Shown here in pieces: positions 1-64,000 of a stretch of DNA of 64,000 nt. The first letter of the stretch is position 1, and each line of letters begins with the position of its first letter. The translations under genes and the position numbers were made by a program. The notes beneath the pieces were generated by a model that ran no database searches, was not told the origin of the DNA, and worked only from the letters and a program-made list of their open reading frames with translations. The stretch lies in assembly GCA_963576735.1 (NCBI GenBank), contig OY755179.1, forward strand, positions 868,001 to 932,000, given 5' to 3'. The stretch comes from Bedellia somnulentella. Lineage: Eukaryota > Arthropoda > Insecta > Lepidoptera > Bedelliidae.

Positions 1-267
1 CACAGAACCATAAATTAATGCAGTTGTGGACACACCCCAATGAGTACAACATGATGATATTAAAATTAATGTGTACACACACGTGGATGCAATTACGAAG
101 TTTTCAGTCGGGCGTGTATTGAAATGGGATGTTTCGGATTTATTTTTATACTGCGTATAGTAAGGTGAGATGGCTGGGTGCACTTGGTTAAGGTCGCAGA
201 GATTGCGGTGTGAGAGATTGATAGCTTGTTTTGAGTTTTTCTTAGTTAATCTAATAGTTCTAATATA

Positions 268-341
268 CGTTAGTATTAGTACCTCTGCCAACCCCTTCGG
301 GGATATGCGGCGTGAACGTTTATGTTTATGTTATGTTATGT
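268..341 (+). repeat. SINE2 3' fragment with TSD
   Basis: Only the last part of SINE2 is present: CCAACCCCTTCGGGGATAT, GGCGTGAACG, then the TTATG tail. It is flanked by the direct repeat GTTCTAATATA (257-267 and 340-350). The truncation lies at the 5' end, as expected from target-primed reverse transcription. Confidence 0.85.
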
Positions 342-348
342 TCTAATA

Positions 349-1109
349 TATCGATCATAGTTTAGTCCGTAAACTGAGTATGCCGATAACATATGTCGTG
401 AGTAAATTTAATATTAAAAAAATATTTAATTTGGATACCAATAGACAAATTAGATTTTTGTTGTGTAATCGTCTCTTGCAGTTTTAATTGGTGTTTCGTT
501 AATTTTATATAGTTGAGTAAAAATACTTTTAATGATAATAATTAAATAATAATTATACACAACACACAAACGTATACATATTATAACATTTTTTTATTTT
601 TCTGATACATTGATATTTGGGCCATAAAATTTCTACAAAGAAACAAATTTAGTAGGTGTTAAACAAATTCCAACTTACTCTCCATTTCCATAACCATTAA
701 TTGCAAATAAAAAAATGGTTATTAAAATAATTTCAACAGTACAACGTACTCCAGAACTAAAATTCTAAGCACGATTCCTCCGAGAATGACCATTAAACAT
801 ACTTCAGCGTGCAACGGTGGCAATAATAGAAATACCTTTTTGTTTTTCGCTTATAAAAATTTAAGTTTTCCAGTGCACGTTGCGAGAAGAAAATTCAAAG
901 GAAAAAACGATCAAAATTGCATATTTTAGTAATGTCGGGTCGACGTCAAGGAAGGAAGGCGAAGATCGAGAGTTGAATGAAAATGAGAGTTTATTCCCAA
1001 CTTACGCGGTGTCATTCCGACACACGTAATGCCGTGTATTAGCATACATCCTTTTATTTTTAAGCGAATTTCGGTAAAGGCAATTTATTATTAGGGCTTG
1101 TTTTTTTGT
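349..1109. other. AT-rich non-repetitive stretch
   Basis: I see no gene, RNA or recognised repeat here. A slightly GC-richer part lies near 930-1050. Short ORFs do not resemble any protein. Confidence 0.5.
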
Positions 1110-1205
1110 GAACGTAAGGGAAGCAAGAGAGATTTGTCAAGATCGTTAAAGGTGGCAATCTCTGCCTGAATCAATGGGAATAATGGGCGTGAGTATAAGT
1201 AAGTT
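1110..1205 (+). pseudogene. RTE-like LINE 3' end, AAGT-tail subfamily
   Basis: The sequence GTAAGGGAAGCAAGAGAGAT and the following bases match the last ~30 codons of the RTE-like reverse transcriptase at 53.9-54.1 kb. The reading frame is broken by a stop after the QDR codons. It ends GGGCGTGAGTATAAGTAAGT, so the tail is AAGT-like, not TATG. Confidence 0.75.
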
Positions 1206-1998
1206 TTTTTTGTGTGTGGATCTATAGCTAGTTAGTTTGGTTATTTTATAATTATTTAGGATGAAGTGGTGGCTATTGTTGGTTTTGATTCAAAATGTGA
1301 TACATATATCACACTTATATATATATATCAGTTACTATTATCCTGAAAAGTGATACAAATTACAATACAGTTAAACTTGGTTTAGTCTTAGTTGTTAGTT
1401 TAGTTAGAAATCAGACCCGAGTGGTCTGGACCCACACACAACGGATGAATTTCTAATAATTGTCCATAATACAAACTAATCCATCCTCAAATAAACCATT
1501 AACCCGTCATTGTTGAGAGCAAAGTAATTAAATAAGGCAGCCAATTGTCGCATCAAATAAAACTCGGTAATCGACCATAAATCGGCTGCAGTCTGTGCCC
1601 CTCCGCCATTATTCATTCCTCGGCGTCGATAATCGCTCCATATTTTACAGGCTGCACTGAAAATGCACCTCAATGCATGTCGTTATTAAACTAGGATAAA
1701 ATTCAAATATTATTACTTTCAAATAAGAATTTATAGGCTCACGACGAAGATGGTAAAGCCATATTTATTGTAAACGTGTTAAAAGTTTATCTTTTAAAGT
1801 ACGTATTAAGGACCATAAGTTGTGATTTGAGAATCCTTATTCAGTCTGACTTATTGAACAAGGTTTTACGATCTAAAGCATTTTAAAGGGAATGACAGTT
1901 TTGAATTTAAGAATAAAGGGTTAATCCCGATGCATCTATTTATGTCTCTTACTCACTTTAACTTCATTGACGAAAAAGATAAGAAATATTTTTAACGA
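1206..1998. other. Non-repetitive AT-rich stretch
   Basis: Nothing convincing is seen. A short minus-strand ORF at 1476-1673 has no recognisable domain. A short (TA)n run lies at about 1318-1328. Confidence 0.5.
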
Positions 1999-2145
1999 AC
2001 TATACGTACATACATACATATACTTATACGCCTTTAGTTCTCATTGGGGTAGGCAGAGACCATCAACCGAAACTTTCCTACTATCTACTACAAACCTGTG
2101 TACTATCCTTACAAACCTCTCTAGCAACTATCTTTTTATATTTTT
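1999..2145 (-). pseudogene. RTE-like LINE 3' end, degenerate
   Basis: On the plus strand it starts with CATACATACATA and then the complement of the LINE 3' end (TTCTCATTGGGGTAGGCAG). The coding part then decays; the ACAAACCTCTCTAGC stretch matches the complement of the GCCAGAGAGGTTTG codons elsewhere. No open frame remains. Confidence 0.7.
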
Positions 2146-2677
2146 TTCTTAATCTTAACACTCTTGAAATTCCATTAAACTTTAAATACATTATTTATAA
2201 TTCATTACAAACTCCCGTTCAACCACTTTCCCCTTATAACCAATGCGGCTTCCAGTTATCTCTATATGCTCAACAGTAAAAAACTATTACGAATCGTGCC
2301 ATCCACATATTCCAGAGCTAACACAAAGCATGTTCATTTCAGCGTATGAATTTTGACCTAACTAGAACGCCATTGTTGTAAAAAGAATTCGCCCGTTCTG
2401 AAATTATGTAAGTATTTTCACGGCAGTTATTTCCAGTGCATTTGTAGCTGGCTCGGACAGAGGCTGTCGGGCCAATATGCTATTTTTGTACTGCGATCAA
2501 TAGGAGGCTGGTTCTGCGAATAAACTGCTCAATTTGTTCTAGTTTTCATTAATAAATTGCAAACTGGCTGCAGATAGACTCTTGATGTTTCGAGTGGTAT
2601 TTTTATTTTTCTGTTTTAGATATATTGATCTTATGGGTTGTTATATAAAATAGGAAATAAAATGAAACTGAAAACAT
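2146..2677. other. Non-repetitive stretch
   Basis: No gene or known repeat seen. Confidence 0.45.
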
Positions 2678-2810
2678 CACATACATACATACATATGCTC
2701 ACTGCCATAAATCAAGGGGTGAAAAAGGGGTAGCCAGAGCTTCGGAGCTGGTAACTCCTCAGCTACACTTAAAAGTTTACAGGGGACAAGATGGTAGAAA
2801 TGAGGTATCA
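2678..2810 (-). repeat. SINE1, diverged and 5'-truncated
   Basis: Plus-strand order is ATACATACATAC tail, GGGGTAGCCAGAGC, a CTCCTCAGC block and GGGGACAAGATGGTAGAAA, all matching the complement of the SINE1 3' half. It is more diverged than most copies and resembles the copy at 25.98-26.10 kb. Confidence 0.75.
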
Positions 2811-3461
2811 TTTTTGGTGAATTCATAATTTAAAAAATCATAAAATAAATATATCACGAGACCTCGCACATCAATTAACCAATAAAAGGGAAAAATCTAG
2901 AATGAAAATAATGTAAACCGAGCTACATAAGAAAAAATCACAAACAAACTAAGTTCAAAACTTAACTGGTGCTAAAAACAATTTGGCACCGCTAAATAAC
3001 ACATAGAAAAGGGGAAAGGGGTGATTTTTGATATTGATTTACCTCTCGAGACAGCTCAGCAGACGGAAGAGCTAATCGGGACCCCACGAGGATGTCAGCA
3101 CTTGGGACTACCTTCGTTTACCTGACATATATATTAAACCGTTTCTATAAACTTACAGACAAATAGGGTGTTTTTGTGCGTTTGGTATTGCTATCTTTTG
3201 TTAGTTGTATTTGTATGTTGAACTGCTTTGGATTTTTACTACAATTAATTTGTTTGGATCACAGCTACTAAAACTATCCTGATAAGATTTATGATATGTA
3301 TATGTATCTTTAATTAAATAATAAATTACACTTACATTTCGGGGGGCTTTCATATTTAACAAATATTATTTTCAGTTTAGTTACAACATAAATAAGTTAG
3401 ATAATTGAACGGTAACTTTCGTATGCTAGTCTGATTTGCATTGGTCATTTATTTTTATATA
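2811..3461. other. Non-repetitive stretch
   Basis: No gene seen. A GC-richer part at about 3040-3120 is unassigned. Confidence 0.4.
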
Positions 3462-3580
3462 TCTATACTTATAATAAATCTGTAGAGAGGTCAATTCTGT
3501 ACATGAAATATATTTTCAAAATAACTATCAGGTGGTGATTAGGGATCGATACTGATGCCAAAAATGCAATCAGTAAAATT

Positions 3581-3626
<46 letters not shown>

Positions 3627-4434
3627 GGTTTGTATGTTCCCTATGGAAACAAAAACTACTCGACGGATTTTAACGAAACTTGGTACAATTATTCTCCATA
3701 CTCCTGGGCAGGTTTTTGTATACTTTTCAGCAGATTAGTAAAGGGGAATTTTGGGAAATTTTGGGAAAACGGGAGAAGTTACTCCATTTTTTAAGCTTCC
3801 GTCGCGTGTGCAGCCTTAATGGTTAAACTTACATAGAAATCATGTATGACGGAAATATTCTTCATAAAATTATCTAAAAAAAAATCCTCTACAGTTTATG
3901 TCTATCTTTTACGGTTGACTCACAATAACACGTGTAATTCCTGATAGCTTAGCAGTTCGGAACATTCTGATTATATTTGTTTACTCTTACGTTTGTAAAC
4001 CTCTCACTCATCCCTAATTTAAAAAAGGTAACATTATTACCTATTCAATAAAAAAAGAATCATAGAAATCGGTAGAGAAACACCGAAATTATACATAAAA
4101 TAAGCCATCGCGCCCGTGACCAAAACCGAATCGTTACTAATTTACATATAACATACTAGATGGCGCCAGTAGTTGCATCCTACAACACGTAATGATTTAT
4201 TTTTTAGATTGTTATAAATACTTCATAGCGTTTTATTCCAAAATTTACTATCAAACGGAAATACTGAACCGTTCATTAAAGCGCATTAAAAATCACCAAA
4301 CTACACTGTTTAGGGAGTGCTATAAATTGAAAACATTGCGCTGAATTTCACAATGCTTGAGCAGTGACTAAAGAAAGAAACCTCAGATATTTAAAAAACA
4401 ACGCTACCCGTGCGAAGCTGGGACGATCCACTAG
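3462..4434 (+). mobile_element. Helitron A, non-autonomous, plus copy
   Basis: The 5' end is TCTATACTTATAATA and the 3' end is CGTGCGAAGCTGGGACGATC followed by a CTAG terminus (4431-4434). The base before the element is A (3461) and the base after is T (4435), the A|T insertion rule of Helitrons. There are no terminal inverted repeats and no TSD. It carries no Rep/helicase ORF and contains a (TCTG)n run at about 3583-3626. A second copy, inverted, lies at 42173-43127 and matches along its whole length, including the subterminal 3' block. Confidence 0.88.
3583..3626 (+). repeat. (TCTG)n microsatellite inside Helitron A
   Basis: About eleven TCTG units. A short ORF running through it (3555-3794) encodes only the repeat CLSV and is not a gene. 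The inverted Helitron copy has a much shorter run. Confidence 0.9.
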
Positions 4435-4894
4435 TTATAAATAAATTAATGTTGTAATCTTTCATATCTCAAAGCCGTAATATTCATAACTATTAAACCA
4501 TATCTCAAAATAACGTAAATGTAAATGAATTCATTTGTGACAAAAGAAAAAGCTTTAAACACAAGTAGAAATAAATAAATACGTCAATACTAGTTGCTTT
4601 ATTAAAAAACACCCTATTGATGCTATATACAATACATCCTTTTGTTATATTCGATGTACCGAATAGAACATAAAATAAATGAAACTTTTACAGTGTTAGT
4701 CCAAAACAAAGACACCTTACCATAAGGTTTCATTAACAAACGCTTGCCAGGCCACCTATGCTGTGCCGTTAACAATGATTGTTGCACAAAACTTCTCTCT
4801 ATATGTTCATATCACTATACAATTTCGAAAGGGATTACTAGCTTTTTTTAGAAGCTTTGGAAGTTGAGTAGGGAGTGCAGTGTGCTATTTGTTA
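4435..4894. other. Non-repetitive stretch
   Basis: AT-rich with no recognised feature. Confidence 0.4.
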
Positions 4895-5300
4895 TCACGG
4901 TTATTAACGGTGAGGAAAAACATTTAGAAGAAACCCATTTAGCCGTCTAGTGCCGGCTTAGAATGTCGCTGCCCTTTTCTACCCACGGGTGTCGTAAGAG
5001 GCGACTAAGGGTATTGGGGCTTTTTATTGGATTTTTGGGCGAAGCGGTTGGAGACCCATCACCAAAAACCTTTATTTTCACCATCTTTTCCCCACTCAAC
5101 TTCCAAAAGTGGCTGAGGAATTTTAATTCCCTGGCTCTGGCTACCCCTTCTAGGGAAATATAGCCGTGAGCATATGTATGTATGTATGGCTGGGTAACAT
5201 TTATTCATGTGACAGTGGTGATCAGTAGTATGCACTTTTCGAGAAATTGTTTATGCTCTGGACACCAGATAACAAAAACGTCACGTGATAAACCGCTGTG
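4895..5300 (+). repeat. Old SINE2 copy split by SINE1
   Basis: The left part (4895-4941) reads like the SINE2 body TTAACGGTGAGG...AACCCA. The right part (5189-5300) continues with ATGTGACAGTG, GGACACCAGATAAC and GTCACGTGAT. SINE1 at 4942-5188 sits between. The diverged body implies an old insertion. Confidence 0.65.
4942..5188 (+). repeat. SINE1, full length
   Basis: Runs from GCCGTCTAGTGCCGGCTTAG to GAGCATATGTATGTATGTATG. It belongs to the subfamily reading AATGTCGCT and CTAAGGGTATTGGGGC with ATTGGATTTTTGGGCG. Short ORFs through it are by-products of the repeat. Confidence 0.9.
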
Positions 5301-5725
5301 ATTTGCGGGGTGAAAGTTTACTTTCAAAACTTTTTAAACAATTTCCAACTCTAAATAACTCACTACCATTTTTTGTGATGTATAGCCATGAGTTTACGTA
5401 GATATAAAACATATCTTATGAGGCGCTGTAAAATAGCAACGAAATATACCCGCTCGACGCTAGATAAGCCATATACTGTCAAAATTGCAGAAAAATAAAC
5501 ATTTCGAAATGTCTGCGCTGTTGAGTTAAATATAAATAAGTTTAAGTGAAACACGAGCTTATGAGTGGAGTGCTATTCTCAGTACTATACCTTATTAAAA
5601 TAATGCAATAACTGTCTTCTATTTTCCAGTGCACTCTCTTAGACTTTTAGTTGGAAATATAAGAAATAAGACATCTAGGTATCTAGGTTGTAATATTTAT
5701 ACTGTTTTTTAGGATTATTTACTTT
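5301..5725. other. Non-repetitive stretch
   Basis: Nothing supported. Confidence 0.4.
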
Positions 5726-5738
5726 ATTATTGAATAAT

Positions 5739-5955
5739 ACATACATACATACACACATACATATACATATACTCACGCCTTTAGTTCCTATTGGGGTAGG
5801 CAGAGACTATTGATCGCCACTTCGCACGATCCTGACAAAGCTCTTTAGCTTCGTTTACATCCATCAATCTTTTCATACATGCTCTTTTATTCTTCATACT
5901 TCGGACGCCAGCCTTTTTGAGCACACTCTCAATTTGGTCCAAGTGTGTTCTCCGA
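5739..5955 (-). pseudogene. RTE-like LINE 3' fragment with TSD
   Basis: Plus strand starts with an ACATACAT tail, then the complement of the stop region and coding end (GGGGTAGGCAGAG). It spans about the last 65 codons, with homology to HLDQIESVLKKAGVRS and NKRACMKRLMDV, plus point changes. It is flanked by a 13-bp TSD, ATTATTGAATAAT (5726-5738, 5956-5968). Confidence 0.9.
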
Positions 5956-5968
5956 ATTATTGAATAAT

Positions 5969-6596
5969 TTTTATGTTAAATTCTGAACTCAACAAACACT
6001 TTATTTAAAATTCAAATATTTGTTACCCATAAAATTAACTTACCGAGGTACTTCCTTCGCAGGACTTGACTGAGTTTCCTGATGACTAAATGACGTCATG
6101 ATTTATCACTAACTTTCAAGTTTTACTAAACATCATAAATCTCCTGAAAAAACATTTTTTTCATCAAAATATTTATGAGAATAATTTACTAGAATTAATT
6201 AATAAGGCTTTTACGGCACTAAAGTTGGCAACATAATACCCAAGTGTTCACTGGCGTATCCGTTTGACGACCTATAAAATGTTTGTATTGAACCTATTAA
6301 AGTTAACGGCGTTTGCTGATTTATTCCGTGCGTCAAGTTAATTAACGTTACGACAATTGGGCGGATCGTATACTACTATTGTTTAGTCTAAATTGTATCC
6401 AGATTGTTTGCAATACGAGTACCGATTCACAGTCGATATTTACGTTACCGATTTGTTATTGACACATGAAAGATTGATTCTATAGTAATCTCTGATTGAA
6501 GTTGTACTTATTAATGCTTATTACATAGATGAACGAGTATTTTATATTATTTTCTATAATGGTTTCCTTAAACATGTTTTTTGTTTTACGTTTGAT
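5969..6596. other. Non-repetitive stretch
   Basis: No gene or repeat recognised. Confidence 0.4.
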
Positions 6597-6604
6597 TTTA
6601 TAAG

Positions 6605-6848
6605 CTGTGTACTGTCGGCTTAGAATAGCACTACCCCGTTTCTACCGATGGGTGTACGTAAGAGGCGACTAACGGTATTGGGGCTTCTAAGGGATTTTTG
6701 GGCGATACGGCTGGAGACCCATCACCAACAACTTTTACTTTACCATTCTTTCCCCACTCAATTTTCCAAATGTGGCTGAGGAATTTCTAATTACTTAGCT
6801 CTGGCTACCCCTTCTAGGGACTTATAGCCGTGAGTATATGTATGTATG
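6605..6848 (+). repeat. SINE1, full length with TSD
   Basis: Starts CTGTGTACTGTCGGCTTAG and ends GAGTATATGTATGTATG. TSD TTTATAAG at 6597-6604 and 6849-6856. Confidence 0.9.
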
Positions 6849-6856
6849 TTTATAAG

Positions 6857-7519
6857 ATTGTTCATCTTTGTTGAATACTGGTTATCATTGTTAATAATGT
6901 GTATCATTGGCGTTTTTGGTCTTAAATCTTCATAACAATATTTAACTTTAGCTTTTTTTTAAATCATGCAACACACATTTTTTTTAAATACATGTTCATT
7001 GTGAAAAACGCTACTTTTTTTCTTCAAAAGGTTATCAATGCAAAGTATATCGCCTGGAGGTCAACGTCTGGCTAGTGCTTAGTAGTAAACTTTGTAAAGA
7101 AAGCTCGGTTGCGGCTTTCGTAGTCGCCTCGTTAGGCCGTACAACCGGGTCACGCGCCTCTGTTGAGGGTGAATTCTAATGAAGCCTGCTTATCATTCTA
7201 AATGACAGTCAACTTTGTCTTCCAAAGCCTCTGAGCCGGACCAACTTTAATTAATTTATGAATTAGCCCACCGAATGGACTTCTATCCGAATTTTAATCT
7301 GTCGAATTAATCAAGTCTTCAAATTCGGATTTCGGCGTCAACAAAATTATTTTGTTTTACAATTTTTTGTGATTTTATAGAAATGTTATATTTTGTTTTT
7401 ATTAGGTGTGGCAGATTTAATTATCATTTATGATGATTGAAAATGGTGATGTTTTATATACTGCATAGCTACATACCAAACAACCACCTATCGGAAAATG
7501 CAGTGAAAATTATAACAAT
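6857..7519. other. Non-repetitive, with a GC-richer block
   Basis: No gene is evident. The block at about 7030-7250 is GC-richer than its surroundings and matches no repeat in this window. It could be conserved non-coding DNA or an unrecognised exon. Confidence 0.4.
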
Positions 7520-7777
7520 AATATACATACATACATACATATATTCACGGCTATAAATCCCTTAACGGGGTAGCCAGAGCTTTGGAATGAGAAATTCCTC
7601 AGCCACTTTTGGAAGTTGATTGGGGAAAAGATGGTAATAATAAATGTTTTTGGTGACAGGTCTCCAACCACATCGCCCAAAAATAACTTAAAAAGCCCCT
7701 ATACCCTTAGTCGCCTCTTACGATCACCCAAGGGTAGAAATGGGGAAGTGTTATTCTAAGCCGACACTACACAGCAA
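7520..7777 (-). repeat. SINE1, full length
   Basis: Plus-strand order: ATACATACATACATATATTC tail, GGGGTAGCCAGAGC, GGGGAAAAGATGG, CGCCCAAAAATAAC, CCGACACTACACAGC. It has the GGAAT...ATTCC hairpin version. The flanks share AACAATAATAT, a possible TSD. Confidence 0.88.
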
Positions 7778-7789
7778 AAGACAATAATA

Positions 7790-10079
7790 AACAATAATAT
7801 GATATCCTAATATTGTTTTTTGGTGTATTATAACACAACTATTTGTTATATCAGACAAATCTACACCATTGGAGATTATCAACCCCTTTTGTATTTATCT
7901 CTCTCAAACTAAATTAGACAGACTCTTTCCAATTAAATTAAAATATACCGATTTATTATAGTGATGTCCCAAACAAATAGCCACTAAAAAATCGAAGAAA
8001 GCGAAATGAAGAATAGTGCTACGCCAGCCCGTAGCACACATAGAAAGGTTGTAGCGGACAGTGCGGGCTCAAACACTCGTAGTTTTATAGTCACATGCAC
8101 TTTCATAATTAAAACGTGCAGGTTTGAATGATCGGAAATGCGGAAAGGGCGTTTGGCACTCACTCACAGAAGTACAGTTACGAAAGTGTGATAAAGTTTA
8201 TTGTAGAAGCTTTTGGGCATTAATGGCTAATTTTTTGTGGTGGTGCATTTAAAAGTGATAAGAGGTGGGTGCAAATGGATTGTTGGCCATAAATTGACGG
8301 GTGTGAATTGCAATCACGGATGCCATAATAATATATACTTGCTAGAAAAACAGATTTTATAGGTATGTTCAACGTTAGAACAGCTAAATTTAACGTTAAA
8401 TACTTTCCTATACCTACGAGATACACATGTGACATTGGAGGTTACTACATATAAACGTATCTTAAGCGGTTTTATAAAATTACTACCTGTTACTCGTTTT
8501 AGCTTATAAAAATATTACCTCTTACTGTGAGAATGTTAAAAAAGAAATAGCTCTCAAATCTAACTTATTTGTGAATTAAAAATCAGAGCCTTTGACTTTC
8601 AATTAATGTGTAAATAGCCTACTAGTATATTTTCTAACATATTTTATCATAATGTTTACTAAATTAACGTAATTTTGCGTAATTAAAATATGTAAAACAT
8701 GGCTACCAAAAATCAGTTTTTTTTAAACTTTATTAACCAAACTTTAGTTGAAATTTCCCAACATGTAACATAGCATAGGTTCACCGAGATCATTGTACCT
8801 CCGTAAAACTAAAGAATAGTAAAGCTGGCCCGGGTTTATGATTATTACACTCTATAAAACAACAGCTTCGCCCCTTCGTTTATGGTTTATAAATTTCATT
8901 AGCGTACGTTGTCCGGGCGGTTTGTTAACTGGAACACGGCGACTTGTTCTAGCACTATTTACATACAGACTGATTATGTATGAAGTAGTTGTTTTGTGTG
9001 ATTTTCTTTTTACATTTCTTAATTTTTTCAACCTCTAAGTAACTGAAGATATTTTACAACCATTTAAGTCAAAGTTTAATCAATAAATTACATCAGGACT
9101 TGTGTTTTAATGTATTTGTCATGGTTGTTTAATAGTATATATGTATGAAGTGTTTTCAATTCTAAATTGACTTTTTAAGCACTATTTAGTAAACTTTGGA
9201 TATTTAGTATTGGTTCTTTTTTTTATTTATTCAAACCTTGATCATAAGGAAATGTTTCAGTATTTACTAAACTTGTTCTTCCCATTAAATATTTTAATGT
9301 ATGTTAAAAACATAATGATTATATGTAAAAGAAAAACTAACTCTTTTGAAACGCCTTTATAAACTAAGAAGAAGACTTAAAGAAGGATCGGTTCCTTAGT
9401 GTTTTAAAATTAAGTGACCTATTATCTTTTATCTTCCAACTACTTCCTAAAAATATATTTATGTTGTGTGAAGCTTTATAAATGTGATATAAAAGATCAC
9501 AAGAACATCAAAGTGTTAAATGCGTGGTACAGCCCACACATTGTGGTTTTGTAGTTTATATTCCACCATTTTCATTAACGATGATCGGTTTTTATTTGAA
9601 TGAAACCGAAACGAACGTTTATGGCCAGTGAAATGAGCCGCTTGCACCCTGTAGGTTTTATTCACATTGATTACAAATAATAATGGCTACTGCACAATGA
9701 TTTATAGTTGATATTTTGATGAGCAATGAAATATTCTGAAGTACTTTTAATTTTTAATGGATTCTTAATGGAATCATCATGTTGTTTTTCAGTTACATTT
9801 TATTGTAACATTATTTTAATCAATAACCAAATTATATGGAGTTTTGTTTTTTTTTTTACTTTTTAATGGTCGAATGTTTATGTTTTTAAGAGTAAATTAA
9901 TTAATCAAACATATCACTCTATCCTAAAATTTAAAGTTTTGAAAAATTTATAAGATCTGTACCAAAAACACATATGGGTAAAAGTTGCCAACTTGCCAAA
10001 CCCGAGAAAAACAAACTAAACTAACTTCAAACACCAGGTCCCATTGATTGTCCGATTTTCTAAACAGTTGAAACACACG
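7790..10079. other. Long non-repetitive AT-rich stretch
   Basis: 2.3 kb without a recognised repeat, unusual for this window. Short ORFs at 8220-8435 (minus) and 8838-9038 (plus) have no recognisable domain or supporting splice context. It could be intronic or conserved intergenic DNA. Confidence 0.45.
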
Positions 10080-10282
10080 CGAGTAGCCGTCTACGGCGTA
10101 GCACCGTCACTACAGAGAGCGTAGACACGACCTGCTCGGTTCACGGTTAGCGCGATACTGCCGCTGCCACTGAACTTCGGTATCCTGCTTCCCATATTCT
10201 CACATAGCCCAGGCCATCCTTCACAACCACTGCATATTGTATGTGCTCCTGGTATCATCTTATCGTTATTTTTATATTTCAA
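10080..10282. other. GC-rich island, unassigned
   Basis: GC-richer than the flanks, with a minus-strand ORF (10091-10282) containing four cysteines in a CSGCEGWPGLCE context. I do not recognise the protein. It could be an exon, a decayed transposon or chance. Confidence 0.3.
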
Positions 10283-11256
10283 AGTAATATACCAGTTTTT
10301 TTCACATAGTAGAGCATAATATGTTCAAACTAAAATTTCAGAAGACTGCAATTAAAAAAAATATATTTATAGAGTTTTTCAAAATTACGTTCGAAGGTTA
10401 AGTTTTGCGAATGACGAGGCCCTTTTACGCGAAGGCAGATTTTCTTGCCTTGCCCTTCTAATTAAGGGACGTTTCGGCTTTTACTTTCGAGATTTTCCAC
10501 TAATTGCTTACCCTTATTATCTGACTCTTCTAGTAATTACACCATTAAGATAATTGTTGGGAAACATTTTTTTCTTAGTCTTGAAAATGATTTGTTGTGT
10601 AGTTTTTACAAAGAAATGCAAAGATGAAGATCTTGAACATCTTATGGCATGAAATCTGTATAGTGAGCATGCCTTTGATATGAGTAATAATAGAAAGCGG
10701 TTATGTCATTTAATGCATCTTTTGTAAACGTATTTTAAACCTTAAATAAGGGGAAGAACGTCCTACAATAGTACTTACTAGTCTGATCTTAACCGCCTCA
10801 CCTGATTAAAAGCTAAAGGTTTTGCATACCCAAGCCCATATGCCCTATCGTGCCGACAATATAGAAATTAGTTAAATAAGGTTAAACCTTTAATTCTGCA
10901 TCTGCACCCTATAACACATCTTCTGCTGTGGCTACCTCCATTTAAACCCTATTGTATTTTACAATAAAGGGATATTCTAATTATAACAGAATAATTAAAT
11001 ATTAAGTTTTTATATTGTTATTTAGGTTGTGAATTGTTAATGTAAATATTTTAATTTTTTCTTGAATCAAGTAAGTACTGCTTTATTTATTATAAACACC
11101 ATCGAAATATATTAAGTTATAAAAAAACTTCAAAAAAATATGTGAATGCGTAAAGTTCATGAGTGAAAACTTAATTGTGAAGCAAGGAGGCATGTACACA
11201 ACTGATCACTGATGTGTTGAAATCTAAAATCAGTCTCACACAAATAACTTAATTAT
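10283..11256. other. Non-repetitive stretch
   Basis: Nothing supported apart from AT-rich DNA. Confidence 0.4.
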
Positions 11257-11267
11257 TAAAAACTATA

Positions 11268-11902
11268 ACGAAAGGAAAGTGTGATGAAGATATCGAGAGA
11301 AGAGTGAAAAAGGGTAATGCGGTAAATGGAGCACTGGATAGTCTAATGTCTAGTCAGTCGGTGTCTGAAAAGGCCCGAATGGCTGTGCATGATGCTGTCC
11401 TCGTTCCTACGCTTATGTATGGCAGTGAATGTTGGGTGTGGCAGAAGAAGCATGAAAGTAGAGTGAATGCAGTAGAAATGAGATCCCTCAGAAAAGTGTG
11501 TAATGTAAGGTTATGTGATCGTGTGAGGAATGATGTGATTCGTGAAAGGTGTGGTGTAAAAGATGATATTGTAAGAAAGATAGAAAAAGGAATGTTGAGA
11601 TGGTTCGGGCACATAGAGAGGATGGATGACAGTAAATTGGTGAAAGAGATATATAGAGCCAATGTGGAAGGTAATGTTAGTAGAGGACGACCTCGGAGGA
11701 CACATTTGGATCAAATAGAAAATGTGCTCAAAAAGGCAGGTGTCCGCAGTATGAAGAATAAAAGAGCATGTATGAAAAGATTGATGGATGTAAACGAAGC
11801 CAGAGAGGTTTGCCAGGATCGTACAAAGTGGCGATCGATAGTCTCTGCCTACCCCAATGGGAACTAACGGCGTGAGAATATGTATGTATGTATGTATGTA
11901 TG
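11268..11902 (+). pseudogene. RTE-like LINE, 5'-truncated, longest copy
   Basis: This is the end of a non-LTR retrotransposon reverse transcriptase; the open part from the first ATG is 11304-11867 (187 aa). Visible blocks are MYGSECWVWQKKHESRV, EMRSLRKVCNVRLCDRVRND, MLRWFGHIERMDD, RGRPRRTHLDQIE and QDRTKWRSIVSAYPNGN. These resemble the region downstream of the RT core in RTE-type elements. The catalytic RT core and endonuclease are absent, so the copy is dead. The stop lies only ~30 nt before the (TATG)n tail, giving a very short 3' UTR. TSD TAAAAACTATA at 11257-11267 and 11903-11913. The clade assignment (RTE) is inferred from the tail type, short 3' UTR and motifs. Confidence 0.88.
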
Positions 11903-11913
11903 TAAAAACTATA

Positions 11914-13747
11914 AAATGGTTTCGTGTCGATAAGCTCTTGTGGTAGCAGCATAAAAAGTAAAATAGTTATATATTAAAAGTGACAGATATTAATAATTAA
12001 TTGAAATCCAAAGTATTTTACTTTGTAATCCAATCAATTATCACGTGCTAATCGTATCGCGTCATAGACACTCGAAATGACACTCAGAGCAGTTCTCCAC
12101 AAATTTTCCCACGTATTAAGCGATGTATCGAATTACAAGGGCGGGCTGTGCGGCCGAAGCTCCCCTCGCCTTAGTCCTGTACTAAAATCTGTTATGAGAA
12201 TGTTTGAATGACGTGCCAGTGCATTACGCTATATTTTCCCTTTACTTCGGCGGTCACGTCTCACTCCCCTAGGCATAGAATTAAGCGGGTCACTGAACAG
12301 GTAAATATAATGTAAACAAATTTTACTCACTTAAATGCGCTATTGATATTTATGTTTCTCGGGAACATTGGGATCATTTGTTCAATTATTCTGGTATTTT
12401 GTTTTAATTTGAGTGGTATTTTTGAACCCCCTTTTTTATTTAACGAAGTTGTTTCTTTGTGGGTATTAAAATTTGGTTAGTGGGTGGTTTAAGCCACTAT
12501 TGAGAGACAAAAAACAGAGTTGAATTGATAACATAACGCAAAAGTCATTAAAAAAAAACATGAAATATTTAATATCAATAATTTTAGATATACTTCAAAT
12601 TATCAATAGAGTAAGCTGACTAAACCCTTTAAAACTACATTTTTAAATTAAACACGTCTTCTGTGTTATTATAATATGACAACTCCTAAAGAAATACACC
12701 ATCGTGTATCAAAGTTCAATGACCTATTTCGATATCTGAGATTAATTTAGAAGCTCACGACCGCTATCATATGGATCGATCCGTCTCCTGTAACTGGGGG
12801 ACTCGTTCACATCACATATACTGTGTTTAATAGAAAACTCAATTAAGGTGCACTCTGGGCGAACACGGGAATAGTTCCAGAAAAATATGATTGGAGTGGA
12901 CAGGCGGAAATGAATACGTATTATTTTTGGCCAGATTAAACACGGGAATACACCAGTGTGCAGAATGTTTTCCTTTAGTAGATTCTGTTGTAGTCATATT
13001 TTTAGTATGAAGATATTTTTAAAAGGTCATATGCACAACAGCGAACAAATATCAGGGTTCGATAAATGCCAAGGAGGAAATGGATAAAGTCATGCTTAGG
13101 GTGGATTATTTAGTTTTAAAGGCTTTGATTTTAAAGTAAGTTTTATGTTTTAAAGCATCAATAGAAATAATAACTTTTAAAAAGCTTTGGTTTAAGCAAG
13201 TTTAATGTTTTGAAAGCATTGTTAGAAATATGGAGACTGTTCCATTTTGTCAATAACGTTTGTCTGGTTGTACAATCGCTTGAATGTTATCGGAATGAGG
13301 GGTTTTCTTTTTGAGAAATAAAAAAACAACATAGTTTTCTAGAGCTCTGTAGATGGCGTTGATGGAACTACGTTACTTACTTCAATATTTTTTTCGTGGC
13401 CTCAATTGTGTTGCCACAATAATTTCGCCAATGTCAACTTTAAAAACATGTGTCACATCACCATAGAGTAACTTTTTGGCGAGTAAAAACAACTAAAAGA
13501 ATGTTAAATATAAATACCGTCTTTGTTTATTTACTTTTAAGCTATCTTGGCTTAAACTGATATTTATTTACACTTTCAAATCAGAACGTTTTTATGTACG
13601 TTCCGTTTTACGATATCATTACATCTAAGTGTGAAAAACGGTGTGACGTTCCGTTCCTGCCAGTAACATAGCAAGTCTGGCGCCATCTATCCTGAGAATA
13701 GGGAAGAAGAAAAAAAGAAATAAAGGAAAACCTCTCATTAGGAAACT
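11914..13747. other. Non-repetitive stretch
   Basis: Mixed AT-rich DNA; a GC-richer part lies near 12050-12310. No gene or repeat recognised. Confidence 0.45.
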
Positions 13748-13929
13748 TTAATATTAAGATATTTTTTACGGTTTTATAGATGAAACCCTTATAGCATTGT
13801 CATGTCCATTTGTCCATCCGTTTTCAGTTTATCTCCTTGGCGCTTAGTTTTAAATAATTAGATTAGTAAATACTTAATGTATTATGTAAAGCTACAAAAA
13901 TTGCAATTTAAATATACTATAAAAACAAT
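13748..13929 (+). repeat. Direct repeat flanking SINE1 (left)
   Basis: Shares with 14154-14303 the ordered blocks ATTAAG...TTTTTTACGG, GTCATGTCCATTTGTC, TCCTTGGCG and TATTATGT...GCAATTT. The two copies are clearly diverged. Confidence 0.75.
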
Positions 13930-14153
13930 GCCGTGTAGTGTCGCCTTAGAATAGCACTACCCCATTTCTTCCGGTGGGTGTACGTAAGAGGCAACTAACG
14001 GTATTGGGGCTTTTAGGGGATTTTTGGGCGATGCGGTTGAAGACCCATCACCAACAACCTTTATTTTACCATCTTTTCCCGACTTAATTTTCCAAAAGTG
14101 GCCGAGGAACTTCCAGTTCCTTAGCTCCGGCTACCCCTCCCAGGGATTTATAG
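13930..14153 (+). repeat. SINE1 lacking its 3' tail
   Basis: Starts GCCGTGTAGTGTCGCCTTAG and continues to CAGGGATTTATAGT, where it stops. The GCCGTGAGTATATG tail is missing and the right-hand direct repeat starts at once. This is atypical for a target-primed insertion. Confidence 0.85.
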
Positions 14154-14303
14154 TATTAAGTATTTTTTTACGGTTTTTACGTTGTCATGTCCATTTGTCT
14201 ATCTGTCTGCAGTATTTCCTTGGCGTTCGCTTTGTTTAAGTAATAGTTAAAATATTATGTCAAGCCACAAAAATGGCAATTTCCATATATAAAAAAACCA
14301 AAC
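14154..14303 (+). repeat. Direct repeat flanking SINE1 (right)
   Basis: Second copy of the 13748-13929 segment, abutting the truncated SINE1. Confidence 0.75.
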
Positions 14304-14574
14304 CATTAACAAACACTGCAAGACACTTTCAATGCGGTGAAGTGGCTAAGGCGAGGGCATTTAGAATTAGAGCGCGAGGCTATTTGCACTCGACACGGGA
14401 CAAAAGAGTTCCCAGTTGAATGTGCGTACTTGGTAGAAGACTATGCGACGCCTCTAGCCTCGCCTACAGCTATTCACCACAAGCTGTAAAGCCTCCTGGC
14501 ACGGGTTGTGACAAACGTAAGCGGGATTACGAGCGGGTTTTGACACATCTGTTTTATACTAGAAGAATGATAGG

Positions 14575-14755
14575 TATTGGTATTGGGGCTTTTAGGGGAT
14601 TTTTGGGCGATGCGGTTGGAGACCCATCACCAACAACCTTTATTTCACCATCTTTTCCCCGCGCAACTTCCAAAAGTGGCTGAGGAATTTCTTATTCCTT
14701 AGCTCTGGCTACCCCTTATAGGGATTTATAGCCGTGAGTATATGTATGTATGTAT
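14575..14755 (+). repeat. SINE1, 5'-truncated with TSD
   Basis: Begins inside the element at GTATTGGGGC and runs to the TATG tail. Flanked by AATGATAG on both sides (just before 14575 and from about 14757). Confidence 0.85.
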
Positions 14756-14761
14756 GTAATG

Positions 14762-15250
14762 ATAGATTTATCATGGTTGTTATCCTGAGGTTATTGCTGT
14801 GTAGTGTCGGCTTAGAATAGCACTACCCCATTTCTTACGGTGGGTGTACGTAAGAAGCGACTAACGGTATTGGGGCTTTTAAGGGATTTTTGGGCGATGC
14901 GGTTGGAGACCCATCACCAACAACCTTTATTTTACCATCTTTTCCCCACTTAACTTTCCAAAAGTGGCTGAGGAATTTTTAATTCCTTAGCTCTGGCTAC
15001 CCCATCTAGGGATTTATAGCAGTGAGTATATGTATGTATGTTATCCTGAGGAAACCCATGGCTGAGTTGTACTAAGTGATATGACAGTGTATTCGTACAA
15101 AACGGCGATAGGCCTGCCCCCTATCACGTGATTACACTGTCCAAGCAGAACGTAGGTACTCTGAACACCAGGTGACAATGTCACGTGATGTTCAGAAGTA
15201 TTAGTGAGTCTGCCAACCCTTTCAAGGATATACGGCGTGAACATTTGAGT
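14762..15250 (+). repeat. SINE2, 5'-truncated, split by SINE1
   Basis: Left part TTTATCATGGTTGTTA belongs to the SINE2 body. The rest resumes at 15052 with GAAACCCATGGCTGAGTTG and runs through the CACGTG blocks to GGCGTGAACATTTGAG. The SINE1 insertion is at 14796-15039. Confidence 0.85.
14796..15039 (+). repeat. SINE1 inside SINE2, with TSD
   Basis: Full-length copy flanked by GTTATCCTGAGG (14779-14790 and 15040-15051). A few extra bases (TTATT) lie between the left TSD and the element start. Confidence 0.92.
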
Positions 15251-15506
15251 GAAAAAATAGATTCATCAAGATAGTGCTATCTTTCAAATATCTAAGGTTT
15301 GAACAATCACTACTGACCTTTGAAACCATGAAATTTTGCGTAATATAGTAAATCCTATTTATTGCACTTCTGAAATGTTTAGCTTTCTGATTCTAAAAGA
15401 ACTTCCATGATCGGTTCAGAATGTCCGAAGATAGATGATACAAGTTTTAAGCGTTACAAAATTTATCTATTTATAATATTAGTGTAGAGACATAAATTAA
15501 TATATA

Positions 15507-15749
15507 CCGTGTAGTGCCAGCTTAGAATGTTACTACACCTGTCTACCCGCAGGCGTCGTAAGAGGCGACTAAAGGTATGGGGCTTTTTAAGCGGTTTTTG
15601 GGCGATGCGGTTGGAGATAAATCACCAAATCCCCTTTGTTTTACAATTTTAAACCCACACAGCTTGCAGAAATGGCTGAGGAATTTCAAATTCCTTAGCT
15701 CTGACTACCTCTTCTTGGGATTTACAGCCGTGAGTATAAGTAGTATATG
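15507..15749 (+). repeat. SINE1, diverged
   Basis: CCGTGTAGTGCCAGCTTAG through GCGATGCGGTTGGAGA to GAGTATAAGTAGTATATG; the tail is decayed. No clear TSD. Confidence 0.85.
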
Positions 15750-16507
15750 AACGTCTGTATTTAATTTAATTCCCGCTTTTCCGTTTATTCCTAGGCATGG
15801 CCTAAAACTCTGTAAATAAGAACTGAAATACGCGTCAGAATAACTAAGCTAGTCTTTTTATCGGTTCCATTCTGTACACCCGATGGTTGTTTATTAAATT
15901 AAAGCGGATCTTAGATAAGTTCGTTCTCGATCTGCCATTGTTAAACCTTATTTCTCTCTGAACTAGTCCGATAATGGATAATTGAGCTAATCCTTAAAAG
16001 ATATTAGCGATAAAATAAACGCTTATTATATCGTATATTTAAGTGTACATACATACACTCATATTTATCACCACGACTTCAAATTCTCTGAATAAAAATT
16101 TCTCTGCTACTTTTAGTAGTTAAGAAAACAATGGTGAACTGTAGGATTGTAGTTGATAGGTTTCTATCATATCATAATATATCATTTATCACAGTATCAT
16201 TCAAGTATCATCAATTTATCATTACTATTAAATTTTATTCTTTTCTCAATTGTTTAGCATTTTCACATATATATTTTTTTCTTTTTCTGTTGATATTCAT
16301 TTTGTCTTTAGATAGTTTAGTTTATTTTTTTCTTTTGAATTAACTGTGTGTGTATCTTGTTTTAACTTGTGATCATCTGTTATTGGCCTTATTTACTGTA
16401 CTGTTTCAACTTACTATATAATATGTATTGCTGTTGATGATTCTTATATAATAACTAAATAAATTTCAATAACTGTTTATTGTTCTAAAATTCTAAAACT
16501 CAAATCC
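15750..16507. other. Non-repetitive AT-rich stretch
   Basis: Contains a run of imperfect ATCAT units near 16160-16230. A short hydrophobic ORF (16131-16343) is compositionally biased and unsupported. Confidence 0.4.
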
Positions 16508-16824
16508 TATTTAAGGATTCATAGCCATGAGTACATGTATGTAAGTGCATACAAACATACATATGAATCCCTAGAAGGCTTAACCAGAGCTTCGGAATAA
16601 AAAAAACCAAACCATACCCTTGTGTGGAAGTGGAAGTGGTACAAGTTGTGTGGGAAAAAGATTGTAAAACACAGGTTTTCGGTAATGGGTCTTCAACCAC
16701 ATCGCCCAAAAATCACTTAGAAAGCCCCAATACCCTTAACCGCCTCTTACGAACGCCGACGGGTAGAAAAGGGCTAGTGCTATTTTAATCCAAAACTACA
16801 CACTGAGTATATGTAAGTATGAAG
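16508..16824 (-). repeat. SINE1 (minus) between plus-strand SINE1 tails
   Basis: A minus-strand SINE1 (about 16552-16802) lies between plus-strand SINE1 tail fragments: TTCATAGCCATGAGTACATG at 16517-16536 and CTGAGTATATG at about 16803-16813. The simplest reading is an insertion into the tail of an older copy, or adjacent inverted copies. Confidence 0.6.
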
Positions 16825-16827
16825 AAC

Positions 16828-17084
16828 ATACATACATACATACATATACTCACGGCCATTATTCCCTAGAACGGGTAGCCAGAGCCAAGGAATTATAAAT
16901 TCCTCAGCCACTTTTGGAAGTTGAGTGGGGAAAAGGCGGTAAAATAAAGGTTTTTGGTGATAGGTCTCCAACCGCATCGCCCAAAAATCCAATAAAAAGC
17001 CCCGATACCCTTAGTAGCCTCTTATGACACCCGTGGGTAGAAAGGGGTAGCGAAATTCTAAACCGGCACTACACGGCAAACATA
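16828..17084 (-). repeat. SINE1, full length
   Basis: Tail ACATACATACATACATACAT, then GGGTAGCCAGAGC through CACCCGTGGGTAG to GGCACTACACGGC. It belongs to the GTGCCGGC/CACGGGTG subfamily. Confidence 0.9.
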
Positions 17085-17412
17085 TTCTCAATACTCGCCA
17101 TGGGGTCATAGTTTAATACACTACTAAGAAAATCGGTCGTCAACAGGAAATCTATAAAGGGCTGAAAGTGCCCAAGCCAGTCTCATTTGCCATAGCTTTT
17201 ATGTGCCCGTGTGATTGATTTGTGCCTCTGGGAATATTGCGTTGATTGATTTTGCGGTTACTCTAAGTGGAATATACATATCAATGGTTCATGATGGAGG
17301 GCATATGTATGGCTTAATGTTTATGAGGTTTTTATTATAATACTAGCTGACTCGACAGACTTCGTACTGTCAAATTTACTTATGAAAATATTTTATATAC
17401 GGGTAGAATTGG
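17085..17412. other. Non-repetitive, possible Helitron-like end
   Basis: ACTAGCTGACTCGACAGACT at 17343 resembles the minus-strand 3' terminus of a second Helitron-like family, but no partner end was identified. Confidence 0.3.
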
Positions 17413-17615
17413 AATACATACATATAATCACGGCTATAAATCCCTAAAAGGGGTAGTTGGAAGTTGAGTGGGGAAAAGATGGTAGAATAAAGGTTGTTAG
17501 TGATTGGTCTCCAACCGCATCGCCCAAAAATCCCTTAAAAAGCCCCAAGTCCTTTAGTCGCCTCTTACGTTCACTCACCGGAAGAAATGGGGTAGTGCTA
17601 TTTTAAGCCGACACT
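17413..17615 (-). repeat. SINE1 with internal deletion
   Basis: Tail and GGGGTAG are followed directly by TTGGAAGTTGAGTGGGG. The CCAGAGCT...CCACTTT segment, which carries the subterminal hairpin, is missing. The rest continues to CCGACACTACA. Confidence 0.85.
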
Positions 17616-17931
17616 ACAAAAATATCATGAGAAAATAATATATAATTCTCTAAACATCTAAACAATAATAAGTATGAATATGCATTATACTTTGTTTAGT
17701 TTCACATCAAATGTGCAGCGACTGACGAATAAACAAACATAAGGTTTCAACACCCTCGTTAGTATAAGATAATAGTGAACATTTGTTTGTTATTGCTTTC
17801 CGATGAATTGATGATATGTGAAGTGCAAGTAATTATTCTTTGAAATCTTTTATGTCAGTTCCACTATGAAAAATATGAAGAACAGAAACAAATAACAATG
17901 TTTTTGTGATGCATTTAGTAGCTATTTTATT

Positions 17932-18540
17932 GCAACCGTGATAGCTCAGTGGGTAGAACACCGCTTTTGGTGCAGTCGATGAGGGTTCAAATCCTGGGTC
18001 GGACCTAAACCATTATCATCATCAGCCTATCAGCTGGACATAGCCCCCCCCCCAAAGATCTCCACAACGACCGGTCTTGTGCTGCCCTCATCCATCGGCT
18101 TCCCGCGACCTTTACCAAGTCGTCGGTCCAAGAGTTACTTAACTTAAGTGGCAATGGGCAGGGCACATTGCACGCAGAACCGACGGCCGTTGGGGCTCGA
18201 AGGTTCTGTAGTCGTAGCCACGTACCGGACGACGCAGTGTGGGTAGGATACCACAAGGAACTACACCAATTTGTCTTTTTTAAAAGACATATGTGTAAGG
18301 ATTATTAGTAGTATTATTTATGATGTTTATTAACGGTGAGGGGAAACATCGTTAGGAAACGGCCACATGGCTGAGTTGTACTTGACAAATTTAGTCATGT
18401 GAGAGTGTATACGTACAAAAGGGCGGTAGGACTGCCCCCTATCACGTGATTATACTGTCAAAGCACGTGATGTTCATAAAGATTAGTACCTATACCAACC
18501 CCTTCCGGAATATATCGCGTGAACGTTTGAGTTTAAGTTT
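17932..18540 (+). repeat. SINE2, full length, split by LINE-like insert
   Basis: tRNA-like head 17932-18011 with A box TAGCTCAGTGGG and B box GGTTCAAATCC, an internal Pol III promoter layout. The body resumes at 18261 (CTACACCAATTTGTC) and ends at CGCGTGAACGTTTGAG. The CACGTG motifs are retained. Confidence 0.88.
18012..18260 (-). mobile_element. LINE 3'-end-like insert, rearranged
   Basis: Starts ATTATCATCATCAGCC, i.e. an (ATG)n-type tail on the minus strand, then a GC-rich block with GCTGGACATAG and CTCCACAACGACCGG. This type is common in Lepidoptera as LINE 3' ends; I suspect a CR1/Zenon-like family but cannot confirm. Internal order looks rearranged. The host repeats CTAAACC/CTACACC at the borders may be the TSD. 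Confidence 0.55.
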
Positions 18541-18637
18541 ATTACCACTTTTGTAGTTGTTGCCAGAAACACCTTTGCGTTCTTTGTTTCTCCTAGTTAA
18601 TATTAATGGTAGTAAACATTTATATGTTTTTTTGATT

Positions 18638-18889
18638 GCTGTGTAGTGTCGGCTTAGAAAAACACTACCCCATTTCTGCCGGTGGGTGATCGTAAGAGGC
18701 GACTAAGGGTATAGGGGCTTATTAAGTGATTTTTGGGCGATGTGGTTGGAGACCCGTCACCAAAAACATTTATTATTACCATCTTTTCCCCAATCAACTT
18801 CCAAAAGTGGCTGAGGAATTTTTCATTCCAAAGCTCTGGCTACCCCGTTAAGGGATTTATAGCCGTGAGTATATGTATGTATGTATGTA
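18638..18889 (+). repeat. SINE1, third subfamily
   Basis: GCTGTGTAGTGTCGGCTTAG to GAGTATATGTATGTATG. Diagnostic bases: GGGTGATCGTAAGAG, AAGTGATTTTTGGGCGATGT, CCCGTCACC, ACATTTATTATTACC, CATTCCAAAGCTC and ACCCCGTTAAGGG. The same set is seen at 40.45 and 62.06 kb. Confidence 0.9.
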
Positions 18890-19018
18890 AATAAAAAAAG
18901 GATAGGTATTGGATTATGAATAATACATTTTACATTGAAACCGTCAGCTCTACTTTATTAATTTTGTACTCATGCCACTTAATGCAAGTTAAAAGGTCGC
19001 TCTTACTAGCTATGCTGA

Positions 19019-19450
19019 AATATAAGCTATTTTTATTTTTATTTATTTATTTATTTATTCGTTGACCACCAACAGCAAACACAACAAAAATGGCACAGAA
19101 CATACAATTGTTTTACAAAGCCAATGACAGGTGATCACAATTACCGGTTCAAAACAAAAGAGGAACGAAATTAAGGCGGTTGCCCGCGAAAATACAGCAA
19201 GTACATTAGAAAAAAGAAAAATAATAATATTATTGATAACGTTTAAAAAATACAAGGAAAAAAGAGAAAAAAAAAGAACAAATCCAAAAAAAAGACCGAG
19301 ACTATATACTTACTTGAAAAACACAGTTATCAATCATTAAATGCAGTGAAATAAAAACTATAAGACAGATATAAAGACAACAAAGAAAGTAAATAATCAA
19401 GTCAGACGATATTTAAATAACTTCTTCAAAACCGATCCTAATCTTCATGA
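19019..19450 (-). repeat. Retroelement 3' end with (TAAA)n tail, tentative
   Basis: (TTTA)n at 19030-19060 followed by non-AT sequence CGTTGACCACCAACAGCAAA. This is the layout of a minus-strand LINE or SINE 3' end with an AAAT tail. No coding similarity seen; overlapping short ORFs on both strands are low-complexity. Confidence 0.35.
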
Positions 19451-20056
19451 ATTATATCCATGTAAAAAATGAGCTTTTGCATAAGAAAATATTTGCCAAC
19501 TATCTGTAACAGAGAGCACCGACCCTTAAAATTGTAGGGACAATCTCGACGATTTCCCTAAAAGTCGAAGCAATTAATGGGGCGGAGAAGTAAAAACTTA
19601 CTTTCGCTGGAATACAGCTTACCGATATCGCTAGATTTCACTTTGATGTTTGAAAATTAAACAAACTAGATTTTTTTGAAACTGTTGTAATTATTTCGTA
19701 TATAAACTCTGAATAATTAAATGATGGTTTATTAATCCTATCAATATTATTAAAAAAAATACGAAATTTGGTAGTTTTACAGTATGTATATATTATTATG
19801 TTCATTCAAGTTCAGTTCATTTTATTCAATAATAATATTGTGATAAATTTATAGGTACAATTTATTCAGTTATATCATTTTAAAAGTATTTTACACGTTC
19901 TATCATGCATGGTATCCTATAAATTATGAAATAACTAGTTATAGAAGTGTTAAGCGTAGATATTTTCTTATATGTTTTCATGTTTTCTTTCTTTTGAATT
20001 AAATTTGATACATTTGAATGCCAAAAAATATCGGATAAAGCTTTAAATATAATTTA
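19451..20056. other. Non-repetitive AT-rich stretch
   Basis: Nothing supported. Confidence 0.4.
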
Positions 20057-20302
20057 TCAGTGACACTGTCTCAAATCTGTGCGCAGACTAGAGCTCCCGG
20101 CATGAATCATTGTCGCAAATTTATGGCAGAGCGTGGCACGCACTGCACGAGAGCCGCTGCTGTTTTTGCCAGAGGCACCCAAATCTCTGCCGATAATCCG
20201 GTGTCGGTTACAAATAGGATGGGATTTGCGACGACGCGTCATACGGCCCCTCGGGACGGCGATAAACACCAATACAAGTGTATAATCCTCATAGTTTCAT
20301 AA
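20057..20302. other. GC-rich island, open on both strands
   Basis: About 245 bp of clearly higher GC in AT-rich DNA, open on both strands (plus 80 aa, minus 71 aa). I recognise neither product. No matching repeat in this window. It could be an exon, conserved non-coding DNA or a fragment of a foreign or repeated sequence. Confidence 0.3.
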
Positions 20303-21574
20303 AAGCTGGTATAAAATATAAATGCTTTGGAGTTTATGGATAATAATCAGACAGTTGACAATACATGCTTATATGTCGTCCTTTTTTTATAAGTTTGATC
20401 GGTTGAAAAGCTAATTTTGGCATAGCTACTTTGAAATGATAAGTTAATTACAACTATCTACTGTTTTTCATTTCAAAACAAATTTTTTTACAGCTCTGAA
20501 AAGTACACTGCGTGTGTACAAGTGTTGAGTTGCAATGTAAATATTGAATATGGAACAAGAGACTATGATAAGATCCGTCAGTTTAAAACTTGTAAAGCCT
20601 ACACCAATGTATGTTTTCAAAGTTATGATAAACGGCGATGGGTCTACCCCTTATGCTGTTAATGAACTGTACCTAGACAAAAAATGGGCACTCTAATCAC
20701 CAGAAGACAACGTTAAGACTAAATAGATATAATAATCATTCAGAAGTACCTTTTCCATCTTTGCCGATATAATATATATCTCAGAAAAAAATAATAAAAA
20801 CTAATAAAAACTAACTAAGAAAAAAATAATAAAAACTTACTTTAGAGCAATGAAAAATAATGCATAAATTTCACCGCGCACACCACAAATGTTTTATTAT
20901 TTCTACAAACGTATTTATTGTTGTTTAACCTGGAATTTATTGTTGTTGCAGTCCATCTCCCATAAAAAGTTTAAAAATATAATTTTATATTTATTGATGC
21001 TACGAGCATATTCTATACAGGCTCTGCAAATTTATGAAAATTCTAAGAAACACTTTCTCTTTCCAAACAATCTCTAATCACTTTCCCCCAATGAGTCACA
21101 ATATAATTTATATCGCACTTAAGAAAATAAAAAATCGGGTAAACAGTAAAGTCATCCTCATTTGGCGTCCGGTGAAATAGTGCGAGGGGGTCCTTACGGG
21201 GACTTAGCAGGCAAGTCTTAATTTATTGTCTCGAAACTGCTATCTAAGAGGTCATAGTGGGTGAAATAATCTGATTTGTCCATTTCCTTTCCACGGTTGT
21301 AACTAATGGTGGGGCGATTAACAAGGCAAAGTTTTTGTTGACGTTCTATAAACACTGGTTTTATGGATTATTTAGCTTGAATGGTATTAAAGTTTAGGAT
21401 GATATTTTTCTTTATAAACAATAGTATTAGAATCAATTTCTTTTTTAAATATTCATAAAGAACTAGAGTCATCCTTTACAGAGGCAAGAAGAGTAAATAT
21501 ATTATAAGGTACATATTATTTTATGTGAGTTTAAAACTAAAAAGTATTATCGTGAACCAAAATATTTAACCTAT
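20303..21574. other. Non-repetitive stretch
   Basis: AT-rich; a small internal duplication of AAAAAATAATAAAAACT lies near 20785-20840. No gene recognised. Confidence 0.4.
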
Positions 21575-21790
21575 ATACTCACAGTTATGAATCCCTAGAA
21601 GGGGTAGACGGAGTTTCAGAATAAGCAATGCTTCAGCCACTTTTGGAAGTTGGGAAAAGATTGTGAAATAAAGGTAGTTGGTTATGGGTATCCAACCGCA
21701 CCGCCCAAAAATCCCTTAAAGATTCCCATTACCCTTAATTGCCTTTTAAAATCACGCACTTTAGTGCTATTCTAAGCCGACGCTACAAAG
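21575..21790 (-). repeat. SINE1, old and degenerate
   Basis: TATACTCACAGTTATGAATC, GGGGTAGACGGAG, CCGCCCAAAAATCCC and CTAAGCCGACGCTACA are recognisable among many changes and small deletions. Confidence 0.75.
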
Positions 21791-22164
21791 CAAACTGAAC
21801 CTATACTAGGTGTAAACATAGTAGCAAAACAACAGATATCCGAAAATATATTGTATTGTTAGCACAAAGGTGATTGTTCCCGCCATCGGAACGAAAGTGG
21901 CAACACAAAGAGTGCACAGCACACCTTATCACCGGCTGAATTGCAAATTTAATATCTCCATTTGCATTTGAAAGAGCCAAGGCGAAGACGTTTTTGTTGT
22001 AGACGATTTGTTCTCTTTATCTTAGGCTAGTATCTAAATTAGATGTGTGGAGCGAACCACTCGAATCGAGTGTTTATCTTTCAGAGTTATTAAAGCTATT
22101 CTCTTACATTTAGAATGCAGTTTATTTGGAATTTAAATTAAATTAAAAAGGTGCTATGGGATTG

Positions 22165-22654
22165 GCTTATGTATGGCAGTGAATGTTGGGTGTGGTAGAA
22201 AAAGCATGAAAGCAGAGTGAATGCAGTAGAAATGAGGTCCCTCAGAAAAATTTGTAATGTAAGGTTACGCGATCGTGTGAGGAACGATGTGATTCGTGAA
22301 AGGTGTGGTGTAAAAGATGATATTGTAAGTAAGATAGAGAAAGGAATGTTGAGATGGTTTGGGCACATCGAGAGGATGGATGATAGGAAATTGGTAAAAG
22401 GTATCTATAGAGCTAATGTGAAAGGTAATGTTAGTAGAGGACGGCCACGAAAGACACACTTGGACCAAATTGAAAATGTGCTCAAAAAGGCAGGCGTCCG
22501 AAGTATGAAGAATAAAAGAGCATGTATGAAAAGATTGATGGATGTAGACGAAGCAAGAGAGGTTTGCCAGGATCGTACAAAGTGGCGATCGATAGTCTCT
22601 GCCTACCCCAATGGGAATTAACGGCGTGAGTATATGTATGTATGTATATGTATA
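22165..22654 (+). pseudogene. RTE-like LINE, 5'-truncated, with TSD
   Basis: Encodes the LINE C-terminal end (open part 22217-22621, 134 aa). It is nearly identical in protein to the 11.3-kb copy from EMRSLRKICNVRLRDRVRND to RSIVSAYPNGN. A stop replaces a tryptophan-region codon (GGTAGAAAAAGC) upstream, so the frame is broken there. TSD TGCTATGGGATTG at 22152-22164 and 22655-22667. Tail TATG. Confidence 0.9.
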
Positions 22655-22667
22655 TGCTATGGGATTG

Positions 22668-23434
22668 TTCTATTGATTTTATGTAAGTAATAAACGTAGA
22701 GTTTTTTAATTACATACTTACAGATGGATTATGATTAAATTTGTAATTGTATAATTACTCACTCACAGCCTATTGTCTGCACATACCTGAAAAATAATAT
22801 GTTTTTTAATTATACATTCTAAACAAATTTGCAATTGGTAATAATGCCAAAACTATCGGGCTATAAAGTAAGATATTTCTAACATTTCCTTTCGAGAAAA
22901 TTTCCTTCCACATACCTATATAGCTCATCAAGCGACAGACCTTTAGAATCTAACTTCACTGCACTAATACAATATTTTTTTAGAACATAAATAAATAAAT
23001 ATAATGTCCAAAAGTCGTATGCAAAATAGCCAACCATCGCCAATCAAATATAATCTAAAATACCTTATCACACAAATATTGGTTTGACGCAAGAGTAAAC
23101 ACAAGTTCCAGAACTCAACAGTCTCTACACTGCTAATGTATTCTATCCCCAAGATTTCTTCCCTCCGGCTTAGTCACCGATTATCACCGGAGCAAGTCAA
23201 AGGGTGGCAACATCTAGCACACCGCAGCGCTAATGAAACTTCAGTGGGATGCGCTGCAGCAGAAAATTGCTATGCTGATGGCGCTAGATTTTTAAAATAA
23301 TTCGTTCCGAGACAATGTGATCATATGAATTTTCGTTTTGAAAACGGTTTTTAAACGGTTTTAGATAATGAGGTGTTATGGTGACGTTGAGTTTCAGTTA
23401 TGGTTTTTTATTGAATAATGATTTAATAATTATT
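22668..23434. other. Non-repetitive stretch with low-copy block
   Basis: Bases around 23066-23106 (TATTGGTTTGACGCAAGAG) are similar to 26510-26545. The block 23160-23300 is GC-richer and unassigned. No gene recognised. Confidence 0.4.
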
Positions 23435-23441
23435 TCAGTTG

Positions 23442-23692
23442 CTGTGTAGTGCCGGCTTAGAATAACACTACCCTATTTCTTCCGGTGAGTGTACGTAAGA
23501 GGCGACTAACGGTATTAGGGCTTTTAAGGGAGTTTTGGGCGATGCGGTTGGAGACCCATCACCAAAAACCTTTATTTCACCATCTTTTCCCTACGCAACT
23601 TCCAAAATTGGCTGAGGAATTTCTAATTCCCTAGCTCTGGCTACCCCTTCATGGGATTTATAGCCGTGAGTATATGTATGTATGCATGTATG
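23442..23692 (+). repeat. SINE1, full length
   Basis: GCTGTGTAGTGCCGGCTTAG to TATATGTATGTATGCATG. Short TSD TCAGTTG on both sides. Confidence 0.9.
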
Positions 23693-23826
23693 TCAGTTGA
23701 ATAACGTATACCTACCTTATTTTGCTAAGGTAGGTATTACTGAGGAAACATAAAATCACTGTTTTCTTTTGTATATAGACTTCACACGCAGTATATTTTC
23801 ACTTTGTATTCGCTATAGAAAAATTA

Positions 23827-24334
23827 TATATATACAAAAGAAAGTTTTTCTAAAAGACATATGTGTGGTTAATTTATCATGAGGTTGTTAACGGGGAGGG
23901 AAAACATCGTGAGGAAACCCACATGGCTGAGTTGTACTTAGTCATGTGACAGTGTATTCGTACAAAACGGCGATAGGCTTGCCCCCTATCACGTGACTAC
24001 ACTGTCCAAGCAAAACGTGGGTACTCTGAACACCAGGTGACAATGTCACGTGATGTTCAGAAGTATTAGTACTTCTGCCAACCCCTTCGGGGATATTCGG
24101 CTTGAACGTTTATGTTTATGTTATGTTACAAAAGAAAGTGGTGTTAGTTGCACTATTTACACTAGTAAATCGAGAACTGAGGAACCGATCTGGATGAAAA
24201 TTGTTGGAGAGGTAGTTGAAAACCAGAAGAAGGACAAAAGATTTATATCATATTGCTAAATATCATAGGGGGTAAGCAGTAAAAATATTTAACACCATCC
24301 GTGTAAAGTCGGGGCAGACCATTAGTATACAATA
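23827..24334 (+). mobile_element. Helitron-like family B, split by SINE2
   Basis: ATATATACAAAAGAAAGT at the left continues at 24128-24334 with GAACCGATCTGGATGAAAAT, GGAGAGGTAGTTGAAAACCA and GGGGCAGACCATTAGT. A sister copy lies at 51.46-51.64 kb. The ATTAGT end resembles the CTAGT end of Helitrons, but termini are not proven. Confidence 0.5.
23846..24127 (+). repeat. SINE2, 5'-truncated, with TSD
   Basis: From CTAAAAGACATATGTG in the body to the TTATG tail. TSD ACAAAAGAAAGT at 23834-23845 and 24128-24139. Two CACGTG motifs are present. Confidence 0.9.
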
Positions 24335-24351
24335 ATTTTACTTGCCGTAAA

Positions 24352-24613
24352 AAGAAAACATAACATAACATAACATATACTCACGGCTATAAATCCCTAG
24401 AAGGGGTAGCCAGAGCTAAGGAGTAAGAAATTCCTTAGCCACTTTTGGAAATTTGAGTGGGGAAAAGATGGTAAAAGTAAAGGTTGTTGGTTATTGGTCT
24501 CCAACCGCATCGCCCAAAAATCACTTAATAGCCCCATACCGTTAGTCGCCTCTTACGTACACCCACCTGACGAAATGGGATAGTGCTATTCTAAACCGAC
24601 ACTACAAGGCAAA
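24352..24613 (-). repeat. SINE1 with a TTATG-type tail
   Basis: Plus strand begins ACATAACATAACATAACATA, i.e. a (TTATG)n tail, followed by a normal SINE1 3' end. The rest reaches CCGACACTACAAGGC. Other SINE1 copies have TATG; SINE2 has TTATG. Confidence 0.9.
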
Positions 24614-25198
24614 AAAAATTATTTAAACAATAAAAAACTCAAATACATCACACATTTATTTGATAACCATAAAAAGTAAACGAACAAACTCGGACTATCC
24701 AAACCCCAACATCACGACATTGTATCTCCTAATAAGTCACATAACTTATGACAATACATGAACAATGACACTCAGTCAGTTACAAACTAACTTAACACTA
24801 CAAAAGGCGAGACCATGTCATAATTACAACAAAGGACCAAAAACTAACCGGCACATTGTCTAAAGACCATTTCTCTATTCATTTTCATTGTAACAATGAA
24901 GAAATGTTTGTTTTATGTCTTAAGTGGCGGTACCAAGTTATGAAAGCATTGTATCGGTACCAGATGGTTTGTGTACCAGTCTGATTGTTTTGAAGAAAGT
25001 TCAAAGCGTCGACCTATTTCCACTTCGCGTCGACACATACAAACAGAGTTGTTGAACACTTAAAAAAGTTCGGGGTTTCCTATCTTTAAAATACTCTCGG
25101 CGTTTTAGAGAACTCTTTGCAGTTGGTATTAACTTTTACGTATTGCTGGAGTTTAGATTTAGAAAACTTCTGTTGAAAAAACTGTTTCTATTAATATA
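24614..25198. other. Non-repetitive stretch
   Basis: No gene or repeat recognised. Confidence 0.4.
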
Positions 25199-25206
25199 TT
25201 AGTATT

Positions 25207-25447
25207 GCCGTGCAGTGCCGGCTTAGAATGTCGCTACCCCTTTCTACCCATGGGTGTCGTAAGAGGCGACTAAGGGTATTGGGGCTTTTTATTGGATTTT
25301 TGGGCGATGCGGTTGGAGACCCATCACCAAAAACCTTTATTTTGCCGCCTTTTCCCCACTCAACTTCCAAAAGTGGCTGAGGAATTTATAATTCCTTGGC
25401 TCTGGCTACCCTTTCTAGGGAATTATAGCCGTGAGTATATGTATGTG
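25207..25447 (+). repeat. SINE1, GTCGCTACC subfamily
   Basis: GCCGTGCAGTGCCGGCTTAG to GAGTATATGTATGTG, flanked by TTAGTAT on both sides. Confidence 0.9.
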
Positions 25448-25604
25448 GTTAGTATATTGGATAAAATTATCAAAAGACTATGTAATGGTTGAATAATTTT
25501 TCTACTTGTGAATTAATTTCTTGAAATCGAAAACCACTTCACATTTTTTATTATAACAACCTTACTTTATTTGATTAGTTTTATTTATATTTACTTTAAG
25601 AGTG

Positions 25605-25775
25605 TAAAGGTGACAAAGTCACGTGATGTTCAGAAGTATTAGTACCTCTGCCAACCCCTTCGGGGATATTCGGCGTGAACGTTTATGTTTATGTTAATGT
25701 AATAAAATGTCTTAAGGAAATGGCTGAGATTTACTAAGTTCTATGACAGTGTGTCTGTATACAGCGATAAACATA
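25605..25775 (+). repeat. Two SINE2 fragments
   Basis: 25605-25698 is a SINE2 3' end (AAGTCACGTGATGTTCAG to the TTATG-like tail). 25710-25775 resembles an earlier body part (GGAAATGGCTGAG...TATGACAGTGTGTC) and lies downstream, so two partial insertions or a rearrangement. Confidence 0.65.
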
Positions 25776-25976
25776 CTTTCAATATATATTTGTAACTTAA
25801 AAATGATGTTATATAAAAAAAAGTATGTAACATATTTCATTCAATTCATTTTTTTTAATAGTTTAAAACCAAAGTTAAATAACACAATTAAACATGCCTA
25901 CACAATGTTACTCATCTGGCTAGCGATACTCTCTGCCTACATACAACGAGAAGTAACCAAACGAGGTAATGCAAAA

Positions 25977-26096
25977 AAACTCACGGCCATAAATCCCAAA
26001 AAGGGTAGTCAGAGCTTCAGAGCTAGAAACTCTTCAGCCACATTTAACAGTTGGTAGGGGACAAGGTAATAGAAATAAAGTGTCGTTGACAATAAT
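25977..26096 (-). repeat. SINE1, diverged, 5'-truncated
   Basis: AACTCACGGCCATAAATCCC directly abuts the 37-bp repeat without a TATG tail. Then AAGGGTAGTCAGAGC, CTCTTCAGCC and GGGGACAAGG. Confidence 0.8.
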
Positions 26097-26118
26097 TTGA
26101 AAACATATTATCACACAA

Positions 26119-26507
26119 CGTGACGACAACGTGATACGTGATACGACGTGATAGCTCAATGGGTAGAACACCGGTTAACGTGCAAGCGACTAGTGTTCAA
26201 ATCTCGGGTCGGGCCTACACCAATTTGTCTTTTCTAAAGACATATGTGTGGTTGATTTATCATGGTTGTTAACGGTGAGGGAAAACATAGTGAGGAAACC
26301 CACATGGCTGAGTTGTACTTAGTCATGTGACAGTGTATTCGTACAAAACGGCGATATGCCTGCCCCCTATTACGTGATTACACTGTCCATGCAAAACGTG
26401 GGTACTCTGAACACCAAGTGACAAAGTCACGTGATGTTCAGAAGTATTAGTACCTCTGCCAACCCCTTCGGGGATATTCGGCGTGAACGTTTATGTTATG
26501 TTATGTT
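26119..26507 (+). repeat. SINE2, full length, with TSD
   Basis: Head with A box TAGCTCAATGGG and a B-box-like GTGTTCAAATC, then the whole body and TTATG tail. TSD ATTATCACACAA at 26107-26118 and 26508-26519. The CACGTGAT motif near the 3' end is intact; the mid-body one is changed to TACGTG. Confidence 0.93.
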
Positions 26508-26688
26508 ATTATCACACAAACATTGGCTTGACGCGAAAATAAACCGAACATGCATAAACTGTACAACAATTCGGCGTATGATCGAAACCCAGCTGAGATA
26601 GCTTTAGCAACGATAACAAACTAATCCACCTAACTGAAACACCAAGCTCCATACAACGAGAAGTAACCAAACGAGGTAATGCAAAATA

Positions 26689-27388
26689 CTTCAAAAGCTC
26701 TCTCTGCCAGCTTCCGTGCGCATATAACTGAATAAACACATAACGCTTTTACGAGTATCCTTCAAAGCGAGCAAAAGAAATGTTGCGATGATTCGGTAAA
26801 CAAATATGTTTTTTTCTTTTTGATACTGATTGGGGTCGTGCCTTTGTTTTCTTGATATTGCTTATGTTTCCTACGATGTTGATGTTTTAGGTACTTAGAT
26901 AGTTTGTTATTGGGAACATTGTTCTCAAACTTATATTTATAGTTTTATAAAGCTTCATAGTCATTTCATCAACAAATCTTTACATGTTTGACTAGATTGG
27001 CTGGATTATAAACTGAAAAGTATGCAGGCTATTCGTAGCGGGAATTTCCTTTGTAAGAAAATAAGTCTAGTCGATTCAACCATTTTGCAGTTAAAAGCAC
27101 GTTATAATTTCACAACTGCACATATCGAAAAAGGAAGCAAAAACATCAGGGCTTACAATACTTCAGCTACATCTATATAAACATAAAATACCACACATCA
27201 TTTCGTTTGTTCCCAAATATTTAAAGTAACAGTCTCTTCAAACAGATATTAACTAAAGGAACTCATATATTATAACAAGATAAGAAAGCGGCTGCGGGGG
27301 TCCTTAAACAAATTTTATCTGACTCTAATTTTAAGTAAACGTTGTATAGATAAGACAGTTTCGGTAACAAAGTAGTTCTGTTTAAAGA
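26689..27388. other. Non-repetitive stretch
   Basis: No gene or repeat recognised. Confidence 0.4.
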
Positions 27389-27402
27389 ATATTTGTTTTA
27401 AC

Positions 27403-27647
27403 ATACATACACATACATATACTCACGGCTATAAATCCCTAGAAGGGGTAGCCAGAGCTAAGGAGTAACAAATTCCTCAGCCACTTTTGGAAGTTGAGTG
27501 GGTAAAAGATGGAATGATAAAGAATAGAGATTGTTGGTGATGAGTCTCCAACCGCATCGCCCAAAAATCCCTTAAAAGGCCCAATACCGTTAGTCGCCTC
27601 TTACGTACACCCACCGGAAGAAATGGGGTAGTGCTATTCTATGTATT
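27403..27647 (-). repeat. SINE1 with 14-bp TSD
   Basis: Tail ATACATACACATACATATAC to GTAGTGCTATTCT; the last ~25 bp of the 5' end are missing. TSD ATATTTGTTTTAAC at 27389-27402 and 27648-27661. Confidence 0.93.
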
Positions 27648-27715
27648 ATATTTGTTTTAACTATCGAAATACTCCTGTACTGTACAAACAGGTCATTATA
27701 CGCTCAGTTAAGTTG

Positions 27716-27825
27716 AGTATAACATAGGTACTCTGAACACCAGGTGACAATGGCACGTGATATTCGGAAGTATTAGTACCTCTGCCAACTTTTTCGGGAT
27801 ATACGTTGTTAACGTTTGAATCTTT
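27716..27825 (+). repeat. SINE2 3' fragment
   Basis: GTACTCTGAACACCAGGTG to a decayed GTTGTTAACGTTTG end. Here the CACGTGAT motif is kept. Confidence 0.8.
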
Positions 27826-27878
27826 GAGATTGAGTTTAGCTGAGTCAACTAAAATTGATTGATGCTATTATCCTCGTA

Positions 27879-28131
27879 TTTTGCTGTGTAGTGTCGGCTT
27901 AGAATAGCACTACCCCTTTTCTTCCGGTGGGTGTACGTAAGAGGCGACTAACGCTATAGGGGCTTTTAAGGGATTTTTGGGCGATGCGGTTGGACACCCA
28001 TCACCAACAACCTTTATCTTCAACATCTTTTCCCCACGCAACTTCCAAAAGTGGCTGAGGAATTTCTAATTCCTTAGCTCTGGCTACCCCTTCTAGGGAT
28101 TTATAGCCGTGAGTATATGTATGTATGTATG
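27879..28131 (+). repeat. SINE1 with TSD
   Basis: GCTGTGTAGTGTCGGCTTAG to the TATG tail. TSD TATCCTCGTA at 27869-27878 and 28132-28141. Confidence 0.92.
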
Positions 28132-28289
28132 TATCCTCGTAAGTTGTCGTTAAGCTCACTTTTGGTTGAAAACCATTTAATTATTTTGTCTAGCTTTTTA
28201 ATACCACTACTTATGTAAATAATCGTACTCTTTTTCATTTGTTAAAAATATAAATGGACGATTAAAACACTTTAGTTAAAAAAAAAAAT

Positions 28290-28686
28290 TGTTTCTTTCC
28301 TTTAATAACATCTTTTATTTATGAGTAATAATCCCCACATGAGGAATTCATGTCAAAAAACATTAAATTATGTGATAGTTAGGCGTTTCCAACATTTGCA
28401 TTCTATCTGAAAAGGTAGACAAGTGGCCGTCCTAATTAGTTAAAATTCGGAGGTAGGAAACGCAAACACTACTTGAACGTGTAAAAAAAGAAACAAAGGA
28501 TAGAGAAATTTCGCGCTGGATGCCAACTGACACTGTAGCTCAGTTGGCAGAGCGACGGGGGCATATACCCGAAGGTCGCGGGTTCGAACCCCGCCGGTGT
28601 CGAAATTTTTCTTTCCTTTAATAACATCTTTTATTTATGAGTAATAATCCCCACATGAGGGGATTCATGTCAAAAAACATTAAACA
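28290..28686 (+). repeat. SINE3 partial dimer
   Basis: A 3'-tail module (TTTCTTTCCTTTAATAAC to ATGTCAAAAAACATTAAA) is followed by a full unit: AT-rich leader, GAAACAAAGGATAGAG, the tRNA-like core, and a second copy of the tail module (28603-28686). The tail modules differ by few bases (GAGGAATTC versus GAGGGGATTC). No convincing TSD. Confidence 0.8.
28529..28602 (+). tRNA. tRNA-like core of SINE3 (likely pseudo-tRNA)
   Basis: Cloverleaf parts are visible: acceptor GACACTG with CGGTGTC (one T-G pair), D arm GCTC/GAGC, T arm GCGGG-TTCGAAC-CCCGC. A box TAGCTCAGTTGG and B box GGTTCGAACCC are intact. The anticodon arm (CGGG/CCCG) carries an extra base, giving an 8-nt loop, so the anticodon is ambiguous (GCATATA here, GCGTATA elsewhere). 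I judge it a Pol III promoter of a SINE, not a working tRNA gene. Confidence 0.6.
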
Positions 28687-28945
28687 AATAGATGTCCCTA
28701 TTTTTTTTTTTTTAAAAGTCATTCAAACGTAGCAGAACAACCAGAAGGAAAGTACTCATATTATCAAGTAGATACAACTACCAAAATACACAAACTAATA
28801 AACCGCAATAAGACAGTATATTACATATGGGTAGAAATTAGTATATTGCGGCATGAGGGAATACTCAAACTTGTGTTCGCAACATCGAAATTACGACCTA
28901 AGTTGGGACTGTACCGATAGTCTGCGATTTAAATCAAATATAAGC

Positions 28946-29182
28946 ATATACTGACGGCTATAAATCCCTAAACAAGGTTGCCAGAGCTTCAGATTAAAAA
29001 AATTCTTCAGTCACTTTTGGAAATTTAAGTAGGGAAAAGATTGTAAATAAATGTTTTTAGTGATGGATCCCCAACCGCATCGTCCAAAAATCACTTTAAA
29101 AGCCCCAATACCCTTAGCCGCCTCTTACAATCACCAATGGGAAGAAATTGGGTAGTGCTATTCTAAGCCGACACTCTACAGC
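28946..29182 (-). repeat. SINE1, diverged
   Basis: GCATATACTGACGGCTATAA to CCGACACTCTACAGC; hairpin partly decayed. Confidence 0.85.
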
Positions 29183-29985
29183 AATGTTGAGACTGAACCG
29201 ACATCCCACGATTTAAATCAAATACATACGTTTATAATTTTCTCTAAGGAATGGAAGCCAGTGAGAAGCCCCAGTGGTTCATAACTCCTGATTGTTATTC
29301 TATCGTCGCTGATAAGTGCGAGAGGTAATTGTACCATCGGAAATTAATGGGACTTCGTCACCGCAACCCAATACGGGCAAGTGATTGCATTTTGAATACG
29401 AATTGGTTTTATCGATAATTTTTGTTCAAGTTTTCTTACTCTATTTTTCTTTTTTATCTGTATATTAATTATATATTTGCAATAAAATTAAACATTTCTG
29501 CTAAACTAAGATCATTTAAACATCAAATATGTTAAATCTAGGTTTACTAATGGTTGATGGCGCTGTTTTGTTGTGCCTCTCTATGGCTTGTTTCGTGATC
29601 TCGCTCACATAAAGTGTCACTTCTTTGTGCGTTCATAAAATATAATATCGTTACCACGTAAATCAAACATAAGCTTTATTAATAAAGCTATTATTAAGTG
29701 ATAGTAAAAATCATAAAGTTTAGCCTAATAAAATACCATATCGATAAAAGCTAAACTTCAGCACATCCCTACCATCAAGCTTGTCTACACAAATTATCAG
29801 TCTGTGGTCCGTCGATATCACATTGTCATTAGTCTTTATTAAGCCCTCGCTCGATCACGCCGATTGTTTTATCACAGCTTTGACAAATATGTGACAGTTG
29901 ATTGATTTTTATGTCAAATGAGCGGTCATTTTTGTTTTAGGGGTTATGTTAGATAATACTACTATATAGATAGATAAATACATAT
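29183..29985. other. Non-repetitive stretch
   Basis: No gene or repeat recognised. Confidence 0.4.
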
Positions 29986-30417
29986 ACTCACGGCTATAAA
30001 TCCCAAAAAGGGGTAGCCAGAGCTGAGAAATTATAAATTCCTCAGCCACTTTTGGAAGTTGAGTGGGAAAGAGATGGTAGAATAAAAGTTGTTGGTGATG
30101 GGTCTCCAACCGCATCGCCCAAAAATCCCTTAAAAAGATGTTATTAAAGGAAAGAAAAATTTCGACACTGGCGGGGTTCGAACCCGCGACCTTCGGGTAT
30201 ACGCCCCCGTCGGTCGCGGGTTCGAACCCCGCCAGTGTCGAAAAAAATTTTTCTTTCCTTTAATAACATCTTTTATTTATGAGTAATAATCCCCACATGA
30301 GGAATTCATGTCAAAAAACATAAAATCCCTTAAAAAGCCCCAATACCGTTAGTCGCCTCTTACGTACACCCACCGGAAGAAATGGGGTAGTGCTATTCTA
30401 AGCCGACACTACACAGT
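29986..30417 (-). repeat. SINE1 split by SINE3 fold-back
   Basis: The 3' part (29986-30137) ends at CATCGCCCAAAAATCCC. The 5' part (30322-30417) resumes with a duplicated AAAATCCCTTAAAAAG and ends CCGACACTACACAG. Its subterminal hairpin reads GAGGAAT/ATTTCTC, an intermediate state. Confidence 0.92.
30138..30321 (+). repeat. SINE3 fold-back inside SINE1, with TSD
   Basis: The left half (to about 30210) is an inverted piece of the tRNA-like core plus tail start. The right half is direct: GTCGCGGGTTCGAACC, then the 3'-tail module to AATTCATGTCAAAAAACAT. The halves share the T-arm sequence, so the insert can fold on itself. TSD AAAATCCCTTAAAAAG at 30122-30137 and 30322-30337. Confidence 0.92.
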
Positions 30418-30419
30418 TA

Positions 30420-31075
30420 ATATATATATAACTATTAGAAGTGGCATTACATAATCCGGGAAAAGACTTCGCATTTTTTTTTGCATAACCCCCATATACT
30501 GCGCTGCGATGCGCCTATTACTATTGATCTAGTTTCTTAGAAAAAAACAAAAAAAACTACAAGAAATAGCAAAAGTACGGTCCTCATAAATTCGTATTAA
30601 AATTGATAATGTAATGGAAGATGCGAAAAATAATCAGTTTTCGTATTTTTAACTCGACAATCAAAAGGATATTAAATTAAACAGTTTGCTGATAAACAAA
30701 CCAAATATTAAGTTTGGTATTTTGTGCTAAAAACTTTTTGAGTTATGGGTTACAAATTTAAACTTAAAATAATAAAATTTTAAAAAGCCATTAAAAATTT
30801 CAAAAATTGTTTAGACATCATAAATAATTCACTAACATTTTTCTCCATGGTCTCGTATAAATCATAAATAATCAACATGAAATTGATATGTCAAATTTGA
30901 AATGACATGTGACATCGATGATAACTATTAGAGATAAATAATAACATTATTACATACATAACATCCGGTTGTGGCCACTTCTTTCGAAATATTGATTTTG
31001 TTTTAGTGGCATATGATTTAAAACAACGATATCTATCATAAAGCTCAGCAATTATAGAAACTTTAATTACATGAA
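30420..31075. other. Non-repetitive AT-rich stretch
   Basis: No gene or repeat recognised. Confidence 0.4.
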
Positions 31076-31079
31076 AGGG

Positions 31080-31210
31080 AATGATTCAAGGTAATCGATG
31101 TCCAGCCACATCACCCACAAATCACTTGAAGCCGCTACACTTTTAGTCATAAGTTACGACCACATCTGAAAATTATGTTTCGTGTTGTCAAGCCGATAAT
31201 CTGAATTTTT
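31080..31210 (-). repeat. SINE1 remnant, very degenerate
   Basis: TCCAGCCACATCACCCACAA, ATCACTTGAAGCC, TTTTAGTCATAAGTTACGAC and AAGCCGATAATCTGA align in order with the SINE1 5' half. Confidence 0.5.
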
Positions 31211-31328
31211 AATAATAATTAATAATAATTTTTAATAATTTTTCGGTTTTTCATATGCAGTTTTAGCCATAAATAGAAATGAAAAGGATCGAAATATATC
31301 ACTGACACACAAAATAAAGAGCAAATGT

Positions 31329-33779
31329 GTGTATCCGATTCCAGAGCCTATACTTCAAAATTCAAAATTAATTACAAATAAAAATATTAATTATAATATT
31401 AAAAAAATTGAGACTAAATTAGGAGATGGGGACATAAAAGGGGCTGCACAAATGCTTTTTTCAAGCGACGCTGTGGCCCCTGATGACCAAGAGACTTTGG
31501 AGTCTTTGAGAGCAAAACATCCACTCTCATCAGAGTGGACGCCTGATGCTCCCGATTATACCGCTCACCCACCAGAAGCCACTCCAGCCGAGGTTCTCAT
31601 TGCTATATCTTCTTTCAGAAACGGTTCTGCTGGCGGCCTCGATGGACTGACTCCTCAGCATTTCAAAGATTTATTGAGTGTTTCCGTCGGGGAAGCCGGC
31701 AGAATTCTTTTGGATGAGATAACGCAGTTAGTTAATCTCTGCCTGAGTGGTAAAGTATCTCAAACCATCACAGATCTTTTATACGGGGCGAGTCTGTGTG
31801 CTTTGAAAAAGAAAGACGGAGGTATCAGGCCAATCGCTGTGGGAAACACTATCCGCCGGCTGGTATCCAAAATATGCTGTAAGCATGTAACGGACATAAA
31901 AAACTACTTCCAACCTGTTCAACTAGGTTTCGGAACCAGCGGCGGCTGTGAAGCAGCTGTTCACAGTGTTCGTGCTTTCCTGCAGCATTGCCGAAGTGAC
32001 GTTCTGTTGAAAGTGGATGTAAAGAATGCTTTCAACTCAGTTGATAGAGCCGCCTTGCTGGCTGCAGTCAAAGAACAAACTCCAGCTTTATACAATTACC
32101 TTTGGCAATGCTATAGCAAACCTACTAAATTGATCTACCGTGGAAAATTATTAAATTCATGTGTCGGTTGCCAGCAAGGTGACCCTCTGGGCCCAGCTAT
32201 ATTCAGTTTGGCTATACACCCACACATCAAAAACTTAGCCTCCAAGTTTAATGTGTGGTACCTGGATGACGGCACCATTGGAGGCGAGGCAAAACAAGTT
32301 ATAAACGATTTGAAAACAATAATAGAAGAATTCAAAAAACTTGGTCTAGATTTGAATTATGAAAAGTGTGAACTGTATTTTGGCCCCGATTTAAACAAAG
32401 AAACTGTTACAGAAATGCAATCAAAATTCAATTCATTAGCCCCAGGTATCAAAATTTTAAATTCGGCTTCGCTTCGCCTCCTAGGTGCCCCAGTTCTGGA
32501 TGATTCTATTCCAAAATTTATAGCAGAAAAAATTTCTAAATTTCAGGAATCATCTTCTTTATTGGCACAACTTAACCCTCATGTAGCATATACAATAATA
32601 AAGTATTGTTTGTTTGTTCCAAAATTTACTTATGTACTGAGATGTTCTGGTTTATGGAGGCAAATCTCAGTCCTTTCGGACATAGACAACGTGATTAAAA
32701 ACACTTTGATCAAAATTCTCAACATTTCCTTAAATGAACGCTGCTGGACACAAGCCACGCTCCCAATACGGTACGGTGGTATTGGCATCCGCAGCGTTTC
32801 AAGTATAGCCTTACCAGCTTTCTTGTCATCTGGTTTTGCCAATTACAATCTTTTCTTAAGCATCATTAGTAAAGCTTTAAGTTCGGCAGAGATCATCGAT
32901 CTCACAGATGCTAAGAAAGTTTGGATGGATATAGTTGGTCCTTCTGTCAATGTTCCCATCAGTCTGGCATCTCAGAGGCAATGGGACGAGCCCCTCTGCT
33001 GTCAAGTTCAAGCAAATCTTCTTAGTTCAGCTCTTGACTTGGCGGAGCGGGCGCGTCTCTTGGCTTGCTGTGAGCCAGATTCTGGGCATTGGTTGAGAGC
33101 ATTACCATCGAGCAACCTCGGCACATTGCTAGACAGAGGCTCCTTTTCTTTAGCTATGGGTCTGCGATTGGGCACCAAAATAAATGAGAGACATCGCTGC
33201 CGCTGTGGAGTATTTGTCGATCAGTTGGGGCACCATGGATTATCATGTCGTCGTAGTGCTGGTCGCATACCTCGCCATGCTGCAATCAATGATATTATCA
33301 GACGGGCCCTTACCACTGTCAACATACCAGCAATCCTGGAGCCATCAGGTTTGCTGCGGGACGATGGTAAGAGACCAGACGGAATGTCATTGATTCCATG
33401 GAAGAATGGGAGGACGCTGGTGTGGGACGCTACCTGCGTCGACACGCTAGCGCCGTCTCATTTGTCGGGGTCTGCATCTAAAGCTGGCACTGCGGCAGCT
33501 GAAGCTGAGGGTCTGAAGAGGCGCAAATATAGCAATTTAGCTGAGGAGCATTACTTCTCAGCTTTTGCTGTAGAGACTCTCGGTCCGTGGGGCCCAGATG
33601 CGCGTCGTTTTTTCAAAGAAATTTCGACGCGCCTGATCGAGAAATGCGGAGATCCGAGGGCTGGCGCATTCTTCGCTCAAAGAATCAGCTTAGCGATTCA
33701 AAGGGGTAATGCAGCCAGCCTTCTCGGAACCCTGCCACCAGGCGGCAGCGATTTCGAGAGTATTTTTTATATAATTTAA
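31329..33779 (+). CDS. Non-LTR retroelement RT with restriction-like endonuclease
   Basis: An uninterrupted retroelement protein. The frame is open from 31239; the listed start is a GTG, and the first in-frame ATG is at 31452 (775 aa from there). RT motifs, numbered from 31329: motif A VDVKNAFNSV (Asp 230), motif B QQGDPLGP (282-289), motif C WYLDDGT (Asp 313/314). Then a CCHC-type knuckle C624-x-C626...H635...C640. Then a restriction-like endonuclease pattern: RPDG (Asp 684), WDATC (Asp 700) and ExxKxxKY (727-734). In R2-type elements this layout nicks the target and copies the RNA onto it. The APE-type endonuclease of RTE/Jockey elements is absent. The N-terminus lacks the DNA-binding zinc fingers of full elements, so the copy may be 5'-truncated. 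Motif C is YLDD, not the usual ADD form. Clade (R2, HERO, Utopia or other) is not settled. Confidence 0.88.
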   Translation: MYPIPEPILQNSKLITNKNINYNIKKIETKLGDGDIKGAAQMLFSSDAVAPDDQETLESLRAKHPLSSEWTPDAPDYTAHPPEATPAEVLIAISSFRNGSAGGLDGLTPQHFKDLLSVSVGEAGRILLDEITQLVNLCLSGKVSQTITDLLYGASLCALKKKDGGIRPIAVGNTIRRLVSKICCKHVTDIKNYFQPVQLGFGTSGGCEAAVHSVRAFLQHCRSDVLLKVDVKNAFNSVDRAALLAAVKEQTPALYNYLWQCYSKPTKLIYRGKLLNSCVGCQQGDPLGPAIFSLAIHPHIKNLASKFNVWYLDDGTIGGEAKQVINDLKTIIEEFKKLGLDLNYEKCELYFGPDLNKETVTEMQSKFNSLAPGIKILNSASLRLLGAPVLDDSIPKFIAEKISKFQESSSLLAQLNPHVAYTIIKYCLFVPKFTYVLRCSGLWRQISVLSDIDNVIKNTLIKILNISLNERCWTQATLPIRYGGIGIRSVSSIALPAFLSSGFANYNLFLSIISKALSSAEIIDLTDAKKVWMDIVGPSVNVPISLASQRQWDEPLCCQVQANLLSSALDLAERARLLACCEPDSGHWLRALPSSNLGTLLDRGSFSLAMGLRLGTKINERHRCRCGVFVDQLGHHGLSCRRSAGRIPRHAAINDIIRRALTTVNIPAILEPSGLLRDDGKRPDGMSLIPWKNGRTLVWDATCVDTLAPSHLSGSASKAGTAAAEAEGLKRRKYSNLAEEHYFSAFAVETLGPWGPDARRFFKEISTRLIEKCGDPRAGAFFAQRISLAIQRGNAASLLGTLPPGGSDFESIFYII

Positions 33780-34498
33780 TGTAGGTTAGGTTTTTCATAT
33801 ATTATAATTTTATTTTATTTTTTACCTGTATATATAGTTAAATGTGTAAATATATGTTAAAATCAAATAGATTTAATAATATGATGATATTATATGAGTA
33901 ATATTGTGTATGTGAGGAGAGCAAAACCATACAAGCGTTTATCTGAATTAAATACATCATATTTTTTAAGCAATCAAACACTATGCAGTGTGCATTCCAA
34001 AATTTTGTCTTAATTTTCAGGATAAAAGTAGCAAATTCAATCTAGAATATAATAACAACGAATCTAACAACTATTCAATAGAAAATGTAAACACACAAAC
34101 CATTTACTTTTAACCCAAAAACTACAAAAAATAAGTCTGTTTCTCCAAAATCTATGTTTGTTTTTAAAATAGCCAGTAAAGTAGGTAACAATGGGAAAAT
34201 CACGCCACACAACAATTAAGCTTGTTCGCGACTGCCGAACAGAATTAAATCGAGGAGTTTCAAGTGCCTCGTAAATGAAACTTAAATTTACGTTTATGTT
34301 GACTTTTAGCTTTCCGGATATCCGTTCGTAAGTGCCTTGTATTTTGGAAATGTAAATGCAGCGCTGTTTGTGTGGGTGTAAATTTGGGGAATGGATGTCT
34401 TGTTTTAAATGTTCTCTTTTCTATGTAAAAGATAAGAAAACTGTTAAATTATAATGAATTAAAATAAATCGATATAGAATATAATAGAATTAGAAATT
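33780..34498 (+). other. Probable 3' UTR of the RT element, then unique DNA
   Basis: AT-rich sequence follows the stop; the 3' end of the element and its TSD could not be placed. No second copy of this element is in the window. Confidence 0.4.
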
Positions 34499-34740
34499 AT
34501 TTATTGTGCATCACAGATAAAAATATTTTATCCATATTATTTCTTAAATAGAAGTACAATTGGTGGTCTTATTGCTTAAAGCAATCATTTCCAGACAACC
34601 TATGAATGGTGAGATCAGTACGTGAATAAAAGCAATAGGTAGATGTAATTGTACAAGACATAATGGAATGGGAGTAGCAACTATTTTACATTACTTATAT
34701 TAAACAAAAACTTAACAACTAAACTTATTTCTAGTGAAGA
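34499..34740. repeat. Interspersed repeat, TTATTG type
   Basis: ACAATTGGTGGTCTTATTGC, AGACAACCTATGAATGGTGA and ATTAAACAAAAACTTAAC align in order with the copy at 41712-42168. I recall this family as common in Lepidoptera but cannot assign its class. Confidence 0.6.
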
Positions 34741-35610
34741 ATTAACTTATTACACTTCACTTATCTTTTTCAAAAGATAATTTTTGATAAAATTTGGTAA
34801 ATGTATTTAAATAAGTAGATGACCTACATTTATGTACTTGTTTCAAAATCAGAATTAATTATTAATTAGAAATACGAGCTTTCCCGTATAAAAACTCACT
34901 ACACTGTTAAAAAAACCTTTGACCTAACACAAATACCAAATATTCAACTTTGAACTACGAATACCCCGATCTAAACGCGATACAGCTAATATAACATAAT
35001 ATATTAGGATATATATCGCGTAGTAAGCTGCTAGTGAAAATGTCAAGATATTTGCACCCCACAACATTCTATTACTTATCGTCTGATTGACGCTTCCAAG
35101 CAATCCTCTCTGGGGACCACCCATACCATACCGTCACAAAATTCATTGCATCGATATTTTACTTACGTAAACCATGACAAGCTATTTCAAACTCTAACTC
35201 CATGAATATAAGATTCACTTTAACTGTATTGGTTTGTGAAGACTATGAAGTCTTTCAATATCTGGGTAATTGATATTTCGCTTTTAATTTTCATCGAATA
35301 ATCTCAAGGGTAATGATGCGGTCATGGAAATTTTCTTTGAGTAGGCAAAGTATGGTTAATATTGAACTAAATATAAGACAAATCGGCCTTTCAGTCAAAT
35401 GTAGTAAATTATTTAGTAGTATGATTTAGTTAGTCATCTAAAGTTATGCAAGTAGTAGTATGGGCTTAGAACGTAACTACTTCACAAGAAGGTTGTAAAG
35501 CTATATACTTATTAAAAAATTAAAAATAATTTGTTGATATATTCGTTTGTCTATCATAAATAGGCAAAAATAACAACGCACTGCCTTATGTTATTCTTGA
35601 AACATATTCA
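34741..35610. other. Non-repetitive stretch
   Basis: No gene or repeat recognised. Confidence 0.4.
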
Positions 35611-35854
35611 AAACATACATATACTCACGGCTATAAATCCCTAGAAGAGGTAGCCAGAGCTATGAAATTAGATATTCCTCAGCCACTTTTGGAAAATTGA
35701 GTGGGGAAAAGATTGTAAAGTAAAGGTTGTTGGTGATGGGTCTCCAACCGCATCGCCCAAAAATCCCTTAAAAGCCCCAATATCGTTAGTCGCCTTTTAC
35801 GTACACCCATCGGTAGCAACGGGGTAGTGCTATTCTAAACCGACACTACACAGC
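35611..35854 (-). repeat. SINE1, full length
   Basis: ACATACATATACTCACGGCT to CCGACACTACACAGC. Confidence 0.9.
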
Positions 35855-35889
35855 AGATAATAGAAATTCCTATATTTATTCTTTATGTA

Positions 35890-36658
35890 TCAATACATAG
35901 TATAAAACAAAGTCGCTTTCGCTGTATGTCCGTATGTATGCTTAGATCTTTAAAACTACGCAACGGATTTTGATGCGGTTTTTTTTAATAGATAAAGTGA
36001 TTCCTAAGGAAGGTTTGTGTGTGTAATAAATGCATAATATAGTAGAGGAACACTGATAAATTTAAAGGTTTCTAATGTGAGGTCGTAAATAAGCACGTTT
36101 TTTTGCGCTTATATTGCAAACGCTGGCTGAACCCTACGAGATAGACCAAAATAATGTACTACAATAGTTCACCTTAAAAAGTTCAACAAAAAAGTCCGCG
36201 GTGGTATATGTCTATCTCTTAGGGTTAACCCAGCATAACCATTTTTATTCTTTACTAAAAAATGGTAATTTACGAAGTGATTTTAAACAATACAGCATTA
36301 ATCATTATCCAATTTAGAACCTTAAATAAATTGTGCATTTATTATAGATCAATATGCTTTTTACAGCATGTAATTTAAGTGAATATTACCGAAGATATTA
36401 CAAATTTAAAATGCAGGGTCGTAGTTGTTTGCGCCGGGCGGCGCGTGTCTATAAATAGCGCGTCGATGGCCGCGCTTCGCCTATTGTAAGTACATTAGGT
36501 TAGATAGGATTAGCTTAAAACCATATTTCTTGGTATTTCTTCCATTAAGACTTTGAGTATTGGCTAATGACAAAAAAGCTGTGAACGTTGTGCATAAGGA
36601 CATTCTGTAGTACGTATATTTTGCATTGCACCCGTGCGAAGCCGGGGCGGGTCGCTAG
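35890..36658 (+). mobile_element. Helitron C, non-autonomous
   Basis: Starts TCAATACATAGTATAAAAC and ends with CGTGCGAAGCCGGGGCGGGT and a CTAG terminus (36655-36658). Preceded by A (35889) and followed by T (36659). The 3' end is closely related to Helitron A, the 5' end differs. No Rep/helicase ORF. Confidence 0.85.
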
Positions 36659-36659
36659 T

Positions 36660-36738
36660 TAGTAATAATCCCCACATGAGGTTTTCATGAACAAAAAGAT
36701 TTAAATTAAGTGCTATTCTAAACCGACACTACACGGCT
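36660..36738. repeat. SINE3 tail and SINE1 5' scrap
   Basis: 36660-36706 is a SINE3 3'-tail module of the variant ending TTTTCATGAACAAAAAGATT. 36710-36738 is the minus-strand SINE1 5' end (CCGACACTACACGGC). Both are fragments right after Helitron C. Confidence 0.75.
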
Positions 36739-37160
36739 ACACTGTATTCAAAACTTTCCTTTTTATTTGCCTTTACGTCACTGAAAGTCAATTTACAACG
36801 TTTTTAAAATACAATGACGTATTCCTTCCTTACTACTTAGTACGTTAAATATTCGGGCTTCGGGTGTTGTAGTGTGATATATGGACGTAGGAGCTGAGAA
36901 ACGTGGCTCAGTAAATCTTTGTAGCTGTGTATATAATCCTTTTTACATTTTTTAAAAACCCCTTTTTCCTGCAACCGACCATTGTTCGTGTTTCCCTCAT
37001 GTGTCTTGGCCCCTACTTTACGACATGAAAAGAAATTTAAATATAGACATAAATTCGGGTGCTTTGGAGTTATTATTTTAGTTCTATTGGCTAGAATGGT
37101 CAGTTTTAGGGGTTTCCTATTAAAGTTCTAATCAAGTGGTTCATGTGATTTCAACCACAG
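36739..37160. other. Non-repetitive stretch
   Basis: No gene or repeat recognised. Confidence 0.4.
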
Positions 37161-37169
37161 ATAATGTTT

Positions 37170-37416
37170 GCTGTGTAGTGGCTTAGAATAGCACTACCCC
37201 ATTTCTTCCGGTGGGTGTACGTAAGAGGCGACTAACGGTATTGGGGCTTTTAAGACATTTTTGGGCGATGCGGTTGGAGACCCATCACCAACAACCTTTA
37301 TTAAACCATCTTTTCCCTACACAACTTTCCAAAAGTGGCTGAGGAATTTCTAATTCCTTAGCTCTGACTACCCCTTCTAGGGATTTATAGCCGTGAGTAT
37401 ATGTATGTATGTATGT
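37170..37416 (+). repeat. SINE1 with TSD
   Basis: GCTGTGTAGTG then a 4-bp deletion in TCGGC, to the TATG tail. TSD ATAATGTTT at 37161-37169 and 37417-37425. Confidence 0.92.
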
Positions 37417-37619
37417 ATAATGTTTAGTTCCAAACAAACCGCTTTTAATGTGTAATAGAATCAGTAGCTATAAAAGTTAAGATGAATCAAGAATAGAAAG
37501 TAATCTTTCATTTTCGAATTACAATAGAGGAAACAATTATAATATCAGCCAATTAAAGGTAGCAACCCAGAGAAATTGTAACAGCCACGAAAAAAATTAT
37601 TTTGTCTTACATCCAGCCA

Positions 37620-38170
37620 TAAAAAATAAAATAAAATAATCATTTATTTCAAAATAAAAAGATAAATCTTTGTTTTTTGAACGTCAAATTTTAACTTAAT
37701 ACTAAGTTTACTTCGGATTCGAAAGGTGTTTTGTTGAGAGAAGAACCCGTAAGAAACTCGTCAACACACATCTTTTTTTACGTCCATTACAATTTTGGTG
37801 TTAGCCCGAAAACATCCGGCACAGAGCCCTGATGACACCAAGCCACTTCATCATTAATGTAATCATTGACATTGTAATAGGCTTTCGAACTAAGATTTCT
37901 TTTAACTGCTGCTTTGAATTTTGTTTCTGATAAATTTAAAATGTCCTCAGGTATTTTATTATACATTTTCTTCATACCCTGGTCACTATACTGGTATAAA
38001 AAACATGAAATACTTACCATCTTTAAACTTACTAAAAAAAAGGTAAGTGGCACATCTGTTACCATTACTAAACTCTTCATACATTACGTCAAACGGCACA
38101 TAGAGTCATCAAATAAATTTATCCGAAGTAACCCCTCGACTCGACTGGCGTTTATTTTCGTTCATTTTTC
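37620..38170 (-). pseudogene. Jockey-like LINE, C-terminal end
   Basis: Minus-strand frame (37787-38080) with FLYQYSDQGMKKMYNKIPED, LSETKFKAAVKRNLSSKAYY and NVNDYINDEVAWC. This pattern (a YNKLP-like block, KFK, then KAYYSVDEF-like) is the C-terminal tail of insect Jockey-type reverse transcriptases as I know it. The RT core is missing. An AT-rich 3' UTR and AAATAAAAT-type tail run toward 37620. The frame is disrupted upstream near 38080-38170. Confidence 0.75.
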
Positions 38171-38374
38171 ACGAAACAGGGAATAGTTCACGTCATAGTT
38201 AACTTTGTTACACTCCACTTGGATAATGTCCTCGTAAATAAAACTCGCTTAAACGCTTCTTTCTGAGACTGAGGTTAAAGAATTGTCGGATACACGTCGT
38301 AAATCTCGATAATAGAAATTCCTGAAGTCAACACGACTTTGAGAAAATGGATAATGTTTGCTACTGATTTGGAG

Positions 38375-38626
38375 CTGTGTAGTATCGGCTTAGAATAGCA
38401 CTACCCCATTTCTTCCGGTGGGTGTACGTAAGAGGCGACTAACGGTATTGGAGCTTTTTAAGGGATTTTTGGGCGATGCCGTTGGAGACCTATCACCAAC
38501 AACCTTTATTCTACCATCTTTTCCCCACTCAACTTCCAAAAGTGGCTGAGGAATTTCTAATTCGTTAGCTCTGGCTACCCCTTCTAAGGATTTATAGGCG
38601 TGAGTATATGCATGTATGTATGTATG
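38375..38626 (+). repeat. SINE1 with 18-bp TSD
   Basis: CTGTGTAGTATCGGCTTAG to a CATGTATGTATGTATG tail. The flanks TTTGCTACTGATTTGGAG and TTTGCTTCTGATTTGGAG (from 38357 and 38627) are an 18-bp TSD with one mismatch. Confidence 0.94.
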
Positions 38627-38849
38627 TTTGCTTCTGATTTGGAGATTCTTTGGCGTTTTTAAAATAGCACCAACGTTCTCAAACCTGTTGTATAAAGCGA
38701 CGTGCAAGGATGGTTAGGGAATTATTGGGAAATTGAGTTGAAACACATGCCTTATACGGTAGATTTCGCCCTTTCAATCTTAAATGAGGCTGAAAGGTAT
38801 TTTATGACATAGTAATAAACGTAACTTTAAGGTATCCAAACATATACGG

Positions 38850-39118
38850 AGTCTTTATTTCCCATTGGGGTAGGCAGAGACTATCGGTTGCCACTTTATA
38901 GGATCCTGGCAAACCTCTCAAGCTTCGTTTTTACCATCAATCTTTTCAACATGCTTCTTTATTCTTCATACTTTGGACACCCTCCTCTTTGAGCATACTC
39001 TTTATTTAATCTAAATGTGGTCCTCCGTGGTCGTTCTCTACTAACATTACCTTCCATGTTAGCTTTATAGATCTCTTTCACCAATTTACTGTCATCCATC
39101 CATATCCATTTAAGATAT
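38850..39118 (-). pseudogene. RTE-like LINE fragment
   Basis: Complement of the LINE 3' coding end from the stop region (CCCATTGGGGTAGGCAGAG) to the AAATTGGTGAAAGAGATCTA region, with indels. No tail is visible at the left edge. Confidence 0.8.
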
Positions 39119-39214
39119 ACATACATACATACATATTCTCACGCCGTTAGTTCCCATTGGGGTAGGCAGAGACTATCGATCGCCACTTTGTACGATCCTG
39201 GCAAACCTCTCAAG
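39119..39214 (-). pseudogene. Second RTE-like LINE fragment, head to tail
   Basis: Tail CATACATACATACATATTC, stop region and ~20 codons. Short flanking repeat AAGATATA on both sides. It lies directly beside the previous fragment. Confidence 0.8.
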
Positions 39215-39672
39215 ATATATGTGAAGAATATAAATAATAGGGTAAAGTGACATTAAAATCCTATTTATATTGCAATGTAAATACATTTCACGAATTGTAC
39301 TCACCATTTCAAAATATCACAAAGAATTAAGAGTTAATTGAATTCAATTTCACTTAGCAAAGCACAGACAAATACATCGGAAAAATAATTCAATTTATCC
39401 AAACGTGAAATACGCGGTCAAAATATGCATGAATTGTGTGAAAAGTTCACTTTCAACTGTAACTACAGTAAATAAATAACAGTTTCATTTCGTGTTGGTA
39501 TTATAAAGTTATTTTAATTTCAAGCTAAACTGAACACATATTAATTTTATTGAGAGGAAAAAGGAAAATCATGATTTTTAGTTATACTGTTAGTAATGGT
39601 CAGTAAAGTCATAAATATGTAAGTTTCGAATGATGATGTTATAAAGGCGAAGATCTACTCGTAATAAAAAAA
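39215..39672. other. Non-repetitive stretch
   Basis: Nothing supported. Confidence 0.4.
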
Positions 39673-40346
39673 AGCGGCTAAGAGCGAGATGGACTCGCTA
39701 ATGAAGGGTTCCGTAGCAGCACTAGCAGCACTGATTTACTATAAGAAAACAATGGTTCACGTTTTATGCGTAAGGCCTGTGATAGTAAAATTATTGTTAT
39801 ATATTTCAGTGAAATTAATAAATTAGGTAAGTAATTTGATTTATGACGTTTAAAAATAGAACTACTGGCTAGATCTCATTCAAACCAATTTTCGTTAGTA
39901 GTTTGTAAAGTAATACACATCATATATTTTTTTCAGTTTTATCATGCCCATATTTTAGAAGTTACGGGGGGGGGGACACACATTTTACCACTTTGGAAAA
40001 GTCTCTCGCGCAAACTATTCAGTAAAAAAATTATATAAGAAACCTCAACATCATTTTCAAATACCTTTTGATAGATACCCCACACGTATAGGTTTGATGA
40101 AAAAAAAATAATTTGAGTTTCAGTTCTATGTATGGGGAACCCTAAAAATTTTGGTTTTTTTTCAGATTTTATTTTAAAATCTTAATGCGGTTTACAGAAT
40201 ACATCTACGCACCAATTTTCAATAATGTAGTTCTTATAGTTTCGGAATAAACTGGCTGTGACATACGGACGGACGGACGGACAGACAGACAGACATGACG
40301 AATCTATAAGGGTCCCGTTTTTGCCATTTGGCTACGGAAACCTAAC
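39673..40346. mobile_element. Non-autonomous DNA element with inverted ends
   Basis: Starts GCGGCTAAGAGCGAGATGG with AGGGTTCCGTAGC about 30 bp in; the right end reads GCTACGGAAACCTAA, its imperfect complement. Subterminal (GGAC)n(AGAC)n lies at 40267-40295. There is no transposase ORF. I recall this layout as a common lepidopteran element but cannot give its superfamily. Confidence 0.6.
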
Positions 40347-40452
40347 AAAGAAGAGTACATGGTATCTCACCATTTATCGAAAGAACCATTTTGATGATGA
40401 CTTTACAATAATGAACTAACAAAAAGGGATTTCCCGTCTTCGTCTTTATAAC

Positions 40453-40705
40453 CTTGGCCGTGTAGTGTCGGCTTAGAATAACACTATCCCATTTCTACTT
40501 GTGGGTGATCGTAAGATGCGACTATGGGTATCGGAGCTTTTTAAGTGATTTTTGGGCGATGTGGTTGGAGACCCGTCAACAAAAACATTTATTATTTCCA
40601 TCTTTTCCCCAATCAACTTCCAAAGGTGGCTAAGGAATTTGTCATTCCAAAGCTATGGCTACCCCGTTAAGGGATTTATAGCCGTGAGTATATGTATGTA
40701 TGTAT
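40453..40705 (+). repeat. SINE1, third subfamily, with TSD
   Basis: GCCGTGTAGTGTCGGCTTAG to TATG tail, with the AAGTGATTTTTGGGCGATGT and ACCCCGTTAAGGG markers. TSD GTCTTTATAAC at 40442-40452 and 40706-40716. Confidence 0.93.
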
Positions 40706-40897
40706 GTCTTTATAACATCGTCATTCGACTCTTATATGTTCATGACTTTAATGACCATATCTAACAAAATAACTAAACATTATATTTACCCCTCAATTAA
40801 ATATAAAAAAATGGATACTATTTTAGAGTATGAATTGACTAAGTAGAGCCTAAAGGTATTATTTGCCTCTCTCATCCCGATATTACAGTCTATGAAA

Positions 40898-41338
40898 TAT
40901 AGTGTCAGATTGGAATTGCACTACACCATTTTTGCCTGCAAGAGTTCTAAGAGTTTGGGGCGTTTTAAGTGACTATTGTTTGAGGTGGTTGGGATCCTTT
41001 ATTTTACTCTCTTTTCTCCATTCACATACATACATATACTCACAGCTATAAGTCCCTAGAAGGCGTAGCCAGAGCTAAGAAGTTAGAAATTCCTCAGCCA
41101 CTTTTGAAAAACTCCAACCGCATCGCCCAAAAATCCCTTAAACGCGCCGAATACCGTTAGTCGCCTCTAACGTACACCCACCGGAAGAAATGGGGTACCT
41201 AGTGCTATTCTTGGCCGACACTACACAGCTATTCTCCATTCATCTACCAAAAGAGGTAAAAGAATCTAACTAATAAAAACTCCCGGCTACTCCTTTTTGG
41301 GAGTTTTAGCCTTGAGTATATTTATGTATGTATGTGCA
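40898..41338 (+). repeat. Old SINE1 split by inverted SINE1
   Basis: Left part AATATAGTGTCAGATTGG to TCTTTTCTCCATTCA; right part from 41232 TTCTCCATTCATCTACC to TTGAGTATATTTATGTATG. Strongly diverged, so old. Confidence 0.75.
41025..41231 (-). repeat. SINE1 inserted in old SINE1, with TSD
   Basis: Tail CATACATACATATACTCAC to CCGACACTACACAGC; an internal deletion removes the CTTCCAACT...GGTGATGGGT part. TSD TTCTCCATTCA at 41014-41024 and 41232-41242. Confidence 0.92.
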
Positions 41339-41711
41339 TTAAAACTCATGACCTGCAAACCCAAATATTTAAAAAGAAAGCAAATTCTGTAATAATCACA
41401 TAATTATTTTCTTCAAATTGATCCTGAACTATGTAGGTAAGTATTTTGTAAAAGCTATTCCACTAGATTGAGCAAATTGTTCAAATATTCGGTATTATAA
41501 GAACAGGGAATTAATAGCTAATTCCTTTGTTTAGTAACTCCGTTTAGAAATATTAAAATTTTCGTTTGATATGCCCGCTTCCATGAAACAATAATATAAT
41601 AACATTCATGCTTGGAATTATTGCGATTTAATTAAATATCTCTTTACTGTTAGCAGTACGTATTTCTTTCATTTTACAGCTGTGTTTAATTTCATTGAGA
41701 CGAATGTGAAT
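41339..41711. other. Non-repetitive stretch
   Basis: Nothing supported. Confidence 0.4.
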
Positions 41712-42168
41712 TTTCAATAGAATAGAATAACTCTTTATTGCACATATACTCACCAGGGTAGCCAGAGCTAAGTAATTAGAAATTCCTCAGCCACTTTTGG
41801 AAATTTGAGTGGGGAATAGATAGTAAAAATAAAAGGTTGTTGGTGATGGGTCTCCAACCGCATCGCCCAAAAATCCCTTAATAGCCCCATACCGTTAGTC
41901 GCCTCTTACGTACTACGTGTACACCTACCGGAAGAAATGGGGTAGTGCTATTCGAAACCGACACTAAACGGCAATTTACAAAAATAATAATATGATCAAA
42001 CAGTTAACAGTGAGGTACAATTGGCGGTCTTATCGCTAAAAGCGATCTCTTCCCGACAACCTTTGGAGGGTGAGATCGATAAATTAATTATTTAGGTAGA
42101 TGCACAAAACAACGCCAAAAAAAAACATAGTAATCTATTAAGCTTACTTAACACTAACTTATTTAATA
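41712..42168. repeat. Interspersed repeat, TTATTG type, split by SINE1
   Basis: AATAACTCTTTATTGCACAT is interrupted by SINE1 and resumes with AACAGTTAACAGTGAGGTAC, GGCGGTCTTATCGCTAAAAG and AGACGACAACC-like blocks. Similar to 34.5-34.7 kb. Confidence 0.6.
41743..41973 (-). repeat. SINE1, tail-less at 3' end
   Basis: CATATACTCACCAGGGTAGC: the GCTATAAATCCCTAGAAG stretch is deleted, then GAGCTAAGTAATTAGAAATT to CCGACACTAAACGGC. An extra TACTACG duplication occurs near 41910. Confidence 0.88.
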
Positions 42169-42172
42169 TAAA

Positions 42173-43127
42173 CTAGTGGATCGGCCCAGCTTCGCACGGA
42201 TAGCGTTGTTTTTTTAAATATCTGAGGTTTCTTTCTTCAGTCACTGCTCAAGCATTGTGAAATTTAGCGCAATGTTTTCAATTAATTAAATTTATAGCAC
42301 TCCCTAAACCACAGTTTGGTGATTTTGAATGCGCTTTTACGAACGGTTCAGTATTTCCGTTTAATAGCAAATTTTGGAATAAAACGCTATGAAGTATTTA
42401 TAACAATCTAAGAAAGAAATTATTACGTGATGTAGGATGCAACTACTGGCGCCATCTAGTATGTTATATGTAAATTAGTAAAGATTTGGTTTTGGTCACG
42501 GGCGCGATGGCTTATTTTATGTATAATTTCGGTGTTTCTCTACCGATTTCTATGATTCTTTTTTATTGAATAGGTAATAATGTTACCTTTTTTAAATTAG
42601 GGATGAGTGAGAGGTTTACAAACGTAAGAGTAAACAAATATAATCAGAATGTTCCAAACTGCTAAGCTATTAGGAATTACACGTGTTATTGTGAGTTAAC
42701 CATAAAAGATAGACATAAACTGTTGAGGATTTTTTTTAGATAATTTTATGAAGAATATTTCCGTCATACATGATTTCTATGTAAGTTTAACCATTAAGGC
42801 TGCACACGCGACGGAAGCTTAAAAAATGGAGTAACTTCTCCGGTTTTCCCAAAATTTCCCAAAATTCCCCTTTACTACTCTGCTGGAAAGTATACAAAAA
42901 CCTGCCTAGGAGTATGAAGAATAATTATACCAAGTTTCGTTAAAATCCGTCGCGTAGTTTTTGTTTCCATAAGGCACATACAAACCGACAGACAGACAGA
43001 CAGACAAAAATTTTACTGATTGCGTTTTTGGCATCAGTATCGATCACTAATCACTACCTGATAGTTATTTTGAAAATATATTTCATGTACAGAATTGACC
43101 TCTCTACAGATTTATTATAAGTATAGA
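42173..43127 (-). mobile_element. Helitron A, inverted copy
   Basis: On the minus strand it starts TCTATACTTATAATAAATC and ends CCGTGCGAAGCTGGGCCGAT, then a CTAG terminus (plus 42173-42176). Plus-strand flanks are A at 42172 and T at 43128, again A|T. Full-length match to 3462-4434 (973 versus 955 bp), the length difference largely due to the shorter microsatellite. Confidence 0.88.
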
Positions 43128-43249
43128 TAACAAATAACCAATCATCAATCAATAACAAATCACTTTTCTGTTTTTTTAAGATACTGTTGATCCGAGAATA
43201 AACTAATATAGATTGATATTTATCGAGCAAGACAAGTGTGGCAAGATAA

Positions 43250-43690
43250 GCAACCGTGATAGCTCAGTGGGTATAACACTGCTTGCTGTGCAGACGATAA
43301 GGGTTCAAATCCCGGGTCGGGCCTACACCAATTTGTATTTTCTAAAGTCATACGTGTCATATTTTTATAAATTGGCAACACTGACAGCGTGCCGTCACCT
43401 GTCAATATATTATGTCAATGTCAAGATGAGTGTTATGAATTGGGAGAGATGAATTCCTAGTGTGGACGCTCGGGAGAGCAACTTGTGATCAATGCATCAA
43501 ATAATGTACATTCAATAGTAATTTAAGTTAGTAAAGTTATTATATCATTTAATAGTCGTTTTCTTCAAATACGTTTGGTCAAATTATCATGGGTGTTAAC
43601 GGATCGTGAGGAAACCCGCATGATTTATCCATTGTATTTTTTATGTACCAGTGTATTCGTACAAAACGGCGTGAACGTTTGCGTTGGGTT
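43250..43690 (+). repeat. SINE2 with foreign middle section
   Basis: The 5' half (43250-43358) has A box TAGCTCAGTGGG and B box GGTTCAAATCC. Bases 43360-43587 do not match the body. Body pieces reappear at 43588-43690 (ATCGTGAGGAAACCCGCATG, GTATTCGTACAAAACGGCGT). An insertion plus deletions is likely. Confidence 0.65.
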
Positions 43691-43769
43691 GTGTTGATAA
43701 GTGTGAGAATCTTCACAATGATTTCAACGCTAAGATGAAAGAAGATTTACTTTTCATATTTTAAAAGAA

Positions 43770-44006
43770 CATACATACATATACTCACGGCTATATATCC
43801 CTAGAAGGGGTAGCCAGAGCTAAGGAATTATAAATTCCTCAGCCACTTTTGGAAATTGAGTGGGGAAAAGATGGTAAAAATAAAGGTGATGGGTCTACAA
43901 CCTCATCGCCCAAAAATCCAATAAAAAGCCCCAATACCCTTAGCCGCTTCTTACGACACCCGTGGGTAGAAAGGGGTAGCAACATTCTAAGCCGGCACTA
44001 CACGAC
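43770..44006 (-). repeat. SINE1, GTCGCTACC-like subfamily
   Basis: ACATACATACATATACTCAC to CCGGCACTACACGAC, with CACCCGTGGGTAGAAAGGGG. Confidence 0.9.
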
Positions 44007-44339
44007 ATATATTAAAATTTTTATAAATTTACTTTATATTTAGTAGTATAACCTTTTAAGAATAAGGTTCGTTTTTATCATCGCAATTTTTTATTGGCAC
44101 ACAGTTAACGTAGTCTGCAATACTGTTTTAACGAATAGTTACAACTTAGTCGTCGAGACTATCATGCTACTAGCTTTATAATTTCTCGAAAGTGAGTTTT
44201 TTTTTCTAAAACGAGTAAAAAAGAACATAAAACAGTTAGCAGAAAGGACGCAAGTTTAAAACTCATGATAATCCTGGGACGGCGAGGCCACGAAAAGTGT
44301 TTTATTAGTGTTATTCATAAGCGATATTTTTAATATAAA
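44007..44339. other. Non-repetitive stretch
   Basis: Nothing supported. Confidence 0.4.
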
Positions 44340-44640
44340 ATATTAGATCGAATGTTATAGGTCCTCACAGCCCATATGTGTCCCCACTAAGCCTTAGTTC
44401 ACTACGCTGACCAATTGCGGGTTGGCAGACTAACGACTGCTACCGTGATAGTAGGCCGACAGCTTAACGTGCCCTCCGAAGCACGGAGGTATAAATGTTA
44501 TAGGTAGTTAAACACAAAGACTCGCCCACCCTTTCTTCTAATCTTTTGTGGGAGTCATGTTAGAGCGCACACTACTGCGGACTTAAACGCACATAGCAGC
44601 GTCTCACTCATATTCCTACATCGCGGAGTGTAAATGTTTT
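44340..44640. repeat. GC-richer repeat-like segment
   Basis: ATTGCGGGTTGGCAGAC and TAACGTGCCCTCCGAAGCAC are blocks I recall from common lepidopteran LINE or SINE copies. There is no second copy in the window to define its ends. Confidence 0.4.
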
Positions 44641-45221
44641 TCGAGTTAAGCATACATACAAATTATAAGTCGGTACACAGCAGGGTGTACTGGCCAGTAT
44701 ATCTTTGCTGTTTCCATACTTTTATATTAGATGTGTGACATAAATGCTTATTTGTTAGTGCTCTCACGGTTAATTAATTTATCTATGTGGACACATACAC
44801 ACAAACAAACATTGGCCAATCTGGTCGAAGCATGAGATTCACACTGAAAAATGCTAACGTAAAATAAGCAAGGCGCGTCTCGTTTGCACACGGATCATTG
44901 TGAGGTGCCTAATTTTATAGTAGATTCTCATATAAAGTTAATATTTGTAACAAATACTTGTGTCTGTATATTTGGTAAATGAACGGTACTTTAACTATAT
45001 ACGTATATTAATATGATGCAACTTAAAGCCTTGTTCACAGAATGCTCTATATTGTACCTCTTTATCGTTTGCTACTCACTCTCGCTCCCGGGCCGTAACA
45101 CTTATGCAGTAAACATTAACCTATCTAAAAGACGTTGGCACAAAACTACTTGTTATGTTCTATACTGCTCAAATGTGACAAAGAAACAAAATGTCTCCAA
45201 GCACCGCTAAAACATTGCGTA
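44641..45221. other. Non-repetitive stretch
   Basis: No gene recognised. A 65-aa ORF at 45013-45210 is unsupported. Confidence 0.4.
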
Positions 45222-45475
45222 AGGGCCAGCGCTGACTGCCGGCATGGCATGGCAAAGGATTTCGGTACAGATATAGCATTTTAAATCTTATTACCATGAG
45301 TATAGAATTCATTTTACTTCATTTTGACACAACGATGCCGACGTTCTGTCCTACCGCGACCTCCCTCGGCATCGTTGTGTCAAAATGAATTCTATTTGCA
45401 TGGTTATAAGATTAAAAATGCTATATCTGTACCGAAATCCTTTGCCATGCCATGCCGGCAGTCAGCGCCGGCCCT
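45222..45475. repeat. Long near-perfect hairpin
   Basis: The left arm (45222-45340, 119 bp) and right arm (about 45367-45475, 109 bp) are reverse complements with a few mismatches and one ~10-bp insertion in the left arm (a TTACTTCATT-like duplication). The loop is about 25 nt. Arm landmarks: CTGACTGCCGGCATGGCATG, GGATTTCGGTACAGATATAG and TTTTGACACAACGATGCCGA. No TSD and no transposase seen. A transcript would form a long double-stranded hairpin. Confidence 0.93.
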
Positions 45476-46075
45476 AATAGTCTGATTTCCTGGCCCAACG
45501 TCGTTTCGAAGGGTGGCGGCGCGAGTGCAGAATGATGGATCATTGAAGCCGTTCTGTCATTGCACTGCTCCATGCTAATGCATTTTAAGAAACGCAATAA
45601 ATTACTTAGCACCGACGATTCGAGGTGGGGTAAAGTTGTAAAAGTGCTTTCTGGATTGCAATGAATATGTTAAGTAATATAAATATTCGTTATTCCTTTA
45701 CGTTTTTATGTTGATTATTCAGGGAAATTATATTACAAGGGAGTACAAAGTATAAATATTAATAAAACATGAAAATAAGATTTGCTAGGATAGTTAGATA
45801 GGTAGAGTTTGCAAAGTGACGATCAACAGTATCTAAGTGATAAGTAATAGCGTAAGTGAGTGAATGGTAAATTACACAATTTTTATGAAGGCTTTTTAAT
45901 TTCCTAAAATTTATTTAGAAAGATGCTACTCGTACCTATATAAAATATAACTAAAGAAACAAAAAAAGAGACACTACATTAGTACTCACAACTAATAATA
46001 GAAAACAAACAAAACAAATAGATCTTAAAACTAAATAATTGTGCGAGTGGAATATAATCTATAATATTTCTAATT
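45476..46075. other. Non-repetitive, GC-richer at first
   Basis: 45480-45640 is GC-richer than the surroundings and has a minus-strand ORF overlapping the hairpin. I recognise no protein. The rest is AT-rich. Confidence 0.4.
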
Positions 46076-46084
46076 ATAATTATA

Positions 46085-46337
46085 CATAGCCGCCGGCTTA
46101 GAATGTTACTACCCCTTTCTACTCACGGGTGTCGTAAGAGGCGACTTAGGGTATTGGGGCATTTTTATTGGATTTTTGGGCGATGCGGTTGGAGACCCAT
46201 CACCAAAAACCTTTATTTTTACCATATTTTCCCCGCTCAACTTTCAAAAGTGGATGAGGAATTTATGATTCCTTAGATCTGGTTACCCCTTCTAGGAAAA
46301 TATAGCCGTGAGTATATGTATGTATGTATATGTATGT
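46085..46337 (+). repeat. SINE1 with TSD
   Basis: CCGCCGGCTTAGAATGTTAC to TATG tail; the first ~8 bases are missing. TSD ATAATTATA at 46076-46084 and 46338-46346. Confidence 0.9.
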
Positions 46338-46439
46338 ATAATTATATTGTGTTAAACATAACATTACTACAGCTGCATCTTATTTAATTATTACCCGGAC
46401 TCAATGCGCGTCGTAGTAATTATACCATAAGGCTAATTA

Positions 46440-46640
46440 CTTATTCATATTTACGCCCGTTATTCCCATTGGGTAGGCATTGACTATTGATTCCAACATT
46501 ATACAATCTTTACCTAACTCTTTATCTTCCATTACAGCACAACATTCTTATCATTAATTCTTATTTACACTGCTGACTCCTACCTTTGATATAATACTTA
46601 GCATATCCACCAATTACAAAACCATTTATATCGGTTCATT
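46440..46640 (-). pseudogene. RTE-like LINE remnant, degenerate
   Basis: TTACGCCCGTTATTCCCATT, GGGTAGGCATTGACTATTGA and later scattered blocks match the complement of the LINE end. It resembles the AAGT subfamily (GGAATAATGGGCG). No frame left. Confidence 0.65.
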
Positions 46641-46739
46641 CAACTTTTTTCACTTATCCAACCGTTTCATGTGCCTAAACCACTTTTGCAACAAATCATT
46701 GGTTCAATAAAATATTTTTTTCAGAATTATAGATTACGG

Positions 46740-47246
46740 ATAAATAAAGAATAAATAAAGGAAAGAAAAATCCCGCCTGTGTCGAAATTTTTCTTTCCTT
46801 TATTTATTCTTTATTTATCCGTAATAACGTAGGCAACCGTGATAGCCCAGTGGATAGAACACTCGGTTATCGTGCAAACGACTAGTTTTCGAATCCTGGG
46901 TCGGGCCTACACCAATTTGTCTTTTCTAAAGACATATGTGTGGTTAATTTATCATGGTTGTTAACGGTGAGGGAAACATCGTGAGGAAACCCACATGGCT
47001 GAGTTGTCCTTAGTCATGTGACAGTGTGTTCGTACAAAACGACGATAGGCCTGCCCCCTATCACGTGAGAACACTGTCCATGCAAAACGTGGGTACTCTG
47101 AACACCAGGTGGCAAAGTCACGTGATGTTCAGAAGTATTAGTACCTCTGCCAACCCCTTCGGGGATATTCGGCGTGAACGTTTATGTTATGTTATTATCC
47201 GTAATAATCCCCACATGAGGTTTTCATGAACAAAAAGATTTAAATC
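46740..47246 (+). repeat. SINE3 fold-back, split by SINE2
   Basis: Left of the centre are TTTATTCTTTATTTATCC-type sequences in inverted form, then TGTGTCGAAATTTTTCTTTC and the direct tail. After the SINE2 the tail ends TTTTCATGAACAAAAAGATT. Very little of the tRNA-like core remains. Outer TSD ATAGATTACGG at 46729-46739 and 47247-47257. Confidence 0.88.
46828..47194 (+). repeat. SINE2, full length, inside SINE3, with TSD
   Basis: Head with TAGCCCAGTGGATAG in place of the usual A box and TTTTCGAATCC at the B box. Body and TTATG tail complete, with two CACGTG motifs. TSD TTATCCGTAATAA at 46815-46827 and 47195-47207. Confidence 0.93.
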
Positions 47247-47257
47247 ATAGATTACGG

Positions 47258-47950
47258 AGCTGTGTAAACTGTAGTAACCCATTTTAGAAGACAGTTGGGC
47301 AATGAGGCTAAAAACATATCACAAAACTTCCTTCATTATACAAAATATTGTTTTCATCTCGCAACTCACTTCCAAAATCACTCATTCATGTTGATTTCTG
47401 GATCTCTGACAACGCCAATATACAATGTCTAGCTATGTGAGTAGATAGGCAACATAAGAGAAAATATTCGGAATGATCAATGTCGTTTTGCGTCCGTGAA
47501 CGCACTTTCCGATGTGTATTATTAATGAGGACGGATGGTGTCCCTAGTGAGCTGTGGGTCGATACTACATGCTACAACACTAAATATATGCGGTTTGTTT
47601 AACATTATAATATACGAGTAATTTTGGCTTTAATTTACAGTAATCGATGTTTTAAATCATCATAGTTTATACGTGCACCACAAACAGAAAGGTTCGAGCC
47701 TATTCTGAAAAGGGAGGCTTGGTCATTCCTCAACCTGATGATCTTGTGAGGGTTAGTAAATTGGTAACAAATAATAATTGTTAATAATTAATAAATTATT
47801 AACAATTAATAATAATAATAATATATATAATAATTAATTATTTTAATTCCTTAATTATTATTTAGTATTTGGCTTGCTAAATGTAATGTATATTTTATAT
47901 CGTAGGTATAATTTAATTTCTTCCTTCTTTTTTCATAGTCTGATATGTGA
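47258..47950. other. Non-repetitive, with AT microsatellite
   Basis: 47760-47880 is almost pure A/T with imperfect TAATAA units. No gene seen. Confidence 0.5.
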
Positions 47951-48185
47951 CGTGTAGTGCCGGCTTTCCCGTGTAGTGCCGTCTTAGAATGTCACTACCC
48001 TTTTCTAACCACGGGTGTCGTAAGAGGCGACTAAGGGTATTGAGGCTTTTTAATGGATTTTTGGGCGATGCGGTTGGAGACCCATCACCAACAACCTTTA
48101 TTTTACCATCTGTTCCCCACTTAACTTCCAAAAGTGGCTGACTACCCCTTCTAGGGATCTATAGCCGTGAGCATATGTATGTATG
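47951..48185 (+). repeat. SINE1 with duplicated 5' head
   Basis: CGTGTAGTGCCGGCTTTC is followed at once by CCGTGTAGTGCCGTCTTAG: the first ~15-18 bases occur twice. A deletion removes the hairpin block after GTGGCTGA. Ends GAGCATATGTATGTATG. Confidence 0.88.
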
Positions 48186-48846
48186 TACGTATATCTGGTA
48201 AGTGAATCTACTCTTTACTCTTACTGAATTAGAATTTGATAAACCAATATCATTTCAAATTCACCTAAATATATTTTTCAAGCAGCAGTATTTTCCAGCG
48301 AAAACTTCAATGTCGGCAATAATTTGTTTAGTCTGGATAGTCTCGAACTTAGGACAACCATCATTCATTTCAGCCAATATATAAACTAGCAAATTTATTT
48401 GTTATACTTCAAAAATATGGATAATCTAAAAATATTTCTATTATTCTATTTCCAACAAATGTCACAACCTAACTCCGAAATACCAACTGTGCCCAAGTAG
48501 GCATAAATCCAAAAAAAATGTATTTAATAGGCACCTACCTTTTTGCGACTGGGTGAAAGTTATTTTAAGAGGGAGATGATTTAAGCTGGCCTGGCTTGAG
48601 TGCGCGTACTTTTGAAATTGAAAACGTAATTTTTCTCTAAGACGTTTTTCGACAAGCTCGCAAACTTTCAGTTGGTTTTCTTTGCGAAAAAGACAAGTTT
48701 TCGTTAGCTCATGATTAATGTGTTTTGAAGCATTTGAGTGTAAAGTTAAAAGTCACAGAACAGGGCTGAGTTCTTAGTTTTTACTTTCATCACTTTTTAG
48801 TAACATTTTAATTTTGCTTAAGTTTATGGACACATATATACACATT
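48186..48846. other. Non-repetitive stretch
   Basis: Nothing supported. Confidence 0.4.
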
Positions 48847-48856
48847 TATGTATACG

Positions 48857-49101
48857 CTGTGTAGTGTCGGCTTAGAATAGCACTACCCCATTTCTTCCGG
48901 TGGGTGTACGTGAGAGGCGACTAACGATATTGGGGCTTTTTAAGGGATTTTTGGGCGATGCGGTTAGAGACCCATCACAAACAACCTTTATTTTACCATC
49001 TTTTCCCCACTCAACTTTCCAAAAGTGGCTCAGGAATTTCTAATTCCTTAGCTCTGGCTACCCCTTCAAGGGATTAATAGCCGTGAGTATATGTATGAAT
49101 G
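48857..49101 (+). repeat. SINE1 with TSD
   Basis: CTGTGTAGTGTCGGCTTAG to TATG tail. TSD TATGTATACG at 48847-48856 and 49102-49111. Confidence 0.92.
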
Positions 49102-49207
49102 TATGTATACGTAAGATTATGGATAATTTAATGTTTTTTGACATGAATTCCTCATGTGGGGATTATTACTCATAAATAAAAGATGTTTTTAAAGGAAAGA
49201 AAAATTT

Positions 49208-49281
49208 CGACACTGGCGGGGTTCGAACCCGCGACCTTCGGGTATACGCCCCCGTCGCTCTGCCAACTGAGCTACAGTGTC
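49208..49281 (-). tRNA. tRNA-like core, SINE3 unit 1
   Basis: Acceptor GACACTG pairs perfectly with CAGTGTC. T arm GCGGG/CCCGC intact. Anticodon loop has 8 nt (GGCGTATA). Likely pseudo-tRNA. Confidence 0.6.
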
Positions 49282-49544
49282 AGTTGGCATCCAGCGCGAA
49301 ATTTCTCTATCCTTTGTTTCTTTTTTTTTTTTTTATTTTTTTTTTTTACACGTTCAAGTAGTGTTTGCGTTTCCTACCTCCGAATTTTTAACTAATTCGG
49401 ACGGCCACTTGTCTACCTTTTCAGATAGAATGCAAATGTTGGAAACGCCTAACTATCACATAATTTAATGTTTTTTGACATGAATTCCTCATGTGGGGAT
49501 TATTACTCATAAATAAAAGATGTTTTTAAAGGAAAGAAAAATTT

Positions 49545-49618
49545 CGACACTGGCGGGGTTCGAACCCGCGACCTTCGGGTATACGCCCCCGTCGCTCTGC
49601 CAACTGAGCTACAGTGTC
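49545..49618 (-). tRNA. tRNA-like core, SINE3 unit 2
   Basis: Same sequence as unit 1. A third copy at about 49750-49808 (plus) lacks the acceptor 5' strand and most of the D arm. Confidence 0.6.
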
Positions 49619-50053
49619 AGTTGGCATCCAGCGCGAAATTTCTCTATCCTTTGTTTCTTTTTTTTTTTTTACACGTTCAAGTAGTGTTTGCGTTTCCTAC
49701 CTCCGAATTTTTAACTAATTCGGACGGCCACTTGTCTACCTTTCTTTAGTGGCAGAGCGACGGGGGCGTATACCCGAAGGTCGCGGGTTCGAACCCCGCC
49801 AGTGTCGAAATTTTTCTTTCCTTTAAAAACATCTTTTATTTATGAGTAAGATTATGGATGTTCAGAGGTTTATGTAAAAGACATCTATACAATCCACAAA
49901 TTAATGTATATTTTGTTGGTGTCGATTCTAATTGGTACAAAATTTGTGGAAAATTTTAAATTGTAAAAGTGTAAAGTTATGGCTAGGAAACTGCATCGCC
50001 TTATAGTGCTACTAATAATGTTGGAGAATTACAAATTATCTGCGATTATATTA

Positions 50054-50307
50054 CATACATACATACATATACTCACGCCGTTAATTCCCATTGGGGTAGG
50101 CAGAGACTATCGATCGCCACTTCGTACGATCCTGGCAAACCTCTCTTGCTTCGTCTACATTCATCAATCTTTTCATACATGCTCTTTTATTCTTCATACT
50201 TCGGACGCCTGCCTTTTTTAGCACACTTTCAATTTGGTCCAAGTGTGTCTTTCGTGGCCGTCCTCTACTAACATTACCTTCCACATTAGCTCTATAGATA
50301 CCTTTTA
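50054..50307 (-). pseudogene. RTE-like LINE fragment with TSD
   Basis: Encodes GIYRANVEGNVSRGRPRKTH to RSIVSAYPNGN without a stop inside the LINE part. TSD CGATTATATTA at 50043-50053 and 50308-50318. Tail TATG. Confidence 0.92.
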
Positions 50308-50386
50308 CGATTATATTATTATAACGAATAGTGCAAAAAAATATCCGCATCTGTTATAAAGTTATAATTTATGTACAATCTACAAT

Positions 50387-50634
50387 GCTCTGTAGTGTCG
50401 GCTTAGAATAGCACTACCCCTTTTCTTCCGGTGGTTGTACGTGAGAGGGGACTAACGATATTGGGGCTTTTTAAGGGATTTTTGGGCGATGCGGTTGGAG
50501 ACCCATCACCAACAACCTTTACTTTGACATCTTTTCCCCACTCTACTTTCCAAAAGTGGCTGAGGAATTTTTAATTCGTTAGCTCTGGCTACCCGTTCTG
50601 GGGATTTATAGCCGTGAGTATTATGTATGTATGT
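50387..50634 (+). repeat. SINE1 with 16-bp TSD
   Basis: GCTCTGTAGTGTCGGCTTAG to TATG tail. TSD ATGTACAATCTACAAT at 50371-50386 and 50635-50650. Confidence 0.94.
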
Positions 50635-50650
50635 ATGTACAATCTACAAT

Positions 50651-51440
50651 CAAATCAGCTTTAGGTACAAAGCATTCGGCGATACACAAACAAAAATAAG
50701 AACAAACTTCCCTAAAATAAAAACAGAACAAATAACAGTAAAATAAATCTAAACGGAATAAATAACAGTAAAATAAATCTAAACAAGAGCTAATCGTTTA
50801 ACATCGGGACACAAACTATTTCAGTTTTGAATACAGCAATTGTCTTAATTTCTTCGTCAGAGAAACAGAAGCCAGGAAGACGAAACATGCACCTCATTAG
50901 GAAATAAAAGGTATAATTGGACCACCGTGTCCCCACACATTGAATGAAAGATCTTCCTTTATGAGCATTGTAATATAAGCTTCATTAAAGGCCATTTCTT
51001 TTGTCAGGAATAGCTTTTAATTGGTAGTAGCAATTAAGTATGAGAGCATTGTGACACGTATGCAACGTTGCGTGGAAAGCAAAAAGTTACTTGAGATTTT
51101 TCACACCGAACGCGGTAACACTACAAATGATTTGCAAAAAATATACGGGTTTTGCTCGACTGCTGATGAAGGTGTAATTGAATGATATCTAAGAATTATA
51201 TTTGTTACAGTGAAGATACTGTTTGATATTGTTTGTTTTATACGTAGGTCACGTAGGTGAGAAATAGAAAAACGGAATGTATAAAAATGTTGATGAACGT
51301 TAATGAAACCTGTGAAGTTTTCCATGGTCCTACAAAGTGTATCTGTATTAACCGGTGGAAACTAATTTTGTAGGTAAATTTATACAAGAAAGTGCTCAAC
51401 TATATGTGTAACCTGTGCCTCATACAATAATTCAAATTAA
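50651..51440. other. Non-repetitive stretch
   Basis: Contains a ~30-bp tandem duplication near 50728-50785 (AATAACAGTAAAATAAATC). No gene recognised. Confidence 0.45.
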
Positions 51441-51454
51441 GATTGATCTATACA

Positions 51455-51640
51455 TTTAAAAGAAAATTGTGTTGTTACACAATTTATAACTCAAGAATAG
51501 ACGAACCGATCTGGCTAAAAATTGTTGGAGAGGTAGCTTAGAACCAGGAAAAGGAAGTATGGTGTATATCGTTACGCTATATATCGTAGGGTGTAAGAAG
51601 TAAAAAAATTAAGATTGAATCCGGGGTAGACCATTAGTTA
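51455..51640 (+). mobile_element. Helitron-like family B fragment
   Basis: GAACCGATCTGGCTAAAAAT, GGAGAGGTAGCTTAGAACCA and GGGGTAGACCATTAGT align with 24.15-24.33 kb. Ends unproven. Confidence 0.5.
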
Positions 51641-51669
51641 TTAATAAAATAATGGCCACCCAAACTGAA

Positions 51670-51770
51670 TCTTTAATAATAATAAGCTGTTAAGTCAATA
51701 ATTTATTTTTGATATCTCACAGCACACCTATAACAAGCCAAAGAATATTAAGTTTTCACAGTAACTAGTA
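51670..51770 (+). repeat. ~100-bp direct repeat left of SINE2
   Basis: Starts TCTTTAATAATAATAAG and ends CACAGTAACTAGTA. Matches 52135-52230 with a few substitutions and a 5-bp indel. Confidence 0.92.
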
Positions 51771-52134
51771 ACATAACATAACATAAACGTTCACGCCGAA
51801 TATCCCCGAAGGGGTTGGCAGAGGTACTAATGCTTCTGAACATCACGTGACTTTGTCACCTGGTGTTCAGAGTACCCACGTTTTGCATGGACAGTGTACT
51901 CACGTGATACGGGGCAGGCCTATCGCCGTTTTGTACGAATACACTGTCACATGACTAAGTACAACTCAGCCATGTGGGTTTCCTCACGATGTTTTCCCTC
52001 ACCGTTAACAACCATGATAAATTAACCACACATATGACTTTAGAAAAGACAAATTGGTGCAGGCCCGACCCAGAATTGGAACTCACGCCCTTCTGTTTTC
52101 GGGCGGGTGTTCTATCCACTGGACTATCATGTCG
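51771..52134 (-). repeat. SINE2, full length, alternative head
   Basis: TTATG tail at left, body, then a head reading (minus) CATGATAGTCCAGTGG and GAAAACAGAAGGGCGTG. The same head occurs at 58.55 kb. Both borders abut the ~100-bp direct repeats. Confidence 0.92.
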
Positions 52135-52230
52135 TCTTTAATAATAATAAGATGTTAAGTCAATAATTTATTTTTGATATCTCACAGCACTCCTATAACA
52201 AAGAATAGTAAGTTTACACAGTAACTAGTA
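52135..52230 (+). repeat. ~100-bp direct repeat right of SINE2
   Basis: Second copy of 51670-51770, starting directly at the SINE2 5' end. Confidence 0.92.
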
Positions 52231-52440
52231 TTCAAAGAGATACAACCGCCAATGCATCGAAATCACTACATCACAACGCAGACAGGAGCTCGTTAAGGAA
52301 AACAGCAAACAAATTCGATTACCTAACGAGGCAGACATGCCTATCTAAACTGTACTATGGAATTGAAGTAAAACAGACGACAATACTATGGGATATGCGT
52401 TGTAATTAGTGACGCATTTCAAACATTTATTTGTTAGTGT

Positions 52441-52532
52441 TTACTCAAATTACCAGAAGTGGCTGAGGAGTTTTTAATTTTTAAGCTGTGGCTACCCCTT
52501 CTAGGGATTTATAGCCGTGAGTATATGTATGT
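52441..52532 (+). repeat. SINE1, strongly 5'-truncated, with TSD
   Basis: Only the last ~80 bp (AGAAGTGGCTGAGGAG onward) and tail. TSD ATTTGTTAGTGT at 52429-52440 and 52533-52544. Confidence 0.9.
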
Positions 52533-52640
52533 ATTTGTTAGTGTAAACTACACATAAGGGCAGACAGACGGTCAGAGCTCGACACTCAGGTTTGATTGCT
52601 GGGGGATTCACAAATAAGTTAAACTTGTAGGATTCATATA

Positions 52641-52876
52641 GTGTAGTGCCGGCTTAGAATGTCGCTACCCCTTTCTACCCACGGGTGTCGTAAGAGGCGA
52701 CTAAGGGTATTGGGGCTTTTTATTGGATTTTTGGGCGATGCGGTTGGAGACCCATCACCAAAAACCTTTATTTTTACCATCTTTTCCCCAGTCAACTTCC
52801 AAAAGTGGCTGAGGAATTTATAATTCCTAAGCTCTGGTTACCCCTTCTAGGGAAATATAGCCGTGAGTATATGTAA
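52641..52876 (+). repeat. SINE1, GTCGCTACC subfamily
   Basis: GTGTAGTGCCGGCTTAG to GAGTATATGTA; very close to the copies at 4.9 and 25.2 kb. Confidence 0.9.
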
Positions 52877-53055
52877 AAATTCTTTAGAAAAGTGCAAGCC
52901 AGAGTATCTTTATTCCGTACATTAAGATGATATTGTGCTTCGAAGGGCATTTTAAGACGTTGGTCCCGGTTACTGTGACTATAGATTCGTTAGTCTGTGC
53001 AACACTGCACTATTCATGGTAGGCGCAACCTCGTTAGTGGGTACACATGATAAAA

Positions 53056-53304
53056 TTACATACATACATATACTCACGGCTATAAATCCCAAGAAAGGGG
53101 TAGCCAGAGCTAAGGCATTAGAAATTCCTCAGCCGCTTTTGGAAGGTGCGTGGGGAATAGATGGTGAAATAAAGGTTCTTGGTGATGGGTCTCCAATCGC
53201 GTCCCCCAAAAAATCCCTTAATAACCCCAATACCGTTAGTCGCCTCTTACGTACACCCACCGGAAGAAATGGGGTAGTGCTATTCTAAGCCGACACTACA
53301 CAGC
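53056..53304 (-). repeat. SINE1, full length
   Basis: ACATACATACATATACTCAC to CCGACACTACACAGC. Confidence 0.9.
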
Positions 53305-53881
53305 TAACTGTAGGTGTCGAACTACCAAAAATGGCTAAAAAATCATGATTCCAAAGCTCTAGTTATCTTTTTAGGGACCATAAAATTGAGTATAGGTTGG
53401 GTAAGGTCAAAAAAGTAGTCATGGGTCGTAAAATTATTTCAATGTTGCTTTCAAATAATATATCTTACAGTTTATTTTTTGCTATTACATGTAAACATTT
53501 ACTCTGTTTTGAACAATGAGGTTATATTGTACATATAACCTCATTGGTTTTGAACAATATTCTTTATAATAATGAACTACGGAAAGAAAAAGGCTATAAA
53601 ATATACATTGTAAGACAAAGCAACAAACTTAAGGACTTTAAATTTAATGTGTCAATTAGCTCCGCACCGTAGTAAACTTTATGATTACTTATACAAATAA
53701 AAACTGTTGTAATAAAATAATATTTCTTCATTAATAATGATTTATTTATGAAGGGTTATTTATTAGATAATCTTATTACGTCTTTACAACTTAAAAACGT
53801 ATACGTTTACTCATATTTCTGTTCAGTCTTGGCTTAGAATAGCACTATCCTTCGTAATGTAATATTATATTATATGATGAA
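53305..53881. other. Mostly non-repetitive, small repeats
   Basis: A SINE1-like hairpin scrap lies at about 53320-53395. A 5' SINE1 scrap (TTGGCTTAGAATAGCACTAT) lies at 53829-53848. A 31-bp palindrome is listed separately. Confidence 0.5.
53506..53558. repeat. 31-bp palindrome between 12-bp direct repeats
   Basis: AATGAGGTTATA and TATAACCTCATT (53515-53526, 53534-53545) with a 7-nt loop form a perfect stem. GTTTTGAACAAT flanks it on both sides (53506-53517 and 53547-53558). Confidence 0.85.
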
Positions 53882-54144
53882 AATAAAGTAGCGACAGAGA
53901 TATATAGAGCCAATGTGAATGGGAATGTAAGTAGAGGACGGCCTCGTAAAACGTTTCTTGACCAGATAGAAAACGTTCTTATAAAGGCGGGGGTCCGAAG
54001 TGAGAAGAATAAAAGGGCATGTATGAGAAGAATAATGAATGTAAGGGAAGCAAGAGAGGTTTGTCAAGATCGTACTAAGTGGCGATCGATAATCTCTGCC
54101 TACCCCAATGGGAATAATGGGCGTGAGTATAAGTAAGTAAGTAA
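53882..54144 (+). pseudogene. RTE-like LINE fragment, AAGT-tail subfamily
   Basis: Encodes IYRANVNGNVSRGRPRKTFL, then IKAGVRSEKNKRACMRRIMN and WRSIISAYPNGN. The codon after the final N is AAT, not TAA, so the stop is lost and the frame runs into the tail (NGREYK). Tail AAGTAAGTAAGT. It lacks a clear TSD. Confidence 0.85.
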
Positions 54145-54164
54145 TTCTTCATGCTGGTGTATGT

Positions 54165-54275
54165 GCGATTTATGGAATTGGGGCTTTGAAAACAAAAATA
54201 GCTGAGGATTTTCTAATTCTGAAGGTCTGGCTACCCCTTCATGGGATTTGTAGCACTGAGTATATGTATGTTAGA
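54165..54275 (+). repeat. SINE1, decayed with large deletion
   Basis: GGAATTGGGGCTTTGAAAAC joins ATAGCTGAGGATTTTCTAAT, so the B-box-like middle is missing. Ends GAGTATATGTATG. Confidence 0.75.
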
Positions 54276-54542
54276 ATGTTTACTCATATTTTTTCTAAAA
54301 CAGTGGAAAGCGATATAAGTGAAAATTTCTACTGCTCTGAAATATTGTTTAGAGAATAATTAAAGATAAATAAAACATACCGGTTAATAACATTTTAAGG
54401 GGATCGTTGTAATTGTGAAGGTTGTGCTATCCCAAATATTATCAAAAATTAAAATTTAAGCACAGAAGAGGTAAAAAGAAAGATACATAATCAAGTAATT
54501 CTTAGTCATGGCACAGTGTATTAGTACAAAACGGTGATAGAC

Positions 54543-54589
54543 CTGCCCTCTATCAACTAAATCAGCTGTATTTAGGTAATAGAGGGCAG
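54543..54589. repeat. 47-bp hairpin at SINE2 5' junction
   Basis: CTGCCCTCTAT (54543-54553) and ATAGAGGGCAG (54579-54589) are exact complements; inside, CTAAAT and ATTTAG also pair. The left arm is host SINE2 sequence; the right arm adjoins the new SINE2 head. Confidence 0.9.
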
Positions 54590-54950
54590 TAGACGACATG
54601 ATAGCTCAATGGGTAGAACACCGGTTATCGTGCAAACGACTAGTGTTCAAATCCCGGGTCGGGCCTACACTAATTTGTCTTTTTAAAGACATATGTGTCG
54701 TTAATTTATCATGGTTGTTAACGGTGAGGGAAAACATCGTGAGGAAACCCACATGGCTGAGTTATAATTAGTCATGTGACAGTGTATTCGTACAAAACGG
54801 CGATAGGCCTGCCCCCTATCACCAAGTACACTGTCCATGTGTGTACTCTGAGCACCAGGTGACAAAGTCACGTGATGTTCAGAAGTATTAGTACCTCTGC
54901 CGACCCCATATTCGGCGTTAACTTTTATGTTATGTTATGTTATGTTATGT
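54590..54950 (+). repeat. SINE2, full length, young
   Basis: GACGACATGATAGCTCAATGG with B box TTCAAATCCCGGG; the body has deletions around the mid-body CACGTG motif and the CCTTCGGGG hairpin. Ends (TTATG)n. Confidence 0.9.
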
Positions 54951-55065
54951 TCTATCACCCACTACAAACAAAGATTGGTTTCATTGAACTACCGATGATA
55001 AAATAGCGCGAGGTTCAAAAGTATTAGTACCTCTGCCACCTTTCGAAGTTATACGACGTAAACGA

Positions 55066-56588
55066 CGAATAAGTGTCTGGTTGTAATTAAAAATATGAAC
55101 AACATATTAGCGGGTGTAAACTCATGTTCTCATAACTTCAGCGTAGCGTGTTAATGAATGCTGACGCGTTTTGCCAAATAAAAAACGAGCCAGCTCTGGG
55201 CAGACAGACAAATAAAGATTTATAGAGAACAATGTTGCTTAATTGTGTGTTGTGTGGGTATGTGTGTGCTGTGTCAGGTAACTGATGCAGGTTTTCATTT
55301 ATAACTAAGTACGTTCTGTCCATGTGTTGAATTACCCTTTTGTTGGTTGTTCGATAGCGTTTTGTTAAAGCGTGTTCACTCCAGTTTTTGCAAGGTGTGT
55401 ACTTCGGAAATGTTTTTTCATTTGCATCAGGTTTAACCAATAAAAATGGATGTCGAACTTGATTAACTTGATCCTGAGTAGCGACCATTTGTACTTATTT
55501 TAGAAAATACCACTTGAATTACTTTATTGCAATACTTTAGTAAAAACACATTTAAAAATATAAGTATAAAAAGGACGTCGCATTCGTAGCTTTTTTAATA
55601 GACTACGTTTTATCGCAAGCGACAACGAAACATGAAAACTCAATAAAATTTAAAGTGTTTTTGCCCTTCGCCCGCAGCCATCAGTCGGCGTTTGGTGACG
55701 CTTTCAGTAGCCGCCAAAATAAGCGAACCTTTTTACTCTATACCTATAAGTGGAGCATAAAATGGAAATTCATTAAAATCGCCACAAAATACAGCTACTA
55801 CCAACAAACTTTTGTACGAAACACCATTAAATGTATCTCTCAATACAAAGTTGCGCCCAATTCAAATTAATTAACGAACTTTTGTGGCATCTCAGCGCTT
55901 TTCGAACAAAAACACTTTTTTTCGCACAATTATTTCGAATATTTTTTGTCGGATTTTCGGCAAGCCATCTGGCGGCTGGCGAAGATTGTGACTAATGAAA
56001 TTATTGTGGCTCTAATGAATCTGAAGTTTTAATTAAAATGCAAAATAACTGGTGCGGGGCTCTTCGTGGTTGCTTCAAAGATCTTTATTGATCCCTATGC
56101 AATGCGGTTCAACCACATTTTCAGTCAGGATTTCTTAGAAAGGGGTTTGGTTTTATTAAATCTTTATTTAATGAATCAATTGATCTTGAATATTTACTTT
56201 AAGTTGGCGGGATTTGATTGGAATTTATAGTTGATTATTCAACACATTTGCTTTAATTTTAATATAATATTTTAAGCATAACATGAGATTACATTGTAAA
56301 TATGTTTACAGAAGATTAATAATCATCGACACATGAAAATGTTTCAGAAAAAACCATACAACAACAGCAAAACATTTGTCAAAGTCCAGCCAACGGAAGC
56401 GACACATAAATAAGGTCCAGTTAAAAAAGTTCCGATCTACAGCACGTTGTACAAAACGTTGTACAAAATAAGCTATAAATAAAGCATAATTCCGGTTTTA
56501 CATACAATTTGCGAATAGACGCGTGTTTTGGCAAACGACTGGGAAAAAGGCTGATTTTCATGTTGAAGTATATTATTTGTTCTTCTCA
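55066..56588. other. Non-repetitive stretch
   Basis: 1.5 kb without recognised repeats. A 116-aa minus-strand ORF (55138-55488) and a 71-aa plus ORF (55655-55870) have no domain I recognise. If either is an exon, I cannot show it. Confidence 0.4.
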
Positions 56589-56599
56589 TATGCTCAAAG

Positions 56600-56952
56600 T
56601 GAAAAGTGTGGTGTGAAAGATGATATTGTAAGCAAGATAGAAAAAGGAATGTTGAGATGGTTTGGGCACATAGAGAGGATGGATGATAGAAAATTGGTAA
56701 AAGGGATCTATAGAGCTAGTGTGGATGGTAATGTTAGTAGAGGACGACCACGGAGAACACACTTGGACCAAATTGAGAGTGTGCTCAAAAAGGCTGGCGT
56801 CCGAAGTATGAAGAATAAAAGAGCATGCATGAAAAGATTGATGGATGTAAACGAAGCTAGAGAGGTTTGTCAGGATCCTACGAAGTGGCGATCAATAGTC
56901 TCTGCCTACCCCAATGGGAACTAATGACGTGAGTATATGTATGTATGTATGT
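56600..56952 (+). pseudogene. RTE-like LINE fragment with TSD
   Basis: Encodes KCGVKDDIVSKIEKGMLRWF to RSIVSAYPNGN with an intact stop; the ORF upstream of 56600 is flank. TSD ATATGCTCAAA at 56589-56599 and 56953-56963. Confidence 0.93.
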
Positions 56953-56963
56953 ATATGCTCAAA

Positions 56964-58199
56964 TAATTAATCCAGAAAAGCGTAGGTCCAGTCTTTGAAA
57001 TGGACAACTCTTTAACCACAATAAAAGTGGTAGAAGGAAGGATTCTTGATAATGTGACAACCGGAATATAATAGTTCAGATAGTGTTCATTTTTGAGCCG
57101 ACACAAGCGGTACTGTTACATACTTGTTAATAGGAATATCTCAGAAATTGTTATGTATATTCAAAATACAAAGCAAATAACCTATACTACGTTTAGACGT
57201 TAGGCCATTTAAATCACTTCCATCCGAGAATACTTATTTTTAACGGCTTAACTGCAAGATAAAGCCATTAATGTTTAAGTGGTAAAATATTGTGGGTACT
57301 CTTAACACCAGATGACAATGTCACGTGATGTTCAGAAGTATTAGTACCTCTGACAACCCTTTGGGAGATATACGGCGTAAAGTTTGGTAAAATATAATCG
57401 AAGTGTTATAGATTAAAATATCAGAAATAGTATCCCTTACACCTAGTAAATACAAAACATCTAAAATCCAAAAGTAATAAAAAAATTTAGTTCTACGTTC
57501 AAGTAATTTGCATACCCAATTCCCACTGCCCAAACTTACGTCTGAACCATTGTCACCCTACACTGTATTCAGTAAATTAATGAATTCTTCGTGTGACGAT
57601 TGATTTACAACCAACACACGGTGACCACACGTCGCCACTTTCACGGAGACTGCTTTTAGACGGCTGTTTAATTAAACGAGGTCCCAGTGGATTGGACTTT
57701 GTTCAGGTACATTGTACTGTTTTTGTTTTTAAAACGACAGTTCTATCGGTGTCTTGTTATTCAGTGGTTTACGAGGCTGTAAATAAAAGAAAACTACGGT
57801 TAAATGTTTCTGTTTACTCGTTTTCCATCTACTTTTTATACTGAACATAAAACATCGCGAATATTTTCCACAAAATTTGTAAGAGATATTGGTAACCGCC
57901 CTAATATAAAAAAAATGCCGCAATGGTTTAGAATGTGACTACTCCATTTCTTTTTAACAATATATCATAAGTATTAGATAGAGTATTAAGTCTAATGATT
58001 CTGGTCGATTTAGTATTTTTGCGTATTTTACTAAATATTTTTATTTGCTTTTTATATTAAATATGCGTTTAAATACTTGTAAACCTAAGCTATGCTGACC
58101 CATTTGAAGCAATTGTGAATTATTTGTGTATCTTTATGTTTCAATGACTACATGCAGCACTGCTATCTCCCAACCGTGACGTGACTCTTTATAAATTTA
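56964..58199. other. Mostly non-repetitive
   Basis: A SINE2 3' fragment lies at about 57291-57388 (TGACAATGTCACGTGATGTT to GGCGTAAAG). A SINE1 5' scrap (GGTTTAGAATGTGACTACTC) lies at about 57925-57944. No gene recognised. Confidence 0.55.
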
Positions 58200-58430
58200 G
58201 TTATATTATGTTGATATTTGTATAGGTATAAATATGTATATATATACATATGTATGTGTGAATGTGTATATGTATATATGTATGTGTATATTTACTAATA
58301 TTTTTTAATCAAATACCATATGTATGTATCTATATTTTAATATATAATTATAAATTATTAAGGTTCTGGCAGAAAATCAGTGGTAAAGGTATATATATAT
58401 ATACATATTGCCTTTGCTATATTGCTGAGC
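58200..58430. repeat. (TA)n/(TATG)n-rich microsatellite region
   Basis: Alternating TATA, TATG and TGTG runs, including GTATATATATATACATA at 58388-58404. ORFs across it are low-complexity. Confidence 0.75.
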
Positions 58431-58548
58431 CAGATTCCTATTCTTGCCTCTTATTCGCATTGCACTATTTTTTAATATGTAGTTATGTTTTTATTTTTAG
58501 TTATACTTTGTTTTTTAATAATATGTTTTTATTATACTTGTTTTAAAA

Positions 58549-58928
58549 GTAAAGCGACATGATAGTCCAGTGGGTAGAACACCCGCCCGAAAAACAGAAG
58601 GGCGTGAGTTCCAATCCTGGGACGGGCCTACACCAATTTGTCTTTTCTAAAGTCATATGTGTGGTTAATTTATCATGGTTGCTAACGGTGAGGGAAAACA
58701 TCGTGAGGAAACCCACATGGCTGAGTTATACTTAGTCATGTGACAGTGTATTCGTACAAAACGGCGATAGGCCTGCCCCCTATCACGTGAGTACACTGTC
58801 TAAGCAAAACGTGGGTACCTTCTCTGGAAACTAGATGGCGCTTGCCATGTGAGTTCAGGAGTATTGGTACCTCTGCCAACCCCTTCGGGGATAAACGGCG
58901 TGAACGTTTATGTTATGTTATGTTATGT
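58549..58928 (+). repeat. SINE2, full length, alternative head, TSD
   Basis: Head CATGATAGTCCAGTGGGTAG, GAAAAACAGAAGGGCGTGAG; body and TTATG tail complete. The last CACGTG is altered (GCCATGTGAG). TSD TTGTTTTAAAA at 58538-58548 and 58929-58939. Confidence 0.93.
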
Positions 58929-58939
58929 TTGTTTTAAAA

Positions 58940-59427
58940 ATTTTGTTTTCTTTTATAAGAGGCTTCGAATAAAAAACTTCTTTATTTTTTTCTGTTTTTA
59001 CTATCATAATTCTATAAAACAAAAATAGTGCTGAAACATTAAAACTTCCTCCACTAAAAACTCTTAGACTAGACCGAATTAATCATTGTTCTAAATACCA
59101 AAATTGTACCATTTGAAAAGCACAGTAGATAGGCTATTAAAATTAAACATGAATGTTCTGAAAGCCGTTCCGGCGGGCCTATGTTTCCCTATCGACCAAT
59201 CTCTTAACTATAATGGGATTAATAACAATAACGGATATTACGAGGGCCTATCTAATTTCAGTATGGACCGGACTATTACCGCTTTCATTATGAAAATATT
59301 TCAATGGAAGACTTAGACTAGTGAAGGGTGAGGAAGCTCGATTTGAGATCTGGCGGTTGCAGGTTTGAATCTTATCGAGGACGGTTTTTTGTTAGTTTCT
59401 TACAGGAGTTACGTGTTCTTTAGTTTG
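58940..59427. other. Non-repetitive stretch
   Basis: Nothing supported; a 70-aa ORF (59104-59316) is unrecognised. Confidence 0.4.
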
Positions 59428-59440
59428 AGGTTTTGTTTTC

Positions 59441-59688
59441 GTTTTCCGTCTAGTGTCGGCTTAGCACTACCCCGTTTCTGCCGATGGGTGTACGTAAGAG
59501 GCGACTAAAGGTATTGGGGCTTTTAAGGATTTTTTGGGCGATGCGGTTGGAGACCCATCACCAACAACCTTTACTTTTACCAACTTTTCCCCACTCACAT
59601 TTCCAAAAGTGGCTGAGGAATTTCTAATTCCTCAGCTCTGGCTACCCCTTCTAAAGATTTATAGCCGTGAGTATATGTTATGTTATGT
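59441..59688 (+). repeat. SINE1 with TTATG-type tail and TSD
   Basis: CCGTCTAGTGTCGGCTTAG to GTATATGTTATGTTATGT. Its hairpin is a perfect 11-bp stem (GCTGAGGAATT/AATTCCTCAGC). TSD AGGTTTTGTTTTC at 59428-59440 and 59689-59701. Confidence 0.94.
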
Positions 59689-59923
59689 AGGTTTTGTTTT
59701 CATGACAGTCGTCAACAGACCGTTTCAGTTTTTATTTATTCCGCCCGAGGTTACTTAATTCATGAAAAATCTACTTATCGTTTAAAGTATATCGCGGGTT
59801 ATCTGATATTGACTTTATTCTTTAATCATCATCTTTTCTCATTTTTACATACATACATACTAAGACCCACGTTTATGAACCCAAAGAAGAGAATTATAGT
59901 TATAAAAAAAAATCATAAAAAAA

Positions 59924-60135
59924 TTTACCGCCTTTTCCCTACTCCACTTCCAAAAGTGGCTGAGGAATTTATAATTCCTTGGCTCTGGCTACCCCTTCTA
60001 GAATATGATGTAAAAAAAAACATCACACTTCGGACGCATGCTTCTTCAAGCACACTATCTAAAAAGATATATTATAATTTGAAAGCAATGTAAGCCATTT
60101 GTTCTATATATCTCCTTCACCAATTTACTTTCTGT
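59924..60135. repeat. SINE1 and RTE scraps
   Basis: 59924-60002 is a plus-strand SINE1 3' part without tail (TTCCAAAAGTGGCTGAGG...ACCCCTTCTAG). 60020-60135 holds minus-strand RTE-like pieces (ACTTCGGACGC, CTTCACCAATTTACTTTC). Confidence 0.65.
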
Positions 60136-60199
60136 AATATACTGAAAGATCTTTTGCCAATAAAGCTCACAACGAATCGTATCGTGTTTTACAGTCAGT

Positions 60200-61580
60200 T
60201 TAATTAACAGCATACAATGAACTGAAATTACTGCAAAATGTACAGAGAATTCTCGAACATATCCTTATCAAAATCCTTTTGAAGGCTTCATCTTTGAGTT
60301 GTACGTGATTCTTTGAAATTTCCTATCATTAATCCACACAGAAGCTTTTGTCTGAAAACTCTTTTTCGTATTGCAAGTTAGAAAAGATAAAATGAATGAA
60401 TTCTCGCTTCTGTTACTTATTTTAGAGTTTCTTACTTTTTCTCAAACAACTGGTGCTTGAAATTGTGGCTTGGAGGAGTGCGAGAAGCGACAAGATTAGT
60501 AAGAAGTGAAAAAATAAACTAAAAATAAAACCTTTTTCACTAATATATCTATAATATTTCAAGAATAATCGTCCATACCTGATCGGTCTTTACAAATCGC
60601 TATTATTTCTTTTTATTTAAAAATGGAATGATGCGATATTCATTTATGGCTTGGTAATAAGGTTTGTGAGTATGAAAATAATTTGTAGAATTATGTAACA
60701 TCAAGATATGAATGTGCATATTCATGATAATAATAACATATTAAGATAATAAAATATATCAATTCGCAATAAGCCCGCGTCAGACTACGGTTTAATCGCT
60801 AAGCACTCTTCTTTTTTATATAAGGTAGTAAATAATTACATTGACTGTGATGAAGTAATCAAAAATATAAATTTAACTGTTCCCTTCAAATATCCTCGAT
60901 ATACAATCAGGAATATATTTAATGTTAGAAGATGCCGTACCAATATTGGACTTAATTCACCCATCACGAGAATGTGTAAAAGCTACAACGAAATGCAGGC
61001 AAAACACTGTGAAATTGACATATTTGGTGACTCTTTGGCAGTTTTTAAGCAAAAAGTTAAAGTTGTAAATACATAAGATGGGGCCAGTTTGTATTGTATT
61101 GTATTTTATTTTATTAATTTACTAATTTTGTTATTTACTGACATTTAAATTGTTGTTATGATTGTATTGTATTTTTTTTTTAATTCAACAACTTTATTGA
61201 ATTATTCTAACTAGAGAATAAGTCAAACATTTATATAGGTGTATTTATTGATTTGATTATTAATTTAAGTTAGTTTTAAGATTTTAAATAATCAGTTAAT
61301 TTAATTTTTGTTTATTTAATTTGATTAATTTTTATTTATTAATTTAATTTGATTATTAATTTAAGTTAGTTTTAAGATTGTTAATAATCAGTTAATTTAA
61401 TTTTATAATAATGTTAGCAATGTTTTGAATTATTTCGATTTCCAAAATGAATGATGTGATTAGCCTATAATTGGTGTATTTAGTTGATATGTGTCCTTTA
61501 AATTTCAGTATTTTCTAGGATTGTGTACTATTTTCACTGTTGGCAATCCGTAATAAATAAATAAATAAATAAATAAGCAA
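60200..61580 (+). mobile_element. LINE remnant with (AAAT)n tail
   Basis: Starts with a coding scrap reading ELLQNVQRILEHILIKI (from about 60227), which resembles the LQ-x-x-QR block of insect LINE polymerases, then a gap or frameshift, then the frame at 60753-61076, a long AT-rich 3' region and an (AATA)n tail at 61551-61578. An internal ~60-bp duplication lies at about 61249-61307 and 61343-61403. Confidence 0.65.
60753..61076 (+). pseudogene. LINE C-terminal coding fragment
   Basis: An open frame without an early ATG: ...SSFLYKVVNNYIDCDEVI, then RNIFNVRRCRTNIGLNSPIT, RMCKSYNEMQ and EIDIFGDSLAVFKQKVK before the stop at 61074. A sequence of the form RTN-x-G-x-NSP-x-x-R followed by a DIF/F-rich end is what I know from C-termini of insect LINE (Jockey/I-like) polymerases. 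RT core absent. Confidence 0.65.
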
Positions 61581-61624
61581 TCTGGGTTCGATTCTTTTGG
61601 TGGGGTCTTATATAATTTGAGATA

Positions 61625-61725
61625 TTATTTGTTAAATACATTTTCCCTTAACTTCCAAAAGTGACCGAGGAATTACTCATCCCGAAACTCTAGAAGTCGT
61701 CTCGTAGGATTTATAGTCGCGTATT
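61625..61725 (+). repeat. SINE1 remnant
   Basis: CCTTAACTTCCAAAAGTGAC, GAGGAATTACTCATCCCGAA and AGGATTTATAGTCGCG. Old. Confidence 0.65.
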
Positions 61726-62055
61726 TCAAAGGCTAATTAACGTAACTATTACATACAGTAAACAATATGTATTTTATTATACGCCACCATAATATGGCCT
61801 AGCAAATTTATTAAAGAAATTGGTACAACTTTTAAAAGACATAGTAATTTTTATGAGCGTCGTAAGAATGTGATGTTTGTGCTCTGATTTTTAACGGCCC
61901 ATAAAGACGGGTGCAGCGGCGATGGATTTAAAAGGTAAAGGTGTGGCCACAATGGAGATTGGTCGGATATTTATTTTATTATTTATACTTTAATTTCATA
62001 AAAAGAAATCAACATAACTATTTATTTCATAGTCCCTCTAGGTATATATATATTT
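61726..62055. other. Non-repetitive stretch
   Basis: Nothing supported. Confidence 0.4.
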
Positions 62056-62308
62056 GCCGTGTAGTGTCGGCTTAGAATAACACTACCTCATTTCTACCCA
62101 AGGGTAAAGGGTTTCGTAAGAGACGACTAAGGGTGTAGGGGCTTCTTAAGTGATTTTTGGGCGATGTCGTTGGAGACCCGTCACCAAAAACATTTATTTA
62201 TTATTACCACCTTTTTCCCAATCAACTTCCAGAAGTGGCTGAGGAATTTCTCATTCCAAAGCTCTGGCTACCCCGTTAAGGGTTTAAAGCCGTGAGTATA
62301 TGTGTATG
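62056..62308 (+). repeat. SINE1, third subfamily
   Basis: GCCGTGTAGTGTCGGCTTAG to GAGTATATGTGTATGTATG, with AAGTGATTTTTGGGCGATGT and ACCCCGTTAAGGG. Flanks CCCTCTAGG and TCTCTAGG are a likely TSD. Confidence 0.9.
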
Positions 62309-62319
62309 TATGTGTCTCT

Positions 62320-62916
62320 CTAGGCTAGTTTTGGTATATGAAGATTATTGTTGTATTCGAATAACGACTGTTTATGGGTTTGTATTAGGTTTGAAAAGCA
62401 GAAATAGAAAAAAGTATAAGAAAGTTACTCTCATTTTTATTTTGTTACTTTAAATAACATTTTTTCTGTATGAATTGACATGCTTTAAGATTATCAAGAA
62501 AAAGAAAAAGTCGCGGAGTTTTAATCGAAGTATACGGAATTAACATGAGGTGACAAAATAACTTTATAATACATCTTACGTGATATAGGCATTGGTTAAG
62601 CATTATTATTATTATTAGATACAATGATTAAATAAAATTACCAATATTAACATTATGAACGCACCCTCAAACAGTAACTACTCAGGGAAGCTTCTCAAAG
62701 TGTCGCGGCAACGGCTCCCAACATCGCACTTACATTAGTATCTACCGGCGGTAAAAATACTGACAAAGTTATTCACACTTTGTCTATACTAGCTGACTTA
62801 CCCTACTTTCTATGATGGATCATTTCTGCCACTTACCTGGAAATAGAACAGTATATGATATATTTGCATAAAGAAAGTAAAATTTATGCTCGTAATTGTA
62901 GAGATATCAAAATTAA
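62320..62916. other. Non-repetitive stretch
   Basis: ACTAGCTGACTTACCC at 62790 resembles a Helitron-like terminus but lacks a partner. No gene seen. Confidence 0.35.
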
Positions 62917-63165
62917 CATACATACATACATATACTCACGGCTTTAAATCCCTAAAAGAGGTAGCCAGAGCTGAGAAATAATAAATTTCTCAGCCACTTT
63001 TGGAAGTTGAGTGGGGAAAAGATGGTAGTACAAAGGTTGTTGGTGATGGGTCTCCAACCGCATCGCCCAAAAATCCCTTAAAAAGCCTCAAGTCCGTTAG
63101 TCGCCTCTTACGTACACCCACCGGAAGAAATGGTGTAGTGCTATTCTAAGCCGAAACTACACAGC
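62917..63165 (-). repeat. SINE1, full length, compensated hairpin
   Basis: ACATACATACATACATATAC to CCGAAACTACACAGC. Its subterminal stem reads CTGAGAAAT/ATTTCTCAG: both arms changed together. Confidence 0.92.
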
Positions 63166-63179
63166 TAATATTATTAAAA

Positions 63180-63335
63180 TTAAATGCATACATATACAAA
63201 TTCATGGTTTTACATTTTATTCAGGAAAAGAATAACCAGAGCTGAAGCTCTGAAGATATTTTTCAGTCAGTTTTGGAAGTGGGGTGGAAATAATATTATA
63301 AAATAAAGGTTGTTAGTGATAAGTCTCATTTTGAA
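63180..63335 (-). repeat. SINE1 remnant, old
   Basis: GCATACATATACAAATTCAT, AACCAGAGCTGAAGC, CAGTTTTGGAAGTGGGGTGG and AAATAAAGGTTGTTAGTGAT in the correct order. Confidence 0.7.
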
Positions 63336-63419
63336 ATAAACAAACCTCTGATCGCCTATACAAGCGTGGGATGAAATATGTTTGTTCCACTCTAACATTA
63401 AACAGCTTAATATAAATAT

Positions 63420-63790
63420 TAACAATCATAACATAACCGATGTCAAAATCTGCGGAGCAAGCACGAGCCGTGTTTAAACTAGTTATCGCGTGGGATTAAG
63501 CAGCCATCTCTCACACACTCACTTAGCATCGCATACTGCCATCTCATTCTAACCTTTATCGTATCGATAAAACAGCGCTCGTGCTTGCTCTTCTGGCGAC
63601 CCTATCCAACTTAGCTTAGGCCTTCAGCCGCCCGGCAAAACAAACGTTAAGGTGACGCCGCATAGGCCGCAGGGCCAGCAGCACCGAACCGGAGGGGTTT
63701 TAGTCGGTAAAAGTCCGACATACCCCCGTCGCTCTCTCGAGTGGCGGGAATCCTATGAGGATTTCCACTCCGGTAAACAAAAAAAAACCT
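63420..63790. repeat. GC-rich repeat-like segment
   Basis: GTCGGTAAAAGTCCGACATA, ACCCCCGTCGCTCTCTCGAG and CCTATGAGGATTTCCACTCC followed by an A run at 63778. I recall this sequence type as repeated in Lepidoptera (probably a LINE end), but it occurs once here. GCACGAGC and GCTCGTGC at about 63460 and 63573 are complementary. Confidence 0.4.
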
Positions 63791-64000
63791 TCTAGCGAAA
63801 ACAAAAAAATACGTTTTCAAAGATCACGAAATCCTTGAACAACTTCAGATAAATAGATAAACAACAGATAACAAAACTCATCCGCAAAATACTCCAAAAG
63901 CCCGCTAATAAAGTGCAAATTCCGTCACTCCGGGTCAGTGGAGCACAGCAAAGGGTTTCATTTAATTAACAAAAATATTAAATTTTCCGTGTCGCAGAGT
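63791..64000. other. Non-repetitive window edge
   Basis: Nothing supported. Confidence 0.4.

Follow-up and report, generated by a model that had tools for sequence, protein, structure and literature searches.

Two SINE families of Bedellia somnulentella carry the 3′ tail of an RTE-like LINE that overlaps the end of the LINE open reading frame

Results

LINE-A and its copies

The 64-kb stretch of DNA analysed here (the window; 35% GC) contains a 5′-truncated copy of a LINE, LINE-A, in which the 3′ end of the open reading frame (ORF) lies at 11271..11867 (+) and encodes the C-terminus ...SIVSAYPNGN followed by a TAA stop codon (11865-11867). Positions 11274-11882 are 99.8% identical to a full-length genomic LINE copy. 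The tail of the element (11843..11882, +) consists of the last 25 nt of the ORF, stop codon included, and a 15-nt 3′ UTR, and is followed by the (TATG)n microsatellite that forms the element end (11883..11904, +) and overlaps the start of a target-site repeat of about 12 nt (TAAAAACTATAA). That the tail overlaps the ORF end had been claimed in a preliminary description of this DNA, and the position of the TAA within the tail agrees with it; the 3′ UTR, given there as ~30 nt, is corrected to 15 nt plus the repeat. As to the tail letters given there, the copy at 11843 reads GGCGTGAGAATATG, and GTATATG is present in several other copies of the window.

Further 3′ copies of LINE-A were found at 22165..22636 (+), 50066..50308 (-), 56599..56939 (+) and 5766..5955 (-), with 93.0, 90.9, 91.2 and 90.0% identity to the full-length copy, respectively. 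Those other LINE-A copies of the window for which blastn gave long alignments show 87-93% identity with the full-length LINE, and one tail copy of 80 nt (39132..39211, -) is 100% identical to it. Between this 80-nt copy and a LINE-A copy at 38855-39101 there is only repeat, in a nested or back-to-back insertion. The window also holds a different retroelement, with an 816-aa open frame at 31329-33779 (+) and a reverse transcriptase (RT) domain (RVT_1, E 2.4e-27), and tRNA gene matches above the Rfam threshold at 28529-28602 (+), 49208-49281 (-) and 49545-49618 (-), the last two with equal score.

A protein search was performed against the genome (548.9 Mb, 486 contigs). The best 150 of 64537 loose candidates were all 100% identical over at least the 197 last residues; as these were chosen for their likeness to the query, the 100% identity overstates the youth of the LINE family. 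An open frame of 1058 codons was found in 28 of these best 150 copies, and the LINE has young, apparently intact copies. In each of 12 fetched copies with the 1058-codon frame the first ATG is codon 25, giving a product of 1034 aa, and all 12 end with the C-terminus ..SIVSAYPNGN-TAA, followed by CGGCGTGAGAATATG and the repeat, which is slightly disturbed in copy L043. The 5′ end is intact to ~6 nt in 10 of the 12, the remaining two beginning at LINE positions 98 and 162, and the length is ~3.39 kb without the repeat. The fetched full-frame copies show 98.6-100% identity to one among them.

The LINE is laid out with a 5′ UTR of about 270 nt, one ORF of 1034 aa, a 3′ UTR of 15 nt plus the repeat, and target-site duplications. 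Domain analysis of the single ORF (copy L033, 1034 aa) revealed an endonuclease (PF14529, Exo_endo_phos_2; E 1.7e-8) and an RT (PF00078, RVT_1; E 4.9e-36), with Exo_endo_phos just under its cutoff; the RT matches solved-structure chains of human LINE-1 ORF2 and of R2. Among the relatives of the ORF end (n=62 proteins) every named source is lepidopteran (Pectinophora, Plutella, Phthorimaea, Cydia, Spodoptera, Eumeta, Parnassius and others). We filed the LINE as RTE-like from its layout and its likeness to published lepidopteran RTEs. The preliminary description had called it RTE-like and asked for its full RT, which the full-length genomic copies have now provided; the single endonuclease and RT ORF, the short repeat-ended 3′ UTR and the flanking repeats bear that assignment out.

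In one genomic locus, L047, the LINE tail plus the repeat forms a 63-bp unit that is tandemly repeated in two arrays (1079-1425 and 2532-2880, about 5.5 copies each); a small satellite seems to have arisen here from the tail.

A tail common to LINE and SINE copies

With a profile made from eight variants of the tail, 68 matches were obtained in the window, 59 of them above 10.4 bits, the top score reached in 640 kb of first-order Markov sequence. Sorted by eye according to the sequence preceding the tail, these 59 comprise 8 LINE-A, 3 LINE-B, 10 SINE2 and 38 SINE1-type tails, and single-copy blast of the window gave a picture in agreement with these classes. The tail motif reads CTCTG[C/G]C[T/A]ACCCC-loop-GGGA-spacer-G[G/C]CGTGA, followed by (TATG)n or (TTATG)n.

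The LINE and SINE1 tails are identical at 32 of 40 aligned positions, with 2 gap columns, and their score was reached by none of 2000 SINE1 shuffles and none of 2000 tail shuffles. For the LINE and SINE2 tails the identity is 30 of 40, again with 2 gap columns, and the score was reached by 1 of 2000 SINE2 shuffles and 0 of 2000 tail shuffles. Outside the tails, SINE1 and SINE2 compared with the LINE ORF end stay within shuffle range, as do the SINE1 and SINE2 bodies compared with each other. The preliminary description had two short elements carrying the 3′ end of the LINE; the shared tail is real, with 59 window tails outscoring the best of the simulated sequence and with the shuffle statistics to the same effect.

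Exact flanking repeats of at least 9 nt (longest taken) were present in 5 of 6 LINE copies tested, 10 of 23 SINE1 copies and 4 of 5 SINE2 copies, as raw counts, some of the repeats overlapping the TATG repeat. The one LINE copy without such a repeat is the LINE-B one. In viral contigs neither the tail and head patterns nor the LINE protein were found, and against genome contigs the LINE protein gave one weak match, of 27% identity, in a bacterial MAG. A nucleotide search of the genome with the tail returned no match, which is uninformative since very common words are skipped in it, and the tail words, looked for in the literature, led to two unrelated papers.

SINE1 carries both ends of the LINE

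A SINE1 copy at 14795..15032 (+) is composed of a head (14795-14880) corresponding to the LINE 5′ end, a body, and a tail (14991-15032); the tail of a second copy lies at 14703..14744 (+). The full-length LINE starts with GCTGTGTAGTGCCGGCATAGAATAGCACTACCCC... and SINE1 with GCTGTGTAGTGTCGGCTTAGAATAGCACTACCCC..., and the SINE1 majority sequence aligns with the LINE 5′ end over 86 nt with a score of 103, the shuffle maximum being 30 (n=500). Window stretches matching LINE positions 1-88 number 29, all at SINE1 5′ ends and with 71-86% identity; LINE positions 89-2782 have no match in the window at E up to 1e-5. The 5′ terminus of SINE1 is therefore that of the LINE, and its 3′ terminus is that of the LINE as well. 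The preliminary description had two unrelated SINE heads; we reject this, since full-length genomic LINE copies begin with the SINE1 head, i.e. the LINE's own first ~85 nt. With such a head, SINE1 combines the two ends of the LINE in one composite element, like Bov-A2.

The SINE1 body scored 19 against a LINE copy, the shuffle mean being 19.85. Derivation of the body from LINE positions 87-400 was considered and is not supported, 698 of 2000 shuffles being equally good. As the body has no recognisable match to this LINE, SINE1 was filed as a composite and not as a pure internal-deletion derivative. Divergence of SINE1 from its majority sequence is 7.5% on average (23 copies), and the age range of the LINE-A window copies overlaps that of SINE1.

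Directly 5′ of the tail, SINE1 has a hairpin of its own (for example, 28056..28077, +). Across 30 distinct rows of an alignment of 35 of the 37 copies (two with shifted spacing left out), 4 of its 9 pairs are doubly changed, a number reached by 7 of 500 shuffles. The SINE1 3′ end including this hairpin folds better than shuffles (z -2.89).

SINE2 and its tRNA-like head

Full copies of SINE2 reach further 5′ than the preliminary description saw. Near full-length copies, with approximate 5′ limits, lie at 26110..26495 (+), 46795..47186 (+) and 51782..52170 (-), and the 3′ part of another at 15051..15249 (+; tail 15208-15249). The copy at 26110 has a tRNA-like head, recognised by eye, and a tail (26454-26495) ending in (TTATG)n. 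In the head, box A and box B were assigned as TAGCCCAGTGG and GTTCAAATCC by eye in an alignment; a match to the head came neither from Rfam's tRNA model nor from ARAGORN under relaxed settings. SINE2 looks tRNA-headed, as Bov-tA is. Its LINE-like tails continue with GTGAAC and (TTATG)n, and match LINE-A less well than do those of SINE1.

In the SINE2 body (e.g. 26295-26492), the stretch CGGCGATAGGCC..CCTATCACG resembles the LINE near the ORF start, with 16 of 2000 shuffles as good. The body may include LINE 5′ sequence, although this is suggestive only. A SINE2 subfamily (window 58871, L035:51-92, L051:3684-3725 and L051:8931-8972) has its upstream hairpin changed from GTGAC..GTCAC to ATGGC..GCCAT, with two compensated pairs by eye.

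Folding of the tail

The tail at 11843..11882 can fold as CUC-UGCC..CCC(loop)GGG..GGCG-U-GAG. The same general fold is available to five tail types, with a bulged outer stem CUC-UG[C/G]C / G[G/C]CG-U-GAG round an inner CCC/GGG hairpin, the outer stem being one pair shorter in SINE2. Compared with shuffles, z was -0.61 for LINE-A, -1.74 for LINE-B, -1.68 and -2.10 for SINE1 and -0.36 for SINE2; with flanks it was +0.16 for the LINE and -0.89 for SINE2. The LINE tail alone is thus no more stable than its shuffles.

Over 50 tails (43 distinct), 88.9% of the pairing cells can pair, and this falls to 33-41% on shifting the partner by 1-3 columns. The observed pairing, like the observed covariation score, was reached by 0 of 500 shuffles, a control in which relatedness remains. 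Four tail pairs are doubly changed, as many as in 75 of 500 shuffles, and the number of pair types is reached by 198 of 500; RNAalifold, run on the same alignment, gave six pairs only, at -1.98 kcal/mol.

One clean family-level swap was found, at pair 6-31 of the enclosing stem, which is C-G in the LINE and SINE2 and G-C in SINE1. A pattern search of the window and eight arbitrary 10-kb genome stretches (80 kb) yielded 61 tails, of which 53 have a Watson-Crick pair at this position, 27.6 being expected with independent columns; only tails with intact neighbours fit the pattern, and it was window tails that first drew attention to the swap. By class, the pair is C-G in 9 of 10 LINE and 12 of 15 SINE2 tails and G-C in 29 of the 36 others. 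The swap is a single event repeated across many copies. The small CCC...GGG stem named in the preliminary description is indeed present in the tails, but with one double change in 43 distinct rows it is nearly invariant and, for that reason, weak evidence. The fold and covariation check proposed there had a divided outcome, with like folds and the swap in the enclosing stem on the one side and double changes not above shuffles on the other.

Position of the stop codon

Seen as DNA, the stop codon precedes GGCGTGAG in LINE-A and lies beyond it in LINE-B. In the LINE-B copy at 53876..54132 (+) the frame crosses the whole tail (..SAYPNGNNGREYK stop): at 54094, GGG CGT GAG codes for Gly-Arg-Glu and the frame does not close until the repeat, two decayed copies being similar. 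Degenerate LINE-B tail copies lie at 46447..46479 (-) and 1161..1198 (+).

The union of three protein searches (one with 62 of 62 matches used, the other two with the top 120 of 3591 and of 801) gave 198 relatives, 66 of which end near SxYP, with the motif at most 14 residues from the end. Of these, 55 finish in Ala exactly five residues later, as GCG TGA predicts; the stop apparently lies inside GGCGTGAG in 55 of the 66, the codons being inferred from the peptides. Two proteins, P0014 and P0092, end with or run on through ..RRE.., which corresponds to the third reading frame (codons again inferred). The stop lies before, apparently inside or beyond GGCGTGAG in LINE-A, most of these relatives and LINE-B, respectively, and this shift suggests a frame-independent RNA constraint on the tail.

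The residue y before the terminal Ala has a codon that can end in G in 54 of 55 cases, the background share of residues without such a codon being 23% (binomial 1e-5, kinship ignored). Among ten ends of the form P-x-R-D-y-A, nine have A, V, E or G as x, vs. 2 of 41 P-x-G ends; codons that spell out a CCC-GNRA-GGG hairpin would give this pattern. Both patterns rest on codons deduced from peptides and were noticed in the same data; nine of the ten RD ends had been seen before the prediction was made, P0166 being the sole addition. In P0166 x=A fits the prediction, whereas SDYP does not fit the outer-stem pairing. In P0074 (SGYP..CA) and P0166 (SDYP..KA) the second residue of SAYP is changed without a matching opposite change, as judged from the inferred codons.

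Discussion

A common tail sequence, homology of the SINE1 head, flanking repeats and open full-length LINE frames are observed in the DNA. With a probability of about 80%, we interpret them as an RTE-like LINE with a 3′-terminal recognition element that is used by a two-ended composite, SINE1, and by SINE2 with its tRNA-like head. The putative template-recognition element would lie at the extreme 3′ end of the LINE, as a bulged stem-loop (34-36 nt) with (TATG)n behind it; as the 3′ UTR has only 15 nt plus the repeat, over half of this element would be made of the last ORF codons and the stop. SINE1 consists of the first ~85 nt of the LINE, a body and the LINE 3′ tail, and SINE2 of a tRNA-like head, a different body and the same tail type. 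The LINE RT would bind the tail RNA and prime cDNA at a nicked target in the repeat, giving rise to target-site duplications, and both SINEs would borrow this RT via the tail. The flanking repeats at LINE, SINE1 and SINE2 copies support such a target-primed route. To judge from sequence, binding of the tail by the RT, trans-mobilisation, and movement of SINE2 by the LINE-A family itself rather than by a sister are probable steps.

On the last of these steps, an appreciable chance, though well short of an even one, must be given to a different RTE family in this genome, one ending in (TTATG)n, as the mover of SINE2, with LINE-A moving SINE1 only. The identity of 30/40 between the SINE2 and LINE-A tails, the other repeat unit, and GTGAAC in place of GTGAGT would all fit such a partner, and lepidopteran SINEs with an equivalent repeat are in print (SlituSE1, (ATGTT)n; SlNPVSE1, (TGTTA)n). 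However, inspection by eye of the tails in the window and in 248 kb of other loci, mostly chosen for LINE-A, revealed no such LINE; for the latter loci the survey covered matches of at least 13 bits, 44 LINE-A-type tails excepted. The head of SINE1 could also be read in the reverse direction, with a SINE1-like head acquired by the LINE at its 5′ terminus and SINE1 not built from the LINE. Head homology alone is without direction, and the SINE1 body is not recognisably from the LINE; yet elements with RTE 5′ and 3′ ends are called common in the available text of PMC7245038 and in Table 1 of PMC3747384, and we consider the reverse course unlikely.

The tail might instead be constrained as protein only, through the SAYP motif, with the short elements having inherited it and the RNA fold being irrelevant. 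SAYP is nearly invariant in relatives with visible ends, the LINE tail folds no better than shuffles, and P0074 and P0166 do not have the opposite change that pairing would predict. But GGCGTGAG, which forms the 3′ half, persists in the SINE tails, where it does not code, downstream of the LINE-A stop and in another frame in LINE-B, as also, by inferred codons, in P0014 and P0092 (..RRE..), and pair 6-31 is swapped between families. We therefore regard a purely protein constraint as very unlikely, and favour a tail used as RNA by the LINE and both SINEs.

A further reading, of low probability, joins these observations. The template mark of the RT might be a frame-independent RNA element that the ribosome translates through or stops on, the stop falling within the 3′ arm of the hairpin in most of the relatives (55 of 66 ends, with GCG TGA as inferred codons), so that selection on RNA would write the last residues of the protein. 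Termination on the mark could then couple translation to template choice and favour the LINE's own RNA, while the untranslated SINEs would escape ribosome traffic.

Comparison with known systems

Tails of the eel UnaL2/UnaSINE1 type lie in the 3′ UTR, are not known to overlap an ORF and belong to another LINE clade. They work like the present tail in being recognised by the RT, which is putative here. The eel experiments are mentioned in the available part of PMC3747384.

The preliminary description considered two SINE heads on one tail overlapping the LINE ORF more unusual; two heads on one RTE tail are already published for Helicoverpa, Plutella/Spodoptera, ruminants and springhare, so the system is of a known kind. 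According to Table 1 of PMC3747384, Bov-A2, with the 5′ end of BovB, and tRNA-derived Bov-tA occur on one Bov-B tail in ruminants, two SINE heads occur on one RTE tail in springhare, and opossum and elephant have elements that carry the 5′ end of an RTE. The Bov-B system resembles ours in having an RTE-clade LINE, a short element headed by the LINE 5′ end, a tRNA-headed SINE and a common tail; it differs in animal group and sequence, and the SINE1 body here is not recognisably LINE. In hagfish, the available text of PMC7245038 describes SINE1-1_EBu and relatives with RTE 5′ UTR and 3′ pieces and calls such two-ended derivatives common. There, too, several SINE families have one RTE tail and both RTE ends are used, but the heads are 7SL or tRNA and the host is a vertebrate.

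Closer cases come from Lepidoptera, as far as the texts available of these papers go. Wang et al. (PMC3272025) described HaSE1 (tRNA) and HaSE3 (5S rRNA) with the HaRTE1.1 tail in one species of Helicoverpa, the 3′-terminal 43 bp of HaSE1 being 82% identical to the LINE end and HaSE3 having body and tail in common with HaSE1. It shares with our case an RTE LINE with a short repeat-ended 3′ UTR, whereas the repeat is (TGA)n and the second SINE is 5S-headed; in the text available, figures excluded, we found neither a SINE headed by LINE 5′ sequence nor any mention of the tail overlapping the ORF. Han et al. (PMC8010984) reported 84% identity between the 43-bp end of PxLINE1.1 and PxSE5 (5S, Plutella), and 56 bp in common (89.6%) between PxSE5 and tRNA-headed SfSE1 of Spodoptera. 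PxLINE1.1 is similar to LINE-A in its (ATGT)n repeat and as a 3228-bp LINE with endonuclease and RT, but the two SINE heads belong to separate species; its main text uses neither 'stem' nor 'stop codon'. HmRTE-e01 (PMC2887409) has a single ORF of 990 aa (vs. 1034 aa here), a 5′ UTR of 276 bp (vs. about 270), a 14-bp 3′ UTR (vs. 15 nt) with a repeat, and TSDs; it differs in the repeat unit, and a SINE partner is not described in the part of the paper available. The butterfly SINE Metulj is a suspected RTE user (PMC6685494, available text). In the parts of the open-licence literature covered, figures excluded, we found no discussion of frame independence of the tail or of a stop within the hairpin, and the conceptual translations in two of these papers may well show the overlap of ORF and tail.

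The present genome offers, side by side, a LINE some of whose copies are young, full-length and open in frame, and parasites of two kinds, together with a putative recognition element in which pairing, frame and stop position vary between families. This makes it testable what an RTE RT reads on its own RNA, and whether a ribosome crossing the mark helps or hinders the LINE vs. its parasites. The sharing of a retrotransposon tail by SINEs described here is a neat fresh case of a well-known parasitism rather than a new system.
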